Source of the DNA: Mucilaginibacter cryoferens
GTDB taxonomy: Bacteria; Bacteroidota; Bacteroidia; Sphingobacteriales; Sphingobacteriaceae
NCBI RefSeq assembly: GCF_014205845.1
Contig: NZ_JACHCR010000021.1
Coordinates: 62,001-126,000, forward strand
Direction of reading: 5' to 3'
Length of the DNA: 64,000 nucleotides
Position numbers and translations under genes: made by a program. The notes under the pieces were generated by a model. The model saw only the letters and a program-made list of their open reading frames with translations, searched no databases and was not told where the DNA came from. Below are positions 1 to 64,000 of the stretch, one piece after another (the first letter of the stretch is position 1; each line of letters begins with the position of its first letter).

Positions 1-1484
1 TTTTTAGCGTCGTACGCTACATGATGAGTAGCTGTTTTTGATTTATAAACGGCTTCTTCAAAAGCGTCCTTATCAGCGGCACCGCAAAATACAGAGGTAA
101 TTTTTTCGCCAACAGCCATATCATATACGCCCCATGAAGGATCGAACAATATTGTACCTTCTTTGTCGGTCACCGTACAATCTATAAAGGTGATAAGCAG
201 TGTTTTCCCTTCTGCTATTAAAATGCCTTTCACTTTTCCTTCAAGGGTGATTCCGCTTTCAAAATCCAGCACCACGCTTTGATCTATGCTGATACCAATA
301 TTTTCGAGTTCTGCTAAACTCAAATTTTCTAAAGGAGCAACGTTTTTCAACTTGCCAACCGGCGAACTGAAGCCATCTTTATGGTAGTTTTTATCGTGCC
401 CTTTAAGCTGTTTATTATGAAGGGATAAAGCAGTTGAGCCGATAGTTTTAACAAAGTATGGCTCTCCATCTTTCCCAACCTTAAAACTGGTAACCGTACC
501 CGATACCTGCAAACCCGAGCTGTAAACTACCGTACAGGTATTTTTACTTTCTAAAGCTTTACCCAGGCCATAAGCCCCGCCCCTGCGGAACGACATGGTA
601 TTGGCAAACTCTTCCAATACATCAATTAAATTCTGAAAAGTTGGGGTTACAAATAGCTGCGGCTGCGTTTTGGTGATATCGTAGCTGTACTTTACAGCGT
701 CGATGCTATACCAAAGCTTCTTTACCTCGGCCATCATACAGCTGGCACTTTCGCCTATTGATGAGAGTAAGCCCGCGCCATATATCTTGGGATTTTCCAG
801 GGTGCCAATCAGGCCATATTCTACCGTCCACCAGTGCAAACGACTAAGCAGGGCCATTTCAGATGGCTCTCCCATGTTTTCCTGGCGATGAGCTACCAGT
901 TGGTCGGCCTTACGGATCTCGTCCTCATCAGCATCGGGCATTTCCTTTAATATCGATAAAGCTCTGATGGCTTCGTACAATTCAAAATCCTGTGCCGAAA
1001 ACATGGCCTTTGCCCCTATCGAACCAAAATAACTTAAGTATTCGTGGTAATCCTTATCGGCAATAATAGGTGCATGCCCGGCAGATTCGTGTATAATATC
1101 AGGCGCTGGCGTATACTCAATATGCCGCGACTGCCTGATATCTGCAGCTATAACCAATACCCTATATGCCTGGTACTCCATAAAAGCAGCAGGGGGTATA
1201 AAGCCATCAACAGTAACAGCCCCCCAACCAATTTTGGCAAGCGCGTTATTCATTTCCTGCAAATCGGGAATACGCTCGATAGTTAAGCCGGCCTTGGTTA
1301 GGCCCGGAATGTATGGATAGTAGGCTACATCTTTTAAGTAGCTATAATTTTGCCGCATTACATAGCGCCAAACCGCATGGTCTATAGGCGTATAATGTTC
1401 GTAATGTTGGTCGACTATAAATTGTTTTAAATGACCGGGCAATGCCGCAACCTGCGGATTATTAAAATCATTAAAATGGCTCAT
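1..1484 (-). CDS. Aromatic amino acid hydroxylase (phenylalanine 4-monooxygenase family), C-terminus beyond window
   Basis: Iron- and pterin-dependent hydroxylase of an aromatic amino acid, most likely phenylalanine to tyrosine. About 494 residues are visible from an ATG at 1484 (start MSHFNDFNNP); the gene runs off the left edge. The facial triad is visible: H132 and H137 in HESAGHAP and E222 in WWTVEYGL, matching the HDxxGHxP and WFTVEFGL motifs of the family. The rest of the visible chain, roughly residues 260-494, is a long extension absent from short proteobacterial PhhA and typical of the long Bacteroidota form; its function is unknown to me. No operon partner is visible on this side. 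The substrate could be tryptophan instead. The family call is firm, the substrate less so. Confidence 0.88.
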   Translation of the reverse strand, partial: MSHFNDFNNPQVAALPGHLKQFIVDQHYEHYTPIDHAVWRYVMRQNYSYLKDVAYYPYIPGLTKAGLTIERIPDLQEMNNALAKIGWGAVTVDGFIPPAAFMEYQAYRVLVIAADIRQSRHIEYTPAPDIIHESAGHAPIIADKDYHEYLSYFGSIGAKAMFSAQDFELYEAIRALSILKEMPDADEDEIRKADQLVAHRQENMGEPSEMALLSRLHWWTVEYGLIGTLENPKIYGAGLLSSIGESASCMMAEVKKLWYSIDAVKYSYDITKTQPQLFVTPTFQNLIDVLEEFANTMSFRRGGAYGLGKALESKNTCTVVYSSGLQVSGTVTSFKVGKDGEPYFVKTIGSTALSLHNKQLKGHDKNYHKDGFSSPVGKLKNVAPLENLSLAELENIGISIDQSVVLDFESGITLEGKVKGILIAEGKTLLITFIDCTVTDKEGTILFDPSWGVYDMAVGEKITSVFCGAADKDAFEEAVYKSKTATHHVAYDAK

Positions 1485-1544
1485 GTACGTTGGGTACGGT
1501 TTATAACAGAACGTAAAATTAGGAAAATAGGTTTAATAAAAACT

Positions 1545-2492
1545 TTAATTTTCCGGGGTTTCCTCAATAGCCGGCAAACCGGCCTGCAATTTATCGGTAC
1601 GAAAAACGTAATAAACGCCCAACAATGCCACAACTATAGAGATTAGGTAGAAAGTAAAGCTAAGATATACAGCCATATCTGCCGTTAGATGGAATGGCTT
1701 GGCAAGGTTTACAAAAATGGCGTCCCTAACCCCGCCGCCGCCTAAACTAAACGGTATAATTGATGCTAAAGCCGATATCAGGAACGAAAGCAGGTAAGGG
1801 GCAAATTTGCCGGTAAAATCCTGCGCCAGCAATAAACACACAATACACAGTAATTGCATTGATTGCACACCCACTGCTTTTAAATGGGCAGCAAAAAAGT
1901 TATGGGTATATTCCCTGAAAAATTTGCGTGCAACTATATAGTAAATAACCGAACCAACAACCAACAGGGTTACCGGGATACGCAACCCAACCAAGTCTGA
2001 AATATGAGGGATGAGGATAATGAGAATTACGGTGATCATACCTATGGCCCAAAAACCGCTTAAGCGATCGAACAAAATAGCCCAGAATACTTTTTTGGTA
2101 GGCAGTTTATAGTTTTTGTGCAGCAGGTAAATTTTATAACCATCGCCACCTATACCGCCCGGCAACAGCACATTATAGCATAAACCCAAAAAGTAAAGAC
2201 GTAGGTTAAAACGATAATCGAGCTTTAAACCAATGGATTTAAAGAAACTTAACAACCGCCAGGCAGAAAACAACATCGATCCAAAGTAGCATAATACAGC
2301 TGCCGCAACCCAGGCTTTATTGGCGTGTACCAATCTATCTTTAAACTTTACAAATGGCACTTTACTGAAAACCCAATATAACAAGCCACCTGTAACTACA
2401 ATTATCAGCATTACCTTTACAACGCCCCAAAGCTTACCTTTCCAGGTTTTATGTTCGGTGCCTTCGTCTATTATTTCTTCGGTATCTGTCAT
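1545..2492 (-). CDS. Flippase-like integral membrane protein (UPF0104 / lysylphosphatidylglycerol synthase TM-type)
   Basis: A 315-residue inner-membrane protein with about eight hydrophobic segments, the first near residues 25-45. Near residue 240 it carries IPFSLGGGGVRDAIF, matching the conserved P-x-S-x-G-G-x-G-x-R-E/D signature of the LPG_synthase_TM (UPF0104) family. Related proteins move or modify lipids, or flip lipid-linked sugars; no catalytic acyltransferase domain is attached, so the exact role cannot be assigned. It lies 60 bp upstream of the aromatic hydroxylase in the same direction and could be co-transcribed with it, though no functional link is obvious. The start at 2492 gives a short acidic cytoplasmic N-terminus, usual for the family. 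Confidence 0.75.
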   Translation of the reverse strand: MTDTEEIIDEGTEHKTWKGKLWGVVKVMLIIVVTGGLLYWVFSKVPFVKFKDRLVHANKAWVAAAVLCYFGSMLFSAWRLLSFFKSIGLKLDYRFNLRLYFLGLCYNVLLPGGIGGDGYKIYLLHKNYKLPTKKVFWAILFDRLSGFWAIGMITVILIILIPHISDLVGLRIPVTLLVVGSVIYYIVARKFFREYTHNFFAAHLKAVGVQSMQLLCIVCLLLAQDFTGKFAPYLLSFLISALASIIPFSLGGGGVRDAIFVNLAKPFHLTADMAVYLSFTFYLISIVVALLGVYYVFRTDKLQAGLPAIEETPEN

Positions 2493-2746
2493 TTGGCTGC
2501 AAAGCTATGTTATTTTTTTATTTCGCTATATCCACACCGTGATTTAACAAATTTTAGCAATTATGTTTTGCAAAAAATTAAAACTAATCCCGACAAATTA
2601 GCTTCTATCGGTAAAGCGAAAATAACACACTGATATTAAAATCAATTATATCCTTAGTGTAATCGCAGTTTCAAATCAGTGTAATCAATAACATAAATGG
2701 ATGCAATCCTGATTTCAATTGTTATTTTTGCGCAAATTTTATCAGT
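2493..2746. promoter_or_regulatory. Divergent promoter region between the flippase-like gene and aguB, with a -7 box
   Basis: This is an A+T-rich 254-bp gap between divergent genes. TATTTTTG at 2723-2730 fits the Bacteroidota -7 consensus TAnnTTTG and lies 16 bp before the aguB start. I see no convincing TTTG -33 element at the expected 19-21 bp spacing and no Shine-Dalgarno sequence. The promoter is inferred from the consensus alone. Confidence 0.4.
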
Positions 2747-3616
2747 ATGAGTAAAGTAAAAGTTGGCATCGTGCAAATGACCTGTACTGCAGATAAGCAG
2801 CAGAACCTGCAAAAGGCCATTGTTAAAGTAAGGGAAGCAGCCGCTAAAGGCGCGCAGATAGTTTGTTTACAGGAACTATTTACCTCGCTTTATTTTTGTG
2901 ACGTAGAAGATTACGATAACTTTAAGCTGGCCGAAGCCATCCCTGGCCCATCAACAGATGAGTTATCAAAAATTGCTACCGAATTAAATGTAGTGATCAT
3001 TGCATCCCTGTTTGAGAAACGTGCGCAGGGCCTTTACCACAATACAACAGCCGTTTTAGATGCCGATGGCAGCTATTTGGGTAAATACCGCAAAATGCAT
3101 ATCCCCGATGATCCGGGCTTTTACGAAAAATTTTACTTTACCCCCGGCGATTTGGGCTACAAGGTATTTAACAGTAAATATGGCCGCTTAGGTGTACTGA
3201 TCTGCTGGGACCAATGGTACCCCGAAGCAGCCCGCATTACCGCTTTAATGGGTGCCGATATATTATTTTACCCAACCGCCATAGGCTGGGCAACCACACA
3301 GGATGAAGCCACCAATGTAGAGCAGTACAACGCATGGCAAACCATTCAGCGCTCGCACGCGGTAGCCAATGGCGTACACGTAGTAAGCGTAAACCGTGTA
3401 GGCGAAGAAGCCGGCGTAAAATTCTGGGGAGGATCGTTCTTTGCCAATCCATTCGGCACTATCATACATCAAACCTCGCACGATGAGGAAGAAATTGTTG
3501 TACAGGAACTGGATTTAGATAAATCTGATTATTATAGAAGCCACTGGCCGTTTTTGAGGGACAGGAGGATTGATAGTTATCAGCCCATTACGAAACGTTT
3601 ACTGGACGAAGATTAA
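2747..3616 (+). CDS. aguB: N-carbamoylputrescine amidase
   Basis: Hydrolyses N-carbamoylputrescine to putrescine, CO2 and ammonia, the last step of the arginine decarboxylase/agmatine route to polyamines. It is a full-length 289-residue cytosolic nitrilase-superfamily protein. The catalytic triad is visible: E43 (LQELF), K116 (YRKMHIPDDPGF) and C153 (LICWDQWYPEAAR). The stretch KMHIPDDPGFYEKFYFTPGD is characteristic of the AguB branch rather than of general omega-amidases. It is followed 124 bp later by agmatine deiminase, the enzyme that makes its substrate, which strongly supports the assignment. A palindromic repeat separates the two genes, so they may not share one transcript. Confidence 0.95.
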   Translation: MSKVKVGIVQMTCTADKQQNLQKAIVKVREAAAKGAQIVCLQELFTSLYFCDVEDYDNFKLAEAIPGPSTDELSKIATELNVVIIASLFEKRAQGLYHNTTAVLDADGSYLGKYRKMHIPDDPGFYEKFYFTPGDLGYKVFNSKYGRLGVLICWDQWYPEAARITALMGADILFYPTAIGWATTQDEATNVEQYNAWQTIQRSHAVANGVHVVSVNRVGEEAGVKFWGGSFFANPFGTIIHQTSHDEEEIVVQELDLDKSDYYRSHWPFLRDRRIDSYQPITKRLLDED

Positions 3617-3627
3617 TTTTTATATTC

Positions 3628-3711
3628 CCGTCATTGCGAGGAACGAAGCAATCCCCTATTGGCAGAGCCGATCTGTATAGTTTGGGATTGCTTCGTTCCT
3701 CGCAATGACGG
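3628..3711. repeat. Palindromic dispersed repeat, 28-bp perfect arms, between aguB and aguA
   Basis: Arms at 3628-3655 and 3684-3711 are perfect inverted copies over 28 bp with a 28-bp loop; each contains GTCATTGCGAGG. A related, less perfect copy lies at 47438-47534. It has no coding role and could form a stable hairpin in RNA between aguB and aguA. It resembles the REP-type palindromes common in Bacteroidota. Confidence 0.85.
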
Positions 3712-3740
3712 ATGAGTTATACTTTTTGCCGTTACCAATT

Positions 3741-4808
3741 ATGAGTCAAAATATCTCTAAAATACAAACCCCGGCTTCGCAGGGATTTTTCTTTCCCGCT
3801 GAGTGGGCTAAACATACCGCTACCTGGCTTTCGTGGCCTCATAAAGAAGCTTCATGGCCGGGGAAGATCGATTTGATCTATCCATCGTACATCGAGTTCA
3901 TTAAGGTATTAACCAAAGGTGAGTTGGTACGCATTAACGTAACTGACGAAAACATGAAAGCATCGGTTACTTTCCAGCTGCAAAATGCAGGGGTGGATAT
4001 GAGCAAAATTGAACTTTTTGAATTTGCTACCAACGATGCCTGGTGCCGCGATCATGGACCGGCGTTTCTGATAAACCCCGATACTAAACAAAAAGCTATT
4101 GTTGACTGGGGCTATAATGCCTGGGGTGGCAAATATCCTCCGTTCGACCTGGATGATGTGATCCCTACCAAAATAGGTAACCATTTTGGTTTGCCGGTAT
4201 TTAACCCCGGCATTGTAATGGAAGGCGGCTCTGTTGATTTTAATGGCAAGGGCACCATTTTAACTACTACTGCCTGCCTGCTCAACAAAAACCGCAACCC
4301 GCATTTAAACCAGGATCAAATTGAAGGCTACCTGCGCAATTTTTACGGTGCCGAGCAAATTTTATGGTTGGGCGATGGCATTGTAGGTGATGATACCGAC
4401 GGCCACATAGATGATATTACCCGCTTTGTAAACGAGGATACGGTAGTTACGGTAGTTGAAGAAAACAAAAACGACGATAACTATCACCTGCTACAAGAAA
4501 ACCTGGAAGCATTAAAAACCATGCGCCTGCTTAACGGCAAGCAACTAAATGTGGTGGAGCTGCCTATGCCAGATGAAGTTATTCATGAAGATACCCGCCT
4601 GCCGGCATCGTATGCTAATTTTTATATAGCCAATTCGGCAGTGGTGGTGCCTACCTATCGCTCGGCTAACGACGATAAGGCGTTACAGATAATACAGGAT
4701 TGCTTTCCAGACCGCGAAGTTGTGGGTATTGATTCTACCGATATTATCTGGGGATTGGGCAGCTTTCATTGCCTGAGCCAGCAGGAGCCAAGCCCCCCTA
4801 CCCCCTGA
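3741..4808 (+). CDS. aguA: Agmatine deiminase
   Basis: Converts agmatine to N-carbamoylputrescine and ammonia. I start it at ATG 3741 (MSQNISKIQT) because an upstream in-frame ATG at 3705 lies inside a palindromic repeat and would add 12 repeat-derived residues. That gives 355 residues, about the usual size. Family marks are HTATWLSWPHKEASWPGK near the N-terminus, DAWCRDHGPAF, DGHIDDITRFV and the nucleophile C344 in GSFHCLSQQEP. The last five residues (SPPTP) and the stop come from a CCCCCTACCCCCTGAAGGGGG hairpin-type repeat, so the natural C-terminus appears to have been replaced just past the catalytic loop. It pairs with aguB in one pathway. Confidence 0.94.
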   Translation: MSQNISKIQTPASQGFFFPAEWAKHTATWLSWPHKEASWPGKIDLIYPSYIEFIKVLTKGELVRINVTDENMKASVTFQLQNAGVDMSKIELFEFATNDAWCRDHGPAFLINPDTKQKAIVDWGYNAWGGKYPPFDLDDVIPTKIGNHFGLPVFNPGIVMEGGSVDFNGKGTILTTTACLLNKNRNPHLNQDQIEGYLRNFYGAEQILWLGDGIVGDDTDGHIDDITRFVNEDTVVTVVEENKNDDNYHLLQENLEALKTMRLLNGKQLNVVELPMPDEVIHEDTRLPASYANFYIANSAVVVPTYRSANDDKALQIIQDCFPDREVVGIDSTDIIWGLGSFHCLSQQEPSPPTP

Positions 4809-4848
4809 AGGGGGAGTTTTTGATTTGCAGGTTTGCAAGTAAAATGGT

Positions 4849-4898
4849 CAGTAAACAATAAGGCCCTACTCGTTTGAGCAGGGCCTTATTGTTTACTG
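4849..4898. terminator. Bidirectional intrinsic terminator
   Basis: A 19-bp perfect inverted repeat (arms 4849-4867 and 4880-4898) surrounds a 12-nt loop. The stem is G+C-rich in the middle and ends in A/T-rich flanks. It sits between convergent aguA and the GH2 gene, so it probably ends both transcripts. Confidence 0.8.
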
Positions 4899-4943
4899 AT
4901 AATGTAGAAACTCTATTTTTTGTCCTTAATCTTTTATCCATTC

Positions 4944-7739
4944 TTATTTTGAAGCTAAGGTAATCACCTGCTTATCCAGGTTCCAGCCTTCGAGCAATAT
5001 GGTTGGGGTTACATTACCCAGTTTGGCCGCGGGGGCAGTTACCGATACGGTTGTACTTTCGTGCGGGGCCAGGGTAAAGTAATTGCCTGTCCAATAGCTT
5101 GGCATTATTTCCTCCCCGTTTTTCATCAGCTGCGGGCGTACAAAAAATGCCAACTTGTTTGATGTATTGGTGAATTGAACAGTCCACTTACTTTCTACAG
5201 CGCCTTTTTCAGTTTTGATAATCTTGGCGATTACCTGGGCGTGTTTCATATCGTTCAGCGATTTAAATTCGTCTGTTGCCGATAGCCAATAGGCATTGTG
5301 AGATACCGCCTTACCTATTGAAGTTTTAAGGTTAAGTATTACAAAACTTACACCTTGCGTTGCGGCTAATACATCTTTCAACTGCATAATTTCCTGCACT
5401 CCGTTTGTAGCTAAACCAACATCATCTAATTTGATAGATTTGATGAGCTTGCTGTCTATATCAAAAACATCTGCAGTAGCAACCAAACTACCTGTTGCAT
5501 GGTGCATACGGTTAATAATAGCAATGCTTGAGTTATCGTAGTTATATTGAATATGCACCGGCTCGCAGGCGTTTTGCATACTGTAATAGCCTGCGTTTGG
5601 TTCCAGGTACCAATCATAAATTTGCCAGATAACGCTTGGCAGGGCGGCGTTCAGTTTCCAGAGCATTACGCCACCGGTTTCGTTTAGCTTATGACCATCG
5701 GCCTCAAAAATTCCCTGGTAACCAATGTAGTTAAGAAACTGCATCTTATCAGAAAAGTTGACGATATCTTTTGGCGCGCCATACCTTTTTACCATCTCAT
5801 CGTAATACTTATCATACTGGCCGGCACCTGTTGCGGCATCATGATACCCCCAACTGTTGTTAAGCGGAAAAGGCAGTGTTTTATCCCAGGTTAAGTTAGG
5901 GATGATTTTTGGCAGCGTGGTATATGGCGGCTGCGACGGCAAGCCAGTTTCATCTTTAAACACCCAATCTTTACCGGCATCGGCCAGTTTATAGTAGTCT
6001 TTAGGGTCTTTCCAGGCATAGGGACCACCACTGTACACGCCCGATGGCATATCATCAGGCCACGAGCCTTTCCATCCCTCTGGTAATTTGGCAAAGCCGG
6101 ATGAGCTTGGAATAAATGGGCGGGTGCCATCCAGTTCAATAATATCGTTACGCATTTTATCGTACAGTTCTTTACGGGCATGGCCTTCGTTACCACCCGT
6201 CCAAACCAGTAAGCTTGGGTGGTTGCGTACGCGGTAAATGGTACTTTCTACATTCTTTACAAACACACTGCCTTCCAAAGGCCAATCGGGTGAGCCTTTA
6301 AACTCGCCCTGTGTATCGCCGGTGATCCAAAAGTCAGACCATACCATTTGGCCGTATTTATCAGCCGCATTCCAAAAAGCGTCGGGGGGTGTAACTCCAC
6401 CACCCCAGATGCGTACCAGGTTTACATTGGCGTTACGGCACAGGTGCATCTCATAATCGTACCGGGCCGAATCGCGGTTAACCATCATATCGGGTACCCA
6501 GGCACCACCCACCAGGTGAACTAGCTTGCCATTCACATAAAACTGGCGACGCACAAAGCCATTTACATTTTCGGCTTTCGACGATACCGAACGTACCCCA
6601 AAAACAAAAGTAGTATCGTCGCTTATACCTTTTGCATCGGCATATTGCAAACGAATACGGTACAGGTTTGCCTTACCATAGCCATTAGGCCACCATAATT
6701 TAGGCTGACTGATAATCAGCTGGTTTATTTTATCGGCATTTAATTCAACCGCTTTGCCCGAGTTTGCAGCTACGGCAATTGCCTGTGTAAACTGTACAGG
6801 CAAACCTGTAAAATTCTCTGGCTTTATGCTAACGGTTAGCTTTCCGCTGTTGGCGGCGTCTGTGTTATTTGATAGCGTAAGTTTCAGCGATAGTTTAGCT
6901 ATACCGGTATCGGGCAAGTTTGGCAAATTGGTTACCAATTTTGGCCTGCCTATGGTTACTGCACCTGTTGTACGTAAAAAAACCGGCTGCCAGATGCCCA
7001 TGTTACGATCTCGCACCGGCGGAATCCAGTCCCACCCGGCAGAGCAAAGCATGGTTACGTTTTTGCCTATATCGCCCGTTGGACCGCCATTTTCATAAAA
7101 TGGACCTAAAGCTCTTAATTGTTCTTTTGCTGGATAGCCGGCATAATCCAATGGGTATATCTTTACCGCCAAAGCGTTTTCGCCGCCAGCGTTAATGGCA
7201 TTGCTTACATCCAGGTTATGTTCGGCAAACATGCCGGCCATTTGGGTGCTATCGGCAATTTGTTTACCGTTTAGCCATACCGCCGCGCGGTAGTTAATGC
7301 CTTTAAATATCAGCTGAAACCGGCGGCCTTTATCGCCGGCGGCAACTTTAAATATGGTACGGTACCAATAAGGTTTTTTCCAGGGATTAGAGTCGTTAGG
7401 CAAATGGCTGTACTGCTCCAGGTTATACTCTTTATTAAACTGGTCTGATGCATCGGGGATGAGCATGTTATTTAGTCCCTGGTACGGATCTGGGTAAACC
7501 TTATTGGCAACCAAGCCTGTTAATACTGTTGAAGGTACCTTAACCGGGAACCAGTAAACTGGCGAATGATATTGAATAGTTGAAAGCTGGGTACCGGTAG
7601 CTGTTATAAGAGCCGAAGATTGCAGATCGAAGTTAGCGAGTTTAACCTGCTTTACCGGGGCCGATTGCGCCATTAAACAGGTGGGTAATACACAGGCTGC
7701 CCAAACACCCAAAGCAGCATAAATAGTTTTTTTCATCAT
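4944..7739 (-). CDS. Secreted glycoside hydrolase family 2 protein (exo-beta-glucosaminidase/mannosidase-like)
   Basis: A 931-residue exported glycosidase with a signal peptide (residues 1-24, cleaved near CLMAQ). Domains in order: jelly-roll sugar-binding domain about 50-250, immunoglobulin-like domain about 265-385, TIM barrel about 390-700 and a C-terminal beta domain to 931. The GH2 acid/base is E518 in TGGNEGH; E597 in VFKDETGLP is the likely nucleophile. NLVRIWGGGVTPPDAFW is typical of the exo-glucosaminidase and beta-mannosidase branch rather than LacZ. The substrate cannot be fixed from sequence. It is the last gene of the leftward block. An 8-bp inverted repeat (TATCATTT at 7859-7866, AAATGATA at 7875-7882) lies upstream, inside the tail of the next gene's intergenic gap, and could be an operator. 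Confidence 0.85.
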   Translation of the reverse strand: MMKKTIYAALGVWAACVLPTCLMAQSAPVKQVKLANFDLQSSALITATGTQLSTIQYHSPVYWFPVKVPSTVLTGLVANKVYPDPYQGLNNMLIPDASDQFNKEYNLEQYSHLPNDSNPWKKPYWYRTIFKVAAGDKGRRFQLIFKGINYRAAVWLNGKQIADSTQMAGMFAEHNLDVSNAINAGGENALAVKIYPLDYAGYPAKEQLRALGPFYENGGPTGDIGKNVTMLCSAGWDWIPPVRDRNMGIWQPVFLRTTGAVTIGRPKLVTNLPNLPDTGIAKLSLKLTLSNNTDAANSGKLTVSIKPENFTGLPVQFTQAIAVAANSGKAVELNADKINQLIISQPKLWWPNGYGKANLYRIRLQYADAKGISDDTTFVFGVRSVSSKAENVNGFVRRQFYVNGKLVHLVGGAWVPDMMVNRDSARYDYEMHLCRNANVNLVRIWGGGVTPPDAFWNAADKYGQMVWSDFWITGDTQGEFKGSPDWPLEGSVFVKNVESTIYRVRNHPSLLVWTGGNEGHARKELYDKMRNDIIELDGTRPFIPSSSGFAKLPEGWKGSWPDDMPSGVYSGGPYAWKDPKDYYKLADAGKDWVFKDETGLPSQPPYTTLPKIIPNLTWDKTLPFPLNNSWGYHDAATGAGQYDKYYDEMVKRYGAPKDIVNFSDKMQFLNYIGYQGIFEADGHKLNETGGVMLWKLNAALPSVIWQIYDWYLEPNAGYYSMQNACEPVHIQYNYDNSSIAIINRMHHATGSLVATADVFDIDSKLIKSIKLDDVGLATNGVQEIMQLKDVLAATQGVSFVILNLKTSIGKAVSHNAYWLSATDEFKSLNDMKHAQVIAKIIKTEKGAVESKWTVQFTNTSNKLAFFVRPQLMKNGEEIMPSYWTGNYFTLAPHESTTVSVTAPAAKLGNVTPTILLEGWNLDKQVITLASK

Positions 7740-7894
7740 AATGATTTTTTAACAGGGAAGTGATAGCTCCTTTTTACAAATGGAGTTATAAACACCTCTG
7801 GCAATAAATTACAATGGTAAAACTACTTAACGCGGCGCACGATGATGCTGTACTAATTTATCATTTTGTTATACAAATGATACAAAATTGGATT

Positions 7895-9454
7895 TCAGGG
7901 TCGTTTTGGAAGGGTATTTTTCAACACGATGATGGGCTCAAAGAAATCCCAGTTGGGTTTGTAATCTTTTTGATTAAGCAGGCCCTTGCCACCTACAGAA
8001 AAATTGCCTAAAATAACATCCGGGTTACCGTCCTGATCCACATCGGCAACATCCATCGAGATCCATCGGCCATATTGGTTTATCGGAATTTCATGCACCT
8101 TAAATTTACCCGGGCTGGTTTGCTCATGATAGGTAAAACCTTCGGTAGGGTGGTATTTAAAATCGGCAAAGAAAGCGATCACCGCCAAATCGAGGTCGCC
8201 ATCGTGATCAAAATCCACAGCCATTGCTTTGGAGCAGCCATTGATGTGGTAAAAATAAGTCTGCTTAAATTTCCAGTTGCCCTGGTTGGTAAAAATATAC
8301 ACCCCATGGTAAGGTTTTAGTATGGGCGAATAGTCGTCATTATCGCCACAGGTATATAAAATATCGGGCTTGCCATCATGATTAAAATCGACCATCTGAA
8401 AGCTGCTTGAACCATAAACAGGCGGAAAATGAACCAGATTTTGGCTGGTAAAACCCCCTTTTTTGTCGTTCAGAAACAACCAAACGCCTTCGTCGGCCTG
8501 GGCAAACAGGCACACAATATCGGGCCAGCCATCGTGGTTGTAATCATCAACATATACCTGTGTTGCACCAGGGATAGCCCTGATACTTTTTTTGATAAAT
8601 TGATGATTAGCCTGCTGCTGCAACAGGAATAAAGCCCCCCTATCGCGGCCGAAACCACAGGTTACATAGTCCATCAGGCCGTCCTTATTAAAATCAGCAC
8701 AAGCACTTTTTACAGGGCGTGGCAGGCTATCTGTTACCAGTACAGAATCTTTACTTTTTAATTTACTATCCAGGTTAATGTTGATCACCTTACCTCTTAA
8801 CAGATCATTAGGCGGCAGCACACCTATGCAGGTAATTGTTGCCCCATTCGGATTAGCGGTTGTTTTAAAAAAGTTGGCATCAACAATAGCCGAAGGGAAT
8901 TGCTTAACAAGGGTTGAGTTTAAATCATTATCCCACCGGTATAACCCGCTTTTGCCGCTACCGCTGTAAATGTGTTTATCGCTGGGGTTGTAAGTAACCA
9001 TGGTGGTCATGGATGGCATTCCGGCACGATCGACGTGTTGGGGGCGTTTCGCGCTGAAAATTGCCCAGTCTTTAACCGCGTCGGGTTGGGGGATGATGAG
9101 TTTATCGGGGGCGCTGTATTTGTAATACACTACAATTCTGTACCACTCCTCCAACGTCATAGCCGATCCTGTACGCACCACGTAATCGCCCATAAAAGGC
9201 CTGATGTTAAATTTGGGTGCCATAGCGGGCAGGATGTTTTTATCCCAGGTAGTTTTATCAAGCAAAGAAGGATCTGGCGCTTCGTGGCAGCCAGAGCAGT
9301 GCTTTTTTGCTAAAGCCCGCCCTTCGGCAAGGTATTTTTCGTCGTCGGCCGATAAACCGCTGCCACCACAGCTATTGAAAGATACCGCTACCGTAAACAA
9401 CAGTACAAGTAATAAACAAATACTGTTTGATGAAAACCCCTTTTTTCTTATCAT
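7895..9454 (-). CDS. Lipoprotein with c-type haem motif and FG-GAP/VCBS repeats (copy 1)
   Basis: A 519-residue lipoprotein: the SPII signal ends at C29 (SFNSC). A haem-attachment site CSGCH lies at residues 53-57, followed by a Met-rich stretch (LPAMAPKF) able to give the sixth ligand. The rest is a beta-propeller of FG-GAP/VCBS blades with repeated D-x-N-x-D-G-x-x-D calcium-type loops (ADFNKDGLMD, DDYNHDGWPD, VDFNHDGKPD, VDFDHDGDLD, ADVDQDGNPD). It is a paralogue of the next gene upstream, sharing the same order and loop spacing. It probably sits in the outer membrane or periplasm and could pass electrons or bind a polymer; no enzyme activity can be named. Confidence 0.8.
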   Translation of the reverse strand: MIRKKGFSSNSICLLLVLLFTVAVSFNSCGGSGLSADDEKYLAEGRALAKKHCSGCHEAPDPSLLDKTTWDKNILPAMAPKFNIRPFMGDYVVRTGSAMTLEEWYRIVVYYKYSAPDKLIIPQPDAVKDWAIFSAKRPQHVDRAGMPSMTTMVTYNPSDKHIYSGSGKSGLYRWDNDLNSTLVKQFPSAIVDANFFKTTANPNGATITCIGVLPPNDLLRGKVININLDSKLKSKDSVLVTDSLPRPVKSACADFNKDGLMDYVTCGFGRDRGALFLLQQQANHQFIKKSIRAIPGATQVYVDDYNHDGWPDIVCLFAQADEGVWLFLNDKKGGFTSQNLVHFPPVYGSSSFQMVDFNHDGKPDILYTCGDNDDYSPILKPYHGVYIFTNQGNWKFKQTYFYHINGCSKAMAVDFDHDGDLDLAVIAFFADFKYHPTEGFTYHEQTSPGKFKVHEIPINQYGRWISMDVADVDQDGNPDVILGNFSVGGKGLLNQKDYKPNWDFFEPIIVLKNTLPKRP

Positions 9455-9534
9455 TTACACTTACCCATTTAAGGCCTCTACATTTCGGTTCGAGGTTCTA
9501 TTTTAATGTAGAGCCGCAATAACGATTTATCCTG

Positions 9535-11091
9535 CTATTTTTTAGTATGGTTTTCGAGCACTATTAACGGCGTATGAGTATCCCATTGCGGCCTAAAACC
9601 CCGTTGAAACTTAAAGCCATCGGCGTAATTACCTAAAACAATATCGGGTTTGCCGTCATTGTTAATATCGCCTACATCCATACACATCCAGCGGCCGTAG
9701 CTGCTTACCGGTATAGCATGTGGCTTAAAATCAAATGGCTTGCTTTGTTCAAAGTAAATAAACTCCTCGGCCGGGTTATTTTGCATATCGGCAAAAAAGG
9801 CTATCGTAGCTATATCCAGGTCGCCATCGCCATCAAAATCGGCGGCTATCGCTTTGGTACATCCGTTTATTGGATAAAACCATTTTTGTTTAAAATTCCA
9901 ATCTCCGGTATTCTTAAAAATATACACCCCGTGGTAAGGTTTTAATATCCGCGAATCGTGAAAATTATAACCACAGGTATATACCAGGTCTGGATTGCCA
10001 TCGTGATCCATATCGGCTAACTGAAAACTGGTTGAACTGTTTGTTGGCGGAAAACTGATCAGCTTCCTGCTTGTAAAACCACCCTGCTGGTTATTTAAAA
10101 ATAGCCAAAGTCCCTCATCTCCCGTACCGGTTAGCACCATTACATCTGGCCAGCCATCCTTATTAAAATCGCCGGTTACAGCTTGTACAGCACCTGGTTT
10201 ATTTAATATGGTTGACTGCTCATACGTATGATCTTTATTTTGCTTCAGCAAATAAACGCCACCCTTACCTTTCCCCTGCCCTAATACTACCAGGTCTTTA
10301 AGGCCATCTTTGTTAAAATCAGCGGTTACGGTTTGTACAGGCCTTGGCAAATCTGATGCTATAAAGGTTTGTGAAGCGTTAATATTTTTATCGTCCAGAT
10401 CAACCTTTACTAATTTGCCATTAGGGAAATCTACGGCCTCAATACGGCCAACTGCCGATAAAAAAGCAATATTATGTCCATCAACACCTTTATCAAAATT
10501 AATATCAAACCCTGCTGATGGCAACCTGGCTAATGAATCTGGTTTTAAATTTGCATCCCAGCTATTCAATTTTTCGTCTACCGCATCGGCGCTGTACAAT
10601 TTATGTGTGTAGGGGCTTACTGCTACTGTAGTGGTAAAAACAGTATAGTTTACGGGCGCAGCCTTTTTTAGCGTAAAACCAGCCCAATCATTTATTAAAG
10701 GTGTTGGCTTTTTAGCAGGCAACAGCGTATCGGGTGCCATTTTTTTATAATAATCAACAATGGTGAGCCACTCGGCTATGGTGGCGCCGGCGGTATCAAG
10801 CGGTTGCCTTTTAAAGTACGACCCTCCGTAGGCTGATATTTTCAACATCGGAGCCATATCTATCAGCACATGGTTAACCCAAACGCCTTTTGTTAACGAT
10901 TCTATTGGCGCAAGCACGTGGCAACGTGTACATTTTAGCTGTACCAGGGCTGGCCCATCAACAGCCAGATTACCCGTTAATTTATAGGATTGAACCTTGG
11001 GTTTACACCCGTACATCAGCGTAACAACCGATAAGGCTGCGGTAAATAAAACTAAATAACCGGTAACCAGATAACTTTTTCTAAAACTCAT
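9535..11091 (-). CDS. Lipoprotein with c-type haem motif and FG-GAP/VCBS repeats (copy 2)
   Basis: A 518-residue paralogue of the neighbouring 519-residue gene, 80 bp upstream of it. The SPII cysteine is C29 (TLMYGC) and the haem motif is CTRCH at residues 54-58. Propeller blades carry ADFNKDGLKD, GDFNKDGWPD, ADMDHDGNPD, ADFDGDGDLD and GDINNDGKPD. Conserved segments such as LKPYHGVYIF and YGRWM/ISMDV occur in both copies, which points to an old tandem duplication rather than two independent acquisitions. It follows the haloperoxidase-type gene by 16 bp, so the two are almost surely co-transcribed. Function is unknown; a redox or scaffold role at the cell surface is an inference from the haem motif and context. 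Confidence 0.8.
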   Translation of the reverse strand: MSFRKSYLVTGYLVLFTAALSVVTLMYGCKPKVQSYKLTGNLAVDGPALVQLKCTRCHVLAPIESLTKGVWVNHVLIDMAPMLKISAYGGSYFKRQPLDTAGATIAEWLTIVDYYKKMAPDTLLPAKKPTPLINDWAGFTLKKAAPVNYTVFTTTVAVSPYTHKLYSADAVDEKLNSWDANLKPDSLARLPSAGFDINFDKGVDGHNIAFLSAVGRIEAVDFPNGKLVKVDLDDKNINASQTFIASDLPRPVQTVTADFNKDGLKDLVVLGQGKGKGGVYLLKQNKDHTYEQSTILNKPGAVQAVTGDFNKDGWPDVMVLTGTGDEGLWLFLNNQQGGFTSRKLISFPPTNSSTSFQLADMDHDGNPDLVYTCGYNFHDSRILKPYHGVYIFKNTGDWNFKQKWFYPINGCTKAIAADFDGDGDLDIATIAFFADMQNNPAEEFIYFEQSKPFDFKPHAIPVSSYGRWMCMDVGDINNDGKPDIVLGNYADGFKFQRGFRPQWDTHTPLIVLENHTKK

Positions 11092-11107
11092 AAAACCGTA
11101 TAGCCCC

Positions 11108-12427
11108 TTATTTTTTAAGTTTCAATTTACTCCAGATGTATTCGCCAACCTGGCGGCCTTGTACCGCGCCCTGGTTTACGCTGTTAAGGTAATGAATACC
11201 GCCATAAAACCTACTTATAGAGGTTTCATCAGATGCCTTTAAAAACGAATCGAAATGACGCTGCATGCCTATATACCTTAAATCGCTGGTATCCTGGTAA
11301 GCAAAATTATCGCCAAATAAATGGGTAAGCACTACTGCTGATGCCGCGCTTATATCACTATGCCCGCTTGGGTACTCCGGAAACGGCGGAGTTTGCAACA
11401 TAGGTAACCAATCGTGATCAATTTTATCATTAATAACCGTTACCGGCCTTATGTAATTAGTTTCGTATTTAACCTGCCAGCCACAAATAAACGCATCAAA
11501 CAGCGCAATTGAAGTAAGGGCATAAGCTTGTGCCGTTTTTACCACATCGGCATTGGTTTTTTTACAGGCTATAGCTGTAATGCCAATCCAGTGCCCCCCC
11601 GGAGTTATTTTTTTGTTGGCAAACATCATGTGCCCGTTGTGCTGTATCACAAAAGGGTTATCATCCCAAAAGCGGGCAATGGTTACTTGCTCTTTGGTTA
11701 TATTTTTGCTCAATTGGTAAACAGCCAGGTTTTGTTTAAAGTACTCGCTGTTTTTATCTTCGCTAAAAGCTGGCGGCGGTGGCAATTTAAACTGGGTAGA
11801 GGTATCAACTGCGAATGTGTGCATGGTACCCCAACAAAACTCAACCCCATCCAGGTAGTCGGGTGCAGTAGGATGCCATTGGCCCGGACCATCGTTACCC
11901 AAAAAACGAGGTTTACCACGGGTTTGCGGATAATTATCAACTAAAGAGCGTTTTAACATATATTTACCTACCTGTATACCAAAGGCAATGGAGCGCGCAT
12001 AGGTAGAATCGTCAAGATTATCCTTGTACATAGCGTACACTTTATCCTCATATTTCTGCAGCGTATCTACAGAAAAAGTAATTTTATGGGCCACTGTAAA
12101 AAATGCTTTGGTTGCAGCAAGCGTAAAATTATATTTCAGATCTTTTTTAGGTTTGGGCGGTTTGCCAAAGCCTTTTAACTGTGCAGCAATGGAGTTATAG
12201 CTGGTATCTGTATACCTCGCTGCCTCATAGGCAGCAAGCGTTGTATAGCCGTAAATACGGGCAGCTACAGGAGGCGTAAAAACATCGTAAATAATTACTT
12301 GTGTTAGCTGGTCTACATTGTTATGCAGTACATCGGCATCTTTTATTAAAGCAGTTTTCTTTTTAGGCGAGCAGCCATAGATAAAAAACAGGTAAACAAG
12401 AGCTAAAAATATTTTAAAAAATCTCAT
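11108..12427 (-). CDS. Vanadium-dependent haloperoxidase / PAP2-superfamily lipoprotein
   Basis: I place the start at ATG 12427 (MRFFKIF), giving 439 residues and a lipoprotein signal ending at IYGC. The longer reading from 12469 would add 14 residues, hide the signal and overlap the upstream gene. All three vanadate/phosphate-binding motifs of the family are present: K-x6-RP (KYETNYIRP), PSGH (EYPSGHSD) and R-x5-H (RFYGGIH) near the C-terminus. The protein could be a haloperoxidase, or an acid phosphatase of the same fold, as the motifs alone do not separate them. It lies 10 bp after the large FG-GAP/ASPIC gene and 16 bp before a haem-c lipoprotein, so it is probably part of one transcript. 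Confidence 0.82.
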   Translation of the reverse strand: MRFFKIFLALVYLFFIYGCSPKKKTALIKDADVLHNNVDQLTQVIIYDVFTPPVAARIYGYTTLAAYEAARYTDTSYNSIAAQLKGFGKPPKPKKDLKYNFTLAATKAFFTVAHKITFSVDTLQKYEDKVYAMYKDNLDDSTYARSIAFGIQVGKYMLKRSLVDNYPQTRGKPRFLGNDGPGQWHPTAPDYLDGVEFCWGTMHTFAVDTSTQFKLPPPPAFSEDKNSEYFKQNLAVYQLSKNITKEQVTIARFWDDNPFVIQHNGHMMFANKKITPGGHWIGITAIACKKTNADVVKTAQAYALTSIALFDAFICGWQVKYETNYIRPVTVINDKIDHDWLPMLQTPPFPEYPSGHSDISAASAVVLTHLFGDNFAYQDTSDLRYIGMQRHFDSFLKASDETSISRFYGGIHYLNSVNQGAVQGRQVGEYIWSKLKLKK

Positions 12428-12437
12428 AATCAAGCAA

Positions 12438-15400
12438 TTAATTAAATTGTACGGTTCGTTGGCGGCCAAAGGTATCTGTAATGGTTACTGATGCCATATT
12501 ATTTTCAATATTAAAAAATCTACCCGATTGCGACAAGAAAGAACTTCCATTATAAAACTCCTGCCTGGTTATTTTGCCATCCCTATATTTAATAATGCCA
12601 AACACATCCAGGGGCTGCAAGTTAAGCGTTTTTACCGGCCGCCTTAACTCAAATAATTTCATCACGTCGCGGTTTTGAGTACCGGCTAAAAGGTAGTTTC
12701 CTTTGGCTCCCCGCAATTTAACCAGCGCTTTGCCATCGCCAGGGATATATAAACCGCTCTGTAAAATGCTTAAAGGTTTAAAACCACCTTTACCATCGCC
12801 TTTTAAAATCAAACCATTAAAAGCATCGTACCGACCTGTGCTTACTTCGGTACCATAATCGTTACCACTCAATGCAACATCAAGATTGCCATCACCATCA
12901 AAATCATCAACAGTAATACCGCAAAGTGCAGACATCTGTGCTTCTATTGGTAAAGGTATAGCCGTGAATTTACCACCTCCATCGTTACGTAAATAGCACG
13001 ATTGCAGGTAATTTACCTTTAGCCGGATGGCTCCCTGGCGCATTTTTGGCGTAATAACCGAATCCATGGTGGCGGTAGCAAATGAGCGGTAATTTTGGAA
13101 TTTTATACGCGTGCCTATCATTTGCTTGATCATATCATCGCGCCCAAATGCCGGAAACTCCCGTTTTACACCTTCCTGATCTTTCAGAAAAACGGATGGA
13201 ATGGCGTCATAGCTTCCATTAAAGTCAAAATCTTTGGCGGTGATGTATATTGGATACTGATCTGATGCTTTATAAAAAGTGTTTAAACCGGTGTTGCCAA
13301 CAATGTAATCAATATCACCATCGTGATCAAAATCGCCGGCGGCAATGGTGTTCCACCAGCCCAGCTTATTTTGCACACCGGTATTGGGCGTTATATTTTT
13401 AAATACGCCTTTATCATTTTTAAGGAAAGTTATAGGCATCCATTCGCCTGTAAGTATCAGATCGGGCCAGCCATCGTTATCAAAATCGGTAAAGGTGGCA
13501 TCGCATACCAAGCCTATATTTTTTAAGGTCGGTGCTACGGTTGCCGATACATCTGTAAACTTCACAACGCCATTTTTACTATCGTTACGCAACACAAAGC
13601 TCGATACCGGTTTTGGATACTGCCATGGGTCAACACGGCCGGATACAAAAAGGTCGAGCTTGCCATCGTGGTTATAGTCGGCGGCTTTCACGCATAGCTT
13701 ACTGGTTAAATTTTTAGGTAAAGCATCGGGCTGCAACGTAAAGTTGCCCTTGCCATCGTTCAGGTATAACCTATCCTGGTAATTTACCGATCCCGATTCG
13801 CTTTCAAAACCACCACTGGCAATATACAAATCGGGGTAACCATCGCCGTTGGCATCAAACAGCAGTAGGCCCTCGTCTTTCACCCTTACTTTAGGTGCGC
13901 CGTACAGCCCCATTTCCATTATGCCATTGGCTTCTTGCTGGGCTTTAGATAGCGGCAAAAGATCGCGCTGAATAAATTTACCGTCGGCCTGCTGCAATAG
14001 CAGCTGCGCGGGAAATTTGGTTGTACCGCCAATTACCATATCATCAAAGCCGTTACCATCAACATCGCCTACGGCAACAGCGGGCGTATACTGTGAGAGC
14101 TTATGGGGAATGAGCTTTTGAACATTAAAATCAATATAATCTCTTTCCTGGTGCTTGTAGCTGATACCGGCAGATTTGGTAACATCGCGAAAAAGAGAGG
14201 TGGTACTCTGCGCCGGTTGCTTAAAGCTATAGGGCTCTTTAGCATCGGCCATGCTTACTTTAATGGTTTTGTTGGCCTTTACATTGGTGAGTACCTGTTT
14301 TTTACCATTATTCCATCGTATTACTACCGAATCTACCTTAGTAACGTTGCCGAGGCCGAAGTGGGCAATATTTTGTATGGTTGATAAATAGCCCCGGTAA
14401 GGTGTGTTTTCATAAACCTGCTGCTTGCCATGGTTGTAATAAATATTAGCAAAAGCACCTATGCCACCCAGATTTTGCGGGCCGCCTTTAAATTGTATGT
14501 GCAGATAATTGCTGTTTGTTTTATCTCTTTCGCGGGCAGTATTTTTGTAAATAAAAGGTTCGTCGTTGATATTATTGATGATCATATCCATTGTACCGTC
14601 GTTATCCAGATCGGCATAGGCCGCGCCGTTTGAAAACGAAGGAATTTCGAGCCCCCAATCTTTAGTTACATCTGCAAATTGTAGCCCATCGGTATTTTTA
14701 AATGCATAATTAGGAATTTTCACAATCGGGATCTGCTCCAGTATTTGCTTGGTTGAGGCTATAGAATAAGCCGAATTTCTGAAGGTAATAAAATCATGAT
14801 CGGTAACATCGCGCGGATAACCGTTGGTAACTACCAGGTCGCGCAGGCCATCGTTATCAAAATCGGTAAGCATTGGCCCCCAGCTCCAGTCTGTTTGCCC
14901 TACACCGCTTAAAAAGGCAGTTTCGCTAAATACAGGTGCGCCTATACTATCATTAGGCCCCAGGCGCGGGCCCTGATTGATCTGTAACGTATTACGTGCA
15001 TACTGATACTGCTGATTGTAGTGATCGAAATTTTGAAAGATCTGGTAATTGTTTGGCGGCATAAACATTTTTTTTCGATAGTTATCTTCAGGGTTCATAT
15101 CCACCTCAAATAAATCGGCCAGTCCATCGTTGTTTATATCTTCCACATCCTGCCCCATGGCGCTAAAGGATGTGTGTTTAAAGTACTCTTTTGACCTATC
15201 GGTAAAAGTACCGTCGCCATTATTTACATAAAGTATATTGTCGGGTATAAAATCATTAGTTACATAAATATCTTTCCAGCCATCTTTGTTAATATCAACA
15301 ATGCTGGCCGCGTGGCCGTAGCCCTCAATGCCAATACCCGCCTGTTTAGATACGTTGGTAAATACCGGGTGCCCCAGTTTGGCATCCCAATTGTTACGAT

Positions 15401-16055
15401 ACAACCGGCCAGTACTGTGGTGGCTGCCATCTTTTATTACCGGCCTGAATGTACTTTGATTATCGCTGGGCACACCCTCGTTAACGGTAAGGTACATATC
15501 AAGGTCGCCATCGTTATCATAATCAAAAAACGTGGCCATGGTAGAGTGTATGTTAATAGCTAAGCCATACTCCTTAGCCATCTCTTTAAAAACGGGTATA
15601 CCATCTTTACCCACGCCCTGGTTTACATACAGCAGATTTGTTCTTTTAACAGAATCATCCAATAAAGTATTGCACACATAAATATCCGGCAGGCCATCAT
15701 TATTTATATCAACAACCGCAACGCCACGTCCCCATCCACCTTTGCCGCCTACACCTGCTTTGGTGGTTACATCCTCAAACTTCATATCTCCTTTATTGAG
15801 ATACAGGCGGTTGGAGACCTGGTTGCCAACAAAATAAATATCCTGCAAACCATCATTATTAAAATCGCCGATGCCTACGCCACCGCCATTATACAGGTTG
15901 AGCTTGGTAAGGGGATTTATTGTATCGTTCTCTATAATAGTATTGCTAAAGGTGATACCAGAATGAGACGACGGGATTAGCTGGAAAAGTGTTGATTTTT
16001 TACATGCCGTAAGCGAACAAACAGACAAACAAATAAACCAGTGCGTATACTTCAT
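12438..16055 (-). CDS. Large FG-GAP/VCBS and ASPIC/UnbV lipoprotein
   Basis: A 1205-residue lipoprotein (SPII cysteine C18, SLTACKKS). It has two FG-GAP propeller arrays, roughly residues 50-480 and 640-1110, rich in D-x-N-x-D-G loops such as GDFNNDGLQD, VDINNDGLPD, YADLDNDGTMD and GDFDHDGDID. Between them, near residues 560-600, is an ASPIC/UnbV segment (VVIRWNNGKKQVLTNV). Such proteins are common next to SusC/SusD pairs in Bacteroidota, and are thought to act at the surface in binding or handling polymers; the biochemical role is not established. It begins 81 bp after susD, beyond a terminator, so it may be expressed by read-through or by its own promoter. Confidence 0.83.
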   Translation of the reverse strand: MKYTHWFICLSVCSLTACKKSTLFQLIPSSHSGITFSNTIIENDTINPLTKLNLYNGGGVGIGDFNNDGLQDIYFVGNQVSNRLYLNKGDMKFEDVTTKAGVGGKGGWGRGVAVVDINNDGLPDIYVCNTLLDDSVKRTNLLYVNQGVGKDGIPVFKEMAKEYGLAINIHSTMATFFDYDNDGDLDMYLTVNEGVPSDNQSTFRPVIKDGSHHSTGRLYRNNWDAKLGHPVFTNVSKQAGIGIEGYGHAASIVDINKDGWKDIYVTNDFIPDNILYVNNGDGTFTDRSKEYFKHTSFSAMGQDVEDINNDGLADLFEVDMNPEDNYRKKMFMPPNNYQIFQNFDHYNQQYQYARNTLQINQGPRLGPNDSIGAPVFSETAFLSGVGQTDWSWGPMLTDFDNDGLRDLVVTNGYPRDVTDHDFITFRNSAYSIASTKQILEQIPIVKIPNYAFKNTDGLQFADVTKDWGLEIPSFSNGAAYADLDNDGTMDMIINNINDEPFIYKNTARERDKTNSNYLHIQFKGGPQNLGGIGAFANIYYNHGKQQVYENTPYRGYLSTIQNIAHFGLGNVTKVDSVVIRWNNGKKQVLTNVKANKTIKVSMADAKEPYSFKQPAQSTTSLFRDVTKSAGISYKHQERDYIDFNVQKLIPHKLSQYTPAVAVGDVDGNGFDDMVIGGTTKFPAQLLLQQADGKFIQRDLLPLSKAQQEANGIMEMGLYGAPKVRVKDEGLLLFDANGDGYPDLYIASGGFESESGSVNYQDRLYLNDGKGNFTLQPDALPKNLTSKLCVKAADYNHDGKLDLFVSGRVDPWQYPKPVSSFVLRNDSKNGVVKFTDVSATVAPTLKNIGLVCDATFTDFDNDGWPDLILTGEWMPITFLKNDKGVFKNITPNTGVQNKLGWWNTIAAGDFDHDGDIDYIVGNTGLNTFYKASDQYPIYITAKDFDFNGSYDAIPSVFLKDQEGVKREFPAFGRDDMIKQMIGTRIKFQNYRSFATATMDSVITPKMRQGAIRLKVNYLQSCYLRNDGGGKFTAIPLPIEAQMSALCGITVDDFDGDGNLDVALSGNDYGTEVSTGRYDAFNGLILKGDGKGGFKPLSILQSGLYIPGDGKALVKLRGAKGNYLLAGTQNRDVMKLFELRRPVKTLNLQPLDVFGIIKYRDGKITRQEFYNGSSFLSQSGRFFNIENNMASVTITDTFGRQRTVQFN

Positions 16056-16074
16056 GGATTTTTAAAAATAGGAT

Positions 16075-16105
16075 ATAAAAAAGGTGGAGACAATTATCTC
16101 CACCT
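16075..16105 (-). terminator. Intrinsic terminator after susD
   Basis: Read leftward, AGGTGGAGA and its complement (16097-16105 and 16082-16090) form a 9-bp stem with a 6-nt loop, followed by a T-tract (the A-run at 16075-16081 on the plus strand). It stands between susD and the FG-GAP gene and could make susCD more abundant than the downstream genes. Confidence 0.78.
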
Positions 16106-16136
16106 AAATTAAGAATAATCAAATGGTTATTTTAAA

Positions 16137-17906
16137 TTAATAACCAGGATTTTGTTTCAGTTTAGAAGCCCCTGTTGAAGCAGAAAGGTCAATTTGGCCC
16201 TGAGGTATTGGATAATACTCATTTCTGCCTTTGGTGAAGTGACCACCAGTTAACTGAGAGTTGATTTTGATATCAAATGCAAAGAATGCATTGATCTCAT
16301 CGGCCATACTACCAGTTCCCTGATCCCAACGCTGAAGATCGAAGAAACGCTGACCTTCCATACCCAATTCAATTTTTCTTTCGAAGTGAATAGCCTGGCG
16401 GGCATAAGTTTTATCGGCAAAAGCACCAGCAGGATAAGGATTAACCACGTACTTATCAGCAGGAGTGGTATGATCTGCGTAAGTTGAAGTTTTTGGATCG
16501 TAAGTTGTGTTTTTGTAAACCCACCAGATATTGCTGGCAGCGCGTGCACGTACCAAGTTTACATTTGCTAAAGCAACATTAGGGTCACCAGCCTCAATTT
16601 CTGCCTCTGCAGCCATTAACAATACATCAGAAAAACGCATCAGGTTAACGTTGTTTGAGGTAACCTCGTTAGCTGCCCAGTAATTTTCGGTACTTGAATT
16701 TGTACCTTTTTCTGCAGATGAATAAACGTTTTTACGTGGGTTGAAAACACCATCTGTAGGGTCACGAATCCAGCTTGCAGGAGGATTGCCCCAGTCAAGA
16801 TATGGAATGTTTGGACGGCCCATGGTGATATCAATACGTGGATCTATATTGCCGGTATATGGAGTTGTTTTATCACTAACATTATTACCTGTGTTAAAGG
16901 TTGTAAACAATGGCAAGCCGTTAGCATCTGTTTTAAATGAGTTTGCTAAAGATTGTGATGGGTTAAACCAACCGCAGCAAGCACCAGGACCGCTGTTATA
17001 AGGGAAGTTTAGTTCATCACCAATGTTACCGTTGTTACCCAACGAGTTATCATTTACAGATGCCTGAGCAGCAAATACCGACTCTGAACTATTTTTCTGA
17101 TTAGCCTCTGGGCTAAAGTTTGATTGAAAGTTTGGATTAAGTGCAAATTTAGCACCACTTGCAGTTGTACCGTTTGCAATTACATCGTGCCATAAAGGTA
17201 AAGCCGCGCTAAATTTGTGCTCAAACATGTAAGCTTTAGCCAGGTATGCCTCAGCTATATATTTATTTGCACGACCTTTTTGAGTTGGCGTAGCAGTCAT
17301 GTTATCAATACCAGCCTGCAAATCAGCTTCGATGTTTGGCCAGATATCCTTATCATTTGGTTGATTTCCGTCGGTTACGGTTTCATCAACATAAGGTATC
17401 ATGTTGTACATTTTTTTAAGCTCAAAATAATAGTAGCCTCTTAAAAAGCGGGCTTCACCGGTAATCCTTTTAACATCGGCGGCAGAAACATCTTTTGCTA
17501 ATTTAAGTGTACGCAATACATCATTTGCACGTACTACACCATCAAAGCATAAAGTGTATTTTGATGTAATGTATGGATTGCTGGTACTTTCGGTAAAGTT
17601 ACCTACAGGCAGGGCATCATTACCACCATCTGATGGTTCTGAACCTTTGTAAGCATCACCCGCGGCAACACTGCCAAACAGCCAGTTTGAGCCGGCAGCG
17701 TCAATACCGCCGCCAATACCGCCCGCACCATCCAGCAGCGAATAATCGCCGATAAGCAAGCTTTCAACACCTACCTGGTTAGCAAGCGTAACAGGGCTTA
17801 AAGCAGCGAGTATGGGCTGATTAAGCATATTCTTCTTACAGGCATATACCACGCACAGCAACAGCAGCGCTAAAGGTATAATCAGTTTTTTGTGTAATTT
17901 TTTCAT
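16137..17906 (-). CDS. SusD/RagB family outer-membrane glycan-binding lipoprotein
   Basis: A 589-residue surface lipoprotein (SPII cysteine C23, CVVYACKK) that would cap the adjacent SusC barrel and capture its substrate. Family features are an N-terminal TPR-like region with GEARFLRGYYYFELKKMYNMIPYV-type sequence near residues 150-175, LMRFSDVLLMAAEAEIEAG near residue 425, and the C-terminal RD domain with FERKIELGMEGQRFFDLQRW followed by NEYYPIPQGQIDL. It starts 26 bp downstream of the susC stop in the same direction. The substrate is unknown; the GH2 enzyme at the far end of the block hints at a beta-linked glycan, but the haem and haloperoxidase-type lipoproteins suggest something less usual. 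Confidence 0.92.
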   Translation of the reverse strand: MKKLHKKLIIPLALLLLCVVYACKKNMLNQPILAALSPVTLANQVGVESLLIGDYSLLDGAGGIGGGIDAAGSNWLFGSVAAGDAYKGSEPSDGGNDALPVGNFTESTSNPYITSKYTLCFDGVVRANDVLRTLKLAKDVSAADVKRITGEARFLRGYYYFELKKMYNMIPYVDETVTDGNQPNDKDIWPNIEADLQAGIDNMTATPTQKGRANKYIAEAYLAKAYMFEHKFSAALPLWHDVIANGTTASGAKFALNPNFQSNFSPEANQKNSSESVFAAQASVNDNSLGNNGNIGDELNFPYNSGPGACCGWFNPSQSLANSFKTDANGLPLFTTFNTGNNVSDKTTPYTGNIDPRIDITMGRPNIPYLDWGNPPASWIRDPTDGVFNPRKNVYSSAEKGTNSSTENYWAANEVTSNNVNLMRFSDVLLMAAEAEIEAGDPNVALANVNLVRARAASNIWWVYKNTTYDPKTSTYADHTTPADKYVVNPYPAGAFADKTYARQAIHFERKIELGMEGQRFFDLQRWDQGTGSMADEINAFFAFDIKINSQLTGGHFTKGRNEYYPIPQGQIDLSASTGASKLKQNPGY

Positions 17907-17932
17907 AACTTATATTTTAAATATTTTATGTA

Positions 17933-20900
17933 TTAGAAAGTGGCGTTAACTCCAATATTGTATATTTTTTGATTAGCCGGATAGTTACCAAAGTCAATTC
18001 CGAAGCTGGTATTATCACCTAAGTTTGATGCCTGCAACTCAGGGTCTAAACCAGAGTATTTGGTAATGGTAAACAAGTTGTTGGCTAATAAATATACCCT
18101 GATTTTTTTAACACCGATACTTTTAATAGCCGACTTAGGGAAGGTGTAACCAATTGTTAATGATTTTAACCTAACATAAGTACCACTTTCTACATACCAT
18201 GAGTTTACATCACCGGTATTATCGGTATTAGCTATCCTGGTTAATACAGGGATAGTTGCGTTGGTATTATCAGCACCTGGTTTCCAAACTTTAGGGCCTA
18301 ATATATCGGCACTTACGTTACCTGTAAATACTTGTGGGAAGTAAGTCCAGTATTTAATGTAATTAAACACTTTGCCACCAAATGAACCGTAAAGGAACGC
18401 GTTGAAATCAAAGTTTTTATAACTCATGTTAAGGGTAAAGCCACCTGTAAACTTAGGGTTTGGATTACCTATATTAGTTTTATCATCAGCGGTGATCTTA
18501 CCATCGTGGTTAGTATCCTGGTATTTAAAGAAACCTGGCTGGGCGTTAACATCAGTTGGTGAAGCAGCAATATCAGCAGCATCTTTATACAAACCAATTA
18601 CTTTATAGCCATAAAACTCACCCACAGGCTGACCTGGAGTTAACCTTACAAAGTTTTGTAAACGGGTTGAACCGGCACTGTTTGGCGCATAATATAAAGC
18701 GCCGTTATTTAAGCTAACCACTTTATTTGAATAATGGCTTAAGTTTAAACCCAGATCGTATTTAAAATCGCTACCTACATTACCATGATAATTGGCTGTT
18801 AACTCAATACCTTTATTTGAAATGTTACCACCATTAACGTAAGGCAGGTTTTGTACCGCTACTGTAGCAAGAGCAAGAGATGGATCTTTATCCGGGAATA
18901 ATAAATTTGTAATTGATTTTTCGAAATACTCAATAGAGAAATCCAATTTATTATTCAGAATGGTTGCATCTAAACCAATATTTTTGATCTTATCAGTTTC
19001 CCAGGTTGTAGTTAAGTTACCTAATTGTGATCTGTAAGTACCAATTGCGTTACCTGTACCTCCTAAACCATTGATATCATAGTTAGCGTTACCTGGCGAT
19101 TGTGTATACAATGTATAAGCGTTGCTTGGCTGATTCTGAACACCTGATAACGAACCCAAAGCACCGTAACCAGCACGAAGTTTCAAGTCATTTAACCAGC
19201 TAACATTTTTAAGGAAAGTTTCTTTTGAAAGCCTCCAGCCAACTGTTGCAGATGGGAATGTTCCCCATTGGTGGCCTGGCGCGAAGTATGAAGAACCGTC
19301 ACGACGGATAGTACCACTAAGCAGGTATTTATCATCAAAGTTATAATCAACCCTGCCAAAAAATGATTTTAAGGTATTGCTATACAATGCACTTGGATAT
19401 GGAGTTGTTGGCACAGCGTTACTTGGTGTACCTAAGCCATTGGCAACAGTAACATAGTTAGGATCATAAGATAGTGAATAGTTGCTGCCACCCGCTTGTA
19501 TACCACGGCCAGAATTGGTAACGGCCTCTGTACCTGCTAAAAACTTAACATTATGCTTACCAAACTGTTGGTTATAATTTAAAGTATTTTGCCAGGTGTA
19601 GTTGCTGTTAAAGCCTGCAACCTCTGTATAAGAATTGGTAGTGGTGTTACCTTCAGAGTTTTCGTAAGCTGTTGGTGTGTAGTAGTAATAGTAGTAGTTA
19701 TCTACGGTACCACCAAAGCTTGTACGTAAAGTAAAGTGCTTCAGAAAGTCAACCTCGGCATATACGTTTCCGTTGATATCCCAGTTATTGTTCCTGTTAT
19801 TTTTTGTACGGTCCTGTACAGCAACCGGGTTGCTTGAGTTACCTAAACTTCCAGATCTGGTACCTGCATAATTACCTGCAATATCATAAACCGGGATAAC
19901 AGGTGGTTCGCGGTAAATGTATGATATCGCGTTACCTTCGTTTTGGTTATTGCTTACGTTAGGGTTTCTTTTGTAAAATATATAAGCATTTTCGCCCACA
20001 CGTACATGGTTACCAATATTGAACATGGTATTTGCTCTAACAGAATAACGTTTAAAGTAAGTATCAATTAATGTACCTTGTTGATTTAAATAGTTGACAG
20101 ACATTAAGTAGGTAGATTTATCGTTACCACCGCTTGCTGTAATGTTATGGCTTTGTATAGGAGCTGCTTTAAACACTTCATGAAACCAATCGGTACCTTG
20201 TTTGTTGGCTTTGGTAATTTGATTATCGCCGCCTGCCAATGAAGGATTTAAAACATAAGTTGATGGATCTGTATTGGGATCGCCAGCATGTGCACCGGCC
20301 GGTGTAAGGTAATCAGGAATAGTCCAGGTACCAGAACCGGTAGGATCATACTGGGTATTTTTACCCAACGCACCTGCATTTTTGTACGATTCGTAAAGAG
20401 CCTCAACGTAAGTTTTAGAATCGGCTAATTTAAAACCGTTTTTTAACGGTTGCTGATCGCCGTAGAAAGCATCATAACTAATAGTTGCAGCACCATTTTT
20501 ACCTTTTTTGGTAGTTACTACAACAACACCGTTTGAACCACGCACACCATAAATGGAAGCAGAACCGGCATCTTTCAATACCTGGATAGATTCGATATCG
20601 TTAGGGCTGATATCATTCAGGGTTCCCTGAACACCATCAATTAACACCAATGGAGTAGTGCTGTAAATAGAACCCACACCACGCACGTTAACAGTAGCAC
20701 CACCGCCTGGGTTACCAGAGCTAATTACGGTTACGCCCGCAGCCTGCCCTTGCAATAAAGATGCTGTATTAGCTGATGGTACAGTTTTTAAACTGGCCAC
20801 ATTAACTACAGCTACCGAACCGGTGATGTCTTTTTTACGCTGTGAGGTGTAACCTGTTACAACAACTTCGTTTAACGCGTTGTTGCCGGCTATCAGCGTA

Positions 20901-21193
20901 ATTACCATGTTGGTGTTTGAGCCAACCTTAACTTCCAGGGTTTGATACCCGATGTAGGAAACTACAAGCGTTTGACCTACGTTTAATGTTAGGCTGTATT
21001 CGCCATTAACATCTGTTACAGCACCAGTAGTAGATCCCTGGATGCGTACCGACGCTCCAATGATAGGCAATTTGTCATCGCTGCCGATAACTTTACCCTT
21101 GTACTTTGTTTGGGCTGTAACTACCAATGAAGATACCAGGCAGCATAGTAGCACGCCAAGGAACCTTCCCTTTAGGAGTAAACTTTTAAACAT
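17933..21193 (-). CDS. SusC/RagA family TonB-dependent outer-membrane transporter
   Basis: A 1086-residue TonB-dependent porin that imports what the SusD lipoprotein captures. It has a signal peptide (about 1-27), a carboxypeptidase-regulatory-like beta sandwich (about 30-105, GKVIGSDDKLPIIGASVRI), a plug domain (about 120-235, with VRGVGSIYSTTPLVLIDGV and the ESIQVLKDAGSASIYGVRGSNGVVVVTTK-type end, shown here only in part) and a C-terminal barrel to the final aromatic residue (GVNATF). No N-terminal STN domain is present, so anti-sigma signalling through this protein is unlikely. A run of six tyrosines occurs near residue 500. It opens the leftward block after a 935-bp gap. Confidence 0.93.
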   Translation of the reverse strand: MFKSLLLKGRFLGVLLCCLVSSLVVTAQTKYKGKVIGSDDKLPIIGASVRIQGSTTGAVTDVNGEYSLTLNVGQTLVVSYIGYQTLEVKVGSNTNMVITLIAGNNALNEVVVTGYTSQRKKDITGSVAVVNVASLKTVPSANTASLLQGQAAGVTVISSGNPGGGATVNVRGVGSIYSTTPLVLIDGVQGTLNDISPNDIESIQVLKDAGSASIYGVRGSNGVVVVTTKKGKNGAATISYDAFYGDQQPLKNGFKLADSKTYVEALYESYKNAGALGKNTQYDPTGSGTWTIPDYLTPAGAHAGDPNTDPSTYVLNPSLAGGDNQITKANKQGTDWFHEVFKAAPIQSHNITASGGNDKSTYLMSVNYLNQQGTLIDTYFKRYSVRANTMFNIGNHVRVGENAYIFYKRNPNVSNNQNEGNAISYIYREPPVIPVYDIAGNYAGTRSGSLGNSSNPVAVQDRTKNNRNNNWDINGNVYAEVDFLKHFTLRTSFGGTVDNYYYYYYTPTAYENSEGNTTTNSYTEVAGFNSNYTWQNTLNYNQQFGKHNVKFLAGTEAVTNSGRGIQAGGSNYSLSYDPNYVTVANGLGTPSNAVPTTPYPSALYSNTLKSFFGRVDYNFDDKYLLSGTIRRDGSSYFAPGHQWGTFPSATVGWRLSKETFLKNVSWLNDLKLRAGYGALGSLSGVQNQPSNAYTLYTQSPGNANYDINGLGGTGNAIGTYRSQLGNLTTTWETDKIKNIGLDATILNNKLDFSIEYFEKSITNLLFPDKDPSLALATVAVQNLPYVNGGNISNKGIELTANYHGNVGSDFKYDLGLNLSHYSNKVVSLNNGALYYAPNSAGSTRLQNFVRLTPGQPVGEFYGYKVIGLYKDAADIAASPTDVNAQPGFFKYQDTNHDGKITADDKTNIGNPNPKFTGGFTLNMSYKNFDFNAFLYGSFGGKVFNYIKYWTYFPQVFTGNVSADILGPKVWKPGADNTNATIPVLTRIANTDNTGDVNSWYVESGTYVRLKSLTIGYTFPKSAIKSIGVKKIRVYLLANNLFTITKYSGLDPELQASNLGDNTSFGIDFGNYPANQKIYNIGVNATF

Positions 21194-22128
21194 GAGATTG
21201 AGATTTAGTTGATTAATATATTTGATTTAAGAACTTGGTTCTGTTTTGGTGGTTTTTAAGTTTTTAACTGCATAGCAATAAACCTCGTTACAATTTTTTT
21301 GGTGAGAACAAAAAAATCATGAGGCTGGTTCACAAACTGCGAACCGGTAAATTTTGAAGATCTTAAAATGTTGGAATGTAAAAGTCTTATCATATATTAA
21401 CTTCCTGTAACAAATTTAACTTATCCCCGTTACCCTCTTTTCATGCTCCTTAACAACTAAGGTTTACATGAACTATGTTATAATACTATCAGAATGTGTA
21501 TGGTTTCTGGTGCTCCAGAAATTTATATTGGCTATGGAACTAATGTAATGAGAGTGTATTGTTTACACAAGTGAAAAATACAGATTTACAAATTAATTAT
21601 TTATAAAACCTTTAAGGCGATAAAATTATAAATTGTGCATGTTTTATTAATAAATTATTAATAAAAACCCCACTTGTTTAAAATTTTCACAAAGCTAAAA
21701 TATCAAAGTTGAGGATAATACATTACCCTAAGTATGGCTTAAACATTCATATTTAATGCAAAGCGGTTTAAAGCGCTACATTTTCCATCATCCTGATAGT
21801 ACAAAAATGCTACACTGCCCGGCAAAACAAAAGGTTAAAATATCATCATGATTTTGCAATAATGTCATTACAACATTTATTATTTTCATGATAAATAAAT
21901 GTAGATCACACATTTATAAACAAAATAATAAACGTGCAGAATACATTTATTCATTACATAAGGTTGTTATAAACAGCGGCAAAAAAAATCCTTTTTAAAC
22001 TAAAAAGCGCTGCATATTTAAAATATTCAGCGCTTTTTCGGGAGTACCCTTACCTTCCAAACGAGGGAACGAAAGAGGGCATTATATATTATTTCAATAT
22101 AATTTATACGCCAAAACTTATAGCCCTT
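21194..22128. promoter_or_regulatory. 935-bp A+T-rich gap upstream of susC, with the GH3 terminator at its right end
   Basis: No credible gene is present. The susC promoter must lie in its left part, but I find no clear TAnnTTTG box in the leftward direction. GGTTC/GAACC arms near 21327-21345 form a short weak inverted repeat. The stretch 21400-22000 is very A+T-rich and low in structure. A terminator occupies 22002-22038. Confidence 0.5.
22002..22038. terminator. Intrinsic terminator downstream of the GH3 gene
   Basis: AAAAAGCGCTG (22002-22012) and CAGCGCTTTTT (22028-22038) are perfect 11-bp arms with a partly self-pairing 15-nt loop. A/T tails on both sides make it work in either direction; it lies 91 bp past the GH3 stop. 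Confidence 0.75.
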
Positions 22129-24438
22129 TTATTTAGTCCACCAAACAGATGCTGAATGAGTATCACTAGAATTGGTACCAATTTGCACCACAAATTTGCC
22201 CGGTTCCCAATCATATTTAAGCTGGGTATTGTAAAATTTTAACTGCTCTGGCGTAATGGCAAAACTTACCACTTTAGCCTCGCCCGGCTGCAGCTTTATC
22301 TTCTTAAAATTCTTCAATTCTTTTACCGAGCGGCTAATGCTGGCAACCGGGTCGCTGATGTATAGTTGCACCACCTCTTCGCCGGCAAGTTTGCCGGTAT
22401 TAGTTACGGTAACTGTAGCGGTAAGGGTTTCGTTACCTTTTAAAGTGGTTTTATTTAACTTAACATCGCTATAACCAAATGTGGTATAGCTTAGGCCATA
22501 ACCAAAAGGATAAAGCGGCTCATTAGAAATATCCAGGTAGTTTGATTTAAACTTGGTTGGGCCACTGCTGTACGGGCGGCCGGTGTTTTTATGATTATAA
22601 TATATAGGTATCTGCCCTACACTGCGTGGAAAGGTAGCGGTGATCTTTCCGGCAGGGTTATAATCGCCAAATAAAACATCGGCAATGGCGTTACCCGCTT
22701 CGGTACCTGGTGCCCATACATCTAAAATAGCGGTTGCGTGTTCGTTTTCCCAGGTTAGGGTAAGCGGCCTGCCGTTAAACAATACAATAACCATTGGTTT
22801 GCCTAATTTTGATAGCGCCTTCAGCATATTTTTCTGAGGCTCCGGGATATCGATATCCGACCTGCTTGACGATTCGCCCGACATGCTTTGCGACTCCCCT
22901 ACCACGGCAACTATCACATCCGATTTGTTGGCCGCGTCTACAGCTTCTTTCAATAGTTCATCCGCAGGTTTCGGATCGATAGAAACCATTCCCGGGCCAA
23001 AGTTTAAGCGTTTTATAAATTCGGCATCCTCGGTAATGTTAGATCCTTTGGCGTAGTTGATAGTAACACCATCGCCCACAACGTTTTTAATACCCTGCAT
23101 TACACTGATAGATTTTTCCCAATCGCCGGCAACAACCCAGGTGCCCAGCATATCGCGCTGGTTATTAGCCAACGGACCAACAAGCGCAATGCTCATCCCC
23201 GTTTTTTTCAACGGCAGGGTTTGGTTATCATTTTTTAACAATACAAAGGAGTGTTTGGTAATTTCCCTTGCAGCGCTGCGGTTAGCTACAGATAATACAT
23301 CTGTACTTTCCCTCGCCACATCCATTGATTTGTAAGGATTATCAAACAAACCCAGTTTATATTTAGCCTCCAACACGCGGCGGCAAGCCTGATCAATCTC
23401 CAGCTGGGTTATTTTTTTCTCTTGTAATGATTTTTTCAACGTAGTTAAAAAACCTTCGCCAACCATGTCCATATCCAAACCGGCCTTTAAAGCCAGTGCC
23501 GATACCATTTGCAGATCGCCAAGGCCATGGGCTTCCATCTCGTTAACAGCGGTATAATCTGATACCACAAAACCTTTAAACCCCCATTGTTTACGCAACA
23601 GATCTGTTAACAACCATTGGTTACCCGTGGCAGGTACACCATCAACAGTATTAAATGAGCTCATAAAGCTGCCGGCGCCGGCATCAACAGCGGCTTTGTA
23701 TGGTGGCAAATAATCCTGGTACATTTTAATGCGGCTCATATCAACCGTATTGTATTCGCGACCAGCCTCTGCACCGCCATATAAGGCAAAGTGTTTTACG
23801 CAGGCCATTACCGCGTCGGCATTTTTCATGCTGGTGCCCTGGTAGCCTTGTACCATGGCTTTTGCAACCTGGCCGCCATACCATGGGTCTTCGCCAGAGC
23901 CTTCTGAAATACGGCCCCAACGTGGGTCGCGGGCAATATCAACCATGGGCGAAAATACCCAGCTTAATCCCTCTGCTGTAGCTTCTTTAGCTGCTATATG
24001 CGCCGATTGTTTGATGAGGTCCATATCCCACGTTGCCGACATACCCAAAGGAATAGGGAAAATAGTACGATGCCCGTGAATAACATCTAAACCAAATATT
24101 AACGGGATATGCAATCTCGAATTTTTTACGGCTGCTTCCTGTACCTCTTTGGTTTGCGCTGCACCCCAGATACCGAAAACGCCACCTATTGCGCCTTTTT
24201 TAATTTTTTCTTCAACACCCTTATTTACCACCGAACCTGTTGTTGGCGCGCCAATAGTTACCAGGTTTAATTGACCTATCTTTTCATCAAGGGTCATTTT
24301 TTTTAATAAACCGCTTACAAAAACATTCATTTTGGCATCTTCGGTTTGGCTTTGGGCCGATGCCTTACCAAAAGGCAGCAACACCACACAAAGCGGAATA
24401 ACCCTGGCAATAATTCGGGCAGAAAAGTACTTGTTCAT
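22129..24438 (-). CDS. bglX: Glycoside hydrolase family 3 beta-glucosidase-type enzyme, exported
   Basis: A 769-residue GH3 enzyme that removes terminal beta-linked glucose (or a related sugar) from oligosaccharides, probably in the periplasm. The signal peptide covers about residues 1-29. The TIM barrel (about 45-380) has KHF at 215-217 and the nucleophile D294 in GFVVSDYTAVNEM. The alpha/beta sandwich (about 390-640) follows, with acid/base candidates in the VVAVVGESQSMSGE region. A C-terminal fibronectin-III-like domain (about 670-765) closes it. Length and domain order match BglX. It is divergent from a Nudix-type regulator, with a perfect operator-like inverted repeat in between, so sugar-responsive control is likely. 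Confidence 0.9.
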   Translation of the reverse strand: MNKYFSARIIARVIPLCVVLLPFGKASAQSQTEDAKMNVFVSGLLKKMTLDEKIGQLNLVTIGAPTTGSVVNKGVEEKIKKGAIGGVFGIWGAAQTKEVQEAAVKNSRLHIPLIFGLDVIHGHRTIFPIPLGMSATWDMDLIKQSAHIAAKEATAEGLSWVFSPMVDIARDPRWGRISEGSGEDPWYGGQVAKAMVQGYQGTSMKNADAVMACVKHFALYGGAEAGREYNTVDMSRIKMYQDYLPPYKAAVDAGAGSFMSSFNTVDGVPATGNQWLLTDLLRKQWGFKGFVVSDYTAVNEMEAHGLGDLQMVSALALKAGLDMDMVGEGFLTTLKKSLQEKKITQLEIDQACRRVLEAKYKLGLFDNPYKSMDVARESTDVLSVANRSAAREITKHSFVLLKNDNQTLPLKKTGMSIALVGPLANNQRDMLGTWVVAGDWEKSISVMQGIKNVVGDGVTINYAKGSNITEDAEFIKRLNFGPGMVSIDPKPADELLKEAVDAANKSDVIVAVVGESQSMSGESSSRSDIDIPEPQKNMLKALSKLGKPMVIVLFNGRPLTLTWENEHATAILDVWAPGTEAGNAIADVLFGDYNPAGKITATFPRSVGQIPIYYNHKNTGRPYSSGPTKFKSNYLDISNEPLYPFGYGLSYTTFGYSDVKLNKTTLKGNETLTATVTVTNTGKLAGEEVVQLYISDPVASISRSVKELKNFKKIKLQPGEAKVVSFAITPEQLKFYNTQLKYDWEPGKFVVQIGTNSSDTHSASVWWTK

Positions 24439-24561
24439 TTTTTTAATTTACGTTGTAAGGATATTGATTAACAAAATATGGATAGGTAAAAAGCGCGATC
24501 TGGCGCCTGTTAACTATTTAATTAAAAACTTACCGGTGATAATTGGCTATATTACAACAAC

Positions 24562-24594
24562 TTTACAATTGTGTATAAAGTACACAATTGTAAA
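24562..24594. promoter_or_regulatory. Operator-like inverted repeat between the GH3 and Nudix-regulator genes
   Basis: TTTACAATTGTGTA (24562-24575) and TACACAATTGTAAA (24581-24594) are perfect 14-bp arms around a 5-nt spacer. It lies 43 bp before the regulator start and 123 bp before the GH3 start. Its size and symmetry fit a dimeric DNA-binding protein, most simply the adjacent regulator. Confidence 0.75.
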
Positions 24595-24616
24595 TATTAT
24601 AATTAAATAATCAAAG

Positions 24617-24624
24617 TATTTTTG
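24617..24624 (+). promoter_or_regulatory. -7 promoter element of the Nudix regulator
   Basis: TATTTTTG matches TAnnTTTG and ends 13 bp before the start codon. The inverted repeat lies just upstream, where a bound regulator could block RNA polymerase. No good -33 TTTG is visible at the normal spacing. Confidence 0.4.
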
Positions 24625-24637
24625 TAGAATAGCAAAA

Positions 24638-25399
24638 ATGTTGACCAGAGAAGAGCTTATTGAGTATAGCGACGAGGCGCGTAAAAACTACCTCGAACAT
24701 ATTTCTATTGATTGTGTGGTTTTTGGCTTTCACGAAGGCCAGATGAAAGTACTATTGTTAAAAAATATAGGTGAAGAAAAATGGTACCTGCCGGGTGGCT
24801 TTGTGCTTAAGCCCGAACCCATTGAAATGGCGGCAAACCGTATATTAAATGAACGTACAGGTTTGGATAAGATCTTTTTACAACAATTTCACGTTTTTGG
24901 CGCTCCCGACCGCTCAAAAGTACACAATGACATGTATGCCGATATGCTGCCGCCCGAGCAAAACTGGTTCTCCAACCGATTTTTGTCAATAGGTTATTAT
25001 GCATTGGTCGATTTTTCTGAAGTTACGCCCAAGGCCGACCGTTTTTCTGAACTTTGCGGCTGGCGCGATCTGGACGATATGCCCACCATGGAATTGGACC
25101 ACGAACTGATATTTAAAACCGCGCTGGATACCTTACGCCTGCAGTTAAATTACCAACCTATTGGTTATAACCTGATGCCAAAGGAATTTACCATGCCCGA
25201 ACTGCAAAAACTGTACGAAACCATACTGGACAAAAAATTAGACCGGCGCAATTTTCAACGCCGTATACTGGCTTTTGGCATCCTTAACCGCGCGGAGCAA
25301 CCCCGTAAAGGAGGTGCCCATAAGGCACCATATTTATACTCGTTTGATCTGGAGGGCTATCGTCACGCGTTGACGGAGGGCTTTAAGGGAGGGTGGTAA
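24638..25399 (+). CDS. Nudix-domain transcription regulator with C-terminal winged helix (NrtR/AraR-like)
   Basis: A 253-residue cytosolic regulator. Residues about 20-155 form a Nudix fold (ISIDCVVFGFHEGQMKVLLL); residues about 170-245 form a winged helix (MPELQKLYETILDKKLDRRNFQRRI). The Nudix box is degenerate: after G-x5-E-x7 the usual R-E-U-x-E-E-x-G-U reads RILNERTGL, so key metal-binding glutamates are missing and hydrolysis is unlikely. Members of this group bind a nucleotide or sugar ligand and act as repressors; Bacteroides AraR is one. The divergent GH3 gene and the 14-bp inverted repeat in front make sugar-utilisation control the best guess, with autoregulation. Confidence 0.85.
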   Translation: MLTREELIEYSDEARKNYLEHISIDCVVFGFHEGQMKVLLLKNIGEEKWYLPGGFVLKPEPIEMAANRILNERTGLDKIFLQQFHVFGAPDRSKVHNDMYADMLPPEQNWFSNRFLSIGYYALVDFSEVTPKADRFSELCGWRDLDDMPTMELDHELIFKTALDTLRLQLNYQPIGYNLMPKEFTMPELQKLYETILDKKLDRRNFQRRILAFGILNRAEQPRKGGAHKAPYLYSFDLEGYRHALTEGFKGGW

Positions 25400-25420
25400 A
25401 CAACAAACCATTTAATAAAG

Positions 25421-26074
25421 ATGAAATTAAACCAAGCTTTTAGCTTATGTACAATATGCATAATCATAAGCTTGGTTTCTTGTCACAGTCCCTATCCTTC
25501 ATCTACAGCAAAAGCGAAGATTTCTGCCGTTGCCACCAAACTTAAACAAAAGCCAGATCAGGATTCTCTCCTTCAACCAGTTCGTGTATACGCAAAGGAA
25601 GATAGCTCATGTGTTATTGTAAATGGCAAAACTCTTTGTATCTCAAAAAAACACTCAATTGATCTAAAAAAAGCTTACCCCTACATTCGCGAAATAAAAA
25701 ATGGAATAGTTCATAAAACAAGTTGCTTAACTTTAGGCGATTTCACTTTAATTACAACTAACAGTGGTACCGACCGCGGCTATACCGAATTATATGCAAT
25801 AGATAATAAAACTAAAACCCTGGTAAAAGACAAACAATTTAAAAGAGACCACTTATCAGGTTTCGGAGTTTTTGTAGTTAATGACTACAAAATATTCACC
25901 ATGCATAAATATTATTATGATAAAAAAGACGATTTCAAATCGTCAGGTTCATTATACACCATAAAAAACGATCTGTTTATTTATATAAAAAGCAGAATAG
26001 AAAAAGAGGAGATTAGCGAAAGTGATAGCGCCATCATTAATTTTTCGCAAAGACCACTCAATAAAAAGTTCTAA
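25421..26074 (+). CDS. Lipoprotein of unknown function
   Basis: A 217-residue protein I do not recognise. It begins with a lipoprotein signal (SPII cysteine in LVSCHS, about residue 21), followed by a short linker and a mixed beta-rich region with many lysines (LYAIDNKTKTLVKD, SGFGVFVVNDYKIF). No catalytic motif is visible. It starts 21 bp after the Nudix regulator and could be co-transcribed, but its base composition is more A+T-rich than that gene, so the adjacency may be accidental. A membrane-anchored periplasmic protein is all that can be said. Confidence 0.6.
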   Translation: MKLNQAFSLCTICIIISLVSCHSPYPSSTAKAKISAVATKLKQKPDQDSLLQPVRVYAKEDSSCVIVNGKTLCISKKHSIDLKKAYPYIREIKNGIVHKTSCLTLGDFTLITTNSGTDRGYTELYAIDNKTKTLVKDKQFKRDHLSGFGVFVVNDYKIFTMHKYYYDKKDDFKSSGSLYTIKNDLFIYIKSRIEKEEISESDSAIINFSQRPLNKKF

Positions 26075-26102
26075 GCTTCCACCCTAATTTTACCGTACAA
26101 AT

Positions 26103-26339
26103 TTACTCTGCCACATACTCCAGTTTCACCTGCACATTCAGGCTTTCGCTCATTTTGGCAAACTGGCCCGAGTTGCGCGTAAAATCGGGGTCGGTATCCA
26201 TGTACATATTGGTAATTCTTACCATTTCGGGATGCTTATCGGTACCTATATTATAGGTAAGGCCTTCGCCACTCTCTAAACTTTGTTTAAGCTCCAGGTA
26301 TTGTTTACCTGTTATAATGATCATTTTCTCTGCGGTCAT
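26103..26339 (-). CDS. Small conserved-looking protein of unknown function (78 aa)
   Basis: A 78-residue soluble protein with no signal peptide: MTAEKMIIITGKQYLELKQ, then an acidic stretch and a beta-type end (LNVQVKLEYVAE). The balanced composition and typical codon use suggest a real gene. It converges with the upstream lipoprotein gene (28 bp between stops) and diverges from the peptidase gene. No domain is recognised. Confidence 0.6.
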   Translation of the reverse strand: MTAEKMIIITGKQYLELKQSLESGEGLTYNIGTDKHPEMVRITNMYMDTDPDFTRNSGQFAKMSESLNVQVKLEYVAE

Positions 26340-26481
26340 GTATTTTAGTTATAGTTGGTAATACTTAAACAAAGCTACAATAGTTTTACCGGTGGCAATA
26401 TTTACGTATTAAATTACCTCTTCGGCAGGTTTACCTTCCTGTTTATTATATTTACCGTAAATATAGATATAAACTGGCTTC

Positions 26482-28356
26482 ATGATCAATCTAAAAAAAT
26501 TACTGCCCGTAGTTTTGTTATTGGGTAGCACCATAACATCGGCACAAGTTATTTTACCCATCAGTACCACACTGCAAAAAACCTATACAAAAGGCACCCG
26601 CACCCAGGGCGGCGCGCCAGGTAAAAACTACTGGCAAAACACTGCCGATTATAGCATAAAAGTAAACTTCGATCCTAAAACCCGCCAACTTACCGGCACC
26701 GTAGGTATAGATTATATAAACAACAGTCCGGATACTTTAAAAACAATCGAATTTAAGCTTTACCCCAATATCTATAAAAAAGGCGCTATCAGAGACATGC
26801 CCATATCGCCAAATGATTTAACAGATGGCGTGCAGATAAAATCCATGAGTATGGATAATCAACCGCTGGATAGTACCAAACATCGTATTAACGGTACCAA
26901 TATGTCGTTGAAAGTAACGCCCATAGCTCCAAAACAAAAAGTTCATTTAGATATCGCCTACGCTTACACCCTCAACAAAACATCGCATATCCGTACCGGA
27001 CAGGTTGATGACGGGGCTTTTTTTATAGCTTACTTTTTTCCACGCGTAGCTGTTTATGACGACATTGACGGCTGGAACGAGTTCCCATACATAGGCTCGC
27101 AGGAGTTTTATAACGATTTCTGTCATTTTAATGCCGAGATAACCGTACCCGGCGATTACCAGGTGTGGGCCACCGGCAATCTCAAAAATGCCGACGAAGT
27201 TTACAACCCCAAATATGTAAAACTGATAACAGCGGCCAGCCAGGACGATAAAGTGACCGACATTGTAACGGAGGCCGATTTAGCCGCAGGCGATGTTACC
27301 AAAAAGAATGCTACCAACACCTGGAAATTTGAGGCCGATAGCGTTACCGACCTGGCCTTTGCCACCAGTAACCATTATATATGGAAAGCAAGCAGCCTGG
27401 TGGTTGACCCCATTACTAAAAGGCGGACCCGGGTTGATGCCGTATTTAACCCCACCCATAAAGACTATTTTGAGGTAGTGAACTATGCCCGCAAAACGGT
27501 AGAAACCATGAGTTACAAATTTCCAAAATGGCCTTACCCATACCCGCACGAAACCGTTTTTGATGGCCTCGACCAAATGGAATACCCCATGATGGTAAAC
27601 GATAACCCGCTTGAACAAAGTGACGATGCTATTGAACTTACCGATCACGAGATATTTCACACCATGTTCCCTTTTTATATGGGTATTAACGAAACCAAAT
27701 ACGGTTTTATGGACGAGGGTTGGGCAACCATTGGCGAGTGGCTGATAAGCCCGGAGATAGATCCTAAAATTGTAGATTTTTATGGCATGGAAGCGGTTAA
27801 CACTTCCGCCGGCTCTGAGCAGGATGCCCCTATCATGACGCTTACCCCGGCCCAAACCGGCATAGCCAAATTTACCGACAACTATCCTAAACCCGGCCTG
27901 GGCTACCTCTATGTAAAAGAGATGCTGGGCGACGAGCTATTTACCAAAGCCCTGCACAATTACATCAACCTTTGGCATGGCAAACACCCCATGCCTTATG
28001 ATTTTTTTAATTGTATGAACACCGGCGCAGGCATCAACATCAACTGGTTTTGGAAAAACTGGTTCTTTGATAACGGCATCCCAGATCTGGCTATCAGCAA
28101 AGTAGCTCACGTAGCATCAAAATACACAGTAACCATCACCAGTATTGGCAACAAAGCCGTACCGGTACACCTCACCATTTTTTATGCCGATGGCAGCAAG
28201 CAAACGGCCGGCACAAGTATAGCCGCATGGGCAAAAGGCAACAAAACAACCGTGTTAAATTTCACAGCTAAAAAAGGTAAAATAACCCAAATAGTTTTGG
28301 GCACTACTTACGATGCAGATTCGGACAAGAGCAATAACGTTTGGAAACCGTTGTAG
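26482..28356 (+). CDS. Exported M1-family metallopeptidase
   Basis: A 624-residue zinc aminopeptidase-type enzyme. A signal peptide is present (about 1-22). The N-terminal beta saddle (about 50-290) includes the LTGTVGIDYINNSPDTLKTI region. The zinc site is H389-E390-x-x-H393 (HEIFH) with E412 in MDEGWA, exactly 18 residues after the second His as in M1 peptidases. A GAMEN-type exopeptidase loop is not obvious; GLDQMEYPMMV, 30 residues upstream, occupies its position and may be a variant. It probably trims peptides in the periplasm. A single gene, divergent from the 78-residue protein. Confidence 0.88.
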   Translation: MINLKKLLPVVLLLGSTITSAQVILPISTTLQKTYTKGTRTQGGAPGKNYWQNTADYSIKVNFDPKTRQLTGTVGIDYINNSPDTLKTIEFKLYPNIYKKGAIRDMPISPNDLTDGVQIKSMSMDNQPLDSTKHRINGTNMSLKVTPIAPKQKVHLDIAYAYTLNKTSHIRTGQVDDGAFFIAYFFPRVAVYDDIDGWNEFPYIGSQEFYNDFCHFNAEITVPGDYQVWATGNLKNADEVYNPKYVKLITAASQDDKVTDIVTEADLAAGDVTKKNATNTWKFEADSVTDLAFATSNHYIWKASSLVVDPITKRRTRVDAVFNPTHKDYFEVVNYARKTVETMSYKFPKWPYPYPHETVFDGLDQMEYPMMVNDNPLEQSDDAIELTDHEIFHTMFPFYMGINETKYGFMDEGWATIGEWLISPEIDPKIVDFYGMEAVNTSAGSEQDAPIMTLTPAQTGIAKFTDNYPKPGLGYLYVKEMLGDELFTKALHNYINLWHGKHPMPYDFFNCMNTGAGININWFWKNWFFDNGIPDLAISKVAHVASKYTVTITSIGNKAVPVHLTIFYADGSKQTAGTSIAAWAKGNKTTVLNFTAKKGKITQIVLGTTYDADSDKSNNVWKPL

Positions 28357-28662
28357 GGAGCAAAGATTTTTGGAACAAGGATTAAGACCTTTGAAGGGTG
28401 ATGATAGTAAAACGGCGTCAGTGCGGATTAACCTAAAAAAAACAGTAATGACATTCTCTCAAAACCTTGTCATGCTGAGGTACGAAGCGATCTATTCGCA
28501 GACTATACAGGACGAATACGCATGGTGTAGAATAGATTCTTCACTACGTTCAGAATGACAAAAAGGAGTAATTTAAAACTTGTAATGGGTAGGTACAGAT
28601 CCCGCCCGAACAAATGAAGCTGTCTTGCTACTTGATACTAACTACTTGATACTTATAAAACC
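28357..28662. repeat. 306-bp gap holding a palindromic dispersed repeat
   Basis: Imperfect inverted arms run from about 28466 (TTGTCATGCTGAGG) to 28562 (CAGAATGACAA), a relative of the element at 58012-58102. The remaining sequence has no gene; the nhaA promoter should lie in the last 100 bp but no clear box was found. Confidence 0.6.
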
Positions 28663-29961
28663 ATGCGCCAAAAACTACCTATTGATAAATTCACCGAACC
28701 GGTAAGCAGGTTTATACACCAGGAGCATACCAGTGGTATTGTGCTTTTTATTAGTGTTCTGGCAGCTATTATATGGGTAAATTCTCCTTTTTCGCATTCG
28801 TACCACCAGGTTTGGGACCTTAAAGTATCAATGAGTATTGGGCATTATGCCCTCAATCATCCATTACATTTATGGATCAATGACGGTTTGATGGCCATCT
28901 TTTTCTTTGTAATTGGGCTCGAACTCAAACGCGAATTTATGGCCGGCGAACTATCTACCATAAAAAAAGCATCGCTGCCTATGGTAGCCGCTTTAGGCGG
29001 AATGATAGTGCCTGCCCTTATCTACTTTTTTATCAACAAAGGCACCCCATCGGCACATGGCTGGGGTATCCCTATGGCTACAGATATTGCCTTCGCGTTG
29101 GCTTTATTATCAATTGCCGGCAAACATATTCCATCATCGGTAAAGGTATTTCTATCAGCATTGGCTGTAGCCGATGATCTGGGCGCTGTACTGGTAATAG
29201 CTATATTCTACAGCGCACATATCGACTTTGCCCCGCTCACTATAGGCTTTTGCTTGCTCACCTTTTTGCTTATCGGCAATAAACTGGGCATCCGCAATAT
29301 TATTTTTTACCTGGTAATAGGCTTTGCCGTTTGGGTGGCGTTTTTACTTTCGGGCGTACACGCCACCATAGCAGGCGTATTGGTAGCCTTTACCATCCCG
29401 GCGCGTACCCGCGTCAACGAAAAAAGTTATGCCGAAAGTCTGCGCAAGCTATTATTTGATTTTGAAGAACAAATTCCGAATAACAGCACTCTTACCACAC
29501 CAGAGCAACACCATACCATCGAAAAAATAAAGAAGCTAAATGCCGATGCCGAAACGCCGCTGCAAAAGATAGAGTATGGCCTGCATCCCTGGGTTGCTTT
29601 TGTGGTGATGCCACTTTTTGCGCTGGCAAACGCGGGGATAATGATAGGTGCAAACTTCTTCTCCTCGCTACTTAATCCCGTAAGTATGGGCGTTGCTATT
29701 GGCCTGGTAGCCGGTAAATTTATTGGCGTACTGGTAGCCACCTGGCTTATGGTAAAATTTGGCGCCCAGCTACCTGCAAACTCCAACTGGAAACAAATAA
29801 CAGGCGTTGCGCTGCTGGCCGGGGTTGGTTTTACTATGTCGCTCTTTATCTCGGGCTTAGCCTTTACCCATCCAGAAATGGTTGACCAGGCTAAATATGG
29901 AATTTTACTGGCTTCGTTGTTGGCAGGGATTTTGGGTGTGATTGTGTTGAAAAAGTCATAA
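28663..29961 (+). CDS. nhaA: Na+/H+ antiporter NhaA
   Basis: A 432-residue inner-membrane antiporter exchanging sodium for protons. About twelve hydrophobic segments are visible. Diagnostic stretches are PMATDIAFALALL and the ion-binding aspartate pair in ALAVADDLGAV. The C-terminal part (GVALLAGVGFTMSLFISGLAF) is also typical. An insertion of about 45 polar residues (near 255-305) contains FDFEEQIPNNS and a charged helix, common in Bacteroidota NhaA. Single gene with repeats on both sides, so probably its own transcription unit. Confidence 0.95.
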   Translation: MRQKLPIDKFTEPVSRFIHQEHTSGIVLFISVLAAIIWVNSPFSHSYHQVWDLKVSMSIGHYALNHPLHLWINDGLMAIFFFVIGLELKREFMAGELSTIKKASLPMVAALGGMIVPALIYFFINKGTPSAHGWGIPMATDIAFALALLSIAGKHIPSSVKVFLSALAVADDLGAVLVIAIFYSAHIDFAPLTIGFCLLTFLLIGNKLGIRNIIFYLVIGFAVWVAFLLSGVHATIAGVLVAFTIPARTRVNEKSYAESLRKLLFDFEEQIPNNSTLTTPEQHHTIEKIKKLNADAETPLQKIEYGLHPWVAFVVMPLFALANAGIMIGANFFSSLLNPVSMGVAIGLVAGKFIGVLVATWLMVKFGAQLPANSNWKQITGVALLAGVGFTMSLFISGLAFTHPEMVDQAKYGILLASLLAGILGVIVLKKS

Positions 29962-30761
29962 ATACATTTGTACCAATTCCCGCGAGGTTAGCGCAGCCTA
30001 ACTCGTGGGTAAACCAGGTGTAAGCTTCCAGCTTACGTAAGATAAAAGGCAGATAAAATATTACCCACGATCTACAAGCAGATAAAAGACCTATTATCGG
30101 GTGCATTTTCTTTAACCAGGCACAAATTATATTGGCCGAACCTACGGTTCTCTTTTATCTCATTTATATTACCACGGGTTAAAACCCGTGGCTACAATAT
30201 TGGTCGGGGCGATGCCCCTTTAACGGTCATCAGTAAATTTGAAATTGCAGCCCAAGAGCCGTAGGCTCGATGCATACTGTAGCCACGGGTTTCAACCCGT
30301 GGTAATATAAAAACCAAAGTATTGAGTGCCAGCGGCACGGACCATTTTCTTTAACCAGGCGTAGATTATATTATCCGAACCTACGGTTCTCTTTTATCTA
30401 CATTTATATTACCACGGGTTAAAACCCGTGGCTACAATATTGGTCGGGGCGATGCCCCTTTAACGGTCATCAGTAAATTTGAAATTGCAGCCCAAGAGCC
30501 GTAGGCTCGACGCATACTGTAGCCACGGGTTTCAACCCGTGGAATGCGCAAACGTATTATGGAGTGCCATCGGCACGGACCATTTTCTTTAACCAGGTCC
30601 AGATTATATTGGCCGAACCTACGGTTCTCTTTTATCTGCATTTATATTACCACGGGTTAAAACCCGCGGCTACAATATTTACCAGGGCGATGCCCCTTTC
30701 CTTGATATCAATAAATTTATAATCGCAGCTCAAGAGCTAGCCAATCATCTACACATCCAAC
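29962..30761. repeat. 800-bp repeat-filled gap with 2.7 tandem copies of a 238-bp palindromic unit
   Basis: Units start at 30105, 30344 and 30582 (period 238-239 bp), each beginning ATTTTCTTTAACCAGG. Every unit holds an inverted pair built from CCACGGGTT/AACCCGTGG, a GGGGCGATGCCCC palindrome and a GAGCCGTAGGCTC palindrome. The third copy stops near 30740. In front lies another dispersed element (about 29979-30012) whose CCCGCGAGGTTAGCGCAG core recurs at 57859. The palindromes resemble REP sequences mobilised by RAYT transposases, but no transposase is in the window. Confidence 0.85.
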
Positions 30762-32033
30762 CTACTGCTTCACCAACCTTACCACAATCACACTATGCCC
30801 CGTCAAAGTTTGCTTAAATTCTTTTTTGGTGGTGCCCAAATCCTTATTAGCCCATATATCGTGCAGCTTAAATGATGCTTTGGCAAAATCAATATGGATG
30901 TTGTTTGGTTCGTTTTCTATAGCCTGCTGCTGCCAGTTATAGGTTATTTGTTTTACCGATGCCGATCTGTTTAAAAAGCAAACAGCAACCTCGTTATTGG
31001 CCAGGGGCTTTGCCCAAACTTCTAAGCTATCTACCTGGTAAATCCTGGTGGCGGCTATACCTAATGCATCCTGATCAATAGCGATAGCATCCTTATTGGT
31101 AAGGATGCCTTGTGTTTGTGCCGACATCTTACGCAGATCGTTACCGGCGGCTAACGGGGCTGCCAGCATACACCAAAGCGAGAAATGTGCTTTATCTTCA
31201 TTAAAACTCATCCCGTTGCCAACTTCCAGCATATCGGGGTCGTTCCAATGGTTTGGACCATTGTATTTGGCAATAGCGGGTTGCTTATCTAAAATAGACA
31301 TTACGCTTAGCGCCGTCCAGCTGTTAAAGTGCTTGTCTTTATCAAAACTGGCGGTAATATCGCCGGTAGTGCGGTACAGTTCGCCAACACCCTTGGCCCA
31401 CAGCCAGGGTTGGTGGTTTCCCCATTCGCAAAGACTAAAAGTAATTGCCCTGCCCGATGCTTTCAGCGCCTGGCTCATGGTAATATACGCTTCACGGGCG
31501 TTAAGGCTATCGGTATTACACCAATCGTACTTTAAAAAATCTACCCCGAAAGATGCATACAACCGGGCATCCTGATACTCGTGCCCCCGGCTGCCCGGGT
31601 AGCCTGCACAGGTTTTGTTGCCCGCGCAGTTGTAAATACCAAACTTAAGACCTTTAGTGTGTACATAATCGGCAAAGGCCTTCATCCCGTTGGGAAACTT
31701 TTTGGGATCGGCCACCAGATCGCCATTTTTATCGCGCTCCATGGTCATCCAGCCATCATCCAACACAAAATATTTGTACCCGGCATCGCGCATGCCCGAC
31801 GATACATAAGCATCAACCATGCCTTTCAATAAAGGTTCGTCAATATTTGTCTGAAATGTGTTCCATGTATTCCAACCCATAGGAGGCGTTGGCGCAAAAT
31901 TACCGGCCTGCGCTATTGGCTGATCTTTTGCTACGGCGACAGGTGCCGCGCCATCTGCTGTTTGCGCAATAGCATTTACATGCAACGCGGTACCAAGTAT
32001 CGCGGCTAACAAGGTTTTAGTATATAATTTCAT
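30762..32033 (-). CDS. Exported glycoside hydrolase family 27 alpha-galactosidase
   Basis: A 423-residue enzyme that removes alpha-1,6-galactose side chains, for example from galactomannan. A signal peptide covers about residues 1-24. The GH27 barrel (about 45-330) shows PMGWNTWNTF, YKYFVLDDGW, the nucleophile D170 in FLKYDWCN, the acid/base D225 in RTTGDI, and NHWNDPDML. A C-terminal beta domain follows (about 335-423). It lies downstream of the epimerase in the same direction, but 589 bp of repeat DNA separates them, so it likely has its own promoter. Its substrate fits the mannobiose genes beside it. Confidence 0.92.
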   Translation of the reverse strand: MKLYTKTLLAAILGTALHVNAIAQTADGAAPVAVAKDQPIAQAGNFAPTPPMGWNTWNTFQTNIDEPLLKGMVDAYVSSGMRDAGYKYFVLDDGWMTMERDKNGDLVADPKKFPNGMKAFADYVHTKGLKFGIYNCAGNKTCAGYPGSRGHEYQDARLYASFGVDFLKYDWCNTDSLNAREAYITMSQALKASGRAITFSLCEWGNHQPWLWAKGVGELYRTTGDITASFDKDKHFNSWTALSVMSILDKQPAIAKYNGPNHWNDPDMLEVGNGMSFNEDKAHFSLWCMLAAPLAAGNDLRKMSAQTQGILTNKDAIAIDQDALGIAATRIYQVDSLEVWAKPLANNEVAVCFLNRSASVKQITYNWQQQAIENEPNNIHIDFAKASFKLHDIWANKDLGTTKKEFKQTLTGHSVIVVRLVKQ

Positions 32034-32622
32034 ATAAAGTTATTTTAAGAAACTGATTTTAAAATAGATCATCATTGGACGATACGAAGCAATTTATACA
32101 TAGCCAAATCGAATATGCTTTATGGTTCGATCTGGGTTGCTTAAAAATTACCTCTCCCTTCCATAATCGATTAACACCTGGTAATTAGCTCTGTAAGTTG
32201 GTTAATACTCACCCGACAGTCCCAACTTTGTCGGAACAGCACCCTCTCTTCGTCTCTCTTACGTCGGTACGCAAAGAGGGGTTTGAACATTTTTTTCATT
32301 CTCTTTTTTTACTATACTTTATTCAAAACCCTCTTTCCAACGAAGGTGAGTGTTGCGCAACTCGCTGTTATCAGAATCAGCATCTTTTCCACCCGCGATC
32401 TGTGTCTTCACAGACCGCAATTCCGAATGCTCCACGTTTAGGGTGGGTAAACCAGCGCTATATTCGGGAAGATGCCTGTGAGGACACAGGCATCGGAAAA
32501 AAAGTCCTTAGTTGTGCAACGCTCACCGAAGTTGAAGAGAGGGTGGTCCAGCGAAGCGTAGACCGGGTGAGTCTTAACCTTGGTTAGTTTACGCCATCCC
32601 AAACCTTCAAAACCCACCAATT
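32034..32622. repeat. 589-bp gap with a MITE-like element of about 380 bp
   Basis: The element spans about 32200-32579. Its ends are inverted: GGTTAATACTCACCCG on the left and the complement of GGTTAAGACTCACCCG on the right. Nested inside is a second inverted pair (CGAAGGTGAGTGTTGCGCAAC against GTTGTGCAACGCTCACCGAAG, about 32341 and 32512). No transposase is encoded; ORFs inside it look like repeat by-products. The rest of the gap must hold the GH27 promoter, not identified. Confidence 0.7.
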
Positions 32623-33885
32623 TTACATCCCGGCGCCATCACTTGATATCCTCCTTATAATTTCAATACATGCCCTGCTATTGTGATAGGGGCATTTCCA
32701 CAGGCCAACTTTATCCTCACCGGGCATAATACTGCCATCCGCACGTATCCCCCAAAACCATTCACCATTTTGATGATCGAGGATTTTATCTTTTATAAAT
32801 GTCCAGTTTTTTATAGCGATGTGAAGGTATTTTTTATCGCCGCTGATTTGCCAGGCGTTAAAGAAACCAACCATTGCCTCGGCCTGCACCCACCAGTGCT
32901 TTTCTTTTATAAGGTGATCTTCGGCGGGCTCATATTCGTACCACAGCCCCCCATCGGTATCCAAACCTGCAACGGTAGCATCCGAAACCGCTAAACAAAT
33001 CTTTTTTATCTGATCGGCCTTCTCATGATTTACAATTACCCCGGCAGCTTCCAGCAAAAGCCAGGTAGCTTCAATATCGTGCCCGTGGGATACCGTATCC
33101 GACTTACGATTCCAATCTTCATCAAAAAACAAAACCAGGTGATGGGTTTTCTGGTCGATAAAATAATCGAAAAAGTTGTTTATCAGCGTTTCTATCTGTG
33201 TTTTTAATGTTCCATCGGGCCAAATGCGGTACAGGTTGGTATAGGCTTCCAGTACATGCAAATGGGTATTCATGGTTTTCTTTTCATTAGCATCCTTTGC
33301 ACTCAAACGCAGATCGCCAAGGGGCTGCCAATCGCGGGTAAAAGCTTCCATATACCCCGTTTTATCATGGTGATAACTTTTATTAACCAATAAATGATAA
33401 AGCCCAATGGCCTGCTCCTTCGCTGCTTCCAACCCCGAGGCCATATAGTATTCGCTCAACGCATAAATGGTAAACGCGCTGGCGTAAACCTGCTTTTTGG
33501 TATCCAGTTTTTCGCCCCGGTGATCAACAGACCAGTACACGCCGCCAAATTCGGCATCAATAAAATATTGACTGATATAATTATAAGCCCTGTGCGCCAT
33601 TTGCAAAGCCCCATCATCGGGCTTTAAATTGTAAGCTGCCGAAAAACTCCATAATATCCTCGCGTTTAAAACAGAACCTTTGGGCGCACCGGTAATAACG
33701 TGATTGTCATTATCTATCTTACCTAAAAAACCACCATACGCTTCATCAGGCGTGTATTTTTGCCAATAGGCTATGATGTTGCTTAGTTCGGTGGTAAGTT
33801 CTGCCCTAAAATCCGCTAAAACGTTTTCCAATTCCCCTCCGGGGAGTAGCGAATGGTATGTTGACAGGGATTTGTTGTCCATCAT
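32623..33885 (-). CDS. N-acylglucosamine/cellobiose 2-epimerase family protein, probably mannobiose 2-epimerase
   Basis: A 420-residue cytosolic (alpha/alpha)6-barrel enzyme that flips C2 of a reducing-end sugar. Active-site histidine segments are NTHLHVLEAYTNLY, SHGHDIEATWLLLEAA and EKHWWVQAEAMVGFF. Next to a GH130 phosphorylase the likely reaction is beta-1,4-mannobiose to mannosyl-glucose, as in the mannan pathway described for Bacteroides fragilis; cellobiose is an alternative. The first 20 residues (MMDNKSLSTYHSLLPGGELE) are unusual: LLPGGELE is encoded by a CCCCTCCGGGGAG repeat motif, so the N-terminus looks extended by repeat DNA. It is separated from the GH130 gene by another repeat. 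Confidence 0.9.
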   Translation of the reverse strand: MMDNKSLSTYHSLLPGGELENVLADFRAELTTELSNIIAYWQKYTPDEAYGGFLGKIDNDNHVITGAPKGSVLNARILWSFSAAYNLKPDDGALQMAHRAYNYISQYFIDAEFGGVYWSVDHRGEKLDTKKQVYASAFTIYALSEYYMASGLEAAKEQAIGLYHLLVNKSYHHDKTGYMEAFTRDWQPLGDLRLSAKDANEKKTMNTHLHVLEAYTNLYRIWPDGTLKTQIETLINNFFDYFIDQKTHHLVLFFDEDWNRKSDTVSHGHDIEATWLLLEAAGVIVNHEKADQIKKICLAVSDATVAGLDTDGGLWYEYEPAEDHLIKEKHWWVQAEAMVGFFNAWQISGDKKYLHIAIKNWTFIKDKILDHQNGEWFWGIRADGSIMPGEDKVGLWKCPYHNSRACIEIIRRISSDGAGM

Positions 33886-33904
33886 TATTAGTGTATTTTT
33901 TAAA

Positions 33905-34008
33905 ATCCCCTCTCGAGAGGGGGCGCGCCTGACTGTGAAATGGCAGGGGTGTGTTATTCGCTATGCATCTGGAATAAACACACCCCTCCGCCCCTCTCAA
34001 GAGGGGAT
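33905..34008. repeat. Dispersed inverted-repeat element, copy 1
   Basis: Outer arms CCCCTCTCGAGAGG and CCTCTCAAGAGGGG and inner arms GGCAGGGGTGTGTT and AACACACCCCTCC make a nested hairpin of about 104 bp. A near-identical copy lies at 47615-47721. It lies between the epimerase and GH130 genes. Confidence 0.8.
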
Positions 34009-34040
34009 TCGCACTTGCCCTCTGTTTCTTATTTGTCCAA

Positions 34041-35243
34041 TCAATAACTCTTTCCTTCGGAGAGGGCTGGTTGAGGGTCTTTATTCCTGTTAACTATCCC
34101 GTAAATGATATCAACCGACGTAGACGACCGGAAGCCATCTGCAGGCGTATTTACCACATAGTCTATCAATTTATCAACGGTGGTGGTAGCTACATGCATA
34201 CGGGTATCTGACGATGCATAGTAAATATACACCGATCCATCTTCATCAGCTATCCAGCCATTACAGAAAACCACGTTTGATACATCCCCCACCCGCTCAT
34301 CGCCCTCTGGGGCTAAAAAGTAGCCACCGGGTTTATGCAGTACTTTGGTAAGGTTGTGCAGGTCGGTCATAAACATGTACAATACATAGCGTAAACCGGC
34401 GGCGGTGTTACGCACACCATGTGCCAGGTGCAGCCAGCCTTGCGCTGTTTTTATGGGGGTTGGGCCTTGCCCGTTTTTGGCTTCGTAAACGGTATGGTAA
34501 TTTTTATTATCGATGATGGTTTCCTGGTTTATAACCGCGTTTTCCATGTTATCGGCCAGGCCAAAACCGATGCCGCCGCCAGTTCCCGCGCTAATAAAAC
34601 CATCCTGCGGACGGGTGTACATGGCATATTTACCATCTACAAACTCGGGGTGTAAAACCACGTTCCGTTGCTGTGGCGAGTTGGTTTTCAGGTCGGGCAG
34701 GCGATCCCAGTTTAGCAGATCTTTGGTGCGGGCAATACCGCAGGCAGCAATAGCCATGGATTGATCATGCACCGGGGCTTCGGGATCGCGTCGTTCGGTG
34801 CAAAACAGGCCGTAAATATAGCCGTCCTGGTGTTGGGTAAGGCGCATATCGTATACATTGGTATCCGGCTCATGCGTTTGGGGCAGGTTGATGGGGTATT
34901 CCCAAAAAGTAAAATTGCTGATACCATCGGGACTTTCGGCTACCGCGAAAAAGGATTTACGGTCTACCCCTTCTACCCTAACTACCATTATATATTTGCC
35001 ATTAAACTTAATGGCACCGGCGTTAAAGGCAGCGTTAATACCAAAGCGTTCCATAAGATACGGGTTGGTTTCGGCATGCAGATCATACCGCCAGTTAATG
35101 GGCGTATGCGCGGCGGTAAGTACCGGGTTTTTATAGCGGTTAAAAATACCGTTACCTGTGCCTGCCACCTGGTTGGGCTTGGTTATCAGTAGTTGTTGTT
35201 CTTGTTGCAGCAGGGCCAGCCTTTGCTTAAATTCAGGGGTCAT
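34041..35243 (-). CDS. GH130 4-O-beta-D-mannosyl-D-glucose phosphorylase-type enzyme
   Basis: A 400-residue cytosolic phosphorylase; the expected reaction is mannosyl-glucose plus phosphate to mannose-1-phosphate plus glucose. The five-bladed propeller shows [32 protein letters not shown] (with the proton-donor aspartate region), [12 protein letters not shown] and [10 protein letters not shown]. Overall length and the [23 protein letters not shown] stretch fit subfamily 1. The last residues ([11 protein letters not shown]) are encoded by repeat-type DNA and are probably not ancestral. It starts 15 bp after the symporter stop, so both are on one transcript. With the epimerase it completes intracellular mannobiose breakdown. 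Confidence 0.93.
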
Positions 35244-35258
35244 ATAGGTATTATGTTA

Positions 35259-37091
35259 TCAATAATCTTTTAGTTTATTCCACCAGGTTTTCTTAAGTAT
35301 CAGCATGATAACTGCCAGCAACCCTACTGTAACCACCAGGGGCAGTTTTTGGTTAAGGATGAGGTACATGGGCAGTATGGTAAGGCAAAGTTGCGCTATG
35401 GTACCAATTACCACGTTGAACATATTGATTTTAAAGTTTTTATTGGGCACAAAGCTCTCATCATTGGCCATTACCAGTTTTTTAACAGGCTCCCAAAAAC
35501 CCCAGGGGCGTACGTTGCAGTAGAATGATTTTAGCACCTCCATATCTGTAGGCGCAGTTGCATAAGTCCCCAGAACAGAACCCGCCAGCGATATCAGAAA
35601 CAATACCGGGAACCAGTATAACAGATCGCCGGATGAGATAAATACCGAGAAAATAAGCGATGATAAAATACCAGCCAGCATCCCGTAGAAAAAGCCGGTT
35701 GCATTAAAGCGCCACCAATGCCATTTTAACACATTAGAGGCTACATAGCCACCATAAAGTGCCGATACTATCCACTGCAACACGCTGTTAACATCGCGCA
35801 CAAAAAAGCCCAGGATAACACCTACAGCAACCACCACTACCCCAATCAGGTAATTCATGGTGATGATCTTTTTATTGGATGCCGTGGGGTTAACGTATTT
35901 GAGGTATATATCGTTAACAATATACGCCTGCGCGGCATTCATGGTGCCGCTAAATGTGCTCATGAAAGCCCCCAGTAAACCGGCAAGCAGTAAACCAACC
36001 AGCCCTACAGGTAAAAAGCTATTGATAACCGCCGGTAAAATACGTTCGAAATCGATACCGCCTGCAGCATCCTTCAGGTTCATTTGGTTATAGTAAAGCA
36101 AACCCAAAATGGCGAGGCTGATGATAAGCGAGTAGCGGATAGGCAGTAAAATAATATTTACAAAACCACTCATTTTGCTGGCATCCTCGGGCGATCGGGT
36201 GGACAGTATCTTCTGCATATCGTAATTAGGCGCAGGGCCGGCCAATGCCGCGAAGAAGCCCTTAAAAGTCATCATCATAAAAAACAACCCGAACAACGAG
36301 TAACCATCATCCTTTATCTTCTTGTTAGCCTCGGTAATAATACCCGACCAGTTCATATTTAAATGACTCCCAAAAAAGGGGCTAAACCAGCCATCGGGAA
36401 CGTTTAAACTATGATCGGCCAGTTTGTGGGCCGCTATAAAACCTATCCAGACGCAGGCCACCGTCATCACCCCGTATTTGATCATATCGCCCAAAACGAT
36501 ACTGTGCATACCTCCCAAAATAGAGTAAAACATAGCAAACAAGGTGAACACTATACCATACACATGCGGCACATACTGCGGCGAAACGTTGAAAGGAACA
36601 TAGCCTTTTACCAACTCCCAGGGAATAAATATCTCAATAAATTTGCCCAGGCCAATAAAGCCATAAGCCAAAAAGCCAAGGCAGCACAGCAAGGCAAATG
36701 CAATAACTATCAGGTGCGATTGGCCCACGCCCGGTCCGGTTTTACCAAAACGGGTGGCCAGCCATTCGGCACCGGTGGCGGCGTTTGAGCGGCGGAGCCA
36801 GCGCGAGAGGTACATCATCAGAAACACCTGGTTAAATACCGGCCATAGCCAGGGTATCCAAATGCTTTTCATGCCGTACACAAAACACAGGCTCACCATC
36901 CACATGGTGCCGCTGATATCGAACATGTCTGAAGCATCGCTCAAACCCAGTTTATACCATGGCAAGGATTTGCCGCCAAGCATATAACTTTCCTTGTTTT
37001 CGCGGGCCTTTTTTCGGTACCATAATCCAATAAAAATGGTGCTCAACAGGTATAATACAATGATGGCAACATCCACTATGTGTAATTTCAT
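35259..37091 (-). CDS. Sodium:solute symporter (SSS family), probable mannobiose/disaccharide importer
   Basis: A 610-residue inner-membrane transporter with about 14 hydrophobic segments and the SSS family segments YMLGGKSLPWYKLGLSDASDM near the N-terminus and GLVGLLLAGLLGAFMSTFSGTMNA in the middle. It is placed directly before the GH130 phosphorylase (15-bp gap), which fits sodium-driven uptake of a mannose-containing disaccharide. The polarity of its C-terminal helix region (FKINMFNVVIGTIAQLCLTIL) is typical of the longer Bacteroidota members. Substrate is inferred only from context. Confidence 0.88.
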   Translation of the reverse strand: MKLHIVDVAIIVLYLLSTIFIGLWYRKKARENKESYMLGGKSLPWYKLGLSDASDMFDISGTMWMVSLCFVYGMKSIWIPWLWPVFNQVFLMMYLSRWLRRSNAATGAEWLATRFGKTGPGVGQSHLIVIAFALLCCLGFLAYGFIGLGKFIEIFIPWELVKGYVPFNVSPQYVPHVYGIVFTLFAMFYSILGGMHSIVLGDMIKYGVMTVACVWIGFIAAHKLADHSLNVPDGWFSPFFGSHLNMNWSGIITEANKKIKDDGYSLFGLFFMMMTFKGFFAALAGPAPNYDMQKILSTRSPEDASKMSGFVNIILLPIRYSLIISLAILGLLYYNQMNLKDAAGGIDFERILPAVINSFLPVGLVGLLLAGLLGAFMSTFSGTMNAAQAYIVNDIYLKYVNPTASNKKIITMNYLIGVVVVAVGVILGFFVRDVNSVLQWIVSALYGGYVASNVLKWHWWRFNATGFFYGMLAGILSSLIFSVFISSGDLLYWFPVLFLISLAGSVLGTYATAPTDMEVLKSFYCNVRPWGFWEPVKKLVMANDESFVPNKNFKINMFNVVIGTIAQLCLTILPMYLILNQKLPLVVTVGLLAVIMLILKKTWWNKLKDY

Positions 37092-37427
37092 CTCTTTAAT
37101 TTGAGAATTTGAAGATTTGATAATTTGAGGATATTTAAATCCCGATCAAACTCAATAATTGGTGTGTTCAAAAATGAGTTTATAATAACAATTTTTATAA
37201 TACTTTTTTAACCTAATATTCTTGATATTAAAAAATACAGGCGAATTAAGTTGGCCACCCACACGGAGAATTACACTTATAGCAGAATTTATATTGCTTT
37301 TAAAAAGAGAAGCGGCGGCAATGAAAAAGCAGCCTTTGAGAATTACCCCTAAAGATACGAAAAGTTAAAAACATACCCAAGTAAATAACTGACATGCAGC
37401 GATTTTCTCATCTTCAAATTTTCAAAT
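37092..37427. promoter_or_regulatory. 336-bp gap between the AraC-type regulator and the symporter
   Basis: It holds no gene. It should carry the promoter of the symporter-GH130-epimerase transcript and the binding site of the adjacent regulator. Apart from general A+T-richness around 37140-37230 I see no clear operator or -7 box. Confidence 0.4.
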
Positions 37428-38306
37428 TCAAATAAACACGCGGTTGCCGGTATACGTTTCTCTGAACTCTTTGGGGATACACAGTTTTTTACGTTTAAAG
37501 ATGCGGTTGAAGTTGGAGATATTGTTAAAGCCGCATTTATAGGCAATTTCGGCCACGGTGGCTGTAGAGTCGATAAGCATGCGGGAGGCATGGCCCAGGC
37601 GGATCTCGTTCAGGCTGTCTATAAAGGTTTTACCGGTGCGTTTTTTAATAAAGCGACTGAACGAGGCCTCGGGCATGTTGGCAATTTTGGCTACTTCGGC
37701 AAGGGTTACCTGTTTGTTGTAGTTAACGTTCATGTGCTCAAACACTTTTTCTATACGGCGACTGTTGTAATAAAACTTATCGTTGGCAAAGCTGGGGTCT
37801 GATAACATCTTCATATTGCGGGAGATAGACAGATCGTGCAAAATAGACATCAGCTCCAGCACCGAATCGAACCCGCTTTTTTTATCCAGTCCCAGGATAC
37901 GGTCCTTAAGCGCCACTATGGTCTCGGGCGAAAACACAATGCCCCGCTGCGACCGCTCCAACATACTTTTTACAAAACTTAACTGATTGCGTTTCAGTAG
38001 TTTTTCATCAAACAGATCTTTATGAAACTGAATGGTTACCTCCATAATATCCTCACTCTGACACTGGTGGGTAAACCAGGCATGATACAGATTGGGGCCA
38101 ACCAGGGCCAGCTCTAACTCGTCAATCACCTCTATATGGCCACCAACTACGCGCTTTGCACCTTTGGCATTAATGATGAGGTTAAGCTCATACTCATCAT
38201 GGTAATGCAGCGGAAAATCAAACTTCTTTTTCACTCTCGAAAAAATGGTAAAGCAATCGCTGGGGGTTAGCGGCGTAATTTCGCGCATTACATTGTTGGT
38301 GATCAT
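37428..38306 (-). CDS. AraC-family transcription regulator
   Basis: A 292-residue regulator with an N-terminal cupin-like ligand domain (about 15-100, FDFPLHYHDEYELNLIINAKG) and a C-terminal pair of helix-turn-helix motifs (about 190-285; VTLAEVAKIANMPEASFSRFIKKRTGKTF and VAEIAYKCGFNNISNFNRIFKRK, given here as family landmarks). It is read in the same direction as the mannobiose genes, just upstream, so it most likely activates them in response to a mannose-containing sugar. That role is inferred from position. Confidence 0.88.
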   Translation of the reverse strand: MITNNVMREITPLTPSDCFTIFSRVKKKFDFPLHYHDEYELNLIINAKGAKRVVGGHIEVIDELELALVGPNLYHAWFTHQCQSEDIMEVTIQFHKDLFDEKLLKRNQLSFVKSMLERSQRGIVFSPETIVALKDRILGLDKKSGFDSVLELMSILHDLSISRNMKMLSDPSFANDKFYYNSRRIEKVFEHMNVNYNKQVTLAEVAKIANMPEASFSRFIKKRTGKTFIDSLNEIRLGHASRMLIDSTATVAEIAYKCGFNNISNFNRIFKRKKLCIPKEFRETYTGNRVFI

Positions 38307-38838
38307 AACAGCTGAGAAGGTTTACTTGTGGTGTAATAATTGATGATACGAATTTAACAAAACAATATCAATTATCAATCACTTTTGTAAGTTTTGAATT
38401 AGCTTTTGCAAGTATTTCATCACCGCTGGTGTCTATCTGTTCAAAAAAAACTCAACGCATAAAACTAATATTCCGGGAAAAAGCATGAAAAAAGACTTAA
38501 AAAAAAAGGAATAAATGAGCAGTTTTTGATAAAAAAACTACAAAAAATAAGCAACTTTTTTACCCCCCGTTTACGCTACTATAATTTTTAACTTTTAGGT
38601 TTGCATGTGCTATTTTTTAACTTTTAACCCATTTGGTCAGCATTTAAAAATACCTGGTTTTAGCGTAAAAATTAGTCGGGCTAAAAAATGTAAATTGATG
38701 GCATTATAATTGGCTCTATAAATTTTGTCATGCTGATTTAAGATTTATGACCTATAATAAATGCACAACAAACAATTGGTAATTATTTATTGTAGATTAA
38801 CCATAATAAAAATGAATCGAACATATACTATATAATTA
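38307..38838. promoter_or_regulatory. 532-bp A+T-rich gap between divergent regulator and Mla-type genes
   Basis: No gene is visible. The sequence is strongly A+T-rich with many A-runs (38500-38560) and should contain promoters for both flanking units. I found no well-formed TAnnTTTG/TTTG pair and no long inverted repeat. Confidence 0.45.
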
Positions 38839-39648
38839 ATGGATACGGCACCAAGCAACACACCGGCGGTACGCAAAAAAGCATCGAAGCTAAAACAAAG
38901 CATTACCGACTTTTTTATCAGCCTGTACCGCATTAACCAATTTATATTGCGCTTTTTCAGGGAGGCCTTTATGCCGCCGTTTGAGTTTAAGGAAATTATG
39001 CGCCAATGTTACGAGGTTGGCGTACGCTCTTTTACCCTTATTACGGTAACCGGTTTCATCGTAGGGCTTATTTTTACCAAACAATCGCGGCCATCGCTGT
39101 CGCAGTTTGGGGCTACATCGTGGCTGCCATCATTGGTATCTATAGCTATTATGCGGGCATTGGCCCCATTGGTTACCGCGCTTATCGCATCGGGCAAGGT
39201 GGGCTCCAGTATCGGCGCCGAGCTGGGCTCTATGCGGGTAACCGAGCAGATAGATGCCATGGAAGTATCGGGCACCAAGCCGTTTAAATTTTTGGTTTGC
39301 ACAAGGGTGCTGGCTACAACGCTTACCATCCCTATCCTATCTACCTATACCGGCTTTATAGCCATGTTTGGGGGTTATTTAAATGTGGCGCAAAACGAGG
39401 GCACTACCTGGAGCAGCTTTATTCAAGACTTTTTTTCGCCGTTAACCTATATTGATTTTGTGGCTTCGCTCATCAAATCTATTTTGTTTGGGTTTACCAT
39501 AGGCATTGTAGGTTGTTACCAGGGCTTTAACAGCAGTAAAGGCACCGAAGGCGTGGGTAAAGCCGCCAATGGCGCGGTGGTAACCGCCATGTTTTTGGTT
39601 TTTATTGAAGAGGTAATTATTGTACAGATAACCAGCTGGTTTCGCTAA
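38839..39648 (+). CDS. mlaE: MlaE-type ABC permease for lipid transport
   Basis: A 269-residue inner-membrane permease of the Mla/Mce family. Hydrophobic segments begin near residue 60; the family stretches SFTLITVTGFIVGLIFT, GSSIGAELGSMRVTEQIDAMEVSG and FLVCTRVLATTLTIPIL are clear. It forms the membrane core of a complex that moves phospholipids between inner and outer membrane. It heads a three-gene operon (12-bp and 19-bp gaps) with the ATPase and the MCE-domain protein. Residues 1-40 form a basic, polar N-terminal extension. Confidence 0.9.
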   Translation: MDTAPSNTPAVRKKASKLKQSITDFFISLYRINQFILRFFREAFMPPFEFKEIMRQCYEVGVRSFTLITVTGFIVGLIFTKQSRPSLSQFGATSWLPSLVSIAIMRALAPLVTALIASGKVGSSIGAELGSMRVTEQIDAMEVSGTKPFKFLVCTRVLATTLTIPILSTYTGFIAMFGGYLNVAQNEGTTWSSFIQDFFSPLTYIDFVASLIKSILFGFTIGIVGCYQGFNSSKGTEGVGKAANGAVVTAMFLVFIEEVIIVQITSWFR

Positions 39649-39660
39649 CCTAATGTTGAT

Positions 39661-40434
39661 ATGAAAAAGAAAATTGTAACAGCCGACCATAACAACCCGG
39701 TTATCAGCATCAGGGGGCTCGAAAAAGCTTTTGAGGACTACCATGTGCTGCGCGGTATCAACCTCGACCTTTACCAGGGCGAAAACCTGGTGGTACTGGG
39801 CCGCTCTGGTACCGGCAAATCTGTACTCATCAAAATAATTGCCGGCTTGCTTACCCGTGATGCGGGCGAAATAAACGTGCTGGGCCATAATTACGCGCAC
39901 ATCAGCGAAAAGGAATTGCAGGAGCTTCGCATCCGCATTGGCTTCTCGTTCCAAAACAGCGCGTTATACGATAGTATGACGGTGCGTAAAAACCTCGAAT
40001 TTCCGTTAGTACGCAACCGTAAGGGCATCACCCGTAAGGAGATTGACACCGCAGTTGAAACTGTACTGGATGCCGTTGGCCTGTCGCAAACCATTAACCA
40101 GATGCCTGCCGAACTTTCGGGCGGGCAGCGCAAGCGTATTGGCATTGCCCGCACGCTGATCCTCAACCCCGAAATTATGTTGTACGATGAGCCAACCGCC
40201 GGCCTCGATCCTATTACCTGCATCGAGATCAACGATTTGATTAACGAGGTACAACAACGTTATAACACCTCATCCATCATCATAACACACGATTTAACCT
40301 GCGCCAAACAAACAGGCGACCGTATTGCCATGCTGCTCGACGGGCAGTTTCAGCGTACCGGCTCTTTCGACGAGGTATTTGATACCGATGATGCCCGGGT
40401 TAAACCATTTTTCGATTACAACTTTATCCAGTAA
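39661..40434 (+). CDS. mlaF: MlaF-type ABC transporter ATPase
   Basis: A 257-residue ATPase that powers the lipid transporter. Walker A is GRSGTGKS, the Q-loop lies in FSFQNSALYDSMTV, the signature is LSGGQRKR, Walker B is IMLYDEPTAGLD and the switch histidine is in IIITHD. It has the size and motif spacing of MlaF. The permease is 12 bp upstream and the MCE protein 19 bp downstream, so all three are co-transcribed. Confidence 0.93.
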   Translation: MKKKIVTADHNNPVISIRGLEKAFEDYHVLRGINLDLYQGENLVVLGRSGTGKSVLIKIIAGLLTRDAGEINVLGHNYAHISEKELQELRIRIGFSFQNSALYDSMTVRKNLEFPLVRNRKGITRKEIDTAVETVLDAVGLSQTINQMPAELSGGQRKRIGIARTLILNPEIMLYDEPTAGLDPITCIEINDLINEVQQRYNTSSIIITHDLTCAKQTGDRIAMLLDGQFQRTGSFDEVFDTDDARVKPFFDYNFIQ

Positions 40435-40453
40435 AAGCTATTAAACCATTATC

Positions 40454-41455
40454 ATGGACGCAACAGAAAATAAAAAAGCAATTATTGTAGGCCTCTTTCT
40501 GGGTCTCGGTCTTATATTGTTCATCCTCGGTGTTTTCACCCTCGGCGGTCAGCAAAAAAGCTTTGTTAAAAATATCAGGCTCAGCTCGGTTTTCAGCGAT
40601 GTTGCCGGGTTAAAAAAAGGCAATAATGTTTGGTTCTCGGGCGTAAAGGTAGGCACCATCAGCGCCGTGCGCTTTGTGGGCTCGTCGGAAGTGCGGGTAT
40701 TCATGAATATCGACGAGGGCAGCCAGCAATACATCCACCGCAACGCCATGGCCAAAATAAGCAGCGACGGGTTAATAGGCAACAAGATCATCGTTATTGA
40801 TGGTGGCAGTCCGCAAGCCCCCGAAGTGCAGGATGGCGATGTACTGCAGGCCGAAAAGCTTTTATCTACAGACGATATGCTGAAAACCCTGCAGGAGAAC
40901 AACCAAAACCTATTGGCCATAACCGGCGACTTTAAAACGCTAAGCCACCAGATATTAGCCGGCAAGGGCACCATCGGCGCCTTAATGGCCGATAATACCA
41001 TGGCATTACAACTGCGCGCCGCCATGAAAAATCTGCAAACCGCCACCCAACAGGCAGCGGTAATGGCAGCCTCACTAAATGCTTTTAGCAATAAGCTAAA
41101 CACCCGCGGAGGTTTAGCAGATAAGTTACTTACCGATACCGCCACATTTAACCACATCAGGATGGCGGTAAATCAGCTACAGGCCGCAGCCAACAACGCA
41201 TCAACCCTAACCAACAACCTTAACAAGGCCAGCGACAAACTTAACCGTACAGATAATGCCCTGGGCGTTTTGTTAAACGACCCCAAAGCAGCCGTTAAAG
41301 TACAATCAACCCTCGACAACCTCCAACAAAGCTCCATTAAACTAAACGACGACCTGGAAGCCGCCCAACACAATTTTTTCCTGAAGGGTTTCTTTAAAGA
41401 TAAGGCAAAGAAAGCGAAAGAAGATAGTTTGAAAAAGGCAGGGGTTGGGCAGTAG
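40454..41455 (+). CDS. mlaD: MlaD/MCE-domain protein of the lipid transporter
   Basis: A 333-residue protein with one N-terminal membrane segment (about residues 9-30), an MCE domain (about 38-120; VAGLKKGNNVWFSGVKVGTISAV) and a long helical C-terminal region (about 150-310) rich in Ala, Asn, Leu and Thr. It would form the periplasmic hexameric ring that takes up lipid. The long helical tail is more like the Bacteroidota and PqiB-type variants than the short MlaD of E. coli, so it could form a needle or tube. No MlaB or MlaC follows; the next genes are unrelated and A+T-rich. Confidence 0.88.
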   Translation: MDATENKKAIIVGLFLGLGLILFILGVFTLGGQQKSFVKNIRLSSVFSDVAGLKKGNNVWFSGVKVGTISAVRFVGSSEVRVFMNIDEGSQQYIHRNAMAKISSDGLIGNKIIVIDGGSPQAPEVQDGDVLQAEKLLSTDDMLKTLQENNQNLLAITGDFKTLSHQILAGKGTIGALMADNTMALQLRAAMKNLQTATQQAAVMAASLNAFSNKLNTRGGLADKLLTDTATFNHIRMAVNQLQAAANNASTLTNNLNKASDKLNRTDNALGVLLNDPKAAVKVQSTLDNLQQSSIKLNDDLEAAQHNFFLKGFFKDKAKKAKEDSLKKAGVGQ

Positions 41456-41626
41456 GACGACTACCGCCAAGAGGGGAAATGTAAAACTCTCTGCCGCCGT
41501 TCTATCTGCGGTGTTAAGATAGAGTAGTTATACTCTGAAAATGATTAAATTGTAGTTTACTAGTGATTAACTATAGAAAAGAGTTGTTGTAGATAGCATT
41601 AGGGGGTATAAAATGATAACTTTGGG

Positions 41627-42556
41627 TTGGTTTTACTGTTTTTAATATTATTCCTTAATACCTTGAGCCTAAGATTTATTCAAATAACAATACCTAAATA
41701 TGTCCTTTGTAACGTTAATGGTTACGATTTTTTTGCAAAGTTAGCTGGAGAAACAATTGCTATAACAAATTTAGAGGTTCATTTGTATTTTGCTGAATGT
41801 CTTTGGTTCGATGGAACTTTGTGCGCCGTTTTAGGAAATATTTTGGATGGCTTACGGATAAGAAATAATAAAATTAGATTATTTGATTTACCTGCTCATA
41901 TTTTGACTACATTTAGGAGAAATAAGTTTTTGGAGGCATTTACCGATCTTAGTTCAAATGATCAGGCACCCTTGACTATTCCTTATCAAAAATTTAAATT
42001 ACAAGATGAGGATAGGGCAAAGGACTTTATAAAAAAGCAACTTTTTGATAAGCCAGATATGCCCAAAATGAGCGATGAGGCGAAAAAATCTGTTTTGGTA
42101 AGTATATTTGAAGTTTGTGTTAATGCTATTACTCATGGGAAATGTGATTCCGTGTATACTTGCGGTCAAATTTCTCCCAATCGTATTCCGCCTGAGGTGG
42201 CAATTGCTTTTGTTGACTTAGGAAGGACGATAAAAGCTAATGTTAATGAGTATTTGAAATCGCAAAGAAGTGGAAATAGTACTATTTTATGGGCATTAGA
42301 TGAAGGAAATACTACTAAAACGGGTGCTGAGCCAGGAGGTTTGGGTTTGAAATTGCTACAAAACCTAATTAATTTAAATAATGGTAGCTTACAAATAGTT
42401 TCAGCAGATGGCTTTATAGAATTAAAAAACGGAATTTTTAAAGAACATCAAATGATTGATTATTTTCCTGGCACGATTGTTACAATCAAATTACGGTTGG
42501 GTGATTCCAATTTTTATGTCTTATCAAATGAAATTGATACTGATAACATTTTTTAA
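41627..42556 (+). CDS. GHKL-type ATPase with an N-terminal STAS-like region
   Basis: About 300 residues. Residues 150-290 show a GHKL ATP-binding fold: N-box E162-x3-N166-x3-H170 (FEVCVNAITHGK), G1-like DLG at 197-199 and G2-like GGLGLKLL at 237-244. Residues about 18-110 contain VHLYFAECLWFDGTLCAVLG, which resembles the beta-strand and helix of STAS-like proteins, including the next gene product. No phospho-acceptor His or membrane segment is seen. The start is uncertain: no ATG is in frame, and the listed TTG at 41627 and another TTG at 41663 are both possible; the conserved part begins near residue 18. It is first in a tight A+T-rich three-gene unit. Confidence 0.72.
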   Translation: MVLLFLILFLNTLSLRFIQITIPKYVLCNVNGYDFFAKLAGETIAITNLEVHLYFAECLWFDGTLCAVLGNILDGLRIRNNKIRLFDLPAHILTTFRRNKFLEAFTDLSSNDQAPLTIPYQKFKLQDEDRAKDFIKKQLFDKPDMPKMSDEAKKSVLVSIFEVCVNAITHGKCDSVYTCGQISPNRIPPEVAIAFVDLGRTIKANVNEYLKSQRSGNSTILWALDEGNTTKTGAEPGGLGLKLLQNLINLNNGSLQIVSADGFIELKNGIFKEHQMIDYFPGTIVTIKLRLGDSNFYVLSNEIDTDNIF

Positions 42557-42574
42557 TTAATTTTGCTTCGTTAT

Positions 42575-42916
42575 ATGGAAGTTACTATAAAAGATTATTT
42601 AGAAGGAAATACAGCATTAGCGCCTTCGAAAGGTTATCCTATTCACGATGCTATTAAACAAGCTTTAGATAAAAAAGAATTGGTTTATCTGGATTTTAAT
42701 GGCATGGAGTTAATGACAACAGCATTTTTAAATGCTGTAATAGGAAAATTGTATTCGGAATTTACTTCCGAATATTTAAATACCTATTTGAAAATAAAGT
42801 ATATTTCGCAATCAGATGTAGTCTTGCTAAAGAAAGTAATAGATACAGCAAAGCTATATTTTGCAAACCCAGAGGCATTTGAAAATCACATGAATCAAAA
42901 ATTCAATAATGAATAA
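42575..42916 (+). CDS. STAS-like domain protein (DUF4325 type)
   Basis: I start it at ATG 42575 (MEVTIKDYLE), 113 residues; the TTG at 42563 would add four residues. The family core is VYLDFNGMELMTTAFLNAVIG at about residues 37-57, where DUF4325 and anti-anti-sigma proteins carry the loop that a partner kinase phosphorylates; here Thr48 and Thr49 stand at that site. The protein is small, soluble and all in one domain. It follows the ATPase by 18 bp and overlaps the PIN gene by 8 bp (ATGAATAA), so it is translationally coupled to it. Such DUF4325-GHKL pairs are known but poorly characterised. Confidence 0.75.
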   Translation: MEVTIKDYLEGNTALAPSKGYPIHDAIKQALDKKELVYLDFNGMELMTTAFLNAVIGKLYSEFTSEYLNTYLKIKYISQSDVVLLKKVIDTAKLYFANPEAFENHMNQKFNNE

Positions 42917-43457
42917 TTATTCTTTGTTGAAGGACTTTGAACCTAAGGCAAGTCATATATATTTGATAGATACGAATATTCTGATGTATTTATTTTCACC
43001 AATTGCGTCGTATGGTGAAAAAAAACAAGAGCAAATAAGTAGGTTTTTACAACAAAGTAAAAATATTGAGGCTGGCCTAATAGTTACTTCCCATATTTTG
43101 GGCGAATTTTTTCATGTAAATTTGAATATTTATTTTGAAAATTGGTGCAAATCTCAGAAAGATTCGATTCGTTTTGATTTGAAAAAAAATTATCGACCAA
43201 CAAGCGATTTTAGCGATAGTGTTAATGCCATAAATTCAAGTATTTCGTCCATTCTTAAGTTAACCGAGAGATTTAATGATAATTTTAATAATACTTCAAT
43301 GATTAATATTGCGAATCATTGTCATTTCTCGGAATTTACTGATAGCTATTTATTAGAATTGAGCAACCAAAATGGTTGGATAATTGTTTCTAATGATAAC
43401 GATCTACTTAATCACCCCAATAGAAGAAATTTGCTAATTACACCTAATTTTAAATAA
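42909..43457 (+). CDS. PIN-domain protein, probable ribonuclease
   Basis: A 182-residue PIN-fold protein. Acidic residues at the expected places are D21 (LIDTNIL), E66 (HILGEFF), D145 (FTDSYLLEL) and D163/D165 (SNDNDLL), enough for a metal-dependent nuclease site. The insert between residues 75 and 130 is longer than in VapC toxins. The start overlaps the STAS-like gene end by 8 bp. No antitoxin of VapB type is adjacent, so its activity is more likely restrained or directed by the ATPase/STAS pair. RNase action is inferred, not shown. Confidence 0.72.
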   Translation: MNNYSLLKDFEPKASHIYLIDTNILMYLFSPIASYGEKKQEQISRFLQQSKNIEAGLIVTSHILGEFFHVNLNIYFENWCKSQKDSIRFDLKKNYRPTSDFSDSVNAINSSISSILKLTERFNDNFNNTSMINIANHCHFSEFTDSYLLELSNQNGWIIVSNDNDLLNHPNRRNLLITPNFK

Positions 43458-43657
43458 ATCCAACACACAAGGCCCGCAAAGAGGGTGAGGAGAAATCTTC
43501 AGCGTCCTGATATACTAACCTTATAAGTTTGCTCCGTAAATCGCAGAAGATTCTTTCACTTTGTTCAAGAAATAGTTCTCACGCGTACCTTGTATCGTAG
43601 ATGACATTTTTTGATGATAGAAGAAATTATTTTTCAATAATTCAACTTACATTAAAA
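43458..43657. repeat. 200-bp gap with an inverted repeat derived from a dispersed element
   Basis: AGAAATCTTCAGCG near 43490 and CGCAGAAGATTCTTTC near 43541 are inverted relative to each other and resemble the ends of the palindromic repeats elsewhere in the window. It separates the PIN module from the convergent toxin gene. Confidence 0.5.
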
Positions 43658-43879
43658 TCAGGATGCCAACCCAGTCACCAGCCTACATTCTTTACACAAG
43701 GCTTGCCCTAAGACAGGGCTTACTTTATAACATTCATGGCCTAATGCAGTTCCTTGAGTGGGGTTTTCTTTGAGAGATGTTAATAATAAAGCAAAGTCGG
43801 CTTTAAGCGATGGGAATTTTTTTGCCAACCGCTTTAACTCTTTTTCAAACTTAGGAATAAACTTTACCTTATAACTCAT
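43658..43879 (-). pseudogene. RelE/ParE-family toxin, C-terminally truncated
   Basis: The first 50 or so residues (MSYKVKFIPKFEKELKRLAKKFPSLKADF region, ENPTQGTALGHECYK) fit RelE/ParE toxins well. After HECYKV the sequence departs from the family: the expected I-R-L-A...G-K-S-G-G-x-R-I-I-T beta strands are missing and VSPVLGQALCKECRLVTGLAS follows in part, encoded by a short palindromic repeat (AAGGCTTGCCCTAAGACAGGGCTTA, arms around 43710-43730). The remaining 73 residues lack the catalytic C-terminal strands, so it is probably inactive. The antitoxin gene overlaps it by 11 bp. Confidence 0.7.
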
Positions 43880-44075
43880 TTAGCAAGTCGTCGGCGTTAC
43901 GAGCTTTCATTTTACCTGCCAAAACCAGGTTCAATTCATCAACGGCTTCCTTAACATCTTCCAACACTTTGGCTTTATATGGTGTAAGAGGTTTAGTTTT
44001 CACATAAGGCAAATCGTTAAGTAGCGCCATCAAGGCTGCTGCCTTACTTTCTTTAACTTCCACTACAAACTTCAT
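43869..44075 (-). CDS. Antitoxin of the RelE/ParE-type pair
   Basis: A 68-residue protein (MKFVVEVKESKAAALMALLNDL) with an N-terminal strand, helices and an acidic tail (ARNADDLLNEL), the usual antitoxin layout in Bacteroidota. It precedes and overlaps the toxin gene by 11 bp. It stays intact although the toxin is shortened, so it may still serve against other toxins or be drifting. The DNA-binding fold is not clear from sequence. Confidence 0.65.
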   Translation of the reverse strand: MKFVVEVKESKAAALMALLNDLPYVKTKPLTPYKAKVLEDVKEAVDELNLVLAGKMKARNADDLLNEL

Positions 44076-44377
44076 AATAACAAAAATACAAAATTATCAT
44101 TCCATACACATCTTTATTATTCTTTACCTCTTTGCGCAAATCTAGAGCGGTAGCGAACGGGCTAATGATTTGTCACTTATTTAGAACAAAGCTTTCGACC
44201 ATCACAATGCCAATACGATCACAAGTCACCCACACAACACTTGCACTAAAACCTTCGCGAAACTTATTAATTTGCTGTAAATTAAGCCGCCCGCACAAAT
44301 GCCGTATAAATGCCGTAAACAAGTCGTATGCTTTTATAGGGCGTTAAAATACCTTTGCTGCATAAATATTATAACAA
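44076..44377. repeat. 302-bp gap with dispersed element copy (related to 47861-47994)
   Basis: A degenerate inverted element spans about 44133-44256. It shares a 30-bp identical core (44181-44210 against 47914-47943) with the better-preserved copy. The rest contains the XRE gene promoter, not identified; ORFs across this stretch are repeat by-products. Confidence 0.65.
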
Positions 44378-44977
44378 ATGAAAAACACAGACCTAACCAA
44401 AAAAATTAAAGAATTACGCACTAAAATGGGCTTAAGCCAGGGCGAACTTGCCGAATTATCGCAGCTAAATTTACGCACGGTTCAACGGATTGAAAGCGGC
44501 GACACAGAGCCGCGTGGCGATAGTTTGAAACGCCTGGCCAACGCGCTTAACGTAATGCCCAACGACCTTATTGAATGGACCGAAAAAGAAGACAAAGGCA
44601 TATTGATATTTTTAAACCTTTCGGCTTTAGCATTTATCGCCTTTCCGCTTATGGGGGGTATAGTGCCGCTAACCATTTATATGCTAAAAAAAGACCAGGT
44701 AAAAAACATTAACGAAACCGGCAAAAAGCTACTCAACTTTCAGATAACATGGTGCCTGCTGATATTTTTAGGTTACATTTTATTGCTTTGCACAATGTTT
44801 TTACACTTCAACTTCCCTTTTCATTTCAACTTTGGCGGTTTGGCAACTACCGATGTATTGATATGTGTTCCTTTACTTTATTATGGATTGAACATTGTCA
44901 CCATACTTTTTAACGCTTACAGAAGTTACGCAGGCAAAGCAGTGATATACAAACCCGCAATCAGGTTTTTAAGGTAA
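44378..44977 (+). CDS. XRE-family regulator with C-terminal membrane domain (DUF4870-like)
   Basis: A 199-residue protein. Residues about 8-65 are a classic helix-turn-helix (MGLSQGELAELSQLNLRTVQRIESG). Residues about 80-190 contain four hydrophobic segments resembling DUF4870 membrane domains. The DNA-binding part would be held at the cytoplasmic face of the inner membrane. Single gene; target unknown. The domain pair is common in Flavobacteriia and Sphingobacteriia. Confidence 0.8.
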   Translation: MKNTDLTKKIKELRTKMGLSQGELAELSQLNLRTVQRIESGDTEPRGDSLKRLANALNVMPNDLIEWTEKEDKGILIFLNLSALAFIAFPLMGGIVPLTIYMLKKDQVKNINETGKKLLNFQITWCLLIFLGYILLLCTMFLHFNFPFHFNFGGLATTDVLICVPLLYYGLNIVTILFNAYRSYAGKAVIYKPAIRFLR

Positions 44978-45107
44978 TTATCTCCCCTGGTTCAAGTATA
45001 ATAGGGCTATCGATATTTTTTTACGAAACGACTCCATCAGCATTTGCAGTAATATACTAATATTAATGCACAAACTAAAGCAGAAAAATTCTATAGTGTG
45101 CTTTTTG

Positions 45108-46157
45108 TTATTGAGGAAGTTTCAGTTTATTAACACCTAAAATTTTATACCCCCCATTTATGAGGGTACTCACAGGAATTGCATAAGAAATTGCTAAAAA
45201 ACCTCTCCTTTGGCCAGCTGTTAGCGACCCCAATTCATAACCAGCCCCAACTTGGAAATTTAAAATACTAACACCCGCAACTAATGCAAAAATAGTACTT
45301 GACTGTGAGTTAGTAGTTGTAGAAGCACCGGATGTTGTAGAAGCATTTGTTGTTGGTGTAGTTGTTGAATTAGTAGTAGTTGTAGACCCAGACGAGGAAT
45401 TTGCAGCAAATAAAAAGCCAAATGCAAACCCAATATGATTATAAAAAGCTATAGCGGTATTGTTATTACCGATATCCTTAGTTACATCCAGTTCGCCAAG
45501 CGATATATTTATTCCAGCACCTACCGAGTTAAAAAAGGAAGTACTGGCTAAAGAATTGGTTGAATTTTGTGGTTTATTTACTAAAAAATTAACCCTCACC
45601 AGTGGAATCGTAAAATTGGTATTGAGTACCCATGCACTATATTTAGTTACACCTCCAAAAGTTATCCCTCCGGTGGTTGTTCCAAAAGTTGTAGTTGCGC
45701 CAGTTGTTACCAAAGGATTAGTTCCATCTTTGGTAGAAATGCCTCCGATAGTTAAGCCTCCTGTCGTCTTTCCGTTTATAGTTTTACCGCCCGTTGTGAT
45801 GCCGCCTGAAAAAGGATCATAAGTTGTGCCGCCGTCATTTGTACCATTTATTGTTGTGCCGCCTGTAATTGTTCCGCCGGTGGTTTTATTACCGTTAGTT
45901 GTACCGCCGGTAACAGCACCATCGATAACAGTACCACCTGTAACAGTACCGCCAATTGTTATTGATACTTTAGTGCCCTCCCGGTCTTTCGCAATTTCCA
46001 CAGCATTTTTTTTCCGTGTCTTTCCATTCTCGACAACTGTATTTGGATGCTCCGCTAATTTTGGAAGTGGGATTGTCGTACTTGACGACATATTTATTGC
46101 TTGAGAGAATGCAATAAATGGATTAGCCAATAAGACTAAAATAATTGCTTTTTTCAT
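45108..46157 (-). CDS. Exported protein with Gly-Gly-Thr repeats and a beta-rich C-terminus
   Basis: A 349-residue protein I do not recognise. It has a signal peptide (1-20, cleaved after AFSQ). Residues about 65-175 form a low-complexity array of TGGT-type units (IGGTVTGGTVIDGAV, TTGGTITGGTTINGT) with spacing of 5-10 residues. A Ser/Thr/Asn linker lies at about 260-290. The rest (NFTIPLVRVNFLV, FLAISYAIPVSTL) has alternating hydrophobic strands that fit a small outer-membrane barrel. A beta-solenoid or adhesin-like shape is possible. A 40-bp perfect palindrome lies 26 bp upstream of the start. Function unknown. Confidence 0.6.
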   Translation of the reverse strand: MKKAIILVLLANPFIAFSQAINMSSSTTIPLPKLAEHPNTVVENGKTRKKNAVEIAKDREGTKVSITIGGTVTGGTVIDGAVTGGTTNGNKTTGGTITGGTTINGTNDGGTTYDPFSGGITTGGKTINGKTTGGLTIGGISTKDGTNPLVTTGATTTFGTTTGGITFGGVTKYSAWVLNTNFTIPLVRVNFLVNKPQNSTNSLASTSFFNSVGAGINISLGELDVTKDIGNNNTAIAFYNHIGFAFGFLFAANSSSGSTTTTNSTTTPTTNASTTSGASTTTNSQSSTIFALVAGVSILNFQVGAGYELGSLTAGQRRGFLAISYAIPVSTLINGGYKILGVNKLKLPQ

Positions 46158-46183
46158 TTTGATCAGATTTAGGATATACCAAA

Positions 46184-46223
46184 TTAAATAATAAATATTG
46201 CAATTGCAATATTTATTATTTAA
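46184..46223. promoter_or_regulatory. 40-bp perfect palindrome upstream of the Gly-Gly-Thr protein
   Basis: The sequence is an unbroken palindrome of 20 bp per half, centred between 46203 and 46204 (core TATTGCAATTGCAATA). It is 26 bp from the leftward start. It could be an operator or a cruciform-forming site; with no spacer and an all A/T outer part it is a poor terminator. Confidence 0.6.
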
Positions 46224-46365
46224 ACATAGCTGTTAATGGCTCCTGGTAAACGGAGAACCTTAATAATACCACATTGAAAATACCGGTGATAACCAAAACG
46301 TCTCCCATCCAAAAAACTAATCACCATAACTCAATATTTGATGTTAGTTTGTACATTTATAAATT

Positions 46366-47343
46366 ATGAGAAATTTACCTGCTTTTAACCACCCGCGTGT
46401 TTCCCGCTTTTTGGGGATGCAAATAGTTTTGTGTTTATTCCTTTTTTGGGGGCTAAGCGCCCTGGCGCAAACAACCAAAGATATCCCGGTTATTGGCCGG
46501 TGGGATATCACTATTGACAAAGGTGGTAAAAGCCTGCCGTCGTGGCTGGAGGTGCAAAAATCGGGTACACATACGCTGATAGGCCGCTTTACATATGCTT
46601 TTGGCAGTGCGCGGCCTATTTCGGAAGTAAAGCCGGATGCTGGCAAATACAGTTTTTCTATCCCTCCCCAATGGGAAGAAGGCAGCAGGAATATGGATTT
46701 TGAATTTGAGGTTAACGGCGATGAGCTCAAAGGCACCATGGTGTATACAGATGGGGCAACCTATCATTTCACGGGTGTGCGTGCCCCCCTGCTTACAAGG
46801 GCTACAGCGCCTGTTTGGGGTAAACCCATTAGCTTATTTAATGGCAAAGATACCAGGGGCTGGCATACCGATGGCAAAAACCAGTGGACGGTAGAAAATG
46901 GCATACTGCGCAGTCTGCACTCTGGCGCCAACCTTATCAGCGATCAAAAATTTACCGATTTTAAACTCCATATTGAATTTAGGTATCAAAAGGGCAGCAA
47001 CAGCGGCATTTACCTGCGGGGCAGGTACGAGGTGCAGGTAATTGACACCAAAACCGGCGAACCAGAACCTATTAATAACCAGTTTAGCGCCATATATGGC
47101 TTTTTGCCACCAAACAAAATGATGGCCAAAGATGCCGGCCAATGGCAAACTTATGATATTACATTGGTTGGCAGGCTGGTTACCATTGTAGCCAACGGCA
47201 CCATGGTGATATGCAAACAAGAGATACCGGGCCTTACAGGCGGCGCCATTGATAGTAAAGAAGGCGAACCAGGCCCCATCCTGATACAGGGTGACCATGG
47301 GCCAATAGATTACAGAAACATAGTAATTACACCGGCAAAATAG
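46366..47343 (+). CDS. DUF1080-domain protein (3-keto-disaccharide hydrolase family)
   Basis: A 325-residue exported protein with signal sequence (about 1-35, ending ALAQ). Residues about 140-323 are a DUF1080/LamG-like jelly roll: PISLFNGKDTRGWHTDG, FRYQKGSNSGIYLRGRYEVQV and GDHGPIDYRNIVI. Residues 40-130 form a separate beta domain (IPVIGRWDITIDKGG). Members act on glycosides, some on 3-keto sugars; the substrate here is unknown. Single gene in a repeat-rich region. Confidence 0.82.
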   Translation: MRNLPAFNHPRVSRFLGMQIVLCLFLFWGLSALAQTTKDIPVIGRWDITIDKGGKSLPSWLEVQKSGTHTLIGRFTYAFGSARPISEVKPDAGKYSFSIPPQWEEGSRNMDFEFEVNGDELKGTMVYTDGATYHFTGVRAPLLTRATAPVWGKPISLFNGKDTRGWHTDGKNQWTVENGILRSLHSGANLISDQKFTDFKLHIEFRYQKGSNSGIYLRGRYEVQVIDTKTGEPEPINNQFSAIYGFLPPNKMMAKDAGQWQTYDITLVGRLVTIVANGTMVICKQEIPGLTGGAIDSKEGEPGPILIQGDHGPIDYRNIVITPAK

Positions 47344-48110
47344 ATCATCTAAAACTACAATATCCCTCTTAAAGACTTGATGCAGCGAGATAAGTAATCC
47401 CTACGTAGCCGTCTTTGTCTAAAAACACAAAACAGACCGTCATTGCGAGGCACGAAGCAATCTCTATGCTGTACAGAGCAGACTTGCACATCCGACCTGC
47501 CTGTGTAGAGATTGCTTCGTGCCTTATAATGACGTGATTTTAAAGCATTGATTATCAGTATAATTTTTAAAAGCTCCTAATGCCCAAGATACAATGAGGT
47601 GCCTTCATCATTTTTTCCCCTCTCGAGAGGAGGCGCGCCGGACTGAGCGTTGGCAGGGGTGTGTTCTACAGCGTTCTTTCGCGTGCATAAACACACCCCT
47701 CCGCCCCTCTCGAGAGGGGAATCGCACAATCCCACCACTTTTTTAAATAAGACCTCCTTATTATTTAGTCCACAACCGCCCATTTGCAACCATGTCATAA
47801 CTATTTTTTCCAGGTTAACTCTGGTTGTCACTCGCAATGACGCTTGAGTATACACTTCCCCGTTAGCGCAAGTCTTGAGCGGCTGCCTGACGGGCGGATG
47901 ACTTGTGACTTCGTTAGAACAAAGCTTTCGACCATCACAATGCAATCACAAGTCACAAGCCACATCCCTCCCACAAGACTTGCGCTAAAACCGCCCCTCA
48001 CAATCATCCACACTTACAACTAACTACACACAATAATATCCGCAAAAAAACGCTAAAAAAATTGCGTAGTTAAATAACTACATTTATATTTGTAGTCAAA
48101 TAGCTACATA
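47344..48110. repeat. 767-bp repeat-rich gap holding three dispersed elements
   Basis: From left to right: a GTCATTGCGAGG-type palindrome (47438-47534), a CCCCTCTCGAGAGG element (47615-47721), and an element with TIR TTAGCGCAAGTCTTG (47863-47877 and its complement 47974-47988). No gene is supported. The last 60 bp hold the arsR promoter and operators. Confidence 0.8.
48066..48107 (+). promoter_or_regulatory. Two ArsR operator-like sites overlapping the promoter
   Basis: GTAGTTAAATAACTAC (48066-48081) has perfect 7-bp arms; GTAGTCAAATAGCTAC (48092-48107) is a close second copy, 26 bp on. Between them TATATTTG (48085-48092) matches the -7 consensus TAnnTTTG. The arsR start is at 48111, so a dimer on the second site would block initiation. 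Confidence 0.65.
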
Positions 48111-48434
48111 ATGAATTTAAGACGAGATGTATTCCAGGCCATAGCCGACCCAACACGAAGGGCCATATTGCTGTTGGTTGCTTCGCAAGCCATGACTGCC
48201 GGCGCCATAGCTGCAAACTTTAACACCGCCCGGCCCACGGTATCTAAACACCTGCAAATACTCACCGAGTGCGAGTTACTTAAACAAGAGCAAAACGGCA
48301 GGGAGATCTACTACCATAGTAACGCGAAAAAGATGAAAGAGATAGCCGACTTTATAGAGCCATTTCGCCAGATGTGGGATGACAGGTTTAATAAACTGGA
48401 AACCATTATGAAAAACTATCAACCCAAAAAATAA
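48111..48434 (+). CDS. ArsR-family winged-helix repressor
   Basis: A 107-residue regulator: [20 protein letters not shown], then [23 protein letters not shown] recognition helix and the beta wing ([16 protein letters not shown]). No metal-binding CxC motif is present, so it belongs to the SRPBCC-linked ArsR branch that senses something other than arsenic. It begins an operon of five genes with gaps of 6, 6, 10 and 25 bp. Two operator-like palindromes sit in its promoter, which suggests autoregulation. Confidence 0.9.
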
Positions 48435-48440
48435 CCGATT

Positions 48441-48908
48441 ATGGAACTAAAAACAAAAATTAACGCCGAAGAGGGCCAACAGTACTTAACCATTACAAGG
48501 GAGTTTGATTTGCCACTGGAATTACTTTTTAAAGCCCATGTAGAGCCCGAAATTGTGGAGCAATGGATGGGAACAAAGGTGTTGAAACTGGAAGGCAAAA
48601 AGCACGGTGGCTGGCAATTTGAAACAACGGATGCAAAGGGAAACGTGGTATTTAGGGCCAATGGGGTAATTCACGAGTTTGTTTTGAACCAGAAGATCAC
48701 CCGTACATTTGAAATGGAGAACTCTCCTTTTGCCGTTCAGCTAGAGTTTCTGGAATTTGAACAGCTTACCGATAGCACCAGCAAGATCAATATGCATATT
48801 GTATACAAATCAATTGCACACCGCAACCAAATGCTACAGCTTCCCTTTGCCCAAGGCCTAAACATGGCACATAACCGTTTGCAAAACGTTGTAAGCAAAC
48901 TAAAATAA
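48441..48908 (+). CDS. SRPBCC/AHSA1-domain protein
   Basis: A 155-residue helix-grip protein of the AHSA1 group: LTITREFDLPLELLFKAHVEPEIVEQWMG, WQFETTDAKGNVVFRANG, ending with a long helix (GLNMAHNRLQNVVSKL). Such proteins bind a hydrophobic ligand in a central cavity. The pairing with an upstream ArsR gene 6 bp away is a recurring arrangement. Ligand unknown. Confidence 0.87.
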   Translation: MELKTKINAEEGQQYLTITREFDLPLELLFKAHVEPEIVEQWMGTKVLKLEGKKHGGWQFETTDAKGNVVFRANGVIHEFVLNQKITRTFEMENSPFAVQLEFLEFEQLTDSTSKINMHIVYKSIAHRNQMLQLPFAQGLNMAHNRLQNVVSKLK

Positions 48909-48914
48909 CATACC

Positions 48915-49307
48915 ATGACCAGGAGAAATAAAATTATCTATTGGGTTGCTACCATTTGGCTTGCATTAGGCATGGTATCAACCGCGGCAGTACAATTGTT
49001 TAAAATGAAAGCGGGACAGGGAGGGGCAGATAGCATTACACATTTGGGCTACCCGGTATATATTTTAACAATTTTAGGTGTTTGGAAAATTTTGGGCGTT
49101 GTAACGGTGCTTATTCCTAAATTGCCTTTGATAAAAGAATGGGCTTATGCAGGCTTTTTCTTTGCCATGACCGGAGCAATATTTTCACATATAGCGCTGG
49201 GCGATTCTGTTAAAGAAATATTCCCCTCGCTGCTATTGCTCATTCTTACAGTAGTATCGTGGTATTTAAGGCCTGCCGACAGAAAGACCGTTTCCGTTAA
49301 TCAATAA
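48915..49307 (+). CDS. DoxX-family small membrane protein
   Basis: A 130-residue inner-membrane protein with four hydrophobic helices (YWVATIWLALGMVSTAAVQLF, YILTILGVWKILGVVTVLI, YAGFFFAMTGAIFSHIAL, LLLLILTVVSWYL). It fits DoxX-like proteins. It lies 6 bp after the SRPBCC gene. A role in the response governed by ArsR is implied by position only. Confidence 0.82.
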   Translation: MTRRNKIIYWVATIWLALGMVSTAAVQLFKMKAGQGGADSITHLGYPVYILTILGVWKILGVVTVLIPKLPLIKEWAYAGFFFAMTGAIFSHIALGDSVKEIFPSLLLLILTVVSWYLRPADRKTVSVNQ

Positions 49308-49317
49308 AATAAACCAT

Positions 49318-49875
49318 ATGAATGCTAAATTACCGGCACAACAACGCGATGAACTGCTTATAGTATTGAAAGCCCGTTTCGAAAAAAACATGAACCGCCA
49401 TAACGGTATTAATTGGACCGATGTACAAGCCAAACTGGAAGTTAACGCCGAAAAATTGTGGTCGCTCAATGAAATGGAAAGAACCGGCGGCGAACCGGAT
49501 ATTGTTGGCCATGATAAAAAAACGGCCGAATACATTTTTTATGATTGCTCGGCCGAAAGCCCGAAAGACCGCAGAAGTGTTTGTTACGACCATAAAGCAC
49601 TTGAGGCAAGGAAAGAATTTAAACCGGCAAATAGTGCTGTTGCAATGGCAGCAGCCATAGGTATTGAGCTTTTATCGGCCGAAGAATACCGGGAGTTGCA
49701 GCAACTTGGAAAGTTTGATTTAAAAACATCGAGCTGGATAAAAACGCCGGCCGATATCAGAGAACTTGGCGGGGCCATTTTTTGCGACCGGCGCTACAAT
49801 ACCGTTTTTGTTTACCATAACGGGGCAGAATCTTACTACGCCGCCAGGGGCTTCCGTGGCTCGCTCAAGGTTTAA
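49318..49875 (+). CDS. DUF4256-domain protein
   Basis: A 185-residue soluble protein matching the DUF4256 pattern: LLIVLKARFEKNMNRHNGINW, MERTGGEPDIVGHD, YIFYDCSAESPKDRRSVCYD and GVELLSAEEYRELQQLG-type sequence (here GIELL). It has conserved Glu, Asp and Cys residues but no known activity. Fourth gene of the ArsR operon. Confidence 0.82.
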   Translation: MNAKLPAQQRDELLIVLKARFEKNMNRHNGINWTDVQAKLEVNAEKLWSLNEMERTGGEPDIVGHDKKTAEYIFYDCSAESPKDRRSVCYDHKALEARKEFKPANSAVAMAAAIGIELLSAEEYRELQQLGKFDLKTSSWIKTPADIRELGGAIFCDRRYNTVFVYHNGAESYYAARGFRGSLKV

Positions 49876-49900
49876 ATTTTACACAAAGTTAAATAGCATC

Positions 49901-50482
49901 ATGAATCCTAAAGTTGATTTTTATTTTAACAAAACCGAAAGGTGGCAGCAGGAAATAGAGAAATTAAGAATAATAGTGCTTGATACCGGGCTTACCGAAG
50001 AATTAAAGTGGGGTGTTCCTTGTTACACGTTTCAAAACAACAACGTGCTTTTAATACATGTATTTAAAGAATACTGCGCGGTTTTATTTTTTAAGGGCGT
50101 ATTGTTAAATGATGCCCATGGTATCCTGGTGCAGCAAACAGAAAATGTGCAGGCGGTACGCCAGCTGCGGTTCACCAGTGTTAGGGAGATAGTAGATATA
50201 GTCCCCATCCTGAAAGCCTATATTTATGAAGCCATTGAAATAGAAAAAGCCGGGTTAAAAGTGAATTTAAAAAAGACCACAGAGTTTGCAGTACCCGAAG
50301 AATTTCAACATAAATTAGAGGCCATACCTGCCTTAAAAACTGCTTTTGATGCATTAACGCCGGGTAGGCAAAGGGCGTATCTACTCCATTTTTCGGCTCC
50401 CAAACAAGCCAAAACCAGGGAGGCAAGGGTTGAAAAATACATACAGCAAATTTTGCTTGGCAAGGGCCTGGATGACCGGTAA
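49901..50482 (+). CDS. YdeI/OmdA-type DUF1801 protein
   Basis: I start it at ATG 49901 (MNPKVDFYF), 193 residues; an earlier in-frame start at 49766 would lie within the DUF4256 gene. An N-terminal DUF1801 domain (about 5-115; TGLTEELKWGVPCYTFQNNNVLLIHVF) is followed by a YdeI-type C-terminal helix pair (about 130-190; LTPGRQRAYLLHFSAPKQAKTREARV). Bacillus YdeI is linked to defence against membrane-active peptides, but no function is proven here. Last gene of the operon. Confidence 0.82.
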   Translation: MNPKVDFYFNKTERWQQEIEKLRIIVLDTGLTEELKWGVPCYTFQNNNVLLIHVFKEYCAVLFFKGVLLNDAHGILVQQTENVQAVRQLRFTSVREIVDIVPILKAYIYEAIEIEKAGLKVNLKKTTEFAVPEEFQHKLEAIPALKTAFDALTPGRQRAYLLHFSAPKQAKTREARVEKYIQQILLGKGLDDR

Positions 50483-50909
50483 ATTTTGGCACCAGGAAAT
50501 AAATTGATTATACTTTAAATCATTATCTCCACCGCTCAATGTTGGTGACAACTTAGCTGCCGCAAGCCTCCTGGCTTGTGCGCCCATATGCTAAGTATTC
50601 GCCATTCCTTTAGGACAATCAACAATATTTACTGCTATCCTTAATGCTCTCGTATCACTCTTTTACCATATTTAAAAATACAAAATCCCGGATATAACCT
50701 AACATCAGGGATTTGCATACCCATTACTTAGCATGGTGTTTACCTATCAGCGGGCCACAAGCCAGGAGGCTTGCGGCAGCGGCGACAATACCGACAACAC
50801 GCTTGCATCGCCCAAAAAATCATTTCCATTCAACATCCATTTCGTTACTAAAGTATTTTTTTATACTTTCGCCGCCCTTTAAATTTTTACTGTTTTTATT
50901 GCGCTTGTT
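50483..50909. repeat. 427-bp gap with a 25-bp perfect inverted repeat pair
   Basis: Arms at 50556-50580 and 50756-50780 are exact inverted copies, each itself a hairpin (CAAGCC TCCT GGCTTG). TACTTAGCAT and its inverted partner occur just inside, so the whole 225-bp interval is a two-ended REP-like element. No gene is present. The Hsp70-like gene promoter lies in the last 100 bp, not identified. Confidence 0.75.
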
Positions 50910-52178
50910 ATGGAGAAGTATTTATATGGAATTGATTTTGGAACAACCAACTCGGCTTTGGCTATTTATGATGAAGAAACCAAAGAGATCAATAGCACCA
51001 TCATTATTCCTTCGCTCATCTATTTTTATCATCAGCCGGGCGTAGGGAATACCCCCAATTATGTGGTAGGCGAAGAAGCCATTAGCGCTTATCTTAACGA
51101 CGATATGAAAGGGCGGTTTATAAAATCGGTTAAACAGATATTATCAAGAAGCAGTTTCACAGAAACCCGCATCCAAAATAAAAGGTACAACGCATCAGAC
51201 CTGGTAGCCATTATTTTAAAGGAACTGAAACAGCGTGCCGATGAATTAATTGGGCAGGATTGCCGCAAAGCGGTAATTGGTCGCCCCGTGTTTTTTGACG
51301 ACGACGATGTACAAAAAGATACTTTAGCGCAAACCCGGCTTACTAAAGCCGCAGCAATTGCAGGTTTTGAAGAAGTTTGTTTTCAGTTTGAGCCTATCGG
51401 CGCTGCCTTTGCTTATGAAAAAACACTGGCAAAAAAAGAAAACGTATTGGTAGCCGATTTGGGCGGAGGTACCACCGATTTTACCTACCTGGTACTCGAC
51501 CCGCAGAAAGTGGGCAGTAAAGACCGTAAGAACGATATGATAGCCAATGGCGGCATCTACATTGGTGGCGATAGTCTCGATTCGGCTTTTATGTGGGAGA
51601 AAGGTACGCCATACTTTGGCAAGCATACGCAATACGAAGCTACCCCTGGCAAGGTTTTAACTGTACCAAAATCGCTGTTTGTAAACATTTGCTCCTGGGA
51701 ACAAATGAACTTTTTTAACGGCCCGCGCATCAAAAAAGACATCGAAGACTATTACTATTTCTCGCGCAACGACCGCAAATTTAAAAACCTGATCACCCTT
51801 ATTGATAACAACCTGGGCTACTCGGTATTTCAAGCTATCGAGAAAACAAAAATTGAGCTATCAAACACAGATACCTCTGCGTTTAGCTATCATAAAATGG
51901 ATATCGATATTGAGGAGGAAATCACCCTGCCTGTTTACGAAGAAATTATAGCAAAAGACGTAAACAGAATTGCCAGCTACCTGGACCAGTTTATGCTGCA
52001 AAACAACATCGATCCCAAAAACATTGATAGTCTTTTTTTAACCGGAGGTACATCTATGGTGGGTAGTATTCAAAAGCTGTTTAAAAACAGGTTTCCACAT
52101 GTTAACCTAAATTCGGGCGATAATTTTAAAAGTGTGGCCAAAGGTTTGGCGTATAGCGGGTATTTGTTTGGGGATTAG
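50910..52178 (+). CDS. Hsp70-like ATPase without substrate-binding domain (YegD-like)
   Basis: A 422-residue actin-fold ATPase. Phosphate 1 is YGIDFGTTNSALAIYD, phosphate 2 is VADLGGGTTDFTYLVLD, and the adenosine motif is LFLTGGTSMVGSI. It ends right after the nucleotide-binding domain, so the peptide-binding domain and lid of DnaK are absent. It is related to YegD-type proteins whose clients are unknown. It stands alone, with no DnaJ or GrpE beside it. Confidence 0.88.
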   Translation: MEKYLYGIDFGTTNSALAIYDEETKEINSTIIIPSLIYFYHQPGVGNTPNYVVGEEAISAYLNDDMKGRFIKSVKQILSRSSFTETRIQNKRYNASDLVAIILKELKQRADELIGQDCRKAVIGRPVFFDDDDVQKDTLAQTRLTKAAAIAGFEEVCFQFEPIGAAFAYEKTLAKKENVLVADLGGGTTDFTYLVLDPQKVGSKDRKNDMIANGGIYIGGDSLDSAFMWEKGTPYFGKHTQYEATPGKVLTVPKSLFVNICSWEQMNFFNGPRIKKDIEDYYYFSRNDRKFKNLITLIDNNLGYSVFQAIEKTKIELSNTDTSAFSYHKMDIDIEEEITLPVYEEIIAKDVNRIASYLDQFMLQNNIDPKNIDSLFLTGGTSMVGSIQKLFKNRFPHVNLNSGDNFKSVAKGLAYSGYLFGD

Positions 52179-52191
52179 GGGTTGGATAGAT

Positions 52192-52557
52192 CTACATCCA
52201 GACCATCACTGCACCCAGCGCTATTAACGCAGGCAGCATTTGTTTAATAAATATGGCCTTGCTTGCTGTAAAGCCGCCATACAAGCCCGCAACTACTACG
52301 CAGCTTAAAAAAAACATGGCTACATTTTTGGCCCAAACAGCATCGCCAATGAGCAAAGCCCATATTAAACCGGCCGCCAAAAAACCATTGTAAAGCCCCT
52401 GATTAGCGGCCAGCCCTTTGGTAGGCTCAAATAACTCTGGCGGAAAGCTTTTAAACGTAGTACGCCCTTTGGTTGTCCACGCAAACATTTCTATCCATAG
52501 TATATAAATATGCTCAACGGCAACCAACCCTATTAATATGAGTGCTATAAGTTTCAT
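52192..52557 (-). CDS. DUF1304 membrane protein
   Basis: A 121-residue inner-membrane protein with four hydrophobic segments. AVEHIYILWIEMFAW and GLAANQGLYNGFLAAGLIWALL are landmarks of DUF1304. Function unknown. It converges with the Hsp70-like gene, 13 bp between stops. Confidence 0.87.
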   Translation of the reverse strand: MKLIALILIGLVAVEHIYILWIEMFAWTTKGRTTFKSFPPELFEPTKGLAANQGLYNGFLAAGLIWALLIGDAVWAKNVAMFFLSCVVVAGLYGGFTASKAIFIKQMLPALIALGAVMVWM

Positions 52558-52832
52558 TGGGATATAAACTGATTTGTATAAAACTACATTAAATAAGCGT
52601 CAAAATAAAGAACGTTATAAACGTTCAGGCAAATAAGCATGTGCTCCCAAAAATACAGCATTACACAACGGCATTACTTTATAAAAAACTTTCAATCCCC
52701 AAATGGCACTCCGGCCAATAACGGTTTTATTTATTATTTGATGATAGTGCAAAGCCGGTTTTAATAGTCCACCTTTGATTACTACCTCAAATAGCCTGGA
52801 ATACATCCGGGTTGATAATAATCGATACCACC

Positions 52833-52955
52833 ATGAGTAAAGACAAGAAAAACATGCCAAACCCGGTAGGGAAAAAAGCACCATCAGATTACCAGGCCGG
52901 CAAAACCAGCAAAGCCAAACCAGAGATCATCGTTACTAATAAAAAGGCTAAATAA
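52833..52955 (+). CDS. Small lysine-rich protein (40 aa)
   Basis: A 40-residue reading frame, MSKDKKNMPNPVGKKAPSDY followed by a lysine-rich half ending TNKKAK, too short for common ORF cut-offs. Its TAA shares an A with the ATG of the next gene (TAATG), which argues for translational coupling and a real gene. It is highly basic and probably unstructured. No family is recognised. Confidence 0.5.
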   Translation: MSKDKKNMPNPVGKKAPSDYQAGKTSKAKPEIIVTNKKAK

Positions 52956-53272
52956 TGGCCGCCAAATCGGCCGAGGCCCAGGCCCGGGATTTTGTATACG
53001 AACTTGCAAATTGCGCCAGCGAATACGGATTTGCCAAGGAAGAAATATGGAGTGTAAGCCTGGTAGCCGAAAAGCAGAAGGCCGCCCTCGAAAAGAAATA
53101 TTACCCAGTGATATCGGCATCATTAACACCCGATATGGTTGCTGCCATACCTCAACTTGTAGCCGAAAAACTAAACCTGGTTATCGCCGGAATGGAAGCA
53201 ACCAGCGCCAATCAAGTATTAAAGGCCGAACCACTACACCTGGTTGCCTACAATGCCGGCCGAACGATGTAA
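52955..53272 (+). CDS. Small soluble protein of unknown function (105 aa)
   Basis: A 105-residue mainly helical protein (AKSAEAQARDFVYELANCASEYGF, VSLVAEKQKAALEKKYYPVI). It starts inside the stop of the 40-residue gene (1-bp overlap), so the two form a small operon. No signal, membrane segment or motif is seen. It is not a recognised family. Confidence 0.55.
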   Translation: MAAKSAEAQARDFVYELANCASEYGFAKEEIWSVSLVAEKQKAALEKKYYPVISASLTPDMVAAIPQLVAEKLNLVIAGMEATSANQVLKAEPLHLVAYNAGRTM

Positions 53273-53413
53273 GTAATATAGCCCTTAGATAGTTGCGCAG
53301 AAAATAAACGTTTATCAAATGAACACAATGGACGGTTAAAATAAGTATTTATCAAAACCTATAGCGCTATCCTGCGTTAAGTACTTTACAACTACCTCAA
53401 CAAGGCCAATCTG

Positions 53414-53764
53414 ATGAACGCTGTTATCCACGAAAAAAACCGCAAGGCTATTTTAAATATCAAAAGTATCCGTACTCAAAAAGGATATTCGCAGGAATAT
53501 ATGGCCATGAAAATGAAAATATCTCAAAACACGTTTTCTAAATTAGAACTGGGCTACATGGAAATAAGCCTTACCCGGTTTCTGCAAATAGCCGAAATAC
53601 TGGAAGTAGAATACAACTCCCTTTTGGTAACCACCGCGCCGCTGCTACCACTGGTTATAAAAAGCCAACGTTATTTAAACTGCAATTTTGCAAAATCCGC
53701 TATCCACCGTGTGGTTACTCCCTTTGCAACAGGCTTAGCTGGTTTAACCAACCTATCCGCATAA
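53414..53764 (+). CDS. XRE-family helix-turn-helix protein
   Basis: A 116-residue protein with an HTH at about residues 17-72 (IRTQKGYSQEYMAMKMKISQNTFSKLELGYMEISL, as a family mark). The C-terminal 40 residues (LLVTTAPLLPLVIKSQRYL) are not similar to anything I know and may partly be readthrough into non-coding DNA. Target unknown. Confidence 0.7.
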   Translation: MNAVIHEKNRKAILNIKSIRTQKGYSQEYMAMKMKISQNTFSKLELGYMEISLTRFLQIAEILEVEYNSLLVTTAPLLPLVIKSQRYLNCNFAKSAIHRVVTPFATGLAGLTNLSA

Positions 53765-54086
53765 ACCTTCCATATCGTCGAAAATAGCTCCTCAGGGTCT
53801 TCAAATTATTGGCCATAGGGCCCAATTTTAAACATCAGCTATTACAATAAATGCGCGCGCTGTAGCCGAAGCAGGAAACCTGTAGCGAAACTATTTTTTT
53901 CTTAAAATCTCATTATAATATCATCCTGGCAAAAGGCAAAAAAACAGCCACATATTTCACAGGCTAACTAAATAATACACCAAAACATAGGCTACCCGGG
54001 CCATCCAAAATAAATACTATCAGTTACATTTAATAGTATTTATTTTTTCTAATATTGTAAATACAAACTTAAACCAAACCCCAATT
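53765..54086. promoter_or_regulatory. 322-bp gap with a 14-bp perfect inverted repeat before the ABM gene
   Basis: AAAATAAATACTAT (54007-54020) and ATAGTATTTATTTT (54033-54046) are perfect arms around a 12-nt spacer, 40 bp before the ABM start. It could be an operator of the ABM/VioB-like pair; a T-run follows, so termination of the XRE transcript is a second reading. The rest shows no gene. Confidence 0.55.
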
Positions 54087-54455
54087 ATGTATCCACTTAT
54101 TTCTGTATGGACCATTTTGCCCGGCAATGAATCTGAGGCCACTGCCGCCTTAAAAAACCTGGCATTGTTAGTTGAACAAACGCAGCCCGATACGCTGGCT
54201 TATTTGGTACACACGCCGGATATGAGTCAGCCCAATTTACCTACCCCCAACAGCGGCGAAGTAATTTTTTTTGAGATCTATAAAAACGAAGCTGCCTTTA
54301 AAGCGCATGTAGATGGCGCTGTTTTTAAAAATTTTGTAGCTACCTATGGCAATTTATTCCTGGCCAGCAATGGCGCACCGTATACAACCTTACAGGTAAT
54401 GAAGCATAAAGCCGGGTATATAAGACCGGGATTACTGGAACCTCATAAACACTAA
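54087..54455 (+). CDS. Antibiotic biosynthesis monooxygenase (ABM)-domain protein
   Basis: A 122-residue ferredoxin-like (dimeric alpha/beta barrel) protein: SVWTILPGNESEATAALKNLALLVEQ, EVIFFEIYKNEAAFKAHVDGAVFKNFV. ABM proteins are cofactor-free monooxygenases or haem-degrading enzymes, or have lost activity. It is followed 131 bp later by the VioB-like gene, in the same direction. A shared role in small-molecule oxidation is possible but not shown. Confidence 0.82.
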   Translation: MYPLISVWTILPGNESEATAALKNLALLVEQTQPDTLAYLVHTPDMSQPNLPTPNSGEVIFFEIYKNEAAFKAHVDGAVFKNFVATYGNLFLASNGAPYTTLQVMKHKAGYIRPGLLEPHKH

Positions 54456-54586
54456 CATTTACCCGGGGGCATATTTTGGTAAACGGGCTTTTATTCCATT
54501 TACTTACTTATAACTTAATACTTCTGGCTAAACACTATCACCCTACATCATAACCCAATAAACAACCTTTTAAAACACAATTAATT

Positions 54587-57262
54587 ATGAGCTATTTACA
54601 GGTACCAAGGCTGAATTTTGCCGGGCAGTTTCAGGCCGACCCGCCTACGGCCAACAACGATCCGCAGCATTTTGATACGGCTAATTTTAAAACAAATTAC
54701 GCTATTATGGAGAATGGCGAGGCAAACCCAAACGGCTGGTGGAACCCCGTGGGTACCGGCGCGTGGAACTTTTACCAATGTGTGGTAACCTCTGTTACCT
54801 ATAAAGACGGAAGCGTGTGCGACGACCCGGCCATAGACCCTATTGTGGGTACCCCGGTACAAGGTGCCGATGCGCGTGTAGCAGGCAAAATTGTAGACCT
54901 CGACCCCGATCAGCAAATGGTATCGCAGTTATGGGGTTTTCAGGTAAACCTTGGCGATGTAAGTAGCGGACTAGGGTTTAAAAGCGATTTTAAAACCGCC
55001 CCTTTCGGAGATATTTCCTTTTCCAGGTGTCCATCTGCAGGAGGTGATACCAGGGCAAGCGCGTTTTATCAGAGCGCGTTAGATATAAGTGCATGGGCAA
55101 ACACAACAAACTCCAGGTACCTGAGCGAGCTTGCAGCAGATGGGGATACCGAACCAAAGCAATTGAGCATTAAATTTGTTGTAGATGCTTTTAACATGAA
55201 GAGCCCCGATGCCGCCAACTTTACCTTTGGCAGAATTGCAGGCAGCATAGGCACGCAGCACGATAACGAACCTTACCGTTTTATTGCCGGCCGTACTTTA
55301 AACGCTATGGTGCCGCAATTGACCACAGCCTATGCCGTTATTCAAAACAATAGCCTCATTATTGATCTGGGCAATTCGTTTCAGACAACAACTATTGCCG
55401 GTCCGTTTTTTGATATCGGGAAGTTATATGGGGCTATACTGGTTACTTCGGGCAATCCGGTGATACTTGGCGAGATCAAATACCTCGATGCCGACTGGTA
55501 CTCCAATACGGCTGGCATAGTTACCCTGCACCTTACAGATGAGCAGGTAACACTGGCCGAAAGTAATCCAATAGGCATCATTCAACCTCAGGAAGCAGCA
55601 CCCGCAAGCGTTATATTTAGTGAAAGCGCCAGCGGGACTTATGTACGTGCCGATGATTTTGTTTTCCGGATGAGCCCGGGTGACGAGGCTAAATCTGTGC
55701 TTTACGCTACATCATTCGGCAAGCCCTATGCCGGGCAGCCTATTGCCCTGGCGGCAGATGCCTCTGCCATGGGTGCTCCTAGCGGCCCGCAAAATTTTGG
55801 CACGCCAGCCGCAGCGTTTACCTTCCCGGCAAGTATCACTACAGATGCCAACGGCAAGGCCGAACTAACCATGAAGGCCACAGACCCCGGCAACCCGCGT
55901 GTGTATATCGACGGCCAATTGTATGGTATCTCTTATGCATTAGGCACCGTTGCCCCGGCTTACGGATCGATACAGAACCCAAGCCAGATGATAAGCGCCC
56001 TGGTATTTAGCGATTATGCCATACCAGAGCAGCCTAACTGGGTGGAGCACATCCAACCCATATTTCAGCAATATGCCGATCTGTACCCGGTTATGAAACC
56101 CATTGTTGATCTTTCTAATTTTTCGAGCGTGGTTGGCAAGCTTTACATACTTAAAAATGTTTTTAGTATGGAAATGACCAACCCTAACTACATGCCGGTA
56201 ACCAGGGATCTATCTGAAGCCAAAAGGGCAATGATTAGGAAATGGCTGGACAACCCCGTGTACATGAACCTCGATTCGAAGGAAGACCTGGTGCAGGCCC
56301 TGCAATCGGCCATTGAACTGGAGCATGCTACCATACCGCCGTACCTGTGTGCATTATACAGCATTAAACAGGGGGCAAACCACGAAGTAGCCGGATTAAT
56401 AAGAAGTGTTGTGCTTGAAGAAATGCTGCATATGGCGCTGGTAAGCAACATACTGATCTCCATAGGCGGATCGCCAAGCATCGGCCATCCTAAATTTATG
56501 CCTGCTTATCCGGGCAGCCTGCCTGGCGGTTTAAGACCGGGGCTTATTGTAAGTTTAAAAAAATGCTCTATAGATCATATCCGCGATTGTTTTATGTCGA
56601 TAGAAGAGCCGGATGAGATCATTATTCAAAAACGCCAGTTATTACGCAATAACGCGCTTGCCACCCATGAAAAATATACCATAGCATGGTTTTATAAAGA
56701 AGTACTAAAAGCCCTGGAAAATTTAAGCGCGGCAGGTAATATAACATTTGGCAATGAGGATAAACAAGTTACCCAGTGGAGCGGTACAGGAAAGCTATAC
56801 ACCATTTTAAGTATTGACGATGCCCGCAAGGCCATACACGAAATAATGGATCAGGGGGAAGGCACCAGTGCAACAAGCCCCGATGATAACGATGGCGAAC
56901 TATCGCACTACTACAAATACGCCGAGATAGTTGAAGGCCGGCATTTAATAAAAACAGATGGTGGCTATGGCTACGTAGGTACCCCTATTGCCTACGACCA
57001 AAATGGCGTATGGCCAATGACCGATAACCCATATACCGGCTTATATCCCGATGGTTCAAGAGCACAAATATTAAATAACCAGTTTTCGGATATTTACCGG
57101 GCTTTACTTAAAGGACTGCACCGCACCTTTAACGGCGAACCACAATACCTGCGCGATGCCGTTGGGGCCATGTTTTCGCTGGAGGTAATTGCCCTGCAAT
57201 TGGTACAGGTACCATCCGGTTTAAATGATGGCACTACGGCCGGCCCATCATTCCAGATCTGA
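54587..57262 (+). CDS. VioB/RebD-like protein with ferritin-like domain
   Basis: An 891-residue protein whose C-terminal part (about 570-800) is the ferritin-like domain of iminophenyl-pyruvate dimer synthases: E579/H580 (IELEHATIPPYLCALYSI) and E611-E612-x-x-H615 (VLEEMLHMALVSNIL), plus H and E in SHYYKYAEIVEG. The N-terminal half (MSYLQVPRLNFAGQFQADPP) also follows the VioB family start. VioB, RebD and StaD couple two indole or phenyl iminopyruvates in violacein and related pathways. No VioA, C, D or E homologue lies in the window. The gene is therefore an orphan relative; the product is unknown. Confidence 0.82.
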   Translation: MSYLQVPRLNFAGQFQADPPTANNDPQHFDTANFKTNYAIMENGEANPNGWWNPVGTGAWNFYQCVVTSVTYKDGSVCDDPAIDPIVGTPVQGADARVAGKIVDLDPDQQMVSQLWGFQVNLGDVSSGLGFKSDFKTAPFGDISFSRCPSAGGDTRASAFYQSALDISAWANTTNSRYLSELAADGDTEPKQLSIKFVVDAFNMKSPDAANFTFGRIAGSIGTQHDNEPYRFIAGRTLNAMVPQLTTAYAVIQNNSLIIDLGNSFQTTTIAGPFFDIGKLYGAILVTSGNPVILGEIKYLDADWYSNTAGIVTLHLTDEQVTLAESNPIGIIQPQEAAPASVIFSESASGTYVRADDFVFRMSPGDEAKSVLYATSFGKPYAGQPIALAADASAMGAPSGPQNFGTPAAAFTFPASITTDANGKAELTMKATDPGNPRVYIDGQLYGISYALGTVAPAYGSIQNPSQMISALVFSDYAIPEQPNWVEHIQPIFQQYADLYPVMKPIVDLSNFSSVVGKLYILKNVFSMEMTNPNYMPVTRDLSEAKRAMIRKWLDNPVYMNLDSKEDLVQALQSAIELEHATIPPYLCALYSIKQGANHEVAGLIRSVVLEEMLHMALVSNILISIGGSPSIGHPKFMPAYPGSLPGGLRPGLIVSLKKCSIDHIRDCFMSIEEPDEIIIQKRQLLRNNALATHEKYTIAWFYKEVLKALENLSAAGNITFGNEDKQVTQWSGTGKLYTILSIDDARKAIHEIMDQGEGTSATSPDDNDGELSHYYKYAEIVEGRHLIKTDGGYGYVGTPIAYDQNGVWPMTDNPYTGLYPDGSRAQILNNQFSDIYRALLKGLHRTFNGEPQYLRDAVGAMFSLEVIALQLVQVPSGLNDGTTAGPSFQI

Positions 57263-57291
57263 TAGCTGGTTTCTGACCATCACTATTTATT

Positions 57292-57324
57292 GGCTATCCG
57301 AAATTTGTTCGGGTAGCCTTTTTT
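57292..57324 (+). terminator. Intrinsic terminator after the VioB-like gene
   Basis: GGCTATCCGAA (57292-57302) pairs with TTCGGGTAGCC (57308-57318; one G-U), 5-nt loop, then six T (57319-57324). It lies 29 bp past the stop. Ends the ABM/VioB-like transcript. Confidence 0.88.
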
Positions 57325-57384
57325 ATGACCCTATTGATTTTAATACAGGGTATCACTATCTAATTGCCAAGTCATACAGCTTTT

Positions 57385-57714
57385 TTACCACTCCTCGCGC
57401 CACTCTTCTGTTACATCGCCATCATAAAACAGACCAGCTGCTTCGGCTGCTTTTTGGATATAGGCGGCCAGATCTTCCCGCTCTGTGGTCTCAATAAAAT
57501 AATCGTGATCCATATTTAGCTGATCGAACGCCTTTACAGCCGTTTCTATGGCTTTCCACATGGCATATTCGTTGGTGGCCACCTGTAAGGCAGACAGGTA
57601 GTTATCAATTAGTTTATCGCTTTCGGCTATGGCTTCTTCGGTATAAAAATCGCTGCCATCATCTAATTGGGCTTTCCATTCTATTGTTGGTCGTGGGGTA
57701 TGTATAGGGTTCAT
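57385..57714 (-). CDS. Acidic soluble protein of unknown function (109 aa)
   Basis: A 109-residue acidic helical protein (MNPIHTPRPTIEWKAQLDDG; IAESDKLIDNYLSALQVATNEYAMWKAIETAV in part; ends DGDVTEEWREEW). No signal or motif is seen. Codon use and balanced sequence suggest a true gene. It converges with the VioB-like gene; the terminator separates them. Confidence 0.62.
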   Translation of the reverse strand: MNPIHTPRPTIEWKAQLDDGSDFYTEEAIAESDKLIDNYLSALQVATNEYAMWKAIETAVKAFDQLNMDHDYFIETTEREDLAAYIQKAAEAAGLFYDGDVTEEWREEW

Positions 57715-58141
57715 AAGGCACAGTACTTTGCTTGTCTAAGGTAGTTGAAAGACAGTACTTATGCAATAGATCAATTAGAGCAGGGATAGAAGGATTAAGG
57801 AGCAAGAACAGCAGGAGTAGACGCAATTGTTTATCATCCTTGAACTGTAAAACTAACTCCCGCGAGGTTAGCGCAGCGTAACTCGTGGGTAAGCTTCCAG
57901 CTTACATAAAATAATAATAAAGGGCAGCTGAAAGCTGCAACCATATTGCCAACGACCTACAAGTTGGCGGAAAGTAGTGCTTCGTACCTACCCATGATAT
58001 GTTAAAAAACGTTTGTCATTCTGGTACGAAGAATCTATTATCCACCATGCTTCTTCGCCCTGTACAGTATACGAATAGATCCCTCGTACCTCAGGATTAC
58101 AAAGCTGAAACAATGTCATCCCCTTCAGAGTCCACGGCTCT
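57715..58141. repeat. 427-bp gap with two dispersed repeats
   Basis: A copy of the CCCGCGAGGTTAGCGCAG element lies at about 57859-57892 (also at 29979-30012), continuing with a CTTCCAGCTTAC segment found in both places. A palindromic element resembling that at 28466-28562 spans about 58012-58102. No gene is supported. Confidence 0.7.
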
Positions 58142-59194
58142 TCAGCCTTTACTCACCGTAAAAACATCACAAGGCACACAATCATCACCGGTAACGGTAT
58201 AATAAACACCGGTAAGCGATAACGTGTTATTTACCCGTTCTATGGTGATATTTAAGAAGCCATGCAGGGTATCCTCGTGTTGTTCCAGGGTTATGCCCTC
58301 TATTGGTAAGGGTTCAAAACGCCCGTCGGCTAGTTGGGCTATGCCGTGCAGCTCATCAAAGCCACCAGCGCCCGATACGATGTAGGGGATCACAGCACCG
58401 TCGTTATCGGCTTTATGAAAGCGCTGGTAATTATGTACATGACCGCTAAAAACAATGTCGGGCTTTACGCCTGTTGCTTCAAAAGCGCTTTCGAGCATTT
58501 TTATCATCGGCAGGCTTGCACCATGATTGATATCTGCCGAGTATGGCGCATGATGCAAACAAACAATAAGCATTTTATCTTTCGGCGCCGCTATCAGTTC
58601 TTCCCTAAACCAGGTTTCCTGCTCTGGGGTAACTATGCCAAATTTGGGCACATTGGTATGCAGCCCAATAATGGTAACCAGCGGGGTTTCTAAAGTCCAG
58701 TAAATATTGGGTTGTACCATGCTTTTCCGGTTGCTTTTTCCGCTAAAAACAACTTTTTGAGGAGTAGCGGAGCAAAACACCGTTTTAAAAGCGTCGAGGC
58801 TTTGGTAAGGCACGGCACTGTTTGGATTTACATCGCTATCGTGGTTACCCGCTATGGCAAAAATAGGACCGGGGTATTGTTCAAACGGTGTAAAAAATTG
58901 CGACTCATATTGCGTTGCTTCCCCGTGGTGATATACCACATCGCCCAGGTGATACAGAAAGCTTCCCTCCTTTTGGGCCGCCATCTGCCTAACAATGTTT
59001 TCCCGGGCTTCGGGATGCAGTACCCCACCGGTATCGCCAGCTATGTGAAAGCTCATCCTGTCGGGATCTGTTCCGGGCAGTATATTATCCAGGCGCAGGT
59101 GGTATGGATATTGGCCGGTAGCGCCGGGCAGGGGTAAAAATTTATAATTATCGTCGGGTTGATCTTTTTTTAAAACGGGTATTCTATAATTCAT
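58142..59194 (-). CDS. Calcineurin-like metallophosphoesterase
   Basis: A 350-residue cytosolic protein with the metal-binding series of the family: D54 (HIAGDTGG), D85 (HLGDVVYH), N117-H118 (AGNHDS), HHAPYS and SGHVHNYQRF. The layout resembles purple acid phosphatase catalytic domains. No signal peptide is present, unlike most PAPs. Its ATG shares a base with the stop of the Usp gene (TAATG), so translation is coupled. With a phosphate transporter upstream, a phosphate-related role is plausible. Confidence 0.88.
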   Translation of the reverse strand: MNYRIPVLKKDQPDDNYKFLPLPGATGQYPYHLRLDNILPGTDPDRMSFHIAGDTGGVLHPEARENIVRQMAAQKEGSFLYHLGDVVYHHGEATQYESQFFTPFEQYPGPIFAIAGNHDSDVNPNSAVPYQSLDAFKTVFCSATPQKVVFSGKSNRKSMVQPNIYWTLETPLVTIIGLHTNVPKFGIVTPEQETWFREELIAAPKDKMLIVCLHHAPYSADINHGASLPMIKMLESAFEATGVKPDIVFSGHVHNYQRFHKADNDGAVIPYIVSGAGGFDELHGIAQLADGRFEPLPIEGITLEQHEDTLHGFLNITIERVNNTLSLTGVYYTVTGDDCVPCDVFTVSKG

Positions 59195-60015
59195 TATTCG
59201 TGCAGTACCAGGATTGCCTTAACAGATCTGTTCATGATCTGGTTAACCGTGCTGCGGTTAAAAAGGCGATAAATAATATTGTGATGATGCTTAACCAGGC
59301 ACAAGATATCAGTTTCATTGTTCTCAATAAAATCCATTATACCACTTAATGGGCTACTATCTTTCAAGTAATTGAAATTGAGCATAGTATGAGGTAGTAA
59401 TTCTTTTAGCTTTGCCTCCCCTGTTTGTATATGCCGGGCATCTGGTTTATCTTCCACATACAAAACCTGCATTTGGCTGGATTGAAAAGCCTTAATCATT
59501 TCGTTAAGGGCATTTACGTCTGTAGCAGACAATTTTGTTTCGTAATCTGTAGCCAGGGTAATAAACGGCACATCCGGAAACCTGCTTTCTAACGGAATAA
59601 TAAGCGTAGGGCTCTTCACTTTAGTAACCATCATGCTGGCGTTGCTGCCCACAATACCGCTAAGACCGGTAGCCCCTGTAACGCCCATTACCAGCAGTTC
59701 TACCGGGTTGCTATCAATATGTTTTGTTATCACGGCTTTTAAAAAGCCTACATCGCAAAGCGTGGTTACAGGTACATGTTTAAAAGCGTCTTTATCGGTA
59801 TAAGTAGCTGCCCAGGCATTTAAAGCTTCGCGCTTATTGCGATAATAATCCTCAATAAAAATAGCGTTGTAGATACTGTTATTGATACCCTCTGTTGGGT
59901 GAATGGCGTGTATAGCGCATACCTCCAACTTTAGCAACACAGCAAGCGCCATGGCATATTCCATCGCGTTAGCAGCGCTTGGCGAAAAATCGGTTGCAAC
60001 CAATATCTGTTTCAT
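59194..60015 (-). CDS. Tandem universal stress protein
   Basis: A 273-residue cytosolic protein with two UspA domains (about 1-140 and 145-273). The first has the nucleotide-binding run GVTGATGLSGIVGSNASMMV; in the second the glycine-rich run is missing (HHNIIYRLFNRSTVNQIMN), so probably only the first binds ATP. It lies between the phosphate transporter (20-bp gap) and the phosphoesterase (1-bp overlap). Confidence 0.88.
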   Translation of the reverse strand: MKQILVATDFSPSAANAMEYAMALAVLLKLEVCAIHAIHPTEGINNSIYNAIFIEDYYRNKREALNAWAATYTDKDAFKHVPVTTLCDVGFLKAVITKHIDSNPVELLVMGVTGATGLSGIVGSNASMMVTKVKSPTLIIPLESRFPDVPFITLATDYETKLSATDVNALNEMIKAFQSSQMQVLYVEDKPDARHIQTGEAKLKELLPHTMLNFNYLKDSSPLSGIMDFIENNETDILCLVKHHHNIIYRLFNRSTVNQIMNRSVKAILVLHE

Positions 60016-60035
60016 TTTTTTGGAGCGTTAGAAAT

Positions 60036-61469
60036 TTATATAAACAAATGAAATAACATAAACAGCAACAGTGCTAATATAATAGCAACCGGCAAAGTAA
60101 GCACCCAGGCAAGGGCTATATTTTTTAAGGTTTTATTATTGAGGTTACCCTTACCCCCCGAAGCTACCATAGCCCCGGCAATACCGCTCGATAATACATG
60201 GGTGGTGCTCACCGGCAGGCCAAAAAAGGTACTTAAACCAATGGTAGAGGCCGCTACAATTTCGGAAGTAGCGCCTTGTGCATAGTTCAGATGTTCGTTG
60301 CCTATCTTTTCGCCAATGGTTACCACAATCCTTTTCCAGCCTATCATGGTACCCAGCCCAAGCGCAATGGAGATGGTGGCTATTACCCATATAGGCGCAT
60401 AGTCTGTTACATGTTCCAGCTCGGTAACGGCATCGGTGAGGGTATCTTTATCAGCACCTGCCAGGGCTATTTGTTTATCTTTGAGTAGTAGCCTGATATC
60501 TTTTATCACGCCCTCTACCTGCTTACGGTATTTATAAGTTTTGGCCACTTCCTTTTCGTTCTTTTCGGCAAGGGAGGTTTTGGCATTATCAATGACTGCC
60601 ACAAACGCAGTTAGCTCCTGCTTTTTATCGGCATGGCTGTTAAGTATTTTACTAACTACCTGCTCGGTTTGGTTTAACGCGGCCGTTACCCTGCTGTTTG
60701 AAATAGAATGATTAACGGCGAAACGAGCCGGCATAAAGGCAATCAATATCAGCATAAAAAGACCTACGCCTTTTTGCCCATCATTACTGCCGTGAAAAAA
60801 GCTAACCAATGTACAGGTGGTGATCAGCAGCAGCCGGATATGGATAGGTGGCCGGTCGTTTTCGCCCGAAGGGATATGGAACAATGCATGCGATTTGGTT
60901 ACGTGCTTTAAAAACAACATGAGTAACGCCGCTACACCAAAACCAATAATTGGCGACAAAATAAGCGACGAGCCTATCTCCCCTACCTTATCCCAGTTTA
61001 CGCCTGGCCCCTTATAGTACAACGTAAAAGCAAGCCCCGCGCCTATCATAGCGCCTATCATGGTATGCGAGCTGGAGCAAGGGATACCCAGGTACCAGGT
61101 ACCCAAATTCCAGATGATGGAGGCCAGCAATACCGATAGTACCAGGCAGGCCCCTACGCTAACAGGCAGCGTCATTAACTTATCTAAGGGCACCAGTTTT
61201 AAAATACCCATGGCAACGGTTACGCCACCCAGCATTACACCCAAAAAATTCCAGGTGCCAGACCACGGTATAGCATAAACAGGTTTTAAAGCTTTGGTAT
61301 AAATTACGGTGGCCACCGCGTTGGCGGTATCGTGGAAACCGTTTACAAATTCGAAGCCGATAACTGCCAGGATACACAGGAAGAAAACGGCCAGCAAATA
61401 GCCACTCAAATCCACCTGGCCTATTAGGGGAAGTATTACTGCGCTCATTGATAGATGCATATCCATCAA
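60036..61469 (-). CDS. Inorganic phosphate transporter, PiT family
   Basis: A 477-residue inner-membrane symporter. Both PiT signature halves are present: FEFVNGFHDTANAVATVIYT near residue 40 and GLSTFFGLPVSTTHVLSSG near residue 415. A cytoplasmic loop of about 90 polar residues lies near 270-355, holding a coiled-coil-like stretch (VSKILNSHADKKQELTAFV). It is the first gene of a three-gene unit. The likely start is the first of two methionines at 61469. Confidence 0.92.
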   Translation of the reverse strand: MMDMHLSMSAVILPLIGQVDLSGYLLAVFFLCILAVIGFEFVNGFHDTANAVATVIYTKALKPVYAIPWSGTWNFLGVMLGGVTVAMGILKLVPLDKLMTLPVSVGACLVLSVLLASIIWNLGTWYLGIPCSSSHTMIGAMIGAGLAFTLYYKGPGVNWDKVGEIGSSLILSPIIGFGVAALLMLFLKHVTKSHALFHIPSGENDRPPIHIRLLLITTCTLVSFFHGSNDGQKGVGLFMLILIAFMPARFAVNHSISNSRVTAALNQTEQVVSKILNSHADKKQELTAFVAVIDNAKTSLAEKNEKEVAKTYKYRKQVEGVIKDIRLLLKDKQIALAGADKDTLTDAVTELEHVTDYAPIWVIATISIALGLGTMIGWKRIVVTIGEKIGNEHLNYAQGATSEIVAASTIGLSTFFGLPVSTTHVLSSGIAGAMVASGGKGNLNNKTLKNIALAWVLTLPVAIILALLLFMLFHLFI

Positions 61470-61830
61470 ATAACGCCTTTACAGGTTGCCTTAAAGCAAC
61501 CTAATTGTTAAGATATTGTTGTATTGTTATTTATTTAGAAATGTTGGGGTTACATGGAGAGGGGGTTTTAAACCCTCGTACTTTCTGTCCCCGCGGGGTC
61601 TCTCTCTGTCCCCGCGGGGTCTCTCGGAGAGGACCCTGCGGTTGCACAGTGTATGTCGTAATCCCAAAGCGGCGTTTATGCGAGATGTAGACCCTCAGGG
61701 TCCTCTCCGAGAGACCCTGAGGACACGGATGTGTTGTATTGTTATTTATTTAGAAATGTTGGGGTTACATGGTGAAGAGATGTATAAATTTGAAATAACA
61801 ATATAGGCAACCCGTAATTCAATATTTCAT
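61470..61830. repeat. 361-bp gap: palindrome between 41-bp direct repeats
   Basis: A 41-bp sequence at 61517-61557 returns unchanged at 61732-61772. Between them are two tandem CTGTCCCCGCGGGGTCTCT units (about 61585 and 61606) and a hairpin with perfect 22-bp arms (61617-61638 and 61696-61717). No gene is supported. Promoters of both flanking units must be here or just beyond. Confidence 0.8.
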
Positions 61831-62262
61831 ATGAACGTGCAAGAACAAATCAAAAAGTACATTACCAGCCAACCAGAACCAAAGCTTAATGACATGAACC
61901 AGTTGCACATGCTCGCGCTTGAAGTGTTACCAGGGTGTAAATTATGGTTCGATGATGGTAAAAACAGTGAAGATAAGATTGTTAGTAACCCTACTATAGG
62001 CTATGGATTTCAAACAATAAAATATGCCGATGGAAAAACCAGGGAGTTTTTTCAAATTGGTATGAGCGCAAACAAAACCGGGATCTCTATTTATATTATA
62101 GGGATCAAGGATAAGACATACTTAGCCCAAACCTATGGAAAAGAACTAGGCAAGGCGAGTGTGACCGGGTATTGCATTAAGTTCAATAAATTAAAGGATA
62201 TAAACATTAATATACTTGAAGCGGCCATACGATACGGGGTTGAGGTTACCAGTGAAAATTAA
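61831..62262 (+). CDS. DUF1801-domain protein
   Basis: A 143-residue soluble protein of the DUF1801 type: LALEVLPGCKLWFDDG, TIGYGFQTIKYADGKTREFFQIG, GISIYIIGIKDKTYLAQTYGKELG. The domain has no known catalytic activity. Single gene. Confidence 0.82.
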   Translation: MNVQEQIKKYITSQPEPKLNDMNQLHMLALEVLPGCKLWFDDGKNSEDKIVSNPTIGYGFQTIKYADGKTREFFQIGMSANKTGISIYIIGIKDKTYLAQTYGKELGKASVTGYCIKFNKLKDININILEAAIRYGVEVTSEN

Positions 62263-62297
62263 ATTTCAAACGCAGGCAATACCATCTACCCAAATGG

Positions 62298-62684
62298 TTA
62301 AACCCTGGTGCTCTTCCACGCCCAGTAAACCAACACAGGCTGAAACAGTAATCTTATAAACCGTTTCTTATCGGTATTTAAGCCGAAAGCGCTTCTTTTA
62401 TGCTGATACTGGGAAATATTACCGGGGAAAACACCCACAAAAAATGCAGCCGCTATTTTCCCGGTTGCATCCCGGCATTTTTCTGGCGCAAAAGCCAAAG
62501 CACTCCCCAAAGCAATTTCGGCAATGCCCGAATATATAACCGTATCATCCTTTTTTAAGGGCACCCAATCTGGCACCTGGGCTTGAAAATCTTTCCGTTT
62601 AGTTGTAAGATGGGTGATACCCGCCAATATCAAACCTGCACCTAATAGCATCCTGGCAGCTGTTTTTATGTTTTCTTCGTTCAC
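62298..62684 (-). CDS. DoxX-like small membrane protein
   Basis: A 128-residue membrane protein with three to four hydrophobic segments (MLLGAGLILAGITHLT, IYSGIAEIALGSALAFA, IAAAFFVGVFPGNISQY, LLFQPVLVYWAWKS). It fits DoxX-like proteins; the THL and P-GN-Q motifs are usual in that group. Convergent with the DUF1801 gene (35 bp between stops). Confidence 0.75.
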   Translation of the reverse strand: MNEENIKTAARMLLGAGLILAGITHLTTKRKDFQAQVPDWVPLKKDDTVIYSGIAEIALGSALAFAPEKCRDATGKIAAAFFVGVFPGNISQYQHKRSAFGLNTDKKRFIRLLFQPVLVYWAWKSTRV

Positions 62685-62820
62685 TGTTGGTAGTTTTATA
62701 AGGTGGGTTATGCAAATACTATTCCATAAGCATTTACTCCCTTTTGCAACTTTACCGTTACATCGCCATTAACTCCTATTTTCTCATCAACTTTGTGCTT
62801 AAAGTTGCGTTATATATCAA

Positions 62821-63189
62821 ATGCTGTTGCAAAAGATCAAATATTTTCTGTTTCTCGCTGTGATTATGCTCACTGCCAAACCCTTTATTGGGTTTAGCGC
62901 GCATGAACACATGCAGGCAACAACAACACGCAGCATTGTAGTTAAAGCCTTTACCAAGCGCAAACAAGAGTACGCCGAAGACAGCGAATTTAATATGGCA
63001 ACCGTTCAGCAACAATTGGCCGAGCCCGTTACCACGCTGTTACTGCTTTTCTCTTTCCTGTTAGATCAGTTTTTTCCTTCAGTTTTTGCGGCTGTTAAAA
63101 ATGCTGCAAATGGCATATTGTTGGCAATACGCCTTAGCTTGTTCCCGGCCCAGCCGCGGTATCTGCTATCGGGCACCTTGCTTATTTGA
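62821..63189 (+). CDS. Small membrane protein of unknown function before the TolC-type gene
   Basis: A 122-residue protein with an N-terminal hydrophobic helix (YFLFLAVIMLTAKPFIGF) and a second one near residues 70-90 (LLLLFSFLLDQFFPSVFA). The middle is polar and basic. It lies 110 bp before a TolC-type gene and may belong to the same efflux unit; similar small genes often precede RND operons in this group. Inverted CAACTTT/AAAGTTG arms (62788-62794 and 62101-style partner at 62801-62807) lie in its upstream region. Confidence 0.5.
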   Translation: MLLQKIKYFLFLAVIMLTAKPFIGFSAHEHMQATTTRSIVVKAFTKRKQEYAEDSEFNMATVQQQLAEPVTTLLLLFSFLLDQFFPSVFAAVKNAANGILLAIRLSLFPAQPRYLLSGTLLI

Positions 63190-63299
63190 TCGTTTTCCTT
63201 TCGTGTTAACTGCTACCTGCAGTTTTATTTTGATGTACCTGCCGATACGGTAAGTGGCATCTTCTCATTTTTTTCTTAAATTTTAATCATCATCATAAG

Positions 63300-64000
63300 A
63301 TGTATCATCTTAAAAAATATGGATGCATAATCGGTTTATTGCTATTGGCAATAACCGGCCATGCCCAGCAAGCGGTAAGCCCTATCTCCTTAAAGGCTTT
63401 ACTAAACCGGGTTAATGATAAAGCCCCTACGTTAATAACAGATTCTGCCGCTATTGGCATTAAACAAGCCCAGGCTGCCGAAACCCGCAGCAATTGGCTA
63501 CCCAATCTTAAGCTTAATTACCAGGCCGATGTGGGTACCAATAACAATACAGCAGGCGGTTATTTTGGTTTCGGTATTATCCCATCCAACTCCAGGGGGG
63601 TACGTACAGAAAGTAATACCAACGCGGCATTAACCAATTTAGGCATTGCCGCTTTAGATTGGGAGGTTTACAATTTTGGCGCCTACAGGGCTCAAAATAA
63701 AGTAGCAGGTTCTGATATAACTGTAGAGCAAAACCAGTATCAGCAATCAAAATATCAGCTGCAGGCTTACACCATTGGCAATTACCTGCAACTATTGCGG
63801 TTACAGGATTACCTCAGCATACAGGCCCGCAACATACAGCGTAACCAGGAGATCAGGCGGTCTATCCAGTCGCTGGCCAAAAGCGGCATAAGGCCGGGTG
63901 TTGATACCAGCATTGCCGAGGCTGAGTTATCTAAAGCACGCCTTAACTATATCGAGCTTAATAACCAATACAAACAGGTACAGCTGCAACTATCAGCTAT
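63300..64000 (+). CDS. TolC-family outer-membrane efflux protein, C-terminus beyond window
   Basis: About 233 residues are visible from ATG 63300 (MYHLKKYGC), with a signal peptide ending near ITGHAQ (about residue 22). SPISLKALLNRVNDKAP and TRSNWLPNLKLNYQADVG are the usual start of TolC-type proteins, followed by the first long helices (NYLQLLRLQDYLSIQARNIQRN, partly shown). It would form the outer-membrane channel of an RND or ABC pump; adaptor and pump genes are expected to the right. Confidence 0.88.
   Translation, partial: MYHLKKYGCIIGLLLLAITGHAQQAVSPISLKALLNRVNDKAPTLITDSAAIGIKQAQAAETRSNWLPNLKLNYQADVGTNNNTAGGYFGFGIIPSNSRGVRTESNTNAALTNLGIAALDWEVYNFGAYRAQNKVAGSDITVEQNQYQQSKYQLQAYTIGNYLQLLRLQDYLSIQARNIQRNQEIRRSIQSLAKSGIRPGVDTSIAEAELSKARLNYIELNNQYKQVQLQLSA

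Follow-up and report, generated by a model that had tools for sequence, protein, structure and literature searches.

A probable VapKSC operon behind the mla genes of Mucilaginibacter cryoferens, and related kinase-STAS pairs without a PIN gene

Genes and conserved residues of the locus

The window (the whole stretch of Mucilaginibacter cryoferens DNA that was analysed, 64,000 nucleotides) contained three adjacent open genes on the + strand downstream of the mla genes (MlaE, ABC ATPase, MlaD; Table 1), as had been predicted. With ATG 42575 as start of the middle gene, the 18-base gap of the original prediction was recovered (42557-42574); the 8-base overlap corresponded to 42909-42916. The start of the block had been placed at 41612, which proved to be out of the kinase frame; ATG 41613 opened a 10-codon frame instead. 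Read by eye, the sequence near the start of the kinase ORF had no in-frame ATG. Judged by homologue length, TTG 41663 appeared likelier as the kinase start than TTG 41627, because the resulting protein of 297 aa is as long as two homologues from the genus (L004, L005). The block was A+T-rich as originally described, with a G+C content of 29-34% vs 43-50% for windows taken within the mla genes. One copy of the trio DNA was present in the genome, and the sole further match was 35 bases long.

Table 1. Coordinates of the genes, open reading frames and residues of the locus, numbered from the first base of the window.
Feature	Position	Strand	Description
vapK-like gene	41663..42556	+	STAS-like N-terminal part and GHKL kinase domain, 297 aa from TTG 41663
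Longest kinase ORF	41627-42556	+	Opens at TTG 41627
Kinase Trp48 codon	41804..41806	+	Trp/Phe column; candidate equivalent of VapK F54 / CapK W68
vapS-like gene	42575..42916	+	DUF4325 STAS-like predicted antitoxin, 113 aa from ATG 42575
Middle-gene ORF at full extent	42563-42916	+	
VapS Thr49 codon	42719..42721	+	Aligned with phosphosite Ser48 of Escherichia VapS
VapS C-terminal tail, residues 94-113	42854..42913	+	Aligned with VapC-blocking segment 94-116 of Escherichia VapS
vapC-like gene	42909..43457	+	PIN-domain predicted nuclease, 182 aa, acids D21, E66, D145, D163, D165

The family calls GHKL, DUF4325 STAS-like and PIN were backed by Pfam, alignments and models. The middle gene matched DUF4325 (Pfam E = 3.9e-13), the third gene matched PIN just under the cut-off (0.00074; 20.6 bits, cut-off 23.6), and the kinase matched HATPase_c weakly (0.0087, below the curated cut-off). 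The PIN model had a pLDDT of 91.6, and its best Foldseek matches were PIN proteins, many of them VapC. The kinase model (297 residues; pLDDT 90.7) had its first strand at residue 5, and its fold matches were GHKL ATPases, albeit weak ones. Positions 12-94 of the kinase profile matched the STAS protein TM1442, an anti-sigma antagonist (4.1e-4), and the kinase consisted of a STAS-like part, which comes first, and a GHKL domain, without the N-terminal HTH of CapK. Searches of the three proteins against PADLOC and NCBIfam (E up to 1) returned nothing useful save a PADLOC match of the kinase at 0.016. The PHROGs match of the kinase was phrog_3364, of unknown function; as a marker for counting the system this family was rejected, as it matched 300/395 genomes and also picked up other proteins.

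The N-box, G1 and G2 residues of the kinase were invariant in 16 rows (alignment A1). Across 99 rows, with column letters counted where present, the motif residues were kept at Glu (93/94), Asn (93/93), His (93/93) and Gly (93/93), and the G1-box Asp in 86/93. The five PIN acids quoted in the original prediction were correct and conserved, and the catalytic residues were not lost in homologues (D21 in 68/68; E66 in 70/70; D145, D163 and D165 in 69/69 each). As for the phosphosites proposed at Thr48/Thr49 of the STAS protein, Thr49 stood, its column being Ser/Thr in 78/79 unique rows, and Thr48 did not, its column often being Ile (29/79). Of the 90 rows with letters in the column of kinase Trp48, 40 had Trp and 37 had Phe (77/90 Trp/Phe).

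These domain features bear on the reading that the locus acts on transcription, as CapK-CapS does: the STAS protein would repress an operon nearby, and the PIN gene would be a passenger. The available text of the VapKSC report (Chambers et al., EMBO J 2026; PMC13373217) relates CapK and CapS to kinase-STAS pairs of this kind. However, CapS has a winged helix, and the STAS protein here is 113 aa long with DUF4325 as its only Pfam match above cut-off; moreover, the kinase starts directly with its STAS-like part, and the PIN gene is retained in the operon with its catalytic acids intact. Neither the winged helix of CapS nor the HTH of CapK was found in the STAS protein or the kinase by Pfam, alignment or model. 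A CapK-CapS-like switch was considered very improbable.

Linkage, distribution and neighbourhood

Conserved co-occurrence of the three genes was found in both directions of search. When named genomes were scanned with the kinase as key, using alignment A3 of seven trio kinases, 68 loci emerged, in 67 of which the profile found the kinase; 61/67 were assessable, with at least 1,100 bases after the kinase, and some loci were near-copies of one another. STAS and PIN accompanied the kinase in 54/61 assessable loci, a count that is valid for the trio-kinase clade and not for GHKL-STAS pairs generally, because the scan motif was learned from trio kinases. STAS only was present in 3/61 (L060, L061, L107), and neither STAS nor PIN in 4/61 (L097, L099, L101, L102), the kinase of L102 being in three pieces. 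Among the remaining 7 loci, L041 and L068 showed all three genes (the PIN gene of L041 running into the contig end), L087 had kinase and STAS and then the contig end, L049, L095 and L096 ended too soon, and L106 had STAS and PIN with a kinase match below threshold. The lone kinase relatives in Ancylomarina (L097, L099, L101; about 9953-10807) had no STAS or PIN match beside them, and the G1-box Asp was replaced by Asn in L097 and L099.

With the PIN protein as key, the search of 395 phylum genomes gave 16 matches in 15 genomes; two of the matches were 52-codon pieces at contig ends, and 14/14 complete loci carried both partners. An initial sample of 60 genomes, which included that of the window, held 4 with a PIN match, one of them weak with internal stops. 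A kinase match was present in 3/299 genomes of the family of G398. The order kinase-STAS-PIN was the same in L004, L005, L007, L008 and L009. A genome of the genus (G003) carried the trio, probably the one on a contig of an uncultured Mucilaginibacter (CAITEP010000012.1). Sources of the trio included Bacteroidota, Chlorobiota, Pseudomonadota, Nitrospirota, Planctomycetota, Elusimicrobiota, Bacillota and one Thermoplasmata archaeon; the named sources were mostly metagenome bins, so that single host assignments are soft. On this comparison of sequences, a chance origin of the three-gene arrangement is excluded, because the three genes and their order are conserved across many phyla.

Conservation of the PIN gene also bears on whether it is an unrelated neighbour of an RsbW/RsbV-type partner switch acting on a sigma factor. 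Such a switch would fit the STAS partner, which resembles anti-sigma antagonists, the weak HATPase_c_2 match of the kinase, and its N-box (ExxxNAxxHG), which resembles the motif of anti-sigma kinases. The PIN gene is, however, co-conserved across phyla, and the homologous solved complex 9Z7O consists of STAS with PIN; a sigma-factor switch was accordingly rated as extremely improbable.

The trio was found on plasmid P5 of Deinococcus gobiensis, in a Streptococcus prophage adjoining the integrase, on a phage scaffold from faeces and on a single IMG/VR contig (L109). When viral contigs were scanned with single proteins, no relative turned up. In the record of Streptococcus phage Javan172, the 176-aa PIN gene beside the integrase (L007:3977-4507) lacked a PIN annotation, and a 40-codon hypothetical CDS was placed inside that stretch.

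The neighbour scan covered 23 of the 47 non-trio ORFs and two small ORFs. No specific defence gene was recognised among these 25 ORFs. PADLOC matches of neighbours at 1e-5 came from the mla ABC ATPase (mad3, mad8, HEC-02A), an ArsR-type regulator (Csa3, PDC-M05A) and HTH proteins, and no defence island was therefore seen at the locus among the ORFs scanned. A pair of small ORFs at 43658-44075 (- strand) could be what is left of a toxin-antitoxin module: one, of 73 aa, matched ParE below threshold (E 0.19) and lay behind the other, of 68 aa, which had no matches. An HTH_3 and DUF4870 protein was encoded at 44378-44977 (+), with matches of 1e-30 or better in 6/41 genus genomes, own included.

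Window DNA was common to G020, the closest relative by MlaD (91%), up to about 41443, and to G022 up to about 41433, in both cases just after mlaD in the stretches compared. As sharing with both relatives ends there, the region behind mlaD is variable, as far as these alignments indicate. The empty-site comparison with G020 and G022 located no downstream boundary of an insert in the stretches compared. At the trio's place behind the mla genes, G020 had another, by eye different-looking, PIN-type ORF (L166:15496-15936, - strand).

Correspondence with VapKSC

The original prediction knew of no established description of this trio. One exists: under the name VapKSC (operon vapKSC) it came out in June 2026, with 289 reported instances, and the VapS-VapC structure was solved as PDB 9Z7O (Chambers et al., EMBO J 2026; PMC13373217, available text). 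The locus is a further example of a known system and not a new system; it places the 2026 system in Mucilaginibacter, and the searches above show it across many phyla. The PIN systems DS-3 (one-protein) and DS-5 (two-protein) of DefensePredictor were rejected as counterparts, having another build than the trio in the available description.

Homology to the Escherichia proteins was detectable for VapS and VapC. A VapS profile including L024, whose STAS protein looked closest by eye to Escherichia VapS, recovered that protein (9z7o_A) at 5.2e-30, and the own-clade profile A8, without Escherichia-like (L024-like) rows, recovered it at 1.5e-18. The own-clade profile A6, likewise without Escherichia-like rows, recovered Escherichia VapC (9z7o_C) at 9.8e-12. 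Escherichia VapC D28 aligned with D21 here, and Escherichia VapS Ser48 with Thr49 (the numbering of the 9Z7O VapS chain being shifted by 18, by our count). The kinase had 24% identity to the L024 kinase, and its Trp48 is a likely but unproven match to F54 of Escherichia VapK, a putative ssDNA site. None of the complete E. coli genomes matched the operon DNA, which says little at such divergence. 9Z7O was absent from the Foldseek matches of the PIN model; the library ends in April 2026, so its absence is uninformative.

According to the available text of PMC13373217, Escherichia VapS neutralises VapC, and neutralisation requires the VapS C-terminus (residues 94-116 were deleted in that work). 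The phosphomimic VapS S48E does not neutralise VapC, and it loses co-purification, in an experiment done once. Escherichia vapKSC gave ~2-log protection against phage Bas42, which depended on VapC D28, VapS S48 and VapK F54. In that text, ssDNA is the proposed trigger of VapK. An immune gene was located within 10 kb in 103/289 of the published vapKSC loci and is no required feature (PMC13373217). Both functional proposals of the original prediction, a GHKL/STAS partner switch controlling the PIN nuclease and a role in stress or phage response, agree with what is reported for this homologous Escherichia operon, the latter by virtue of the Bas42 protection.

Phage protection also weighs on the reading of the trio as a plain addiction module, that is, a toxin-antitoxin module for plasmid or island maintenance in which the kinase would only tune the antitoxin and phage defence would be incidental. 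The settings on plasmid P5 and beside a prophage integrase, the scattered occurrence (PIN match in few of the phylum genomes, kinase match in few of the family of G398) and the lack of a specific defence gene among the 25 neighbours would all suit maintenance. Against it, the conserved kinase and phosphosite amount to a signal input that is absent from simple addiction modules, and the Bas42 protection of the Escherichia operon requires residues of all three proteins (PMC13373217, available text). Plain addiction was regarded as unlikely.

A VapKSC operon was the best explanation of the locus, and a highly probable one. In its favour at the sequence level are the content and order of the genes, their linkage elsewhere, the homology of VapS and VapC to the solved Escherichia complex, the kinase motifs, the phosphosite, the tail and the PIN acids. 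Counting against it are the missing ATG start of the kinase, its low identity to the L024 kinase and the lack of a specific defence gene among the 25 ORFs scanned. By analogy with the Escherichia operon, it would be expected to have toxin and antitoxin activity, phosphorylation-driven release and phage protection. In the resting cell, VapS would be bound to the VapC dimer, with the VapS C-terminal tail over the nuclease active site. Under the published model, single-stranded DNA that arises when DNA is damaged or phage replicates would activate VapK, and active VapK would phosphorylate VapS at Thr49. Phosphorylated VapS would let go of VapC, and the freed VapC would cleave RNA and halt growth; the activating signal and the RNA target are among the least certain parts of this scheme.

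Kinase-STAS pairs without the toxin, and comparison with known systems

In the STAS protein here, the counterpart of the segment deleted in the published work (VapS 94-116) follows the AK motif, as a tail of 20 residues. Tail length was counted in 79 unique STAS rows, 68 with a PIN match and 11 without; two of the latter were set aside (L087, at a contig end, tail 20; L037, with a PIN-like ORF present, tail 22). The 68 PIN-positive rows had tails of 9-32 residues (median 21), of which only three were of 15 or fewer (L051, 15; L056, 14; L092, 9). The nine PIN-less rows had tails of 0-10 residues (L016, L017, L020, L021, L027, L039, L060, L061, L107). Distant GHKL relatives among the phylum loci had STAS without a PIN match (L016, L017, L020, L021, L027, L034, L035, L039); L034 and L035 were pairs with very weak STAS matches (2e-4), below the threshold of the tail count. 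L029 and L037 were divergent, yet with a PIN-like gene.

Three of the PIN-less pairs with a short STAS tail were from Flavobacteriaceae (L060, L061 and L107, about 9974-11223: Dokdonia, Mesoflavibacter and Tenacibaculum). The kinase tree was built from 81 of 111 trimmed kinase rows, leaving out fragments, broken kinases and near-duplicates, and was midpoint-rooted. The three pairs came together in a single clade (100/99), itself nested in a group that also holds the G398 trio (100/99). As they are one clade nested in that group, the tree argues for one derived toxin loss and not three, with the kinase motifs and the phosphosite kept. The six other PIN-less rows fell outside the smallest group containing every trio, most of them on long branches, and their order is unsure. 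A VapC profile that matched in 15/395 genomes, G398 included, found nothing in 6 genomes, the three Flavobacteriaceae among them. dN/dS was 0.08-0.13 for the Flavobacteriaceae kinases and 0.10-0.17 for VapS in the two computable pairs of three, with synonymous sites near saturation.

The loss of the VapS tail together with the toxin agrees with the published VapKSC model: pairs that have no toxin also have no toxin-blocking tail on the antitoxin, which provides an evolutionary check of a key mechanistic claim. It is quite possible, if somewhat short of probable, that VapK-VapS is a portable signalling pair with output beyond VapC and that the toxin-free pairs are working switches.

SpoIIAB-SpoIIAA and RsbW-RsbV each consist of a kinase and a STAS substrate, with partner exchange via phosphorylation; in the trio, the released partner would be a nuclease and not a sigma factor. 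VapBC likewise has a PIN nuclease toxin, in line with the many VapC matches of the PIN model, but the predicted antitoxin here is a kinase-controlled STAS protein and not VapB. No VapB antitoxin was found next to the PIN gene, the upstream partner being DUF4325 by Pfam. CapK-CapS, regulators of immune operons, are alike in that a GHKL kinase phosphorylates a conserved residue of its STAS partner; they differ in the extra N-terminal HTH of CapK, the winged-helix DNA-binding domain of CapS, and an output that is transcription and not a nuclease (PMC13373217, available text). From the described VapKSC, the present locus differs in being a divergent Sphingobacteriaceae branch, probably with TTG as kinase start, with no specific defence gene recognised nearby, and in being known from sequence alone. 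It shares with VapKSC the same three genes in the same order, a STAS-GHKL kinase, a STAS antitoxin with a Ser/Thr phosphosite and a C-terminal tail, and a PIN toxin with the same acids, with detectable homology of VapS and VapC.
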